DNA from: Dehalococcoidia bacterium
GTDB lineage: Bacteria; Chloroflexota; Dehalococcoidia; UBA2979
Direction: 5' to 3'
NCBI GenBank assembly: GCA_022451865.1
Contig: JAKUNM010000009.1
Coordinates: forward strand, 1 to 36,974
DNA length: 36,974 bases
The position numbers and the translations under genes were made by a program. The notes under the pieces were generated by a model. It was not told where the DNA came from. It saw only the letters and a program-made list of their open reading frames with translations, and ran no database searches. Below are positions 1 to 36,974 of the stretch, one piece after another; within the stretch, counting starts at the first letter, position 1, and the number at the start of each line of letters is the position of its first letter.

Positions 1-45
1 TATGATTGGTATTCCAACAACTGGAATTACTCGAATTTCTTTGTA
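1..45 (-). CDS. cofE: Probable CofE (coenzyme F420-0:L-glutamate ligase), N-terminal fragment cut by the window edge
   Basis: The minus strand reads KEIRVIPVVGIPII up to the window edge. This resembles the CofE/FbiB N-terminus, which usually runs I-x-V-I-P-V-x-G-I-P-x-I before a PGDD motif. CofE adds glutamates to coenzyme F420-0, which fits the F420 reductase gene just upstream. In this frame ATG ATG is followed at once by a TAA stop (46-48), and no ATG, GTG or TTG follows before the edge. The gene therefore starts at a rare codon such as ATT, or carries a nonsense change or a sequencing error. Only about 15 codons are visible, so the call is tentative. Confidence 0.4.
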
Positions 46-63
46 TTACATCATAATATCTAT

Positions 64-729
64 CTAATCAATACCCGAAATTTTCAATCCTGATTCAATT
101 TTATACCGCCCATTTATACCTATTAACAGAACTGTCAGATTCTCTATAAATTGCGAATATCTTAATGGTCCTGCGTCGATAGCCCTAACCCCTTTAATTT
201 CATTTGCTAGATCGATGACAATATTTTTTGCATCAGAATTATTACCAGTTATAAGTACATCAGAGTCTAATGATAGGTCTGGTTGTAAGAGCTTTTCAGC
301 GGATAGATTGTGAAAGGCACCAATGACAGAACTCTCATTAAGTAATTTCGCAGCTTCTTCAGTTGCAGAACCTGCTTCAACATGAATAGGTCTTGGGCCA
401 CGTTCAAATTTTACAGGAACTACTGCATCTATGATTATTTTCTCTGATAAATATGGTGCTAATTCAGATAAAGTTTCTGAATGTGCTTCGTAAGGAACTG
501 CGATAATAACGATATCTGATTTTTTGGCCGCATTTTCATTATTTGTTCCCGAGATATCTAATTTATGTGTAAATGAATTGCGAAGATTTTCCGAGAGTTC
601 TGATGCTACATCTGTACCACGTTTTTCATCGCGACTACCAATTGTAATTTTATGACCAACAATAGCAAATCTTGTCGCGAGTCCCTTTCCCTCAGGTCCA
701 GTTCCTCCAATTATTGCAATACGGTGCAT
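64..729 (-). CDS. npdG: NADPH-dependent F420 reductase (NpdG/Fno family)
   Basis: This enzyme transfers hydride between NADPH and coenzyme F420 and so supplies F420H2 to F420-dependent oxidoreductases in the cytoplasm. The N-terminus IAIIGGTGPEGKGLA is the family's Rossmann nucleotide loop, and ITIGSRD follows at the end of the second strand, where NADP-specific members carry the phosphate-binding Ser-Arg. The later IIIDAVVP and VIGAFHNLSAEKL stretches are also typical of the family. The track opens with a TTG at 768, but the ATG at 729 sits 6 nt after a GAAAGGG ribosome site and gives the usual N-terminus (221 aa). It lies 39 nt downstream of the lipoprotein gene and just upstream of the probable cofE, suggesting an F420 gene pair. 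Confidence 0.87.
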   Translation of the reverse strand: MHRIAIIGGTGPEGKGLATRFAIVGHKITIGSRDEKRGTDVASELSENLRNSFTHKLDISGTNNENAAKKSDIVIIAVPYEAHSETLSELAPYLSEKIIIDAVVPVKFERGPRPIHVEAGSATEEAAKLLNESSVIGAFHNLSAEKLLQPDLSLDSDVLITGNNSDAKNIVIDLANEIKGVRAIDAGPLRYSQFIENLTVLLIGINGRYKIESGLKISGID

Positions 730-768
730 TGGTAGCCCTTTCACTATAGCTGATGAAAAAATCGACAA

Positions 769-2364
769 TTAATTGATTATTATTGTTCCTTCAGTCAGTA
801 TTAATCCATCTACAAAAAGTTTTAATGACCAACTTCCTTGAGCTAAAGTTTCCTTTTGAGCGTATCCTACCCAAAATTCTGAACTTGGTGTTTTACTCCA
901 ATTCAAAGAAGGGGAGCTATACTTTAGTTTATCATTGTGAGTAACGATCCAACTAAAATTTTTCGCCATTCCCATTTCAGATAATTCAGATTGCAACAAA
1001 ATTTGCTTGGGATTTTCAGAGATACCTTCTATTAATGTTCCAGTTTTTGATAGTGCACTTCCTAATTTAGTATTATTTGATCGAGGATTTTCAGAGAATT
1101 TGCCAATAGTTAAATAATTTGTCGATTGTAGAATTCGATTAGCCCATATTTCTAATTTCCAATTTCCTGAAGGTAATCCTGAGGAAGACGGTACGCCGAT
1201 TCTATCACTTATAATTGCAAAAGTTTCGCCACTCCAAACATAACTTGCTGACAATGAATCTTGTAAAATCTCATCGAGGTACCATCGTTCCTCGATGAGA
1301 GTATTTTCATCTAGGTTTTGTAAGCAATACTCAAAGTAAATATTTTCAGTTCCATCTAAAAAGTAATTACGATAATTAGTTAGATACAACTCATTATCTG
1401 TATAGTTTGCCTGATCAGAAAATTTTGGCGGGCCTATCCATGCATTATCTGTAAAATTAATCTCCTTTTGAATACCTCCAGTAAATAAAGGAGTTGGGCG
1501 GTTTTCTATTTTTGAAGTTTCAACAGTTCTTTTTAGTAATTCTTTTACTACACCTAGAGGTCTTATCTGTGTAACAGGTGCAATTAAGGAATATTGTTCA
1601 GGGATTAGAATTCCAACCAATTCACCACCTCCATTAAAGACTGCTCCTCCAGTTGCTGAATAGTCTAATTCAGCATTTATAACCCATTTTTCGATGCTTG
1701 ATTGTGTATTTTCTTTTCTAATTGTTTTTATTTTTGTTCGTGTGATGGTTAAAGAAGGCTCATCCATGGTGGATTCATAGGCAAATAATCTAAGTCGGTC
1801 ATTGAATTCAACAGACTCAGAATCTCCTATAACAGCAGATCGTAAATCTAATTCATTTTCTAATTCTTCTCCTTTATCAGTCTGATTGATTTTTAGTATC
1901 GCCAGATCAAGTTGGACTTCAGCATCTATAAGAACAGCTTGATAATTAGGTATTAAGCTATTAGTACTGATTAGATCTGTTGAGATATAAATCGTGTCGT
2001 TAGAAATCAACCCGTTAACTTGATAGGGATTAACCAAAGAATATGAGGTTAAAATTAATCCTTTTTCACCATCAATTATTACACCACTACCAGTTCGTGT
2101 TTTTTTGATTGAAGAATTTCTGCTCTCTACATGTATTTTGATGACTGATTGTGCTAATAATTGATCTTGCTCAGTTATATCAATTTTGATCTCATCTGAT
2201 GCTGGTTCTGGAGTAGGAATTAAGATTATTGGTGTAGGTGTTTTCTGAGCGCTACTAATTGTAGGAGTAGGAACTGCACCACCTGGTATTAGTTCACTAG
2301 TCTTAGCACAAGAACACAGTAATAGTGTGCTGATTGTCATGAAAAATAATCTAGTTAATAACAT
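769..2364 (-). CDS. Lipoprotein with a degenerate trypsin/HtrA-like (S1C) domain
   Basis: The N-terminus is a lipoprotein signal: a hydrophobic stretch at residues 5-16, then LLLCSC with the likely lipidated Cys at 19. A Pro/Thr-rich linker covers roughly 30-55. Residues 70-280 follow the trypsin-like protease pattern (GSGVIID, LDLAILKI, GGAVFNGGGELVGI). The catalytic His position reads TSYSLV (Ser109 in place of His). Asp153 is kept, and the GNSGG nucleophile motif reads SATGG (Thr238 in place of Ser). With His and Ser both replaced, this is probably a non-proteolytic surface or scaffold protein. The last 240 residues are beta-rich looking and unassigned. An intact HtrA is encoded nearby at 3586. 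The fold call is good; the role is unknown. Confidence 0.72.
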   Translation of the reverse strand: MLLTRLFFMTISTLLLCSCAKTSELIPGGAVPTPTISSAQKTPTPIILIPTPEPASDEIKIDITEQDQLLAQSVIKIHVESRNSSIKKTRTGSGVIIDGEKGLILTSYSLVNPYQVNGLISNDTIYISTDLISTNSLIPNYQAVLIDAEVQLDLAILKINQTDKGEELENELDLRSAVIGDSESVEFNDRLRLFAYESTMDEPSLTITRTKIKTIRKENTQSSIEKWVINAELDYSATGGAVFNGGGELVGILIPEQYSLIAPVTQIRPLGVVKELLKRTVETSKIENRPTPLFTGGIQKEINFTDNAWIGPPKFSDQANYTDNELYLTNYRNYFLDGTENIYFEYCLQNLDENTLIEERWYLDEILQDSLSASYVWSGETFAIISDRIGVPSSSGLPSGNWKLEIWANRILQSTNYLTIGKFSENPRSNNTKLGSALSKTGTLIEGISENPKQILLQSELSEMGMAKNFSWIVTHNDKLKYSSPSLNWSKTPSSEFWVGYAQKETLAQGSWSLKLFVDGLILTEGTIIIN

Positions 2365-2422
2365 CTATAACAAAGTTACCACTGTTCCTCGTAATAGTTT
2401 CTAGAGATGATTAATTTTTTAC

Positions 2423-2590
2423 TTATCCACGAGGTAATCCTAATCCTCGCGTTGCAATAATATTACTTTGGATTTCTGAAGTCCCAGCAGCAATCGTTGA
2501 CGAGACAGTACTGTCTGACCAATATTCCTTAAAAAAAGAACGAACTTCTTCTCTAAAGATTTTCTCATCGTGATTCCATGAAAAATCCAT
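2423..2590 (-). pseudogene. Internally deleted acyl-CoA dehydrogenase: N-terminus fused in frame to C-terminus (55 aa)
   Basis: The ORF track misses this frame; the listed 2440-2676 ORF is a shadow of it. From ATG at 2590 it reads MDFSWNHDEKIFREEVRSFF, a typical acyl-CoA dehydrogenase start. After about four unassigned residues it continues TIAAGTSEIQSNIIATRGLGLPRG and stop, a typical acyl-CoA dehydrogenase end (the GTSEIQ motif of the C-terminal helical domain). Full proteins of this family are about 380-400 aa, so roughly 330-350 central residues are missing, including the FAD- and substrate-binding core. A GGAGG ribosome site lies 4 nt before the ATG, and the reading frame is intact from start to stop. 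It may be a deletion scar, an assembly collapse, or an expressed micropeptide. It faces away from the crotonase gene at 2714. Confidence 0.72.
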
Positions 2591-2650
2591 AGTTCCTCCA
2601 ATTCATAATTTGCTAAACAAAAATATAATAAAAAGTCTCTCGCAACATAA

Positions 2651-2704
2651 TTACAGAAACTGTAAACTTCTCTCAATCTAAATAATACTAAATTAGTGTA
2701 CTAA
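2651..2704. promoter_or_regulatory. Two inverted repeats in the divergent region (operator candidates)
   Basis: The 123 bp between the acyl-CoA dehydrogenase remnant and the crotonase gene holds two perfect palindromes: TTACAG-AAA-CTGTAA at 2651-2665 and TTAGT-GT-ACTAA at 2693-2704. The second lies directly before the crotonase ribosome site. Dimeric regulators often bind such sites between divergent fatty-acid genes, but no regulator gene is present and the DNA is AT-rich, so chance is possible. Confidence 0.3.
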
Positions 2705-2713
2705 GGAATCATA

Positions 2714-3520
2714 ATGGACTATGAAGCTATTCTTTTTGATGTCAATGATGGTATTGCTGTAATTACCTTAAATCGTCCAGAGCGTATGAATACTTTTAGT
2801 GATGCATTATTGAGTGAATGGGCAGACGCTATTGTACGTTGCCAAGAGGATGATTCTGTAAGAGTTGTCGTTGTCACTGGTGCGGGAAGGGCTTTTTGTG
2901 CAGGAGCTGACTTAAGAGCTACAGGAGATCAGGACACAGTTTTAATGCAAGAAGCAGGCCCTGCTGAGAGACGTAATTCACTTCGCTATAGTGTTTATCG
3001 AGTGCCACATGCCTTAGAACAATTAGACAAGCCTTATATTGCTGCAATTAATGGTGCAGCTGTAGGTGCTGGTATGGATATGGCTTCGATGGCTGATATT
3101 CGTATATCTTCCGATAAAGCCAGATTTGGTATGTCGTATATAAATGTTGCCCTAGTCCCAGGTGATGGTGGAGCTTGGTTATTGCCTCGAATTGTTGGAA
3201 AACAAAAAGCCTTGGATCTAATTTGGAGTGGTGAGATTTTTGGTGCTGAAGAAGCACTTCAAATGGGATATCTATTGAAAGTAGTTCCACATGATAACTT
3301 AATGGATGAAGTGATGGACTATGCTCAAAAGCTTGCCAAAGGTCCTCCAGTAGCTATTCAATTGGGCAAGCAATTAGTCAAAAGAGCTGATAGTCTTTCA
3401 TTCGTTGAATCACTAAATGCAGCTCAACACGCATTTACTATTTCTCAGCTTACAGAAGATGCTAAAGAAGGGCCTTTGGCCTTTAGAGAGAAGCGGCCTC
3501 CTAATTATACTGGTCGATAA
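2714..3520 (+). CDS. Enoyl-CoA hydratase/isomerase family protein (crotonase fold), non-canonical active site
   Basis: Crotonases bind acyl-CoA thioesters and stabilise an oxyanion while hydrating, isomerising or hydrolysing them. The first oxyanion-hole segment AFCAGADL is at 60-67 and the second, GAAVGAGMDMASMADIR, at 114-130. VPGDGGAWLLPRIVG follows, and the C-terminal FREKRPPNYTGR is also typical. Aligned to the hydratase pattern, the first catalytic Glu is Asp122 and the second is Tyr142 (FGMSY where hydratases have F-x-x-P-E). Ordinary syn-hydration is therefore doubtful; an isomerase, hydrolase or lyase role is possible. ATG at 2714 has an AAGGA site. Length (268 aa) is normal. Confidence 0.85.
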   Translation: MDYEAILFDVNDGIAVITLNRPERMNTFSDALLSEWADAIVRCQEDDSVRVVVVTGAGRAFCAGADLRATGDQDTVLMQEAGPAERRNSLRYSVYRVPHALEQLDKPYIAAINGAAVGAGMDMASMADIRISSDKARFGMSYINVALVPGDGGAWLLPRIVGKQKALDLIWSGEIFGAEEALQMGYLLKVVPHDNLMDEVMDYAQKLAKGPPVAIQLGKQLVKRADSLSFVESLNAAQHAFTISQLTEDAKEGPLAFREKRPPNYTGR

Positions 3521-3585
3521 TTGTATGATTTTTCTTTTCAGAAATTAGCCTTTCGCGAGATAAAATACTCTGAAGGGGAATCCTG

Positions 3586-4875
3586 ATGAATGTTTTTCGA
3601 TTTGTGGTACTTGCTTTTTTATCAGCTATTTTAGGTGGTTTTGTTGCCGTTCAATTGTTCAATGATTCTAGTTCTGATTTTTCTGAAATTAAGCAAACAA
3701 TGATTGAAATCGATGCTCGACAAGATTTTATTGAACAGGAATTTTCTAATTCAGAAAAAGCTCTAAATCAGATAAATAATTCATTACTAACAAAAGAGCA
3801 ATCTCCAGATGACTTTGAAAGTTCTTCAGCTAATTCGCAAGAAAATATTGCTGTTCTCAAGTCAGCGATAGATAAAACACAAGATTCGGTTTTGAAAGTT
3901 GAACAAAATTACTTAAATACAAAAGAAACAATTAGTGATCTTAAAAATGAATTAGGAAATATTGAAGGTTTAAATACAGATCTGAGTTCTGTGGTTGATA
4001 GCGTAATAGCAAGTGTTGTTGTAATAAATGCAACTCAAGGTTCTTTAGGTAATAGTAATGGATCAGGATTTGTGGTTGATAGTTATGGCCACATAATCAC
4101 AAACTATCATGTAATTGAAGGTAGTACTGCGATAAGAGTACGTTTTCTAAATGGTGATACAGTTTCAGCAGAACTCATTGGATCAGACCCAAGTAATGAT
4201 CTTGCGGTTTTGCTAGTTTCTTCAGATCTAGTGAAGTTGGCTCCGGTTGAATTTGCTGATTCGTCAAAAGTCAAAGTTGGAGAGAATGTTTTTGCTATCG
4301 GTAATCCTTTCTCAGAGGATTTTAGCGTTTCAGCCGGGATAGTTTCTGCTATAGATCGAAATACAACATCTAGTTTTACGAATCGACAAATTTTAAGTGT
4401 CATTCAGACAGATGCTCCAATTAATCCAGGAAATTCAGGAGGTCCTCTTTTTAATCTTGCAGGAAAAGTAATAGGTGTAAATACATCCATTGCTGGACCA
4501 ATTAGAGGAAATGTTGGTTTAGGTTTTGCAGTTCCTTCAGACACAGTTAAAAGATTTCTTCCTAAGATGAAAATTGGTGAGAAAATAAAACACCCACAAT
4601 TAGGTATTTCTGGCCGTCAGCTAACACCGATACTTTCTGAAGAAAATCCTGATCCTGTTAGAGGAGTACTTGTTCTTGAATCTGTAGGTGCTGCATTGCA
4701 AGCAGGCATAATTGCAGGAGATATAATTCAGAGATTTAATAATGTTGAAATAAAAAATTTTACTGATCTTGCTGCCGCAATTGATAAGTATGATGTTGGA
4801 GATAAAGTGGATGTTTCCGTAATGCGTGGTACAGAGAAAATTGTAATTATTGTTACTCTAATCGAATGGCAGTAA
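3586..4875 (+). CDS. HtrA/DegP-type serine protease with PDZ domain
   Basis: Envelope protease and chaperone of the S1C family. Residues 4-24 form an N-terminal membrane anchor, so the rest should lie outside the membrane. Residues 30-130 are hydrophilic, rich in Glu, Lys, Gln and Asn, and likely coiled coil. The protease domain (about 133-330) carries the full triad: His175 in ITNYHVIEG, Asp205 in SNDLAVL and Ser284 in NPGNSGGPLF. A single PDZ domain occupies about 338-429 (GVLVLESVGAALQAGIIAGDII). ATG at 3586 follows GAAGGGGAA. The next gene, cobU, is convergent and only 9 bp away. The long coiled coil between anchor and protease is more than most DegQ/DegS proteins have. Confidence 0.92.
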   Translation: MNVFRFVVLAFLSAILGGFVAVQLFNDSSSDFSEIKQTMIEIDARQDFIEQEFSNSEKALNQINNSLLTKEQSPDDFESSSANSQENIAVLKSAIDKTQDSVLKVEQNYLNTKETISDLKNELGNIEGLNTDLSSVVDSVIASVVVINATQGSLGNSNGSGFVVDSYGHIITNYHVIEGSTAIRVRFLNGDTVSAELIGSDPSNDLAVLLVSSDLVKLAPVEFADSSKVKVGENVFAIGNPFSEDFSVSAGIVSAIDRNTTSSFTNRQILSVIQTDAPINPGNSGGPLFNLAGKVIGVNTSIAGPIRGNVGLGFAVPSDTVKRFLPKMKIGEKIKHPQLGISGRQLTPILSEENPDPVRGVLVLESVGAALQAGIIAGDIIQRFNNVEIKNFTDLAAAIDKYDVGDKVDVSVMRGTEKIVIIVTLIEWQ

Positions 4876-4884
4876 TTACTAATT

Positions 4885-5430
4885 TCATGGCAGTTTTATC
4901 GGTCGTCCAGCTACAAGGAACCATGCATCCTTGGCATTTGATGCTACTGATTGATTAATTGTGCCAAGCATATCTCTATAAATTCTCGCCAATTTTGATT
5001 CGGGTACAATACCTCCTCCTACTTCATTACTTACAATAATTGTCTGGGAGATACGCTTTTGCGCGTGTGAATAAATAATATCTAGTTCTGAAAATAAAAA
5101 TTTATATATCTTTTCAATGTTGTTGTTAGTGAGATTATTTTCGTAATCCATAAGTTGGTTAGCAACCCACATAGATAAACAATCAAGTAAAATACAGTGA
5201 TCAGTTTCTATCGATTGATAAGCTACAGCTAAATCAAATTTTGTTTCGATTGTTTTCCAATGTGAAGGTCGTCTTTTCTGATGTTGATGGATACGTTCTT
5301 GCATTTCAAGGTCTAATGGTTCCAAAGTGGCAAGATATACAGTTGGGATATCTTCTTCAGTTGCTAATTTCTCAGCAAAGGTACTTTTTCCACTACGTAC
5401 TCCTCCAGTTATAAAGATCAGATCGCCCAT
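4885..5430 (-). CDS. cobU: Adenosylcobinamide kinase / adenosylcobinamide-phosphate guanylyltransferase
   Basis: The enzyme phosphorylates adenosylcobinamide and then attaches GMP, preparing it for joining to the lower ligand in cobalamin assembly or salvage. The P-loop GGVRSGKS is at residues 9-16. ILLDCLSMWVAN and NEVGGGIVPESKLARIYRDMLG are conserved CobU segments, the latter near the C-terminus. The length of 181 aa matches the family. It lies 9 bp downstream of cobT on the same strand, so the two are co-transcribed. No cobS or cobC is visible in the window, so the nucleotide-loop pathway is only partly encoded here. Confidence 0.93.
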   Translation of the reverse strand: MGDLIFITGGVRSGKSTFAEKLATEEDIPTVYLATLEPLDLEMQERIHQHQKRRPSHWKTIETKFDLAVAYQSIETDHCILLDCLSMWVANQLMDYENNLTNNNIEKIYKFLFSELDIIYSHAQKRISQTIIVSNEVGGGIVPESKLARIYRDMLGTINQSVASNAKDAWFLVAGRPIKLP

Positions 5431-5439
5431 ATTTACCTA

Positions 5440-6522
5440 TTAAGTAATCTTTCCGGCTACTTGTGCGTCAGTAAAAGTAGCCATTTCGTTTAGTAATTTA
5501 CATGCAGAAATACATAATGATAACCCCAAAGCAGCACCAGTAGCCTCTCCTAATCTGAGCTCAAGGTCCAGTAATGGAATTAGATTCATACGATCGAGGA
5601 TGATTTGATGTGCTGGTTCTGGCGATAAGTGTGAAGATATTAAGTATTCACTAATTTTTGGTTCCAAAATAACCGCAATTAGAGCAGCGACTGATGAAAT
5701 TACTCCATCAATTATTATTGGAACTCTATTTCTAGCTGCACCTATATAGATACCTGCCATTACTGCAATTTCATAACCACCAAGGGCAGAAAGTAAGCTG
5801 ATTGCATCTTCTGGATCGAAAATGTTGATTTTCAGAGCTTGCTCAATAGCCGATATTTTTTTCTTGTAAGTGAAATCGTCAATCCCCGTTCCTCTCCCTG
5901 TAACTATCTGGGGTTTTTTTCCAGTAATTGCAGCTGTGATTGCAGCAGCGGATGTTGTGTTTCCAATCCCCATTTCTCCACACGCAACTATATCGATTTG
6001 ATTATTTTGTAATTCATTGTTAAAAAATGTAATGCCTGCGGCCACAGCTTTTTCAGCATTTTTTCTTGTCATTGCTGGTCCATGAGTGAAGTCATCTGTA
6101 CCTTGTCCAATACTCAACGAAACAACAGGAGAATCCTCAAAATTTCCATTGTTGATTCCAGCATCTATAAGTACTAATCGTGCACCTATTGACTTTCCTA
6201 AAACGTTAATTGCACCACCTTGATTTATAAAATTCTCCATCATTTGTTTTGTTACTACTGGTGGATATGCAGATATGCCTTGCTGAGCAATTCCATGATC
6301 AGCGGCCACAACAACTACAAGGTTGTTTATTAGGGTAGGGTCCCTTTTTTGTCTTATACCTGCTATATGAACTGCTAAATCTTCAAGTCTACCGAGCGAT
6401 CCCTCTGGTTTAGTAAGTTTTGCTTGTTGTTTTCTGACTTTGTCTTGAATGGCAGTGTCTATGTGTGAGATTGCTGCACAATTTTCAGCAATTAAAGACT
6501 GGTCTTTTGATAATTTCGTCAC
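5440..6522 (-). CDS. cobT: Nicotinate-nucleotide-dimethylbenzimidazole phosphoribosyltransferase
   Basis: CobT makes alpha-ribazole phosphate from dimethylbenzimidazole and nicotinate mononucleotide, the lower ligand of cobalamin. Family landmarks are KPEGSLGRLEDLA near the N-terminus, VVVAADHGIAQQGISAYP, the strongly conserved GEMGIGNTTSAAAI, and LRLGEATGAALGL near the C-terminus, containing the catalytic Glu. The start is GTG at 6522, 7 nt after GGAG. At 360 aa the length is standard. It is the first gene of the cobT-cobU unit. I looked for a cobalamin riboswitch upstream and found none; the structured RNA in this gap is on the other strand. Confidence 0.95.
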   Translation of the reverse strand: MTKLSKDQSLIAENCAAISHIDTAIQDKVRKQQAKLTKPEGSLGRLEDLAVHIAGIRQKRDPTLINNLVVVVAADHGIAQQGISAYPPVVTKQMMENFINQGGAINVLGKSIGARLVLIDAGINNGNFEDSPVVSLSIGQGTDDFTHGPAMTRKNAEKAVAAGITFFNNELQNNQIDIVACGEMGIGNTTSAAAITAAITGKKPQIVTGRGTGIDDFTYKKKISAIEQALKINIFDPEDAISLLSALGGYEIAVMAGIYIGAARNRVPIIIDGVISSVAALIAVILEPKISEYLISSHLSPEPAHQIILDRMNLIPLLDLELRLGEATGAALGLSLCISACKLLNEMATFTDAQVAGKIT

Positions 6523-6607
6523 TTTTATTCTCCATATGAAACTTACTTTGTTGTTTGTGTAGAAGAAAGGATACGAGTTTAGAATTTAATAATTATGGTT
6601 CCTCCTA

Positions 6608-6635
6608 TTGACATGTTGTCACAGATAAGTATGAT
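6608..6635 (+). promoter_or_regulatory. Sigma-70-type promoter driving the c-di-AMP riboswitch transcript
   Basis: TTGACA at 6608-6613 and TATGAT at 6630-6635 are separated by 16 nt, close to the consensus housekeeping promoter. Transcription would begin near 6642, about 30 nt before the aptamer, on the strand of the zinc-ribbon gene. Confidence 0.7.
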
Positions 6636-6670
6636 CTTGTTAAAACAATCACAACCTAAAAGGTTGTATA

Positions 6671-6793
6671 GCTGCTGAATCTTTGATTATGAATTCATAA
6701 TCGAGATCGGGGGAACCATTAATTGGGGTGAACTCTTTTCAAAGAGCGGGTGTCCTGACAACCCGAACCCGTCAGCTAACCTCGTAAGCAATT
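6671..6793 (+). promoter_or_regulatory. Cyclic di-AMP riboswitch (ydaO/yuaA class)
   Basis: The segment carries the hallmark conserved blocks of this aptamer in order: GCTGAATC near the 5' end, GGGGGAACCA, TTGGGGTGAA, then CCCGAACCCGTCAGCTAACC and a closing strand AAGCAATT. The last pairs imperfectly with AGCTGCT at the 5' side to form P1. From memory, the blocks match the Thermoanaerobacter aptamer closely. A perfect GATTATGAATTCATAATC hairpin fills the variable P2 arm. The class binds c-di-AMP and usually turns genes off for potassium or osmolyte transport and cell-wall remodelling. Here the only downstream gene is a 70-aa zinc-ribbon protein. Confidence 0.93.
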
Positions 6794-6805
6794 TTCAGGC
6801 CAATT

Positions 6806-6842
6806 CGGTAATTTTACCGGAGCACTAGATAGGAGTGCAGGC
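6806..6842 (+). promoter_or_regulatory. Likely expression platform: two hairpins, the second holding the ribosome binding site
   Basis: Just after the aptamer, CGGTA-ATTT-TACCG (6806-6819) forms a short hairpin. Next GCACT (6822-6826) can pair with AGTGC (6834-6838), placing most of the AGGAG ribosome site (6831-6835) in its loop and stem. There is no U-run terminator. This suggests translational rather than transcriptional control of the gene at 6843. Confidence 0.5.
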
Positions 6843-7055
6843 ATGATAGTGAGTCAACCACCTAAGAATTGTCCCCGATGTCGTGGTCTCATGTTAATAG
6901 AAGATGATTGGTACGGAAAATTCGGTACATGTATTGCATGTGGTTATGTACATGATAGTGAACGTTGTGATCCCAAAGATATTGAGGAAGAAGAACGTTT
7001 ATTAGCTGGGAAGCAGCGTCGTCGCCAACCATCACATGGAAAACTGCGTTTGTAA
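6843..7055 (+). CDS. Small zinc-ribbon protein under a c-di-AMP riboswitch
   Basis: A 70-aa protein with CPRC at 11-14 and CIAC at 31-34, a four-cysteine zinc ribbon (C-x2-C, 16 residues, C-x2-C). The segment between, GLMLIEDDWYGKFGTCIACGYVH, is like the ribbons that end many RNA- or DNA-binding proteins. An acidic stretch (DPKDIEEEER) and a basic tail (GKQRRRQPSHGKLRL) follow. ATG at 6843 lies 7 nt after AGGAG. The gene stands alone between the riboswitch and leuB, which has its own promoter candidate. I do not recognise a named family. Its riboswitch hints at a role in c-di-AMP-linked stress, envelope or ion control, which is inference. Confidence 0.8.
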   Translation: MIVSQPPKNCPRCRGLMLIEDDWYGKFGTCIACGYVHDSERCDPKDIEEEERLLAGKQRRRQPSHGKLRL

Positions 7056-7076
7056 TTTTTCTCTATATCATAAATT

Positions 7077-7109
7077 AGTAAATCCTTGGTCATTGACTGA
7101 GGATTTACT
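7077..7109 (+). terminator. Long inverted repeat after the zinc-ribbon gene, possible terminator
   Basis: AGTAAATCCT (7077-7086) and AGGATTTACT (7100-7109) are perfect 10-bp complements, with an inner GTC-ATT-GAC extending the stem. No T-run follows on the plus strand, so it may act as an RNA-stabilising 3' end, a Rho-linked site or an operator instead of a classic terminator. Confidence 0.4.
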
Positions 7110-7164
7110 TGCTTAAAATATAGACTTGTTACAAAATTTCCCCTGAAATTAACGGTTTAATTTA

Positions 7165-7170
7165 TATAAT
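7165..7170 (+). promoter_or_regulatory. -10 element for leuB
   Basis: A perfect TATAAT lies 39 nt before the leuB start. I see no convincing -35 at the usual distance. The TAGGAG ribosome site begins at about 7196. Confidence 0.4.
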
Positions 7171-7208
7171 ATTGCATAGTAGTTTTGAAATATTTTAGGA
7201 GTTAGTTC

Positions 7209-8300
7209 ATGGCTAGTTTTGATATTCTTGTGTTACCTGGTGATGGAATAGGTCCAGAAGTTACTAAAGAAGGTGTCAGGACTTTAGAGTTAATCGGACA
7301 ACAATTTGAACATGTTTTTCGTCTTAAACATGATACTGTCGGTGGAGACTGTATAGACAAATTTGGTGTTGCGATACGTGAACAGACCCTCCAAGATGCT
7401 CGAGATTTTGATGCAATTTTATTTGGAGCTGTTGGTGGACCAAAATGGGATGATCCGACAGCTCCTGTTCGTCCTGAACAAGGTTTGCTTGCATTAAGAT
7501 CGGAATTGCAATTGTGGGCTAATTTACGTCCAGTGAAAGCAATTCCTGCGCTATTAGATTCTTCATCTATAAAACAAGAAATTCTTGAAGGTACCGATAT
7601 TATGGTTATAAGAGAGCTAACTAGTGGTGCGTATTTTGGTGAACCAAAAGAAAGAAGAAATGAAAATAATCTCCGTGCTGCTGTTGATACAATTTATTAC
7701 CGTGAAGATGAAGTTGAGCGAGTTGCAAGACTCGGATTCAAACTTGCACAGCAAAGACGTAATAAATTAACCAATGTTGATAAAGCTAATGTATTGGAAT
7801 CATCTCGACTATGGAGAGAAATTGTGCATGAAGTGCAAAAAGAATTTCCTGAAGTTGAATATGAAGATGTGTTAGTTGACGCTATGACTATGCACTTGAT
7901 TAAGCGACCTAGTGACTTTGATGTGGTTATCGCGGGCAATATGTTTGGTGACATAATTACAGATGAAGCTTCCATGTTGATTGGATCTATGGGAATGCTC
8001 GCTTCAGCATCTTTATCTACACCTGGAGAAGTTGGAACTGCTTTTGGCATGTATGAACCTATACATGGTTCTGCACCTGATATCGCTGGTAAAGATATTG
8101 CCAATCCACTAGCAATGATTTTGTGTACTGCGATGATGTTACGTCACTCATGTGGACTTGAAGAAGAGGCAGTAGCCATTGAAAAGGCAGTTAGTCAAGT
8201 AATCGAAGATGGATTGAGAACTGCTGATTTAACTTCTGAAAGCAATGTATTGAATACTGTTGAAATTGCCGATGAAGTTTTATCTCGATTAGGTAATTAA
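7209..8300 (+). CDS. leuB: 3-isopropylmalate dehydrogenase
   Basis: LeuB oxidatively decarboxylates 3-isopropylmalate to 2-oxoisocaproate in leucine synthesis using NAD. It often also acts on 3-methylmalate in the citramalate route to isoleucine, which is relevant because cimA follows. Characteristic segments are ILVLPGDGIGPEV, LFGAVGGPKWD, LRSELQLWANLRPVKA, VIRELTSGAYFGEP and the NAD-binding EPIHGSAPDIAGKDIANP. The length of 363 aa is typical. It is separated from cimA by a NUDIX gene on the opposite strand, so it is transcribed alone. Confidence 0.97.
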   Translation: MASFDILVLPGDGIGPEVTKEGVRTLELIGQQFEHVFRLKHDTVGGDCIDKFGVAIREQTLQDARDFDAILFGAVGGPKWDDPTAPVRPEQGLLALRSELQLWANLRPVKAIPALLDSSSIKQEILEGTDIMVIRELTSGAYFGEPKERRNENNLRAAVDTIYYREDEVERVARLGFKLAQQRRNKLTNVDKANVLESSRLWREIVHEVQKEFPEVEYEDVLVDAMTMHLIKRPSDFDVVIAGNMFGDIITDEASMLIGSMGMLASASLSTPGEVGTAFGMYEPIHGSAPDIAGKDIANPLAMILCTAMMLRHSCGLEEEAVAIEKAVSQVIEDGLRTADLTSESNVLNTVEIADEVLSRLGN

Positions 8301-8304
8301 TTAT

Positions 8305-8811
8305 TTATTGTCCAATTGATAAAGGTTTTTCTGGGTAGTTACCTGTAATTATTGGAATTAACAATTCTTTTAGTTTTATAGGGGAAGTTTTTTCTTTTAA
8401 TTGTGAAATTTGTTCTAAATTCATCCATTTATAAGACATTAGAGTAACCAATTCATCATCTTTTGTTGGTTTGATTTTTGGAGATTCTCTCGTGAGCTCA
8501 GCAACGTAGAAGTATTCATGTGTGTCATACCATTTTTCATACCCACTGTGATACCAAATCCAATCACGTACCCAAACACATTTTTTTAATGAGGGAGAAA
8601 AGCCTGTTTCTTCATATAATTCTCTTAGGGCAGTCTCTGAAGGTTTTTCATTTAATTCGGAAGCACCACCAGGTGTCATCCAGATAATTTCATCATTAAA
8701 ATCTGATGGATTTGTAGATGTTTCAAAAAGCAACAAATTCTTTTCACAGTCAAAAAGAAGTACACGAGCACCGGGGCGTTTTTCAGGATTTAAATTATGA
8801 ATTGTGGTCAT
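8305..8811 (-). CDS. NUDIX hydrolase
   Basis: The complete Nudix box is present: G-x5-E-x7-REL-x-EE-x-G-F, seen as GASELNEKPSETALRELYEETGF at roughly residues 48-71. It coordinates the metal used to hydrolyse nucleoside diphosphates linked to another group. The N-terminal RPGARVLLFDCEKNLLLFE and the aromatic-rich WVRDWIWYHSGYEKWYDTHEYFYVAEL resemble bacterial Nudix proteins with housecleaning roles. The substrate cannot be told. It ends 4 bp from the end of leuB (convergent) and starts divergently from cimA. Confidence 0.9.
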   Translation of the reverse strand: MTTIHNLNPEKRPGARVLLFDCEKNLLLFETSTNPSDFNDEIIWMTPGGASELNEKPSETALRELYEETGFSPSLKKCVWVRDWIWYHSGYEKWYDTHEYFYVAELTRESPKIKPTKDDELVTLMSYKWMNLEQISQLKEKTSPIKLKELLIPIITGNYPEKPLSIGQ

Positions 8812-8930
8812 TTTTATTTATTTTCTTTTCTGAACGTTAGTAGTAAGTTTAACGTAATAAATTCTTGTTTTATATGTTTGATTAATTTATGTAAAAATAA
8901 CTAAGCTTAATTTCTAATAGAGCGGATAAA

Positions 8931-10586
8931 ATGGCAGACCATATGAACTCCCCAGATAGTGGCTCTTCTGATGCTGTGAAATCTTTTTTACCAAATGCAT
9001 CTGATATCCGCTTATACGACACCACATTGCGTGATGGCCTTGGAATGGAAGGATTAAGTCTTTCCTTACAAGACAAATTATTAATTCTAAAGAAACTTGA
9101 TGATTTGGGTATTCACTACATTGAAGGTGGGTATCCAGGGTCTAATCCTAAAGATGCAGATTTTTTTAACCGCGCAAAAGAAATATCGTTAGCTAGTGCT
9201 GTGCTCGTGGCATTTGGTTCTACACGAAAACCTGGCAATGAAGTAGAAAAAGATGAGGCACTTCGTGCCGTTCTTGATGCTGGTACGGCAGCAATTACTC
9301 TTGTAGGGAAAACGTCAAAGAGCCAAGTGTTAGAGGTTTTAGAAACCACAGAAGAAGAAAATTTATTAATGATTGCTGAATCAATTCAATATCTTGAAAA
9401 TAAAGGTAAAGAGGTCATTTTTGATGCAGAGCATTTTTTTGATGGTTATAAAGAAGATAAAGATTATGCGATAGCTTGTATTCTCACAGCACAAAAAGCC
9501 GGTGCTTCTACTGTTACATTGTGTGATACAAATGGGGGAGCTATCCCTTCACAAATACGGCAGATTATTACAGAAATTCGTGATCTTATTGAATGTGATA
9601 TTGGTATTCATTGTCATAATGATACGGATATGGCTGTTGCGAGTACCTTAGCAGCGGTTGAAGAAGGCGCTACTCAAATACAGGCTTGTCTAAATGGATG
9701 GGGTGAGCGCACAGGTAATGCAAATATGATTTCAGTGATTCCAAATCTTAAATTAAAGTTAGGTTTAGATGTAGTTGGTGAAGAGCAGCTTAAACGACTT
9801 ACGGAAACTGCATTATTTGCATCAGAGCTTGCTAATTTCACTCCTAATTCTCAGCAACCATATGTAGGTGCTGGAGCATTTGCCCATAAAGCAGGGTTGC
9901 ATGTTGCTGCAGTCACAAAATCACCAGGCTCGTATACACATATTGATCCTTCATTAGTGGGTAATAAAGAGCGAATTTTGATCTCTGAACTGTCTGGTAG
10001 AAGAAATATTGTTGAGAAGCTTCGTGAGCAAGGTATAGAAGTTCAGTTAAACGATAATCAAATTACCCAAGTTCTTTCTGACTTAAAAAATCAAGAAGCT
10101 CGTGGCTACCAATTTGAATCAGCTGAAGCTAGTTTTGAATTACTGGTGCGTCGTTTACAAGATGATTACACATCTCCATTTAATCTTGAAGATTTTCTGA
10201 TTGTAGAACATGGACGAAATACTAGTAGTGATTCGTATATGGCAGAAATGCAAGCTGAGGCAATGGTAAAAATGCGTATAGGTGATCATTTGTCACAAGT
10301 AGCTGCTGATGGGAATGGTCCTGTATCTGCCTTAGACGCTGCTGTGCGAAAAGCTTTGTCCGAAGTACATGCGGAAATAGCTCAAGTTCGCTTAGTAGAT
10401 TATAAGGTTCGAATTATTGATTCTGGTGCAGGTGCTGATGCTGCTGTACGTGTTCTGATCGAATCCAGTGATGGTGTACGTTTATGGCGAACAGTTGGAG
10501 CTTCTACGGACGTTGTAGGTGCTTCATTGCTTGCGTTACAAGATGCTTACGAATATTGGCTCTTTCACTGGGGTCAAGGTGTTTGA
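8931..10586 (+). CDS. cimA: (R)-citramalate synthase
   Basis: CimA condenses pyruvate with acetyl-CoA to citramalate, opening a threonine-independent route to 2-oxobutyrate and isoleucine. The catalytic barrel begins with IRLYDTTLRDGLGMEG, contains the metal-binding GIHCHNDTDMAVAS and NGWGERTGNAN, and is followed by a LeuA-type regulatory domain in the last 130 residues. The 551-aa length, the substituted DGLGMEG in place of LeuA's DGEQ and the presence of a separate true leuA favour CimA over a second isopropylmalate synthase. An alternative start is the ATG four codons later. It heads the cimA-leuC-leuD unit, whose LeuCD and LeuB also serve the citramalate path. Confidence 0.92.
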   Translation: MADHMNSPDSGSSDAVKSFLPNASDIRLYDTTLRDGLGMEGLSLSLQDKLLILKKLDDLGIHYIEGGYPGSNPKDADFFNRAKEISLASAVLVAFGSTRKPGNEVEKDEALRAVLDAGTAAITLVGKTSKSQVLEVLETTEEENLLMIAESIQYLENKGKEVIFDAEHFFDGYKEDKDYAIACILTAQKAGASTVTLCDTNGGAIPSQIRQIITEIRDLIECDIGIHCHNDTDMAVASTLAAVEEGATQIQACLNGWGERTGNANMISVIPNLKLKLGLDVVGEEQLKRLTETALFASELANFTPNSQQPYVGAGAFAHKAGLHVAAVTKSPGSYTHIDPSLVGNKERILISELSGRRNIVEKLREQGIEVQLNDNQITQVLSDLKNQEARGYQFESAEASFELLVRRLQDDYTSPFNLEDFLIVEHGRNTSSDSYMAEMQAEAMVKMRIGDHLSQVAADGNGPVSALDAAVRKALSEVHAEIAQVRLVDYKVRIIDSGAGADAAVRVLIESSDGVRLWRTVGASTDVVGASLLALQDAYEYWLFHWGQGV

Positions 10587-10617
10587 AATTTAATTGTTAA
10601 TTAGAATGGAGCTTAAA

Positions 10618-12024
10618 ATGACTCAACCGCAAACAATTGTAGATAAGATTTGGGAACAACATGTTGTCCATGCAGAACAGGGCAAGCCTGACCTTTTATA
10701 CATTGATCTACATTTAGTTCATGAAGTTACATCACCTCAAGCATTTGATGGATTAAGAATGACAAACAGGAGCGTACGTCGGCCTGATCTAACGTTAGCA
10801 ACAGTAGATCATAATGTGCCTACGACCGATCGTACATTACCTAATCCTGATCCCTTGTCTACTCAACAAATAGAAGTTTTGAGAACGAATTGCAATGATT
10901 TTGATATTCCTTTGTGGGATATATTTGATTTGCGGCAAGGTATTGTTCATATCATTAGTCCTGAACATGGTCTAACTCAACCTGGTATGACCATTGTTTG
11001 CGGTGATAGTCATACTTCAACGCATGGTGCGTTTGGTGCTTTAGCTTTTGGTATTGGTACTTCAGAGGTTGAACATGTTTTAGCTACACAAACACTACCA
11101 CAAAGTCGACCGAAAACCATGTCAGTTGAAGTTACAGGTGAACTTGGAGTCGGAGTCACAGCCAAGGATGTAATTTTAGCCATTATTCAGCGTACTGGGG
11201 TTGATGGTGGTGTTGGACATGTAATTGAATATCGTGGTGATGTAATTCGTAACCTTTCGATGGAAGAAAGAATGACAGTGTGTAATATGACTATTGAAGG
11301 TGGTGCAAGAGCAGGATTGATAGCTCCAGATGAAAAAACTTTTCAATATTTACGCGGTAAAGAATTTTCACCTTCTGGATTAGATTGGGACCGGCAGGTA
11401 GAAAATTGGAAAAAACTTGTGAGTGATGATGGTGCGATTTTTGATAAATCGATCGTTTTGGATGGAAACAACATAGCACCACATGTGACTTGGGGAACTA
11501 CGCCAGCGCAAAGTGTACCAGTTAGTGATGTAGTGCCTAACCCTGATGATGCTACGACTGCATCTTCGCGCGAAACTGCTCAGAGGGCATTGAAATATAT
11601 GGGTTTAGAGGCAGGTACAGCAATTACGGATATAGGCATAGATCGAGTATTTATTGGATCTTGTACGAATGGGCGTATAGAAGACTTAAGAAGGGCAGCA
11701 ACTATTATTGATGGTCAAAAAGTGTCTTCTTCTGTAAATGCAATGATTGTTCCTGGTTCGGGTAAAGTTAAACAACAAGCAGAAGAAGAAGGGTTAGATG
11801 TAATTTTTAAAGATGCAGGTTTTGAATGGCGTGAGCCTGGCTGTTCGATGTGTTTAGGAATGAACCCAGACATTTTATTACCTCAAGAAAGGTGTGCTTC
11901 TACAAGCAACAGAAATTTTGAAGGACGTCAAGGTGCTGGTGGAAGAACACATCTCGTTAGTCCTGAAATGGCTGCAGCAGCAGCCATTTCAGGTAATTTT
12001 GTAGATGTTAGGGAGATAATCTGA
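10618..12024 (+). CDS. leuC: 3-isopropylmalate dehydratase large subunit
   Basis: LeuC, with LeuD, isomerises 2- to 3-isopropylmalate and usually also citramalate to 3-methylmalate, using a [4Fe-4S] cluster. Cluster-ligand segments are present: [11 protein letters not shown] and [10 protein letters not shown] near the C-terminus. [32 protein letters not shown] is the aconitase-family substrate loop. The track's earlier start at 10594 lacks a ribosome site. ATG at 10618 follows GGAG by 6 nt and gives the canonical start [12 protein letters not shown], 468 aa. Its stop overlaps the leuD start by one base (TGATG). Confidence 0.97.
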
Positions 12025-12644
12025 TGAAAGAAGTTAAACAAGTTCGTGGGAATGCGATTCCTTTAAATCGTGCTGATGTTGATACAGATCAAATAATTCC
12101 TAAGCAATTTTTGAAACGTATAGAGCGAACAGGTTATGGTGAATTTGCCTTTTTTGACTGGCGTAAAGATGATGATTTTATAACTAATCGACCTCAATAT
12201 CAGGGTGCGCCTATTATGCTTGCACAGCAAAATTTCGGATGTGGTTCTAGTAGAGAACATGCTGTATGGGCTTTAGAAGATATGGGTGTTGAAGCAATTA
12301 TTGCCCCAAGTTTTGGTGATATTTTCCGTAACAATTGTTCTAAAGTTGGTCTACTGACTATTCAACTTGATCAAGATGATGTTGATTACTTAATGTCTCG
12401 TGCTGAAGAATTACCCGAGGGAGAGATTGTTATTAACTTGGAAAATCAGACTGTCATGATAGGCTCAGATTGGTCACGTCAATTCAAAATTGATGAATTT
12501 GTAAAGCATCGATTACTTAATGGTTTGGATGATATAGGAATTACATTGGCAAATGAAGAGAAGATTTCTTCTTTTGAAGAAATACGTTCGATTTTTTTAC
12601 CAAGTACAGATCAAGCTGGTCAGGATAATCTAAAGATAAATTGA
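12024..12644 (+). CDS. leuD: 3-isopropylmalate dehydratase small subunit
   Basis: The swivelling domain of isopropylmalate isomerase. Signature segments are NRADVDTDQIIPKQFLKRIERTGYGEFAFFDWR at the N-terminus and FGCGSSREHAVWALEDMGVEAIIAPSFGDIFRNNCSKVGLL, where the active-site serine-arginine loop lies. Length 206 aa matches bacterial LeuD of the longer type. It overlaps leuC by one base and also overlaps the following kinase gene by one base, implying translational coupling of all three. Confidence 0.97.
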   Translation: MKEVKQVRGNAIPLNRADVDTDQIIPKQFLKRIERTGYGEFAFFDWRKDDDFITNRPQYQGAPIMLAQQNFGCGSSREHAVWALEDMGVEAIIAPSFGDIFRNNCSKVGLLTIQLDQDDVDYLMSRAEELPEGEIVINLENQTVMIGSDWSRQFKIDEFVKHRLLNGLDDIGITLANEEKISSFEEIRSIFLPSTDQAGQDNLKIN

Positions 12645-13558
12645 TGACTGCTAATGTCGATAATGTTCCGTTACCGGAGAGCGTTTTTCGTTCTGTTCAG
12701 ATAGTACTTCCAACTATCGAGTACAAAAGTGTGGAACAGATTGGCTTTGGTATGAATAGAAGGGTCTATCGAGTCTCTGATGGACAAACATATTGGGCTA
12801 TATCTATTGCAAAGTCATGTGTCTATTCCGAAATTAATTCTTTTCGCCAAGAAGTTAAATTACTCAATTATCTACAAGATATAATTGTTTCAGGTATTAC
12901 CCCCCAAGATGCTCAATTGGTCGAATCTCAAGATGGTCATTTCGCTATGATTTACCGATTCATAGAGGGAAGAAATCTAAGTTCAGTTACAATACCGGAG
13001 TCTAAAATTAATACATTGGCGATTCAGATTGCTAATTTCTTTTACCAGTTACACACTATTTCACTCGATAGTTTGGATAGTATCGACATACAGACAATAA
13101 ACTTATTGGATGATCATTATATTCCAATGCTTAAAACTGCGAAGGATGATATTGATGGATATTCGTATACGTATTTAAAAAACTTACAAGAGAAATTTCG
13201 TTATTATGATAATAATTTTTCGCAATCTCCAGTTCTCGTGCATGGTGATATAAGTGGCGAACATCTATTAGTTGACTCTGAATATAATTTATGTGGTGTA
13301 ATTGACTTTGGTGACACTATGATCAGTGATTTTGCTATTGATTTTGCAGGTATATTAAATGATATGCCTAAAGAGTTCTTGGATAAGATCATGATTAACT
13401 ACAACAATTCGTTCGATACATATTTTTTCAAACGAGTCGAAGTACTAATTAATATGGCTCCACTTTTTGATATTGCATACGAAAGCACTGTTCATGATTC
13501 GCGTAAGAAGACTGAAGCAATTCAGAAACTTAAACAATTAGCTATAGCAAATGCATAA
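12644..13558 (+). CDS. Aminoglycoside/choline-kinase-like phosphotransferase (APH family)
   Basis: The protein has the small-molecule kinase pattern: an N-lobe with IGFGMNRRVYRVSDGQTYWAISIAK, the catalytic VLVHGDISGEHLLVD at about 200-214 (HGD catalytic loop, with His in place of the common metal-binding Asn), and VIDFGDT as the DFG-like motif. The substrate may be a sugar, amino alcohol, antibiotic or similar metabolite; it cannot be told. The ATG at 12644 overlaps the leuD stop (TGATG), whereas the track's TTG at 12641 is one codon earlier, so ATG is preferred. Coupling to leuD is unusual and hints at co-expression with leucine synthesis. It is convergent with leuA. Confidence 0.8.
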   Translation: MTANVDNVPLPESVFRSVQIVLPTIEYKSVEQIGFGMNRRVYRVSDGQTYWAISIAKSCVYSEINSFRQEVKLLNYLQDIIVSGITPQDAQLVESQDGHFAMIYRFIEGRNLSSVTIPESKINTLAIQIANFFYQLHTISLDSLDSIDIQTINLLDDHYIPMLKTAKDDIDGYSYTYLKNLQEKFRYYDNNFSQSPVLVHGDISGEHLLVDSEYNLCGVIDFGDTMISDFAIDFAGILNDMPKEFLDKIMINYNNSFDTYFFKRVEVLINMAPLFDIAYESTVHDSRKKTEAIQKLKQLAIANA

Positions 13559-13570
13559 AGTTGCAATGGA

Positions 13571-15106
13571 CTATTCAGCAATGTTCTTTACAGCAATAGC
13601 TCGATTTAGCGCATGCAAATAAGCTCGGGCACTCGCTACTAAAATGTCTGTATCTGCAGCCCTGCCCTGATATGCATCACCATTTGTTTCGACTCTAATG
13701 GTTACTTCGCCTTGTGCATCAATTCCTTCTGTAACTGATTTCACAGAGAATTCTGTTAATGAATTTTCGGTATTTGTGACACGATTTATTGCTCTATAAA
13801 TGGCGTCAACTGGTCCTGTTCCTATCGCTGCATCTTCAGAGGTATTACCATCTGGATCCATTAATCGGACTGTTGCCGTGGGAGTACCGTGGTCACCAGT
13901 TGATACTTGGACAAGATCTAATGTCCAGGCATCTTGTACTTGAATTTGTGTTTGCTCAGAGATAATGGCCATTAGATCGCGGTCATCAACTTCATCTTTG
14001 GCATCAGCAACATCTAAAAACGCATCCCATATTCTTTGGAATTCATCTTCTGAGGGTTCAATTCCTAGAGATTCTAATCTCGATTGCAGACCATGCCGAC
14101 CCGACGTTTTTGTCAGTACAATAGCTGAACCGCCTGGGATACCCAATTCAACAGGATCCATTATTTCATAAGTCTCTCTCATTTTTAGAACACCATCTTG
14201 ATGGATACCTGATGAATGTCGAAAAGCATTTTTCCCTACAATTGCTTTATGTGGTTGTAATGTCATACCTGATGCACGTTCAACCAATTTACTAATTGAG
14301 TAAATTTCCTGTGGCTTTGCATCTACATGTACATTCATGAAATCGTCACGTGTACGTATCGACATGATAATTTCTTCTAAAGATGCATTACCAGCTCTTT
14401 CTCCAATTCCATTAATTGTCCCTTCAACCTGACGTGCACCACCGAGAATTCCTGCTAAAGAATTTGCAGTTGCCATTCCTAAGTCATTTTGGCAATGTAC
14501 AGATATTCGTGCTTTATGCATGTTTGGTACATTTTCAGGAAGAGAACGTATGAAGGCTTCAAACTCTTCAGGAATAGCATATCCGACAGTATCCGGAATA
14601 TTAATTGTCGTTGCCCCTTCTTCGATTGCTGCTTCAACAAGTTGATATACGAATTCTGGTCTAGATCGTGTAGCATCCATAGGAGAAAATTCGACATCCG
14701 AGGTATATTTTGCAGCTCTTGAAACTGCAGCTCGGGCCATTTCCATTATATCTTCACGATTTTTTCGTAGCTGTTGTGCTAGATGGATATCACTTGAAGA
14801 TAGAAAAACATGTATTCGTGGAGTCTCTGCATGTTTTACAGCTTCCCAAGCTGCATCTACGTCATTAAAGGCTGCTCGAGCGAGACCTGCGATTACTGGT
14901 CCTTTGACTTGTTTAGCAATTTCTGCAACTGATTCTAAGTCTCCTGGTGAAGATATAGGAAATCCAGCTTCGATAATATCGACATTCAATCTTGAGAGTG
15001 CTCGTGCAATTTCAAGTTTTTCATTGACTGTAAAACCGATCCCTGCCGACTGTTCTCCATCGCGAAGTGTCGTGTCAAAGATATAAACTTTTTCGCTACT
15101 ACTCAT
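13571..15106 (-). CDS. leuA: 2-isopropylmalate synthase
   Basis: LeuA condenses 2-oxoisovalerate with acetyl-CoA, the committed step to leucine. The barrel starts YIFDTTLRDGEQSAGIGF. ISVHCQNDLGMATANSLAG holds the metal-binding histidine, and NGIGERAGNASLEEI and SGIHQDGVLK follow. The final 120 residues form the allosteric leucine-binding domain. The track begins at a TTG (15112) placed against the ribosome site; ATG at 15106 sits 6 nt after AGGAG and is chosen (511 aa, the shorter bacterial type). It is the last gene of the ilvB-ilvN-leuA operon. Confidence 0.97.
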   Translation of the reverse strand: MSSSEKVYIFDTTLRDGEQSAGIGFTVNEKLEIARALSRLNVDIIEAGFPISSPGDLESVAEIAKQVKGPVIAGLARAAFNDVDAAWEAVKHAETPRIHVFLSSSDIHLAQQLRKNREDIMEMARAAVSRAAKYTSDVEFSPMDATRSRPEFVYQLVEAAIEEGATTINIPDTVGYAIPEEFEAFIRSLPENVPNMHKARISVHCQNDLGMATANSLAGILGGARQVEGTINGIGERAGNASLEEIIMSIRTRDDFMNVHVDAKPQEIYSISKLVERASGMTLQPHKAIVGKNAFRHSSGIHQDGVLKMRETYEIMDPVELGIPGGSAIVLTKTSGRHGLQSRLESLGIEPSEDEFQRIWDAFLDVADAKDEVDDRDLMAIISEQTQIQVQDAWTLDLVQVSTGDHGTPTATVRLMDPDGNTSEDAAIGTGPVDAIYRAINRVTNTENSLTEFSVKSVTEGIDAQGEVTIRVETNGDAYQGRAADTDILVASARAYLHALNRAIAVKNIAE

Positions 15107-15137
15107 TTTCAACTCCTATTAGTTTATATACATAAAC

Positions 15138-15713
15138 TTATTCTGAGATGTAGGGTAATTCTCCCTCAGGGCGCCTACCTGATGCTTGATGAAATCTAGC
15201 AACTTCAACTGGTTCAGTAGTTGGGACAGAAATTGCTTGTGGGCCTCTTAACATGGCAATACGTCCAGTTCTTACCATTTCAATAATGGGATACGCGGCG
15301 AGGTTTTCTAGTAAGCTATCGACAGTTTCTGGATGGGCCACAAGTTGTATAACTACACTATATTCTGTGATATCTACTGCTTGTGCCCTAAATATTTCTA
15401 CTAAGTCGAGGATGTCCCTACGATTATTTTTTTCAGATCGAACCTTAATAAGTGCAATTTCTCTAACTATTGATTCTTCACGGCTAAGGTCAGAAACTTG
15501 AATAATGTCGATTAGTTTGTAAAGTTGTTTTTCTACCTGTTCACCTACATTATCATCTCCCTCCACTACAAAAGTCATTCGCGAGATGCCCTCTTGTTCT
15601 GTAGTTCCTACAGCTAAAGATTCAATATTAAAACCTCGTCTTCGAAATAATGAGGCAACGCGATTAAGAACTCCAGGATGATTTTCAACTAAAGCTGCTA
15701 GAGTGTGTTTCAT
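15138..15713 (-). CDS. ilvN: Acetolactate synthase small (regulatory) subunit
   Basis: IlvN binds valine and tunes the IlvB catalytic subunit. An ACT domain fills residues 1-75 (HTLAALVENHPGVLNRVASLFRRRGFNIESLAVG). The C-terminal half has the usual EIALIKV and VDITEYSVVIQLVAHPETVDSLLENL segments. Length 191 aa is slightly longer than the usual 160-175, with an extra tail. It lies 24 bp after ilvB and about 30 bp before leuA on the same strand. Confidence 0.96.
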   Translation of the reverse strand: MKHTLAALVENHPGVLNRVASLFRRRGFNIESLAVGTTEQEGISRMTFVVEGDDNVGEQVEKQLYKLIDIIQVSDLSREESIVREIALIKVRSEKNNRRDILDLVEIFRAQAVDITEYSVVIQLVAHPETVDSLLENLAAYPIIEMVRTGRIAMLRGPQAISVPTTEPVEVARFHQASGRRPEGELPYISE

Positions 15714-15737
15714 TTTAATTCTCCAAATTACCTAAGA

Positions 15738-17432
15738 CTACAAAGCCTTAACTTGATCTGATGTTTCAACAGTTTCGCTAAGTGCAGCACCAGCTGGCAC
15801 CATCGGCCAAACATTTCCTTCAGTTTCCACTTGGAAATCAATTAAAACGGGACCGGGATGATTATTTGCTTCTATAATTACATCATCAACTTCTGACTTA
15901 TTGCTTACACGAAGTGATTTTATACCATATGCTTCACCAAGTTTAACAAAGTCTGGCTGTGACATATTGACGGAAACATAGTTATTTCCATAAAAAAGTT
16001 CTTGCCATTGTCGGACCATTCCCAAGAATCCATTGTTCATGATTGCCATTTTGACAGGTAAATTTTCATCGATCATTGTGGCAATTTCTTGATTAGTCAT
16101 TTGAAATCCACCATCACCACAAATTGTCCAAACGGTTCTGTTTGGTTCGGCAACTTGAGCTCCTAACGCTGCAGGAACCTCGAAACCCATAGTACCTAAA
16201 CCACCAGAAGTAATTAGCTGACGAGGCCTTGAAATATTCATTAGTTGTGCGGCCCACATTTGGTGCTGTCCAACTCCTGTTACTACAACTCCTTCATTCC
16301 CAATTTTTTCAGCTATTCGAGATTCAATGTATTGAGGAGTTAGCTCATCTACCTCAGGTACTTTAAATGAATCCTTATGATCTCTACGTAATTCATCGAT
16401 CCAATGTATCCAATCAATGTGTGATAATGGCTCGAATTGTGTGATTAGTATTTTTAATACTTCCCGGACGTTACCTACAATTGGCGTGGTGGTGATTATG
16501 TTTTTGTTATGTTCTGCTGGATCTATGTCTACATGTATGACATTTGCCGTAGGGTTGAGATCGGCAAAGCGACCTAATGCACGATCATCCATGCGCATAC
16601 CTAATCCTATTATAAGGTCTGCATTTGATGCAGCGTGGTTGGCCCAATAAGATCCGTGCATCCCCATCATTCCATAGGAGAGAACATGATCTTGAGGAAT
16701 TGATCCAAGACCTAATAAGGTATTGAGAACTGGAGTACCTGATTTTTCAGCAAATTCCATTAACTCTTTAGATGCATCTGCTTGAATAATACCGTGTCCA
16801 GCAAAAATTATTGGTCGCTCAGCTCTGCGAATTAGCTGAACTGCATTCTTGATTTCATCTTCATTAATGAAAGGAAATGGTTCATATCCTCTAATAGAAA
16901 TTTGCTCTGGCCACTCGAAATCAGCTTCTTCGATAAATACATCCTTAGGAATATCAATATGTACTGGACCTGGTCTGCCAGTAGTGGCTATATAAGCTGC
17001 CTCAGCAAAAGTTGGTGCGATATCTTCCGCTCGCATTACGAGATAATTGTGTTTAGTAATTGGCATTGTAATACCAGTGATATCTGCTTCTTGAAAGCCA
17101 TCTCTTCCTAAAAGGTTTCGGGCAACATTTCCAGTTATGAAAAGTACAGGGATACTATCCATCATAGCGTCAGTAATAGCTGTAACGAGATTCGTTGCTC
17201 CAGGACCTGAAGTAGCTAAAGCACAACCCAATCTCCCTGAAGCCTTTGCATATCCTTCAGCTGCATGTCCAGCACCTTGTTCATGACGAACTAAAATATG
17301 GCGCACTTCAGGATGTGAAGGCCATCGATCATATAATGGAAGAACCACACCGCCTGGATATCCAAAGACAGTATCGATACCAATTTTTTTGAGTGATTCA
17401 AGGACTATATCTGCTCCAGTAATCTTCTTCAT
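15738..17432 (-). CDS. ilvB: Acetolactate synthase large (catalytic) subunit
   Basis: A thiamine diphosphate and FAD enzyme that makes acetolactate or acetohydroxybutyrate, the first shared step to Val, Leu and Ile. Signs include DTVFGYPGGVVLPLYD, the activating Glu in LVRHEQGAGHAAEGYA, and GDGGFQMTNQEIATMIDENLPVKMAIMNN, the diphosphate-binding GDG to NN motif. The track starts at 17507, but ATG at 17432 follows AGGAAG by 6 nt and gives the normal start MKKITGADIVLESLKKIG (564 aa). The longer version would run into the attenuator structure. It is the first structural gene of ilvB-ilvN-leuA. Confidence 0.97.
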   Translation of the reverse strand: MKKITGADIVLESLKKIGIDTVFGYPGGVVLPLYDRWPSHPEVRHILVRHEQGAGHAAEGYAKASGRLGCALATSGPGATNLVTAITDAMMDSIPVLFITGNVARNLLGRDGFQEADITGITMPITKHNYLVMRAEDIAPTFAEAAYIATTGRPGPVHIDIPKDVFIEEADFEWPEQISIRGYEPFPFINEDEIKNAVQLIRRAERPIIFAGHGIIQADASKELMEFAEKSGTPVLNTLLGLGSIPQDHVLSYGMMGMHGSYWANHAASNADLIIGLGMRMDDRALGRFADLNPTANVIHVDIDPAEHNKNIITTTPIVGNVREVLKILITQFEPLSHIDWIHWIDELRRDHKDSFKVPEVDELTPQYIESRIAEKIGNEGVVVTGVGQHQMWAAQLMNISRPRQLITSGGLGTMGFEVPAALGAQVAEPNRTVWTICGDGGFQMTNQEIATMIDENLPVKMAIMNNGFLGMVRQWQELFYGNNYVSVNMSQPDFVKLGEAYGIKSLRVSNKSEVDDVIIEANNHPGPVLIDFQVETEGNVWPMVPAGAALSETVETSDQVKAL

Positions 17433-17481
17433 TTTGTTCTTCCTGTGAATTTCATTAATTTTTTTATTTGCAAGACAAACT

Positions 17482-17535
17482 ACCCTTGCGGGTTCTTTTG
17501 GCGACACTGCTCGTCAGGTGGACGACAGTATCGCC
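17482..17535 (-). promoter_or_regulatory. ilvB leader RNA structure, candidate attenuator
   Basis: Beginning at the last base of the leader-peptide stop codon, GGCGATACTGTCGTC pairs with GACGAGCAGTGTCGCC across a CACCT loop (17535-17500): 14 Watson-Crick pairs, one U-G wobble and one bulged G. A second hairpin, ACCC-GCAA-GGGT (17493-17482), with a GNRA loop, follows before the ilvB ribosome site. A ribosome finishing the leader peptide would cover the first stem. No clean U-run follows either stem, so the switch may work on Rho access or translation. The structure is seen; the mechanism is inferred. Confidence 0.55.
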
Positions 17536-17630
17536 TATGTAAGGACTAGTAAGACGTTAGAAGGCACCAATAAGCTCAGGCCAGATAAGACCACGGAACG
17601 GTCAATGCTTATTGATGTGTTGTTCTGCAT
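17535..17630 (-). CDS. Branched-chain amino acid leader peptide (ilvB attenuator uORF)
   Basis: A 31-codon ORF, too short for the track, reads from ATG at 17630 to TAG. It translates to MQNNTSISIDRSVVLSGLSLLVPSNVLLVLT. Seven Leu, five Val and two Ile make 14 of 31 residues, clustered in VVL, LSLLV and VLLVL runs, as in classic ilv/leu attenuator peptides. The predicted transcription start (about 17633) is only a few bases before the ATG, so it would be translated from an almost leaderless mRNA. An AGGA just 2 nt before the ATG is too close for a normal ribosome site. The stop codon abuts the leader stem-loop. The peptide presumably has no function beyond sensing charged tRNA. Confidence 0.7.
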   Translation of the reverse strand: MQNNTSISIDRSVVLSGLSLLVPSNVLLVLT

Positions 17631-17639
17631 AGTCCTAAT

Positions 17640-17669
17640 AGTATCATCAGGATTCGCACAATAAGTCAA
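17640..17669 (-). promoter_or_regulatory. Promoter of the ilvB-ilvN-leuA operon
   Basis: On the minus strand TTGACT (17669-17664) and GATACT (17645-17640) are separated by 18 nt. The start of transcription would fall near 17633, just before the leader-peptide ATG. Confidence 0.6.
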
Positions 17670-17689
17670 CTAGTTATGGTGACTTATTG
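17659..17689. promoter_or_regulatory. 10-bp perfect inverted repeat overlapping the ilvB -35 (operator candidate)
   Basis: CAATAAGTCA (17659-17668) and TGACTTATTG (17680-17689) are exact complements with an 11-nt spacer. The half-site centres are 21 bp apart, two helical turns, which suits a dimeric DNA-binding protein. One half-site contains most of the ilvB -35 hexamer, so binding would block or modulate the promoter. The other half could equally serve as a -35 for the divergent gene at 17768. Confidence 0.5.
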
Positions 17690-17767
17690 GTAAATTTTAA
17701 AATTACCTTTTCCTTAAATTGAGAATAATTACCTGACTAAAGAGTCTCCCTGTCGTAGCATTTAATT

Positions 17768-18970
17768 ATGGATAAAGAAGTGATTGTAATTGGTGCTGGT
17801 CCTGCTGGTTCTACTGCTGCTAGAGAGATATCTTCTTTAGGATGGGAAGTTCTCCTTTTAGATAAATCACGCTTTCCTCGTGATAAGCCTTGTGGTGGTG
17901 GTGTTACGATACGGACGGATGAACTTTTACCTTTTTCACTTGATCCCGTAATTGAAGATGTAGTCTACGGAGCACATTTGCGATTGCGTGACAATCAAAT
18001 AATTACTCGACATACCTCTAAGCCTATAACATACATGACTCAACGAACCCGGTTGGATTCTTTTCTTGTTGAACATGCACAAAAGTCAGGTGTTGATTTT
18101 CGTGACGGCGTCGCTGTGGATCGTGTAAGAAGGTTATCTCAAAATAAATTCGAGGTAACTGACCGGCATGGAGATAAATATACGTCTAGCATTCTGATTG
18201 GTGCTGATGGAGCAAATGGAATAGTGTCGAAAAATTTAGGCTATGAAAATCCCATAGAGCGTGCAGTAGCTATTGAAGGCAATATGCCTTTTCCTAATGG
18301 TATTCCTGAAGAGTATAAAGGGATGGTTGGATTGAATTTCGGTTTAGTTAAGGGTGGTTATGGATGGATTTTCCCTAAAGAAGATCATCTTAATATTGGG
18401 ATAGGTGGATGGAAGATTAATGTTGGACATTCATTAAGATCTGATTTAGCAAAACTATGTGAAGTCTATGGATTTGATTTTTCAAAACTTGAACAAATTC
18501 GTGGTCATCATTTGCCCTTAATTCGCCCTGGTACATTGGTAAGTGCAGGTGGTTCAGCTGTTATAGGTGATGCTGCTGGATTTGTCGATCCTTTATCTGG
18601 AGAAGGGATTTATGGTGCTATTGCTTCCGCAGTCTCTATTGCTCCCGCAGTAAATAGTTTTTTGCAAGGACAATCAAATGCTTTGGATGACTATCATTTT
18701 TCGATTACCGATTCGATCATTCCTGATATTGAAAAGTCCAGAGCATTGATGGAGATTTTTCATGTTTTACCTGATCCTTTTGTTTGGTTGCTACAGCATT
18801 CTAATCGTTTTTGGGACCCTGCTGGTTCATTAATACGAGGCGAAACAACATATTCTGAGATTGTAAATCGTTTTGGACAAATACTTGGATCAAGCTTGAT
18901 TCCAATTTCCAAGTTTGCACAGTTATTAACTGGTAGAAAAGAGCAATTGCGCTCTCCTGATTGTCAGTAA
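17768..18970 (+). CDS. Geranylgeranyl reductase family FAD-dependent oxidoreductase
   Basis: Members saturate isoprenoid double bonds in lipids, quinone tails or chlorophyll side chains. The FAD-binding Rossmann motif VIVIGAGPAGSTAAREISSLGWEVLLLDKSRFPRDKPCGGGV opens the protein. The family's substrate motif is seen as GYGWIFPKEDHLNIGIGG around residues 195-215, and the second FAD motif as VIGDAAGFVDPLSGEGIYGAI near 265-285. At 400 aa it is full length. The substrate cannot be told; menaquinone or another polyprenyl lipid is plausible in a non-phototroph. It is transcribed away from ilvB across the shared regulatory region. No good ribosome site is visible before the ATG. Confidence 0.85.
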   Translation: MDKEVIVIGAGPAGSTAAREISSLGWEVLLLDKSRFPRDKPCGGGVTIRTDELLPFSLDPVIEDVVYGAHLRLRDNQIITRHTSKPITYMTQRTRLDSFLVEHAQKSGVDFRDGVAVDRVRRLSQNKFEVTDRHGDKYTSSILIGADGANGIVSKNLGYENPIERAVAIEGNMPFPNGIPEEYKGMVGLNFGLVKGGYGWIFPKEDHLNIGIGGWKINVGHSLRSDLAKLCEVYGFDFSKLEQIRGHHLPLIRPGTLVSAGGSAVIGDAAGFVDPLSGEGIYGAIASAVSIAPAVNSFLQGQSNALDDYHFSITDSIIPDIEKSRALMEIFHVLPDPFVWLLQHSNRFWDPAGSLIRGETTYSEIVNRFGQILGSSLIPISKFAQLLTGRKEQLRSPDCQ

Positions 18971-18998
18971 GAAAAAATATATTCGAATCTTCCTATTT

Positions 18999-19820
18999 CT
19001 AGTACAGATTTATTGCCTCGATTTCGATCTCTTTGCATTCTGATTGACTCATTGGTTGATAGTTCATTGCAGTGGAAAAATTATCTTGTATGCGAGAAGG
19101 ATATCTTGCGCCAGGTATTGCCACAGAAATATTTTGATTTGTAAGAACATATCGTAGTAAATTTGCTGGTGTTAAAGGACCTTTATATCCTTCTTCAACA
19201 GCAGTTCTTAATGCACTCATTCGACCAGATCCACCTAAAGGCCTCATTACTATTACACCGATATCATTTTGTGCTGCCATTTCAATAATTGAAGCTGTTG
19301 ATGGATAAAAAGCAGAGTATTCAATCATGATTGTGTCAAAAATATTTGATTGGATAATTTCAGTTAGCAGACTAAGATTATGGCATGAAATTCCAAGATG
19401 TTTAATTAATCCTCTGTACTTTGCAATTCTTAAACCTGCAATTGCTCCATCTTCTTCATCATTAACTTTTGACCAAGCATCAAAAGTTGATATGTCATGA
19501 AGTTGATACAAAGGTATTTCACTTAATCCTAGGGTAGCAATAGATTTGTCTACATCGTGTTGGCTTCCATTTGCTGTATGGCTGAAGGTCTTTGAGGTGA
19601 TTTTGAAATTGCTATTTGGGTTATTCCGTAAGTGTTGTCCTAGAAGGAATTCACTGCCTGAGTATTCTCGTGCAGTATCTATAAAATTGATCCCTACATT
19701 TTTAGCTGCATTGATAGTTTGATGACTTTCTTTTGATGTAGGTGTATCCATTGCACCTAACCCTAATTCGGTTACGAAAAGATTAGTACGCCCTAAACGC
19801 CTTTTTCTGATCGATTTCAT
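18999..19820 (-). CDS. Aldo/keto reductase
   Basis: NAD(P)H-dependent carbonyl reductase with the TIM-barrel pattern. The catalytic tetrad is visible: Asp in NFIDTAREYSGSE, Tyr in the same segment, Lys in FKITSKTF and His in LYQLHDI. The C-terminal NISVAIPGARYPSRIQDNFSTA is the usual cofactor-binding end. At 273 aa it is shorter than the common 310-330, matching the compact bacterial subfamily. The substrate is unknown. It is downstream of the PH-like membrane protein gene on the same strand. Confidence 0.88.
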   Translation of the reverse strand: MKSIRKRRLGRTNLFVTELGLGAMDTPTSKESHQTINAAKNVGINFIDTAREYSGSEFLLGQHLRNNPNSNFKITSKTFSHTANGSQHDVDKSIATLGLSEIPLYQLHDISTFDAWSKVNDEEDGAIAGLRIAKYRGLIKHLGISCHNLSLLTEIIQSNIFDTIMIEYSAFYPSTASIIEMAAQNDIGVIVMRPLGGSGRMSALRTAVEEGYKGPLTPANLLRYVLTNQNISVAIPGARYPSRIQDNFSTAMNYQPMSQSECKEIEIEAINLY

Positions 19821-19842
19821 AGCATGGATCCTAATTCGATAA

Positions 19843-20736
19843 TTATATTGACATCATGATGGCAACAATAAAGCTCAAATTCACGATTATTATTGTTAAT
19901 AAAAACAAATAAGAAACAAATTTTGTAGTTTTATATAAGAAAAATGCCATAGCTAGATTACAAAGGAATATAATTGAAGCTGCTTGAGGTAGAACAAAAA
20001 GCGAATTTTTTGATTTGAAGTTTATGATTTCTTGCTGAACATATAGAGGGAAATGCACATTTATTTGATTAGGTAAACCTTGGAATTGGATTGCAAAGAA
20101 AAGCCACATTAGGAACCCGCTTAAAAATGACAAAGGTAGGAGGTATTGAAGATATTTATCCATACTGAGCGATCCCCAAAAATTTGGTGTTCGTTGTGCA
20201 TGTGATTCTAGAGGGATTAACTGTCCTAAATTTTTTCTAAGCTGAACTTCTTGAGCAAATTTTCTAGGATTTTCAATACTTATACCATATGTGTTTTTTT
20301 CAGTTACAAGATATATAACCTTATCGGATTGTTTTTCTGTTAAGTAGCATTGGATGTTACCTATTTTTGCTAGTTTACCGTTGCCAATATAATTTCCTGG
20401 CCAAGAAATTCCACTGATTTTTGGTAACCCTGCTGATGAAGCAGGGATTATGCTTTTTATTGAGTCAAGAGCGATAATTTGTATAGTTTCTCCCCATTTG
20501 ATAACTACACCATTTCTATCTAATGAATATTCCATTGTTACTAAAGAATAGTTCCATTTAGCAAAAAAAATGGTGACTAGTCCCATACATAATGCAAATG
20601 ATAAAAAAATTATAGTGGTGACTGAAAAATTTTCAGATACTGCAAAATTAATAAACAGGATAGTAATGCCTGTTGACCATAAAGTCAGGCAAGCACCAAT
20701 CGTTAATCCTAGAGCTCGTGGCGGATGAAAAGTCAT
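19843..20736 (-). CDS. Membrane protein with a bacterial PH-like domain
   Basis: Two transmembrane helices near the N-terminus (about 8-32 and 38-60) are followed by a soluble domain, about 65-170, with YSLDRNGVVIKWGETIQIIALDSIKSI and SWPGNYIGNGKLAKIG. This beta-rich pattern resembles the bacterial PH domain family (bPH_5 type). Three more hydrophobic segments lie near 188-215, 245-265 and 270-295. The function of these proteins is mostly unknown. It sits between ilvE and the aldo/keto reductase on the same strand, with no clear functional link to either. Confidence 0.65.
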   Translation of the reverse strand: MTFHPPRALGLTIGACLTLWSTGITILFINFAVSENFSVTTIIFLSFALCMGLVTIFFAKWNYSLVTMEYSLDRNGVVIKWGETIQIIALDSIKSIIPASSAGLPKISGISWPGNYIGNGKLAKIGNIQCYLTEKQSDKVIYLVTEKNTYGISIENPRKFAQEVQLRKNLGQLIPLESHAQRTPNFWGSLSMDKYLQYLLPLSFLSGFLMWLFFAIQFQGLPNQINVHFPLYVQQEIINFKSKNSLFVLPQAASIIFLCNLAMAFFLYKTTKFVSYLFLLTIIIVNLSFIVAIMMSI

Positions 20737-20778
20737 TACTCCGAGTACCTAATTAATATAAAAGCAAAATTTTAACAT

Positions 20779-21702
20779 CTATTTTGGGTAAATTGGATCT
20801 AACCAATTGTGATAATCAGAAAGTTCTCCAGTAACAATTTTAAAGTATGTGTCCTGTAATTTTTTGCTGATTGGGCCTGGTTTACCTGATCCTACAGGGA
20901 CACGATCTACTTCGGTCACAGGTGTTACGTGCGCCGCAGTTCCAGTCATTAAGACCTCTTCAGCAATGTATAACTCACTGCGATCTATTGATCTTCTAAC
21001 TATGGGAAGGTTTAAATCTTTTTGCGCTACGGAAAGTACGGTTTCAAGTGTGATTCCTTCAAGAATATTGTCTTGAGGGGGTGGAGTAATAATTGTGTCA
21101 CCTTTTATCATTACTATATTTTCGCCTGATCCTTCAGAAATATGCCCATCGACATTTAACATAATAGCTTCATCGAAACCATTAAGTTGAGCTTCTGTTT
21201 TTGCCATTGCATTATTTACATAGAGACCATTAACTTTTGCTCTTGCGGGGATCATTGTGTCATCAATTCGTCTCCATGAAGATGTCATACAACGTGCACC
21301 AATTTCTGTGTCAAGGTACGCACCAAAAGGTGTTAAAAAGAGTAAAAAATCATCTTCAAGATCATGCATACGAACCCCTACAGCTTCAGATGATTTATAA
21401 ACCATAGGGCGAATGTAGACGTCTTCCGTATAACCATTTTTCAAAGCTAATTCATGAATGATTTTGACTAATTCATCATCAGAATAATTAAGCTGCATTC
21501 GCATAATTTTTGCACTTTGGCGTAGCCGTTCGATATGTTCTCTTGATCTGAAAAGGTAAAGTTGTTTTTGAGTGTCATTCCAATTGCCGCGTATACCTTC
21601 AAAGACAGCAGTTCCATAGTTGAATGCATGTGTCATTATACCAATTTTGGCGTTTTCCATAGGAACAAATTCGCCTTGAAAAAAAGCTGTCGGTGTGGGC
21701 AT
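20779..21702 (-). CDS. ilvE: Branched-chain amino acid aminotransferase
   Basis: IlvE transfers the amino group from glutamate to 2-oxo acids for the last step to Val, Leu and Ile. It is a fold-type IV PLP enzyme. The PLP lysine lies in RAKVNGLYVNNAMAKTEA, and DGHISEGSGENIVMIKGDTIITPP is the cofactor-phosphate segment. The N-terminal GEFVPMENAKIGIMTHAFNYGTAVFEGIRG and C-terminal EVLMTGTAAHVTPVTEVD are typical. Length 307 aa is standard. The ribosome site is TAGGAG. It stands apart from the other ilv and leu genes by about 3 kb. Confidence 0.96.
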   Translation of the reverse strand: MPTPTAFFQGEFVPMENAKIGIMTHAFNYGTAVFEGIRGNWNDTQKQLYLFRSREHIERLRQSAKIMRMQLNYSDDELVKIIHELALKNGYTEDVYIRPMVYKSSEAVGVRMHDLEDDFLLFLTPFGAYLDTEIGARCMTSSWRRIDDTMIPARAKVNGLYVNNAMAKTEAQLNGFDEAIMLNVDGHISEGSGENIVMIKGDTIITPPPQDNILEGITLETVLSVAQKDLNLPIVRRSIDRSELYIAEEVLMTGTAAHVTPVTEVDRVPVGSGKPGPISKKLQDTYFKIVTGELSDYHNWLDPIYPK

Positions 21703-21872
21703 AGTCTACTCCTAAATATAATCTTATCGTATGGCATTTAACGAAATTTTGAAATGAATCATAGGATGATGTTTGTTTGAACGGAAACCATTTTAGTACA
21801 TATCTCTAAACTTTCTAGAAAAAAAAACAAGATTGTGCTAGTGATTCAATGTCAATGGATAAAGGATTAAGA

Positions 21873-22757
21873 ATGAATCAAAATTCAAATGCTAAGTACT
21901 CAATTGGATCCGTCGATTTTAATGTAGTAAGTGATGGGGTCTATTGGTATGACGCTGGAGCGATATTTGGAGTTGTTCCTAGGATAATGTGGGAAAGGCA
22001 ACAGAAACAATTGGACACAAGTTACAGAATGCCCCTTGGTCTAAATTGTATAGTATTAAAATCTGAAGGAAAAACTATTTTGGTGGAGTCAGGGATTGGT
22101 GGAAAACCAGAAGATCGTTTAGCTGCATCACCTTTGGAACAGGGCAATTTAATAGACTCATTGAAACAGATTGACATTGCTCCTGAGGATATAGATATTG
22201 TCATTAATACTCATTTACATGCTGATCATTGTGGTTGGAATACAAGAATTAGCGATGCGAATAATATTCTCGAACCTACTTTTCGGAATGCAACATATCT
22301 TATGAGTAGACAAGAGTGGGAAGATGCTACTAATCCTAATGAAAGAACACGTGCAACATATTTAGCTCGAAATCTAGACCCAATTATCGATCGATTAGAA
22401 TTAATTGATCCTGAAAAAGAATATCTAGTTACGAATGAAGTCGTATTTGTTCCTACTCCTGGACATACGGCAGGTCATGGTACGGTTGTGGTTCGTTCAG
22501 GGCAGGAGTGGGGTGTTTATGTTGGTGATATGGCTCAGCATAAGTCACAATTGGAAAGGACCGCATGGGCTTCAGGATTAGATATTCTCCCTTTGGTTTC
22601 AATGGAAACTAAAAAGGCACTTATGGAAAAATGCATTGATGATGAGGCATTAATAATTTTTTGCCATGGTGAATTTCCTGGTGTTGGTCGTATGACACGC
22701 ACTTCAAATGGTTATAGGAAATGGGTAGATGTTGACCCGACAATAGCTTTCAGTTAA
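21873..22757 (+). CDS. MBL-fold metallohydrolase
   Basis: The metallo-beta-lactamase metal motif HLHADHCGW (H-x-H-x-D-H) is at about residues 109-117, followed by GHTAGHGTVVVRS (third His), GDMAQHK (bridging Asp) and a C-terminal FCHGEFPG. This layout fits lactonases and other small-ester hydrolases with two metals. The track begins at 21849, but ATG at 21873 sits 6 nt after AAAGGA and is preferred (294 aa). The substrate is unknown. A GcvT-like gene follows after 25 bp, probably in the same transcript. Confidence 0.87.
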   Translation: MNQNSNAKYSIGSVDFNVVSDGVYWYDAGAIFGVVPRIMWERQQKQLDTSYRMPLGLNCIVLKSEGKTILVESGIGGKPEDRLAASPLEQGNLIDSLKQIDIAPEDIDIVINTHLHADHCGWNTRISDANNILEPTFRNATYLMSRQEWEDATNPNERTRATYLARNLDPIIDRLELIDPEKEYLVTNEVVFVPTPGHTAGHGTVVVRSGQEWGVYVGDMAQHKSQLERTAWASGLDILPLVSMETKKALMEKCIDDEALIIFCHGEFPGVGRMTRTSNGYRKWVDVDPTIAFS

Positions 22758-22782
22758 AGAAATTATTTATTAGAGGTTAGTT

Positions 22783-23940
22783 TTGAATAATAATAGCGAT
22801 CAGTTAAAAAACTGGATTCCTTTGTTACGAAAAGATGATTCTTCTGAGGAAGAAATTGTCCAAACTAATCGTTTGGCATTAGCTCATGTATACATGAAGT
22901 ATCAATGGCATCCTGCGCCAGTACATAATTTTACAGTTCCTTTATGGTTTAAAGGTGTCTACGATGAACAGAGAGCAGCAAGGCAGCAAGCAGCTATTTT
23001 TGATCGATCTCATTTAGGGAGATTTTATGTTGTTGGTGAAAGATCTTTGGAAATTTTAGATAGTGTTTTTGCTACTTCAGTTAAAGATATCCCTGAAGGT
23101 CACTTCAAACGCGTTCTGGTTTGTCATCCAAACGGTGTACTTTTAGATATCCCTACAGTTTTTCACCTGAGTTATGGTAGATGGCTAGTTATATCTGGAC
23201 CAAAAACTCAATCACATCTACTCGGTATGGTAGGTGAAGTAATAGATCAGCGTTCTTTAGAAAATGATGTAATTGTTTCAGATAGAATCGCGGATAGTGT
23301 ACTTTTTTCAGTGCAAGGTCCTGAATCAGAAAAACTTTTGGAAGGTGTGGTTGGAATAACAATTCCGAAAGCAGTACCCATTGGTGAAGTTCATGAAATT
23401 TTATTAGGCGGGTACAGAGCATTAATTGCACGCATCTCGCAAATTAATGAAGATGGATATTGGTTTTTACTTTCACCAGAGGTTGGCGAGCATTTTTTTG
23501 ACAATGCTGTCACAATGGGTATCGTCCCTGCTGGTTTGGCTGCACATGATGCTCTACGAATAGAAGCAGGATTTCTTGAAGCTCCATATGAAACTCCTGC
23601 ACCAGTTACTCCACTTGAAGCTAATTTGCAAGATCTTGTCGATTTGTATGATCGAGATTTTCCGGGTGTTGATATTTTGTTAAGTAGTAATGAAAATATT
23701 CCTGAAAGATCAATTCGAGGTATTAAGATTTTAGGGCAAGGTATTGCTCATCGTGGGGATAGAATTTTCTCAGAGAATAATAATATAGGTGCTCTAGTCA
23801 ATGCTGCTTATTCTGCTCAGTTAACTGCAAGTATTGGGTTAGCATATTTGAGCCCAGATCTTGAGAAAGTGTCTGTACAGATTTCTGGTCAACAAATTGA
23901 TGCTGAAGTAGTGGATCTACCTTTTTATAAAAATAATTAG
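22783..23940 (+). CDS. GcvT-like folate-binding protein (aminomethyltransferase family)
   Basis: Matches the glycine-cleavage T-protein fold: RQQAAIFDRSHLGRFYVVGERSLEILDSVF near the N-terminus, HPNGVLLDIPTVFHLS where T-proteins have GGIIDD, SVQGPESEKLL in the middle and a C-terminal barrel ending GALVNAAYSAQLTASIGLAYL. Members use tetrahydrofolate to accept one-carbon units in glycine cleavage, sarcosine or dimethylglycine oxidation, or DMSP demethylation. No gcvH or gcvP is nearby, so a stand-alone demethylase-type role is at least as likely. The start is TTG at 22783, with a 60-residue N-terminal extension rich in Asn, Asp and Trp. Confidence 0.78.
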   Translation: MNNNSDQLKNWIPLLRKDDSSEEEIVQTNRLALAHVYMKYQWHPAPVHNFTVPLWFKGVYDEQRAARQQAAIFDRSHLGRFYVVGERSLEILDSVFATSVKDIPEGHFKRVLVCHPNGVLLDIPTVFHLSYGRWLVISGPKTQSHLLGMVGEVIDQRSLENDVIVSDRIADSVLFSVQGPESEKLLEGVVGITIPKAVPIGEVHEILLGGYRALIARISQINEDGYWFLLSPEVGEHFFDNAVTMGIVPAGLAAHDALRIEAGFLEAPYETPAPVTPLEANLQDLVDLYDRDFPGVDILLSSNENIPERSIRGIKILGQGIAHRGDRIFSENNNIGALVNAAYSAQLTASIGLAYLSPDLEKVSVQISGQQIDAEVVDLPFYKNN

Positions 23941-23980
23941 ATGAGTTGAATATAATTTTCTGTACTACTGAGGAGTGAAG

Positions 23981-24628
23981 ATGGATATTCAGGATTGGCT
24001 TGATGTGATTTATCCCGAAGTTAACCCAGACCTTGATCCACGTGCACCATTTATCGCACATATAAAAACAAGAACTCCAGAACATAACCCCCCATTGTTT
24101 TGGCTTGGTTCCGCTTTAGATGAAATTTCAGAAACAAATGAAATGGATACTTTTATTAAAAAAGCTCGAAATGCGGTCGGAGATCTAAATCAATTCAGTT
24201 GGTCTAATGAACAAGCCTGTTTAGATGTATTTTCACAAGCATGTGCATTTGCCTGGGCGTCTAAAAATCTTTCTAAACCTCAATTTATGGAAGAAAGTCA
24301 GGGTGAATATGCATGTATTTTCGTTCCTGAATTCAACACAACGATTGTCCCAAAACGAATCAGACATGTGCGACATTTTAAGGATATTGTCGATGATATT
24401 AGTAATTTTGTTACTGATGTCCAACAACTATTTACAAATGAACAGACTAAGATTGGTTATTTAGATACATACTTAAATCTAGATTGGTACGCTCAGGATC
24501 TGGGTTATAGACTTGAACTAACAGAACCGTTGGTTGGGGCACTGAAGAATTTTACAGGTGATCAAGATTTGCGGTTTGTGCTTACTCGACCTTTCCAATG
24601 GGGTAATCCTGTAGCAAGTTGGTATTGA
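23981..24628 (+). CDS. Unknown conserved-looking soluble protein (215 aa)
   Basis: I recognise no family. The protein is acidic, rich in aromatic residues and Asn/Asp, with no signal peptide or membrane segment. It may be mostly helical. The ATG at 23981 follows GAGGAG by 5 nt and is preferred to the track's GTG at 23975. Its end overlaps the ORF of uppP, though the likely uppP start is 8 bp further on, so the pair is probably co-transcribed. The MBL and GcvT-like genes precede it on the same strand. Confidence 0.65.
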   Translation: MDIQDWLDVIYPEVNPDLDPRAPFIAHIKTRTPEHNPPLFWLGSALDEISETNEMDTFIKKARNAVGDLNQFSWSNEQACLDVFSQACAFAWASKNLSKPQFMEESQGEYACIFVPEFNTTIVPKRIRHVRHFKDIVDDISNFVTDVQQLFTNEQTKIGYLDTYLNLDWYAQDLGYRLELTEPLVGALKNFTGDQDLRFVLTRPFQWGNPVASWY

Positions 24629-24636
24629 GGTGGTTC

Positions 24637-25470
24637 GTGTTTGAATTAACTGATCTGTTACGTGCACTTATTATGGGTATCATTCAGGCAGTAACCGAAT
24701 TTTTACCTATCTCATCCTCAGGGCATCTTATTGTAGTGAAAGAATTTATTCATTTTGATGAACCAAACAACTCACTTACTTTTGATGTTGCTCTGCATTG
24801 TGGAACATCAATTGCAGTTGTCTTGTTTTTTTGGAGAGATTGGCAGAATATTTTCTATTCTGTTTTTTACGATATTGCTGACCATGGTGTGCTAATTAAA
24901 AAATGGAATGTTCAATCTCAACTATTAATTTGGATTATGATCGCTACAATTCCTGTCGTAATTATAGGATTTATTTTTCACGATTTAATTGAACAGACTT
25001 TACGTCAACCACTAGTAGTAGGTATTGCTTTGATTGTTTTTGGGATATTGATTGGACTTATGGATCGGTTAGGGGAAAGTAGTAAGAAATTAGAAGATAT
25101 CTATCTAAGTAATGCGCTATTTATCGGTGTATTTCAAGCTGTGAGTTTAATTCCAGGTGTTTCTAGAGCAGGGTTAACGATAGGTGCAGCTCGAATGCTG
25201 GGTTTTGATCGTGTAAATGCTGCACGTTTTTCTTTTTTGTTGTCTACACCTGCAGTAATAGGAGCAAGTTTATTAAGATTTTTTGAAACTCAGCAAAATA
25301 GTTATTCGATAAATTTAGCAGTTTTACTCGCTGGCAGTTTTATTTCTTGTCTTGTTGGTATTATTGTTATCCGATTTTTGTTGCGATATTTACAAAATGG
25401 CACGTTGTGGCCTTTTGTTTGGTATAGAATTGTTCTTGGATTAATGGTTATTGCGTATACCATGAGTTAG
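24637..25470 (+). CDS. uppP: Undecaprenyl-diphosphatase (bacitracin resistance protein BacA)
   Basis: This integral membrane enzyme recycles undecaprenyl diphosphate to the phosphate carrier used for cell-wall and glycan export. The two signature motifs are present: AVTEFLPISSSGHL near residues 18-31 and PGVSRAGLTIGAARMLGFDR around 175-195, with about eight hydrophobic helices. Length 277 aa is standard. The track's TTG start at 24619 overlaps the previous gene. GTG at 24637, 6 nt after GAGG, gives the expected short start MFELTDLLRALIMGIIQAV. Its presence argues that the organism makes polyprenyl-linked envelope glycans. Confidence 0.95.
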   Translation: MFELTDLLRALIMGIIQAVTEFLPISSSGHLIVVKEFIHFDEPNNSLTFDVALHCGTSIAVVLFFWRDWQNIFYSVFYDIADHGVLIKKWNVQSQLLIWIMIATIPVVIIGFIFHDLIEQTLRQPLVVGIALIVFGILIGLMDRLGESSKKLEDIYLSNALFIGVFQAVSLIPGVSRAGLTIGAARMLGFDRVNAARFSFLLSTPAVIGASLLRFFETQQNSYSINLAVLLAGSFISCLVGIIVIRFLLRYLQNGTLWPFVWYRIVLGLMVIAYTMS

Positions 25471-25510
25471 TGTTCAAAGGCGTTAAGTATTTTTAGTGTA
25501 GGGAAATAGT

Positions 25511-26299
25511 ATGACGGTATTAGATCAATTTCAGCTTGAGGGAAAAGCAGCCATCGTAACAGGTGCTGGCAGTAATTTGGGTCGAGAAATGGCTCTTGCT
25601 TTGGCTGCAGCTGGTTCGAATATAGTAGGTGTTGGTAGAAGACCCGAACCTTTAGAAGAAACAGCAGAAATGGTTAAAGAAAAAGGAAAAGAATTTTTGT
25701 CTTTACCAACTGACGTTACCGATTCAAATGCTGTTGAATCAATGATTCAATCAGCGATATCACATTTTGGTCAAATAGATATTTTGATTAATAATGCTGG
25801 CGGAGGTGGAGCTGGTCGCGGTAAGACATTACCTGAACTTACAGATGAAGACTGGCATGCAGGAATTGATGTGAATTTATCATCTGCATTTTTTTGTTCA
25901 CGCTCAATAATTGAACATATGGTAAGTCATCGATCGGGGAGAATAATTAACGTAGCCTCTGGGTGGGGGTATCGCGGTGGACGGAATCAATTTATGTATC
26001 CAATTGCAAAGGCAGGGATAATTTCATTAACTAAGTGCTTAGCAATGACATATGCTCGAGATGGCATTCGTGTTTCTTGTATTGCACCAGGGGCATTTCC
26101 TCATGAACTAGGACCCGAAACTGAAGCACGTGGCCAAATGCAAGCAGCTGGAAGATTTGGATTTATGAATGAAATGGGACCTCTTGCTGTGTTTCTAGCC
26201 TCAGAGGCCTCAGAGTATTTATCTGGTGAAACAGTATTAATTGATGGTGGTGCTATTGCTGCGGGTGTAACTCCTGCTGGCATTGCTCCAAATTTGTAA
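25511..26299 (+). CDS. Short-chain dehydrogenase/reductase (active type)
   Basis: Classical NAD(P)-dependent SDR: nucleotide loop TGAGSNLG at 18-24 (Asn replaces one Gly), NNAG at 94-97, and catalytic Ser150, Tyr163 and Lys167 in NVASGWG and YPIAK. The C-terminus ends SGETVLIDGGAIAAGVTP. At 262 aa it is standard for 3-oxoacyl or related reductases; the substrate is not evident. It precedes, by 44 bp, an SDR paralogue that has lost these residues, so the two may form a hetero-oligomer. Confidence 0.92.
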   Translation: MTVLDQFQLEGKAAIVTGAGSNLGREMALALAAAGSNIVGVGRRPEPLEETAEMVKEKGKEFLSLPTDVTDSNAVESMIQSAISHFGQIDILINNAGGGGAGRGKTLPELTDEDWHAGIDVNLSSAFFCSRSIIEHMVSHRSGRIINVASGWGYRGGRNQFMYPIAKAGIISLTKCLAMTYARDGIRVSCIAPGAFPHELGPETEARGQMQAAGRFGFMNEMGPLAVFLASEASEYLSGETVLIDGGAIAAGVTPAGIAPNL

Positions 26300-26343
26300 G
26301 ATCTAATATCGGAAATTAATTATGAATTTAGAAAGGACATATT

Positions 26344-27108
26344 ATGTTTAGCTTAGAAGGTAAGCATTGTCTTGTAACTGGTGCTATCAGTCCTTTGCAA
26401 AGAGCTTTTGCAGTGGGGTTAGCAGAAGCTGGGGCAAATGTATCTTTAACGACCGCTTCTGATGATAAAGATCAAGAAGTAATGGCTAATTCAATTTTGA
26501 ACGAATGTTGGTCAGTTGGGTCAAGCGGAGAAGTTCTCAATGTTGATTTAAAAAATGCGACTCAATTAGATCAGACAATTTCAGAGCTTGAAATGAGTAT
26601 TGCCCCGATTGATGTTTTGGTTAATGCTAATCATACTGCAAGCATCAAACCTTTTTTAGAATTTTCGATTGATGAATCTCAAGAGCTTTTTGCAAGTAAT
26701 GTGCAGAGTACCTTAATACCAACTTCGATAGTAGGTAGAAAGATGCTAACTCGAGGAAAAGGCAAGATTATTAATATAGTTTCTATCTTGGCTGACAGGG
26801 GTGTTCCAAATTGTGCGATTTTTTCTGCTACTCAAGGATCGATCTTAGGTTTTACAAGATCATTAGGCATTGAATGGATTCGGCAAGGCGTAACAGTTAA
26901 TGCACTTGGATTGGGTTTTTATAGTGACTTAACGGGTCCTCAGCAAGATGGTGCATTGCGAGAAATTTTAGAAAAATATATTCCTGTTCGTCGCCTAGGT
27001 ACTTCTACAGATCTTCAAGGTGCATTAGTTTATTTATCTTCGGATAGCAGTGACTTTGTGGATTCAGAAATGATAGTAGTTGATGGTGCGATAAGTGTTC
27101 ATGCATAA
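26344..27108 (+). CDS. Degenerate SDR paralogue, probable pseudoenzyme
   Basis: SDR fold throughout (FSLEGKHCLVTGA at the start, INIVSILADRG, VDSEMIVVDGAI at the end), 254 aa. Key positions are lost: the TGxxxGxG loop reads TGAISPLQ, NNAG reads NANH, and the YxxxK motif reads FSATQ (Phe160, Gln164), although Ser147 remains. Neither cofactor binding nor catalysis is expected. The gene is intact, has a GAAAGGA ribosome site and directly follows the active SDR, so it looks selected and not decaying. A structural partner role, like BbsC with BbsD in anaerobic toluene degradation, is a reasonable inference. Confidence 0.88.
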   Translation: MFSLEGKHCLVTGAISPLQRAFAVGLAEAGANVSLTTASDDKDQEVMANSILNECWSVGSSGEVLNVDLKNATQLDQTISELEMSIAPIDVLVNANHTASIKPFLEFSIDESQELFASNVQSTLIPTSIVGRKMLTRGKGKIINIVSILADRGVPNCAIFSATQGSILGFTRSLGIEWIRQGVTVNALGLGFYSDLTGPQQDGALREILEKYIPVRRLGTSTDLQGALVYLSSDSSDFVDSEMIVVDGAISVHA

Positions 27109-27113
27109 ATTGA

Positions 27114-27725
27114 ATGATCATTTTGAATAATCATAAAGAATTTTTTATATCACGTATTCAAGGCTCTCCTGGCCCCGAGTGGTCTGGAGATGGTTCTTTG
27201 TCGGGAGAAGATGGCCCAGACGTTTTATCTTCATCAACAGGTAAATACAAACCTGATTTAGAGAATGCATCAGGTTTGTATCCTCTGGCACCTTTCCGCA
27301 GAAGATTTGTAGGTTTTCTTATTGATGAACTTTTAGTAATGTCTTTACTTTTTGTTATCTGGATTATATTAGCAGTTGTGTTTCGTTATGAATCTCCAAT
27401 AGTTGCTACACAGATAACAGCAGCATCATCATTATTGCGAATTGGCTACGGTTGCATCTTCAATCCTCGTGGCTGGTCTCCTGGTAAACGATATGCGGGG
27501 CTTAGAATAGTCCGTGAAGATGGTTTACCTCCTGGATTGACCTATGGTCTCGTCAGGACAATGGGTGCATTTGTTAGTCGAAATATTTTTTTACTGGGTT
27601 ATTTGTGGGCAAAATGGGACCGCAAATCTCAAACGCTTCATGACAAACTTTCAGGAACATATGTGGTATTAATTTCTCAAGAAGTAGTATCTATTCGTAT
27701 AGAAGATGATTCGGAAAAGAAGTAA
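27114..27725 (+). CDS. RDD family membrane protein
   Basis: The RDD domain starts at PLAPFRRRFVGFLIDELLV, with the Arg and Asp that name the family. It has about three hydrophobic helices (near 67-90, 95-112 and 150-170) and ends WDRKSQTLHDKLSGTYVV, the third conserved Asp region. GWSPGKRYAGLRIVREDG is the typical loop. The first 60 residues are a Gly, Ser, Asp and Pro-rich cytoplasmic-looking tail. No strong ribosome site precedes the ATG, which lies 5 bp after the SDR stop, so translation may be coupled. The role of RDD proteins is uncertain; some are linked to ion or Na+/H+ exchange. Confidence 0.87.
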   Translation: MIILNNHKEFFISRIQGSPGPEWSGDGSLSGEDGPDVLSSSTGKYKPDLENASGLYPLAPFRRRFVGFLIDELLVMSLLFVIWIILAVVFRYESPIVATQITAASSLLRIGYGCIFNPRGWSPGKRYAGLRIVREDGLPPGLTYGLVRTMGAFVSRNIFLLGYLWAKWDRKSQTLHDKLSGTYVVLISQEVVSIRIEDDSEKK

Positions 27726-28625
27726 TTATTCCCATGGCAAAGATCGTGGTTTTAAAATTTGTCTAACTGATCCATCTGCAACAAGTAATATAAGATCTAG
27801 GTTGCCATAAAGTTGAGGATTCATACTCTTTAGTGAAGTAGTAAATAGTTCATCTTTCATATGCGTTACGCTGGTTAAGAGTATTAATAAAGAAAGATCT
27901 GTAGATTCTGCAGTGATTTGTTTGGTGGCCCTAGCAATTTGTTGACGTAATTCTTTGCGAATATATGATCCTTCGATTAGATCAATTTGAGGTGGGGTAC
28001 TAATTACAGAGATACCATCTGGTGCATCTTTTTGTAAGCGCGAAACAACCCAATAATCATGTACTGGAACAGTCGTTAATTCTTCAACTTTTAGTAAACT
28101 GGCTTTGTCTCTAATTTGCGACAAAATCACATCAAGTTCTGCCTTTTCATCAGGTGTTCTATATATTTCTCTAGAATCAAGGTGGAATGATCCTTCAATT
28201 CCTTCAGAAATTATTGTCCATTCATTGGATAATCCACCACTTACAGCAACATAGGCTCCATCATTTTCTAATTTCGCTAACTTAACTGAGGTGGGGATTC
28301 TTACCTCCCGTCGTTCTCCTGGTGAAAGGTATTTTATTCCATTTAGTAATGTTTTATTGATATCAGAATTTGATAATGTGAGATCGTTAATGTTTACCCG
28401 AGGCGGGATCCAAATGTTATAAGCACCGTCCTCTTCTACTTCTTTATTGAGTAAATTTTCATAGTCATCAATTGTATTTGCGTAATCAGTGTTTCCCCAT
28501 AATTTAGCTATAGTAACGCCAACACTAAAATTTCTTTGCTTAAGAATTGCATCATGTATTTTAGATTTTTCATTATGAACATGAAAAGTACGAAAATAAT
28601 GATGACTCATCCATTCAGCAGCCAT
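27726..28625 (-). CDS. Unknown soluble protein (299 aa)
   Basis: I recognise no domain. There is no signal peptide or long hydrophobic helix, though LSLLILLTSVTHMKDELF near 245-262 is a buried-looking strand or helix pair. The first 60 residues have many His, Lys and aromatic residues. The stop abuts the stop of the convergent RDD gene. The start is unclear: ATG at 28625 has no ribosome site, and the frame is closed by a TGA just upstream; ATG at 28610 is an alternative. The upstream membrane protein gene, 52 bp away on the same strand, is probably in the same transcript. Confidence 0.62.
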   Translation of the reverse strand: MAAEWMSHHYFRTFHVHNEKSKIHDAILKQRNFSVGVTIAKLWGNTDYANTIDDYENLLNKEVEEDGAYNIWIPPRVNINDLTLSNSDINKTLLNGIKYLSPGERREVRIPTSVKLAKLENDGAYVAVSGGLSNEWTIISEGIEGSFHLDSREIYRTPDEKAELDVILSQIRDKASLLKVEELTTVPVHDYWVVSRLQKDAPDGISVISTPPQIDLIEGSYIRKELRQQIARATKQITAESTDLSLLILLTSVTHMKDELFTTSLKSMNPQLYGNLDLILLVADGSVRQILKPRSLPWE

Positions 28626-28677
28626 AAATAATGCAGATGTTTCTGTAGATAAAGTTGTAATGGATCAAGTCCTCATA

Positions 28678-29097
28678 TTATGAATTGTCTTTTGCAGCTA
28701 AGCGTTCATCACGTCTATTTAATGCTGGTTCCACACCGTTTTTAAGGAATTGGAGAATCACTGACACATTAAAAACTAAAAATCCAATCACTCCAACCCA
28801 CTTAAGTAGTGTGTAATAGATATTAGAAGTGTATTCAAGTTGTTGAAAAGTTAGTACTGTAATTACAGAAAGTGCTATTAGTAACAAAGAGATAATAATT
28901 ACATCCCATTTATGGATAAATCGACTAAAGGCAGCTAAAAGACCAGCACCAATAGCTATATTTCCAGCTATCATTCCTAACAGTGGAGTGCCATGATGAT
29001 CCCAAATTTGGTAAGAGGCTAAGATTAGAAGCATCATCCCAGCAGGAGCCAGAATAGCAAAAATTATTCCAGGTAGATCGCTTCGGTGAAATCTCAT
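28678..29097 (-). CDS. Small four-helix membrane protein, unknown function
   Basis: Hydrophobic segments lie at about 9-28, 37-56, 65-84 and 97-117 of 139 residues, with a charged C-terminal tail (NRRDERLAAKDNS). The layout suggests an inner-membrane protein with both ends in the cytoplasm. ATG at 29097 follows AAAGGG by about 6 nt. I recognise no family. It leads the 299-aa unknown gene on the same strand. Confidence 0.7.
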   Translation of the reverse strand: MRFHRSDLPGIIFAILAPAGMMLLILASYQIWDHHGTPLLGMIAGNIAIGAGLLAAFSRFIHKWDVIIISLLLIALSVITVLTFQQLEYTSNIYYTLLKWVGVIGFLVFNVSVILQFLKNGVEPALNRRDERLAAKDNS

Positions 29098-29204
29098 GTA
29101 TATCCCTTTCCTGAGAATTATATTACCTGAATATCTGTATTATTCCGAAAAATCTGATAATAGAAGTTGATTACATAATAATTTTGATATTCGGTATCTT
29201 ATTT

Positions 29205-29234
29205 TTGATAATACTCAGTATGATGTCATATAAG
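29205..29234 (+). promoter_or_regulatory. Promoter candidate for the crotonase block
   Basis: TTGATA (29205-29210) and TATAAG (29229-29234) are 18 nt apart, giving a start near 29241 and a short leader before the GTG at 29266. The surrounding DNA is very AT-rich, so other -10 matches exist. Confidence 0.4.
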
Positions 29235-29265
29235 ATAATAAAAGTTTTATTGGTCAGGAATATAT

Positions 29266-30018
29266 GTGTCTATAAATATTACTTATGAAGATCACATTGC
29301 CATACTCTCTTTGGAGCTCACAGAAGATTATTTTGACTTGGATTCCTTAAATGAGTTAGCTGAGCACGCTTCAGCTATTAGTTTGGATGTAGAGAATACA
29401 TATGTTGTAGTGATTCGTTCTCTGAATTCTTCATTTGCTAAAGGGTGGTCACAGGAAATACTTAATATGACAGTAGATGATGAGATTACTATAGGAGCTG
29501 CATTTACTGAAATTGCTAGTATAAAGCAACCAACAATTGTTGCTACATCTGGTTCTGTCATCAGTGCTGGTTTAGAATTAGCGCTGGCATGTGATATACG
29601 AGTTGCAGCTGCGGATTCATTATTTGCATTTCCGGAAACTAAGATGGGATATGTCCCTTTAGCCGGTGCAACTCAACGTTTACCACGTGCGATAGGTAGA
29701 TCGAATGCTTTACGTATGCTACTCACTGGAGAGGAAATCAATGCAGATGAAGCATTGCGTATAGGATTGATTTCCGAATTGATTGATGAAAAAGGATTAG
29801 ATATACGTGTTAAGGAAATTGCTAAAATTATTGCTTCACGTGGCCCTATTGCTACTCGTTTTGCTAAAGAAGCAGTACTTCGAGGTAGTGAAGTTGGTCT
29901 TTCAGAAGGCCTTCAAACTGAATTGGACCTGACTGTAATTTTACAAGCCACGGAAGATCGTGCAGAAGGTGTAGCGGCATTTATAGAAAAAAGAGATCCT
30001 GTATTTAAAAACAGATAA
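29266..30018 (+). CDS. Enoyl-CoA hydratase/isomerase family protein
   Basis: Crotonase of 250 aa. The second oxyanion segment SVISAGLELALACDIR carries Glu104, and FAFPETKMGYVPLAGATQRLPR carries Glu124, the two hydratase glutamates. The first oxyanion segment is unusual: SSFAKGWSQ replaces the common FSAGADL. The C-terminus ends AAFIEKRDPVFKNR, typical of the family. The start is GTG with AGGA 7 nt upstream. It opens a run of genes (two tiny paralogues, then a second crotonase) that are close enough to form one operon. Confidence 0.9.
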   Translation: MSINITYEDHIAILSLELTEDYFDLDSLNELAEHASAISLDVENTYVVVIRSLNSSFAKGWSQEILNMTVDDEITIGAAFTEIASIKQPTIVATSGSVISAGLELALACDIRVAAADSLFAFPETKMGYVPLAGATQRLPRAIGRSNALRMLLTGEEINADEALRIGLISELIDEKGLDIRVKEIAKIIASRGPIATRFAKEAVLRGSEVGLSEGLQTELDLTVILQATEDRAEGVAAFIEKRDPVFKNR

Positions 30019-30055
30019 TGATAAAGTTACTTTTTGATTTTGAGAGGAATAGAAG

Positions 30056-30319
30056 ATGAATGTCGTACTAAATTCTGATGATGCACACATTTTAGTCACG
30101 TTGGTGAGTGCACAAATATTGGATCATGTTGACTTGTCCCCTGAAGGCCGCAAATTAGTTGAAGAATGGAGACGTGATAGAAATTTAGGTACTAGTGCGA
30201 TGGATGATTTTACAGTTTTCCTAAATGAACGTATCGGTAATTATATAGATGAACGTACAACCAGAATGATGCGTACAAAAGGTAAGGTGAAAGTTTCTGA
30301 AACGGAGCGTTGGTCATGA
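30056..30319 (+). CDS. Small protein, first of a tandem paralogous pair (87 aa)
   Basis: No known family recognised. It contains the pattern L-S-x9-W-R-x8-A-M (LSPEGRKLVEEWRRD then GTSAM), then a helix ending in ERTTRMMRTKGKVKVS. The next gene shares the same spacing exactly, so the two are paralogues. The protein is charged, probably helical and cytoplasmic. A GAGAGGAA-type ribosome site (TGAGAGGAATAGAAG) precedes ATG at 30056. It sits between two crotonase genes, suggesting an accessory or subunit role in acyl-CoA metabolism. Confidence 0.72.
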   Translation: MNVVLNSDDAHILVTLVSAQILDHVDLSPEGRKLVEEWRRDRNLGTSAMDDFTVFLNERIGNYIDERTTRMMRTKGKVKVSETERWS

Positions 30320-30552
30320 AGGTAGAATTTACAGTAGAAGAATCGACAACGATGTTTGATGCTGTTGTAGATCAGATTGTGGAGATCAAACTTAGCAAGC
30401 AGGATAAAGCTATGATTCGGAGATGGCGAACGGAAATGTCTCCTGGTTCATACGCTATGCAGCTTTTAGGTGAAAAAATAAATGCTGAGTTGGAACGTGA
30501 ACATACACGCAGTGAAGTCAGTGCAATTAAGAAGCCTGATTGGGCATCTTAA
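30316..30552 (+). CDS. Small protein, second of the tandem paralogous pair (78 aa)
   Basis: Shares L-S-x9-W-R-x8-A-M with its upstream neighbour (LSKQDKAMIRRWR then PGSYAM) and a similar helix after it (KINAELERE). It differs in overall sequence, so the duplication is old. ATG at 30316 overlaps the previous stop as ATGA and is preferred to the track's TTG at 30310; GGAG lies 9 nt before it. The overlap implies coupled translation and roughly equal amounts, as for a heteromeric complex. Function unknown. Confidence 0.72.
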   Translation: MKVEFTVEESTTMFDAVVDQIVEIKLSKQDKAMIRRWRTEMSPGSYAMQLLGEKINAELEREHTRSEVSAIKKPDWAS

Positions 30553-30576
30553 TTGCACTAAACTGTGGAGGTCGTT

Positions 30577-31290
30577 TTGCCTAATTTTATCGATGCAGAA
30601 CGTCAGGAAGATGTATTAATCCTACGGCTTAATCGCCCTGAAAGCTTAAACGCCTTAAATACTGCGATGCGTGATGAACTATGGCAGTATCTAATGTTAC
30701 TTCACGATGATCTTTCTATTAAATCTGCTGTTTTGCATGGAGCAGGTGATAGAGCATTTTCTGCAGGTGCTGACATAACAGAGTTTGGTACAGCACCTTC
30801 TATTATTGATGCACGAGCAGCAAGGGAGAATCGCGATTTGTGGAATTTAATGCAATCTCTGGATACTCCTCTAATCGCTGCTCTTCAGGGATTTTCATTT
30901 GGTGCTGGTCTTGAAATGGCTTTATATTGTGATTTGAGAGTTGCAGAATATAATGCTCTATTTGCGTTACCTGAAGTAAAGTTAGGATATATACCATCGG
31001 CTGGCGGTACACAAACTCTACCGCGCCACATTAATGCTTCTGATTCAAGTATGATGATTACCTCAGGCAATTCAATTAATGCAGAAAAAGCCTATCAAAT
31101 TGGATTGATACAGTACCTAACCGATCATTCACGATATTTACAACTAGCAATTGATTTGGCCGTAAAGATTTCTCAGATGAATCCTAAGATTGTACGTGCT
31201 ATTAAGAGATCCGTGCGTAGTAGCAGTGAAATGGGAATTTCTGAAGGACTGGCTTATGAAGCTAGAGTTAGATTGTCACTATCTAAGTAG
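30577..31290 (+). CDS. Enoyl-CoA hydratase
   Basis: Crotonase with a canonical hydratase active site: oxyanion segments FSAGADITEFG (about 61-71) and GFSFGAGLEMALYCDLR with Glu113, then FALPEVKLGYIPSAGGTQTLPR with Glu133. Expected reaction: hydration of trans-2-enoyl-CoA in beta-oxidation of fatty acids or related acyl chains. The track starts at a GTG inside the ribosome site; TTG at 30577, 5 nt after GGAGG, is the better start (237 aa, a little short). It is the fourth gene of the crotonase block. Confidence 0.92.
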   Translation: MPNFIDAERQEDVLILRLNRPESLNALNTAMRDELWQYLMLLHDDLSIKSAVLHGAGDRAFSAGADITEFGTAPSIIDARAARENRDLWNLMQSLDTPLIAALQGFSFGAGLEMALYCDLRVAEYNALFALPEVKLGYIPSAGGTQTLPRHINASDSSMMITSGNSINAEKAYQIGLIQYLTDHSRYLQLAIDLAVKISQMNPKIVRAIKRSVRSSSEMGISEGLAYEARVRLSLSK

Positions 31291-31318
31291 TAATTGTTTA
31301 AGGTTAATATAGAGACTT

Positions 31319-31834
31319 ATGCATAATGGCGAGGAAAAAAAATCACACAAGCTATTTAATCTGTTGCCTAATATTCCTCCTTCCCTTGGCCCTATTGCAC
31401 TCATTGCCTTTTCCGCTTTGACAGTTTTAGTTTTTTTGTGGGGTGAACTAGTTGCTGATCCTCGAATTGATGTATCTCAATTCGATGCAGGACCTATTGA
31501 AAAATTTGATATAGGCAAAATTATAACTCTTGATGAGTTGGGATTTTATCTTATTGGCATGGAAGATGGTCGTATTCGTGCAGTAGATGGTCGTAATGAG
31601 AAAAGTGGGTGTGAAGTAATTTATGATAGAGAGGATACACGCGGTATTTCTAAAAATCCTCTGAGTATTACGGGAGTATTTTTGGATCGTTGTTCTGATA
31701 GTGTGTGGGCATTGACTGGAGATGCTATAAGTGGTGCTAATTATCCTTTAAGAACTCCACAAGTGACTTACAAAAGAGATGCAGAGGGCATTTTGCACGT
31801 CTGGGTTGAAGTAATTACGGTTTTAGATAGATGA
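31319..31834 (+). CDS. Membrane-anchored Rieske-fold protein lacking cluster ligands
   Basis: A single membrane helix at about 23-45 anchors an external domain of about 125 residues. It follows the Rieske pattern: GFYLIGMEDGRIRAVDGR, then NEKSGC (93-98) where Rieske proteins have CTHLGC, then FLDRCSDSVWALTGDAISGANYPLRTP where they have the CPCHGS segment and the Gly-Pro loop. All four [2Fe-2S] ligands are replaced (Asn93, Lys95, Asp123, Ser126), but the two Cys that form the disulfide in true Rieske proteins (Cys98, Cys125) are kept. It should not bind a cluster. Possible roles are a structural subunit of a membrane complex or a redox-inert relic. The match is by motif layout only. Confidence 0.6.
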   Translation: MHNGEEKKSHKLFNLLPNIPPSLGPIALIAFSALTVLVFLWGELVADPRIDVSQFDAGPIEKFDIGKIITLDELGFYLIGMEDGRIRAVDGRNEKSGCEVIYDREDTRGISKNPLSITGVFLDRCSDSVWALTGDAISGANYPLRTPQVTYKRDAEGILHVWVEVITVLDR

Positions 31835-32011
31835 TAAAGCGTTGAATTAGTACTGTGGTGTTACGTATGGAGTTGTCATTGCTAAAAAAAGCGATGCAAG
31901 TATAGGATTGAGTTGTTTCGTCAAGAGACTTAATGTAGTCTTTTGTTGTTTTCATATTGAATAAAAAATATGAGAAGCGAATGGAACTTTCCGAATTTAT
32001 TTGATTTGATT

Positions 32012-32049
32012 ATAGCGTCCGTTTGTTAGAGCGGTGGGAGGATCGCTAT
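32012..32049 (+). promoter_or_regulatory. Stem enclosing the ribosome site and start codon of the acyl-CoA ligase gene
   Basis: ATAGCG (32012-32017) can pair with CGCTAT (32044-32049), enclosing an inner CCG/CGG stem and the GGAGG ribosome site. The start codon's first two bases lie in the outer stem. Such pairing could limit translation. The rest of this 213-bp gap holds two weak hairpins (AAGAGAC/GTCTTTT near 31930 and TCATATT/AATATGA near 31955-31975) and no gene. Confidence 0.35.
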
Positions 32050-33631
32050 GAACACAGCTGAATTTCTTACTATTTCTTCTGCTATAGTGCCAGATAGAAC
32101 TGCATTAGCAGATCAAGATCACCACATTGCTTATATGGAATTACAGTCAAATGTGAATAAGTTAGCCAATGCTTTTCAATCTCTTGGAGTTGGTAAAGGG
32201 GCTAATGTTGGAGTAATGGCTGTTAATAGTCCTGATTTTGTAGAGATTTATTATGCTTCTGCTACTGTGGGTGCGACCTTAGTTCCATTAAATTTTCGTG
32301 CGAAAACAGAAGAAATTACCCATATGGTTAATGAGGCGGATATTGCAACTTTATTTATTGCAGAGCGATATTGGCCGATTTACGAAGAAGTGAAAGATTC
32401 ACTTAATGGTGTTAAAAATGTGATTGGTATTGATTTTAGTCCTCCTGGGTGTGAATCATTCGCAGATATTCGTGCAAGTGCAGAAGACATCCCTGTTTTT
32501 ATCGATATAGATGATGGAGATCCTACACTTTTAATTTATACTTCTGGAACAACATCACTCCCGAAGGGTGTAGTTTTATCCTATCAAGCTTTGACTGCAC
32601 TAGTAGTTAATACACAGTCTCCGGCAGATCCTACAGTTGATCAGGAGGTGGTTTTAGTTGCGGTACCTTTTTATCATATTGCAGGTGCTACCACGATGAT
32701 GAGCACTATCTTTTCAGGTCGTAGGCTTGCTATTCTTCCTCAATTTACGCCTGAGGGATGGTTGCAGATGGTTCAAGATGAGAAAGTAACGCATGCTTTC
32801 GTTGTTCCAACAATGTTAAAGCGCATCATGGAAGTAGAAGACTTTTCATCTTACGATCTATCTTCATTAAGACTTATTACATATGGTGCTGCGCCCATGC
32901 CGTATGAGGTAGTAAGAAATGCTGTTGATGTTTTCCCTCCTCAAGGCGTTGATCTCATGAATGCATATGGCCAGACAGAAGCCACTGGTTCCATGACCTT
33001 TCTTAGTCCTGAAGATCATCGCCTCGATGGTACTCAGGAGCAAAATGAATTGAAATTAGAACGTTTACGTTCTGTTGGTCGTCCGATGGCTGATATGGAT
33101 ATTGCAATAAAATCACCCGATGGCTCAATTCTTCCTCCGGATCAGGAAGGGGAGATATGTATTCGGGGAGATCGTGTTATGAAAGGCTATAACAAGAGAG
33201 AAGATGATACTGGTGCGACGATCCATGATGGATGGTTACATACTGGCGATCTTGGTAAAATTGATGCGGGTGGATATTTATTCATCACTGGTAGACTAAA
33301 AGATATGGTGATACGAGGTGGGGAAAATATTTCTACTGCTGAAATCGAAAATGTTTTAGAAGATCATGATGCCATATCTGAGGCAGCAGTCATTGGAGTA
33401 AAAGACACGGAATGGGGTGAGGTAGTTAAGGCTATAGTTGTTTTATCAGTAGATAATGCAAAGCCGTCTGAATCAGATTTGACGGATTATGTGAAGTCTC
33501 GCTTGGCGTCATATAAAGCTCCTGCACTGTACCAATGGGTTGATGAATTGCCCCGTAACCACTTAGGGAAAGTTCTAAAAAATGATTTGAGAGACCAATA
33601 TGGTCAACCAACTGAAGGTACGATTGTGTAA
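32048..33631 (+). CDS. Long- or medium-chain acyl-CoA synthetase (AMP-forming ligase)
   Basis: Activates a carboxylic acid to its CoA thioester through an acyl-adenylate. Signatures of the ANL superfamily: LIYTSGTTSLPKGV (P-loop) at about 163-176, MNAYGQTEATG, GYNKREDDT, WLHTGDLGKIDAGGYLFITGRLKDMVIRGGENIS (hinge region) and the C-terminal lysine in RNHLGKVLKNDL. Length 527 aa is normal. Substrate range (fatty, aromatic or dicarboxylic acids) cannot be read from the sequence. The ribosome site GGAGG is strong. It directly precedes the ETF-linked electron transfer genes, so activation and oxidation are likely co-regulated. Confidence 0.93.
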   Translation: MNTAEFLTISSAIVPDRTALADQDHHIAYMELQSNVNKLANAFQSLGVGKGANVGVMAVNSPDFVEIYYASATVGATLVPLNFRAKTEEITHMVNEADIATLFIAERYWPIYEEVKDSLNGVKNVIGIDFSPPGCESFADIRASAEDIPVFIDIDDGDPTLLIYTSGTTSLPKGVVLSYQALTALVVNTQSPADPTVDQEVVLVAVPFYHIAGATTMMSTIFSGRRLAILPQFTPEGWLQMVQDEKVTHAFVVPTMLKRIMEVEDFSSYDLSSLRLITYGAAPMPYEVVRNAVDVFPPQGVDLMNAYGQTEATGSMTFLSPEDHRLDGTQEQNELKLERLRSVGRPMADMDIAIKSPDGSILPPDQEGEICIRGDRVMKGYNKREDDTGATIHDGWLHTGDLGKIDAGGYLFITGRLKDMVIRGGENISTAEIENVLEDHDAISEAAVIGVKDTEWGEVVKAIVVLSVDNAKPSESDLTDYVKSRLASYKAPALYQWVDELPRNHLGKVLKNDLRDQYGQPTEGTIV

Positions 33632-33676
33632 ATATGGAAATAGAATTTGTATGCATGTTTAAAATGGTGATGATTA

Positions 33677-35875
33677 ATGGCAACTGAATCTGCTATTCAC
33701 AATAATCGACTGCAATCTCAGCTAATTGGTAAATGGTGGATGCCTGCAATCGCGCTTAGTTTGGGCGGCCTTTATTTAGCTATGCAGTTTAGTTCAACTG
33801 AAGGTGCAGGACGCGAATCATTTTTTAATGTTGCCCACCCTTGGTCAGTATATGTATTTATGTCTTCTTTGGTGAGCTTATTAGTTTTTGGTTTAGTCCG
33901 ACATGCTACTTTGTGGCGCTTAGGTAAGGAGACTCCGGAAAGTGTTTTTGCCAATTTACCGCACCGATTCAAAAATGTTTTTCGTTTAGGTGTTGCACAA
34001 GATAAGGTCAGACGTGATCGTTATGCAGCCGTAATGCATTGGTCTATTTCTTCGTCTATTGTTGTCTTAACACTTGTCACCGCTCAAGTCGCTATTGAAG
34101 ATGATACACCTCTTAATTTTTTACATGGCCCTTACTATTTGTTTTTTTCTTTCTATGGAGATCTATTTGGATTGATAGGTTTAGTAGGTGTTGGCATGGC
34201 AATGTGGCGCCGATATTTTGTAGATTTTTCTCGAATACGTTGGGATGAACGTCCAGAAGATCATCTTATTATTGTTGGCCTAGGCTTAGTGCTACTTTCC
34301 GGTTTTTTTGTAGAAGCCTTTCGAATTGAAGTGACAGAATTAACACAATATCCTGATTGGGCAAAATGGTCTTTTGTATCTTATGTTTTGGCTAACTTTT
34401 TTGAAATTTTTGCAATGAGTGATAATCAAATATTGTGGAGTCATAGCGCGATGTGGTGGGTACATATTGTTTTGGCTTTTTCTTGGTTGGCTTTGATAGT
34501 TTTTACAAGGTTAGATCACCTATTCTTTGCTCCGATCAATGCATTTTTATTACGGACTGATTCTCCTGGACGTTTGTCAACAATTCCTAATATTGAAGAG
34601 CAAGAGATTTTTGGCGTTGGCTATATTCAGGATTTTTCATGGAAGCAGCTTTTTGAGTTAGACGCCTGTGTTCGATGTGGAAGATGCACAGATGTATGTC
34701 CGGCAAATTTAGCTGGCCAGCCACTATCTCCTATGCATCTTATCCAAGACTTAAAAGGTCATTTAGCTTCCGTTGGTCCATCGATACAAAAAACAGGGAA
34801 TGAAGGTGGTGATACTAGATCGGTTTCACCAATTTCTATGGTCGGTGAAGTCATTCAGGATGAGACCCTTTGGGCCTGTCGTACGTGTGGTGCATGTGTA
34901 CAGGAATGTCCAGTGATGATAGAGCATGTCCCAACTATTGTTGATATGCGTAGATTTTTAGTCATGGATGAAGCTCGATTACCACAAACGGCTCAAGCTG
35001 CATTGCAAAATATTGAAATGCGAGGTCATCCTTGGAGTGGGACTGCGTTAGAAAGAACTACATGGATGGATGGTTTAGGTGATGTACCAATTTTTGATGG
35101 TACACAAGATTATCTGTATTGGGTTGGCTGTTCAGGTTCATTAGTAGAAAGAAATTTGCCGATTACCAAAGCTGTGTTTAGGCTTCTGAAAGAAGCTGGA
35201 TCCTCTTTTGGTGTTCTGGGGCAGGAAGAAACATGCAACGGCGATCCAGCTAGAAGGTTAGGTAATGAATATCTTTACCAAATCTTAGCAGAACAATTAA
35301 TTGGTACCTTTAAAGAGAAAAATGTTCAGAAAGTAATAACTAATTGTCCGCATTGTTTCAATACGTTTAAAAATGAATACCCTCAATTTGATGGGCATTT
35401 TGAAGTATTCCATCACACTGAATTTTTAAATTCTCAATTACAATCAGGTGCCTTGAAAGTGCAATATGATTTACCTGAAACGGTTACCTACCATGATTCA
35501 TGTTATCTGGGTCGTATCAATGGTGTTTATGATGCTCCTAGACAGATTTTAGATTTTGTTCCTGGTGCGAACATCCAAGAAATGCAAAGAAATATGAGTA
35601 AAGGTCTTTGTTGTGGTGCTGGTGGTGGGAATATGTGGCAGGAAGAAGTCGGTGAAAGAAGAGTAAACCATGTGCGTAGTGAAGAAGCTATAGCTACTGG
35701 TGCAAGTAAAGTAATTTCTAACTGCCCTTTTTGTATTCAGATGTTTGAAGATGGGGTACCAGCCATGCAGCCAGAAGAGGTTGGTAGAATTGAACCCTTT
35801 GATGTGGCAGAAATTTTAGAGCTTGCTGTTTTTGGTAATCAAGATAATTTAGAAGAAGAAATTACAGAAGTATAG
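33677..35875 (+). CDS. Membrane Fe-S oxidoreductase, probable ETF:menaquinone oxidoreductase (HdrD-like, with cytochrome b-like domain)
   Basis: The N-terminal third (about 20-280) has around six hydrophobic helices with several His residues (for example 121, 256 and 263), like the NarI/HdrE-type heme b membrane domain. Two [4Fe-4S] motifs follow: CVRCGRCTDVCP at 331-342 and CRTCGACVQECP at 401-412. Two cysteine-rich CCG-type domains come next, with ETCNGDPARRLGNE near 520 and CCGAGGGN near 645, plus NCPHC and NCPFC. This fused arrangement next to etfBA is known for the ETF:(mena)quinone oxidoreductase that drains electrons from acyl-CoA dehydrogenases. It is read in the same direction as etfB, 74 bp upstream of it. 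Confidence 0.88.
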   Translation: MATESAIHNNRLQSQLIGKWWMPAIALSLGGLYLAMQFSSTEGAGRESFFNVAHPWSVYVFMSSLVSLLVFGLVRHATLWRLGKETPESVFANLPHRFKNVFRLGVAQDKVRRDRYAAVMHWSISSSIVVLTLVTAQVAIEDDTPLNFLHGPYYLFFSFYGDLFGLIGLVGVGMAMWRRYFVDFSRIRWDERPEDHLIIVGLGLVLLSGFFVEAFRIEVTELTQYPDWAKWSFVSYVLANFFEIFAMSDNQILWSHSAMWWVHIVLAFSWLALIVFTRLDHLFFAPINAFLLRTDSPGRLSTIPNIEEQEIFGVGYIQDFSWKQLFELDACVRCGRCTDVCPANLAGQPLSPMHLIQDLKGHLASVGPSIQKTGNEGGDTRSVSPISMVGEVIQDETLWACRTCGACVQECPVMIEHVPTIVDMRRFLVMDEARLPQTAQAALQNIEMRGHPWSGTALERTTWMDGLGDVPIFDGTQDYLYWVGCSGSLVERNLPITKAVFRLLKEAGSSFGVLGQEETCNGDPARRLGNEYLYQILAEQLIGTFKEKNVQKVITNCPHCFNTFKNEYPQFDGHFEVFHHTEFLNSQLQSGALKVQYDLPETVTYHDSCYLGRINGVYDAPRQILDFVPGANIQEMQRNMSKGLCCGAGGGNMWQEEVGERRVNHVRSEEAIATGASKVISNCPFCIQMFEDGVPAMQPEEVGRIEPFDVAEILELAVFGNQDNLEEEITEV

Positions 35876-35949
35876 TTACATTTAGTAGATGACAGTTCGA
35901 GATGAAGTTATTGTAATCTAAGTCGTTTTGTTAGCAATGGAGGAATATT

Positions 35950-36756
35950 ATGCATTTTGTAGTGTGTGCCAAACAAATACCAGATCCGGAGACACCACCT
36001 TCGGCATTTAAAATAGATGAATCCACTAATACTGTTGTTCCTGCTCAGGGTTTTCAGCCTGTTTTAAGCCAGTACGATGGTATTGCTGCTGAAGCTGCCT
36101 TACAGATTAAAGAAGCATTAGGCGATGAAGCTAAAATTACGGTATTGTCAGTTGGTGCTGAAAGTGCTCAAGCTGCAATCAAGCAAGTCTTGGCAATGGG
36201 TGCTGATGAAGGCGTTCTCTTACAGGACGATGCTTTTGAAGGTGGTGATTCTCACACTACTGCAAAGGTACTTGCTGCAGCAATAAGTAATCTTGGTGAT
36301 GTTGATGCTGTCTTTTGTGGAAGACAGGCTGCCGACTGGGATGTAGGACAAGTTGGATTACTTGTTGCTGAGGCACTCGGGTGGCCAGCTGCAATACTTG
36401 CAAAAGGAGTAGAAATATCTGATGGTTCGATGAAAACTACTCGCGTAATGTCAGATGGATTCGAGACAGTCTCTCAAGCACTGCCTGCGGTAGTAACTGT
36501 GTCTAATGAATTTGGTGAACCTCGATATCCTAAATTACAACAAATTATGCAAGCAGCTAAGAAAACAGTGACTACAATGACTCATGGCGAATTAGGGCTG
36601 GATCCTAGTGAAGTAGGTTCCTCAGGTGCACGATTGAAATTAGAAAAACTTTATATCCCTCAGTCAGATTCTCAAGTTGAAATAATAGATGGTGAGACTC
36701 CTGAGGAACAGGCCACGAATTTAATTGCGAAGCTTGTTGCGGATAAAGTACTGTAG
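35950..36756 (+). CDS. etfB: Electron transfer flavoprotein subunit beta
   Basis: EtfB, with EtfA, takes electrons from acyl-CoA dehydrogenases. The protein starts HFVVCAKQIPDPE and contains LSQYDGIAAEAALQIKEALGDEAKITVLSVG, VKQVLAMGADEGVLL-type spacing, and FCGRQAADWDVGQVGLLVAEALGWP, the usual AMP/FAD-binding segments. Length 268 aa is within the family range. GGAGG precedes the start. It is the middle gene of the oxidoreductase-etfB-etfA unit. Confidence 0.95.
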   Translation: MHFVVCAKQIPDPETPPSAFKIDESTNTVVPAQGFQPVLSQYDGIAAEAALQIKEALGDEAKITVLSVGAESAQAAIKQVLAMGADEGVLLQDDAFEGGDSHTTAKVLAAAISNLGDVDAVFCGRQAADWDVGQVGLLVAEALGWPAAILAKGVEISDGSMKTTRVMSDGFETVSQALPAVVTVSNEFGEPRYPKLQQIMQAAKKTVTTMTHGELGLDPSEVGSSGARLKLEKLYIPQSDSQVEIIDGETPEEQATNLIAKLVADKVL

Positions 36757-36780
36757 TTTTTAGTTCGAGAGGGACAAAGA

Positions 36781-36974
36781 ATGGCAAAAAATATTTTAGT
36801 TGTTGGTGAACACGCAGATAGTGAAATAACTGCTACTACTGCTGAGTTGATTGGTCAGTCGACTCGATTGGCAGAAGGTGGATTAGTCTCTGTTGCATTA
36901 CTTGGAAGTAGTGCGGCTGATGCTACTCAGCAAGCCTTTGAAGCAGGTGCTGGAAAAGTATTTGTGAATGATGA
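36781..36974 (+). CDS. etfA: Electron transfer flavoprotein subunit alpha, N-terminal part (cut by the window edge)
   Basis: The visible 64 codons begin MAKNILVVGEHADSEITATTAELIGQSTRLAEG and continue VALLGSSAADATQQAFEAGAGKVFVND. This is the EtfA N-terminal domain pattern. An AGAGGGA ribosome site lies 6-7 nt upstream, 24 bp after etfB. The FAD-binding C-terminal domain lies beyond the window. Confidence 0.9.
   Translation, partial: MAKNILVVGEHADSEITATTAELIGQSTRLAEGGLVSVALLGSSAADATQQAFEAGAGKVFVND

Follow-up and report, generated by a model that had tools for sequence, protein, structure and literature searches.

The stretch of DNA considered here (the window) comprises the 36,974 nucleotides of contig JAKUNM010000009.1, positions 1 to 36,974 of the forward strand, from the assembly GCA_022451865.1 of a Dehalococcoidia bacterium. 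Within it, a promoter, a c-di-AMP (ydaO/yuaA) riboswitch aptamer, and an open reading frame (ORF) for a four-cysteine protein follow one another on the same strand, and the ORF is the only gene before an inverted repeat (Table 1). Further downstream, 154 nt beyond the ORF and again on the same strand, lies the start of leuB, which has a promoter-like site of its own at 7143-7170.

Table 1. Features of the riboswitch locus (positions within the window)
Position	Strand	Feature	Basis
6608..6635	+	sigma-70-like promoter, TTGACA-16 nt-TATGAT	11 of 12 matches; same bases kept in two congeners (loci L031 and L032)
6629..6655	+	window version of the conserved post -10 element (TATGATCTTGTTAAAACAATCACAACC); in relatives CTTGTYGTCACAATCAC or a TGTKAC-N4-GTCACA palindrome	degenerate in the window itself, so weak here
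6663..6805	+	c-di-AMP (ydaO/yuaA) riboswitch aptamer, RF00379	covariance model
6754..6758	+	5' strand of the aptamer pseudoknot (CCTGA, P5 loop)	complementary in homologues
6795..6799	+	3' strand of the aptamer pseudoknot (TCAGG)	terminator left arm in sister families
6804..6821	+	hairpin between aptamer and ribosome-binding site (TTCGGT-AATTTT-ACCGGA)	position conserved in the family; helix 10, 76% of cells paired, three pairs with changes on both sides
6822..6838	+	small hairpin GCACT-AGATAGG-AGTGC holding the Shine-Dalgarno (SD) sequence AGGAG (6831-6835), 7 nt before the ATG	sequence; same in the two congeners
6843..7055	+	70-aa zinc-ribbon protein (ZnR), CPRC...CIAC, with C-terminal KQRRRQPSHGKLRL	sequence; conserved family
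7077..7109	+	near-perfect inverted repeat after the ORF (AGTAAATCCTTGGTCATTGACTGAGGATTTACT), probable transcript end; no U-tract	sequence; a similar repeat follows the ORF in L031 and L032

The riboswitch and its gene

The aptamer was found by a cmscan search against Rfam, with a score of 86.5 bits against a gathering score of 38 (E 5e-19), covering the full model (1-134). It is the only Rfam hit in the window and the only copy of RF00379 in the 1.40-Mb, 84.7%-complete assembly. P1, P3, the other stems, and the pseudoknot all form, although one P3 pair is a mismatch. When the stems were examined across an alignment of homologues, 84% of cells were paired, as against 39-54% in controls where the strands were slid. 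The alignment, made by MAFFT, misaligns the pseudoknot strands, so its count for that helix (39% paired) is not a fair one and is not used. The promoter is conserved in two congeners, while the flanks diverge.

The initial annotation had placed a c-di-AMP riboswitch with almost complete conserved blocks at 6671-6842, a region that covers most of the aptamer plus the leader up to the ATG, and had proposed the zinc-ribbon gene as its sole target and as a new type of c-di-AMP effector gene. That interpretation is supported, surviving the computational tests proposed with it: the covariance hit is strong, the pairing of riboswitch and ORF is syntenic in relatives, and the genome encodes a CdaA-type cyclase. 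Two qualifications are needed. In relatives, the same riboswitch class also precedes osmolyte-type genes and other small four-cysteine proteins, so this is one target of a regulon. Also, nothing shows what the protein binds, so "effector" means no more than a regulated target gene.

Conservation of the pairing

A search with the 70-aa protein found 37 relatives, 70-100% identical, in MAGs titled Chloroflexi or Dehalococcoidia (a few titled Dehalococcoides or Thermoflexus). All 37 have RF00379 just upstream. Viral contigs gave no relative. In 294 genomes of the class, a profile finds 111 full-length copies, with a sharp gap to generic zinc ribbons (the weakest full-length copy has an E-value of 3e-23, the next best hit 4e-10), and in 89 of the 111 the aptamer lies just upstream. 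The 26 copies in the window's own family all have the aptamer on the same contig. Of the 85 copies in other families, 80 were scanned, and 63 of these have RF00379 at the gene; the other five lack its core motif. The 22 copies without the riboswitch belong to family f20 (17), family f50 (2), and three single loci, where the protein stays and the riboswitch is missing. The reverse replacement was not seen at this locus. In a sample of 400 genomes of the phylum, no full-length copy was found outside the class.

An ABM-like gene of about 100 aa lies about 50-210 nt downstream of the zinc-ribbon gene, on the same strand, in 47 of 116 loci, but is absent in the window, where leuB follows. In many relatives, a cobalamin riboswitch on the opposite strand lies within 3 kb upstream of the zinc-ribbon gene; the window has cobT/cobU-like genes there without an Rfam hit.

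Other copies of RF00379 in the window's family precede genes that, judging from inspection of sequence only, are membrane glycosyltransferase, trehalose-phosphate-synthase-like, nucleotidyltransferase-like, and lysine-aminomutase-like genes. Elsewhere in the class, copies at seven loci (L147, L153, L154, L156, L159, L160, and L168) precede several different small four-cysteine proteins that lack the tail described below.

The genome encodes a CdaA-type c-di-AMP synthase (CdaA_N plus DAC), its gene followed by one for a YbbR protein. In a 60-genome sample of the class, all 13 genomes with the zinc-ribbon gene have a DAC gene, against 10 of 47 without it (Fisher p 2e-7, not corrected for relatedness).

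The zinc-ribbon protein

The protein family has an almost invariant C-terminal QRRRQPSHGKLRL. Alignment of 29 diverse members leaves Cys4, G15, E20, D22, G34, and the tail QRRRQPSHG..RL invariant, and across the class 19 of about 70 positions are invariant. Codons of the tail vary freely at synonymous positions across the 111 copies (arginine is read by up to six codons), so the ORF encodes a selected protein and is not a chance ORF.

No Pfam or NCBIfam model reaches its cut-off for the window protein. The TFIIB-type zinc ribbon (PF08271) scores 19.2 against 29 bits and the RPB9 zinc ribbon (PF02150) 17.3 against 25.2 bits. Weak similarities are to TFIIB, RPC10, TFS, eS31, and S27ae ribbons. 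AlphaFold predicts a three-strand ribbon, a helix at 44-60, and an unstructured tail, at modest confidence (pLDDT 69.8). The best match to the predicted fold is the small Thermus thermophilus zinc-finger protein ZifS (TTHA0897, 8yoz), itself weak (E 0.037), followed by RNA-polymerase-associated ribbons; no paper on ZifS was found. The CxxC-x16-CxxC ribbon is similar in size to those of TFIIB, RPB9/RPC10/TFS, and ZifS, but for the tail no match was found. Short zinc ribbons common in Chloroflexota (MYxxKSCPRCxxGDL...CxQCGY) have the same ribbon core but lack the QPSHGKLRL tail, and with them the profile E-value goes from 1e-33 or better to about 1e-10. No paper was found that links the protein to c-di-AMP, nor any relevant one on c-di-AMP riboswitches in Chloroflexi or Dehalococcoidia, in a search that did not extend to the gene tables of Nelson 2013 (PMC3830699) and Block 2010 (PMC2916388).

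Predicted logic of control

In six sister families (f33, f34, f53, f59, f68, and f70), the zinc-ribbon leaders carry U-tract terminators. A first scan found 35. In a stricter scan, 26 of 29 use the aptamer's own pseudoknot strand (GAAAGGCC type) as the left arm of the terminator, against 1 of 15 terminators (that of locus L173) in other RF00379 leaders of the class (Fisher p 8e-8, relatedness not corrected). Two of the three exceptions are in the window's own family, and the third (L235) can also form the overlapping stem by eye. Amongst the leaders of the other four-cysteine proteins, L156 also shows a pseudoknot-overlapping terminator by eye. When the aptamer strands are made unavailable, the mean probability of the terminator base falls from 0.77 to 0.07 for zinc-ribbon leaders but stays at 0.89 to 0.86 for others. 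A stem of at least 7 bp on the pseudoknot strand is seen in 25 of 29 leaders and in 8% of shuffles. Many leaders of other genes show the classical layout instead, for example GAGGCATAG:CTATGCCTC competing with a CCCGAGG..CCTCGGG terminator.

By the reasoning published for a tandem Na+/c-di-AMP leader (PMC9337991), overlap of the aptamer and a terminator arm means ON, and a separate terminator means OFF. The pseudoknot strands are present in the crystallised ligand-bound RNA, and its pseudoknot is described as stable (PMC5393176), although it might form without ligand.

The window's own family mostly lacks U-tract terminators, and there is none in the leader of the window itself, which therefore does not show the intrinsic terminator, apart from the aptamer strands, of the usual transcriptional OFF type. 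Modelling the accessibility of the SD sequence gave no direction: over 49 terminator-less leaders it did not change consistently between the modelled states (14 up, 16 down).

A second element at the promoter

Outside family f33, most promoters of this gene carry a TGTKAC-N4-GTCACA-like palindrome over the -10/+1, starting 27-29 nt after the start of TTGACA, including in lineages with no riboswitch. The pattern TTGACA-N20..23-TGT-N8-TCACA gave 32 hits in 148 genomes, of which 24 by coordinates are at this gene, and the reversed control pattern gave none. In family f1, the 17-mer CTTGTYGTCACAATCAC was found once each in 23 genomes, 22 of them at this promoter. A dedicated DNA-binding factor is implied, and autoregulation is one guess.

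Discussion

The aptamer, its dedicated promoter, its conserved pairing with this gene, the strong selection on the protein, and the presence of a CdaA cyclase in the genome are all established by computation. Binding and expression data are lacking, and related genomes are not independent samples, but it is likely that the locus contains a working c-di-AMP riboswitch dedicated to this gene, and very likely indeed that the aptamer binds c-di-AMP. In the six sister families, c-di-AMP probably turns the gene ON, because the aptamer pseudoknot strand is also the left arm of the terminator, so folding of the bound aptamer destroys the terminator. In the window's own family the direction of control is unresolved, with ON only slightly favored by homology, acting at translation or through a noncanonical terminator. 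As for the protein, it is about as likely as not that it is a regulator binding nucleic acid or RNA polymerase, with its basic C-terminal tail as the contact surface. In this picture, high c-di-AMP would raise the level of the protein while lowering osmolyte-type genes through OFF riboswitches of the same class.

Perhaps, however, the riboswitch is a classical OFF switch here too, with c-di-AMP lowering expression of the protein (in the window's family, at translation). This remains possible, though less favored. All characterised c-di-AMP riboswitches in the papers consulted are OFF (PMC9960051, PMC6488665, PMC9337991), and there are precedents for leaders without a canonical terminator in those of Corynebacterium glutamicum nlpC and Streptomyces rpfA (PMC9960051). 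Both control cell-wall genes, and that of nlpC was shown to be OFF, probably at translation. On the other hand, the terminator in six sister families is built from the pseudoknot strand, the opposite of OFF leaders in the same class, and no consistent masking of the SD sequence was found in the modelled bound state.

Or perhaps the riboswitch-gene pair is as described, but the protein is not a regulator at all, rather a ribosome-associated or enzyme-accessory protein whose amount tracks c-di-AMP. Small basic zinc ribbons are common in ribosomal proteins, and the weak hits include eS31 and S27ae. This too remains possible, though less favored, as the closest sequence and fold matches are mostly RNA-polymerase and TFIIB ribbons, though all of them are weak. 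It is very unlikely that the zinc-ribbon ORF is a bystander and that the riboswitch really controls a longer operon (leuB in the window), despite the proximity of leuB, or of the ABM-like gene in other loci, since the next gene differs between lineages while the zinc-ribbon gene is constant, an inverted repeat follows the ORF in the genus, and leuB has its own promoter-like site. That the ORF, short and directly following a structured RNA, is not translated and is conserved only as part of a longer structured RNA can be all but dismissed, since the amino acids of the tail are invariant while their codons vary and the Cys4 spacing is kept.

The riboswitch class is known, its known targets being mainly K+ or osmolyte transporters or cell-wall enzymes; what differs here is a small zinc-ribbon gene as the target and, in sister families, a terminator that reuses the pseudoknot strand. 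A tentative reading, not the favored one, goes further: a c-di-AMP-activated variant of the class may drive a dedicated, otherwise unknown zinc-ribbon regulator, so that one second messenger turns this regulator up while turning osmolyte-type genes down through OFF riboswitches of the same RNA family in the same cell. The regulator may also bind its own promoter operator.

The pairing adds a protein family with a near-invariant tail and no known function to the c-di-AMP regulon, in a large group of mostly uncultured bacteria. If the predicted logic holds, it would give c-di-AMP riboswitches with inverted output. It also offers a way in to what c-di-AMP does outside Firmicutes and Actinobacteria.
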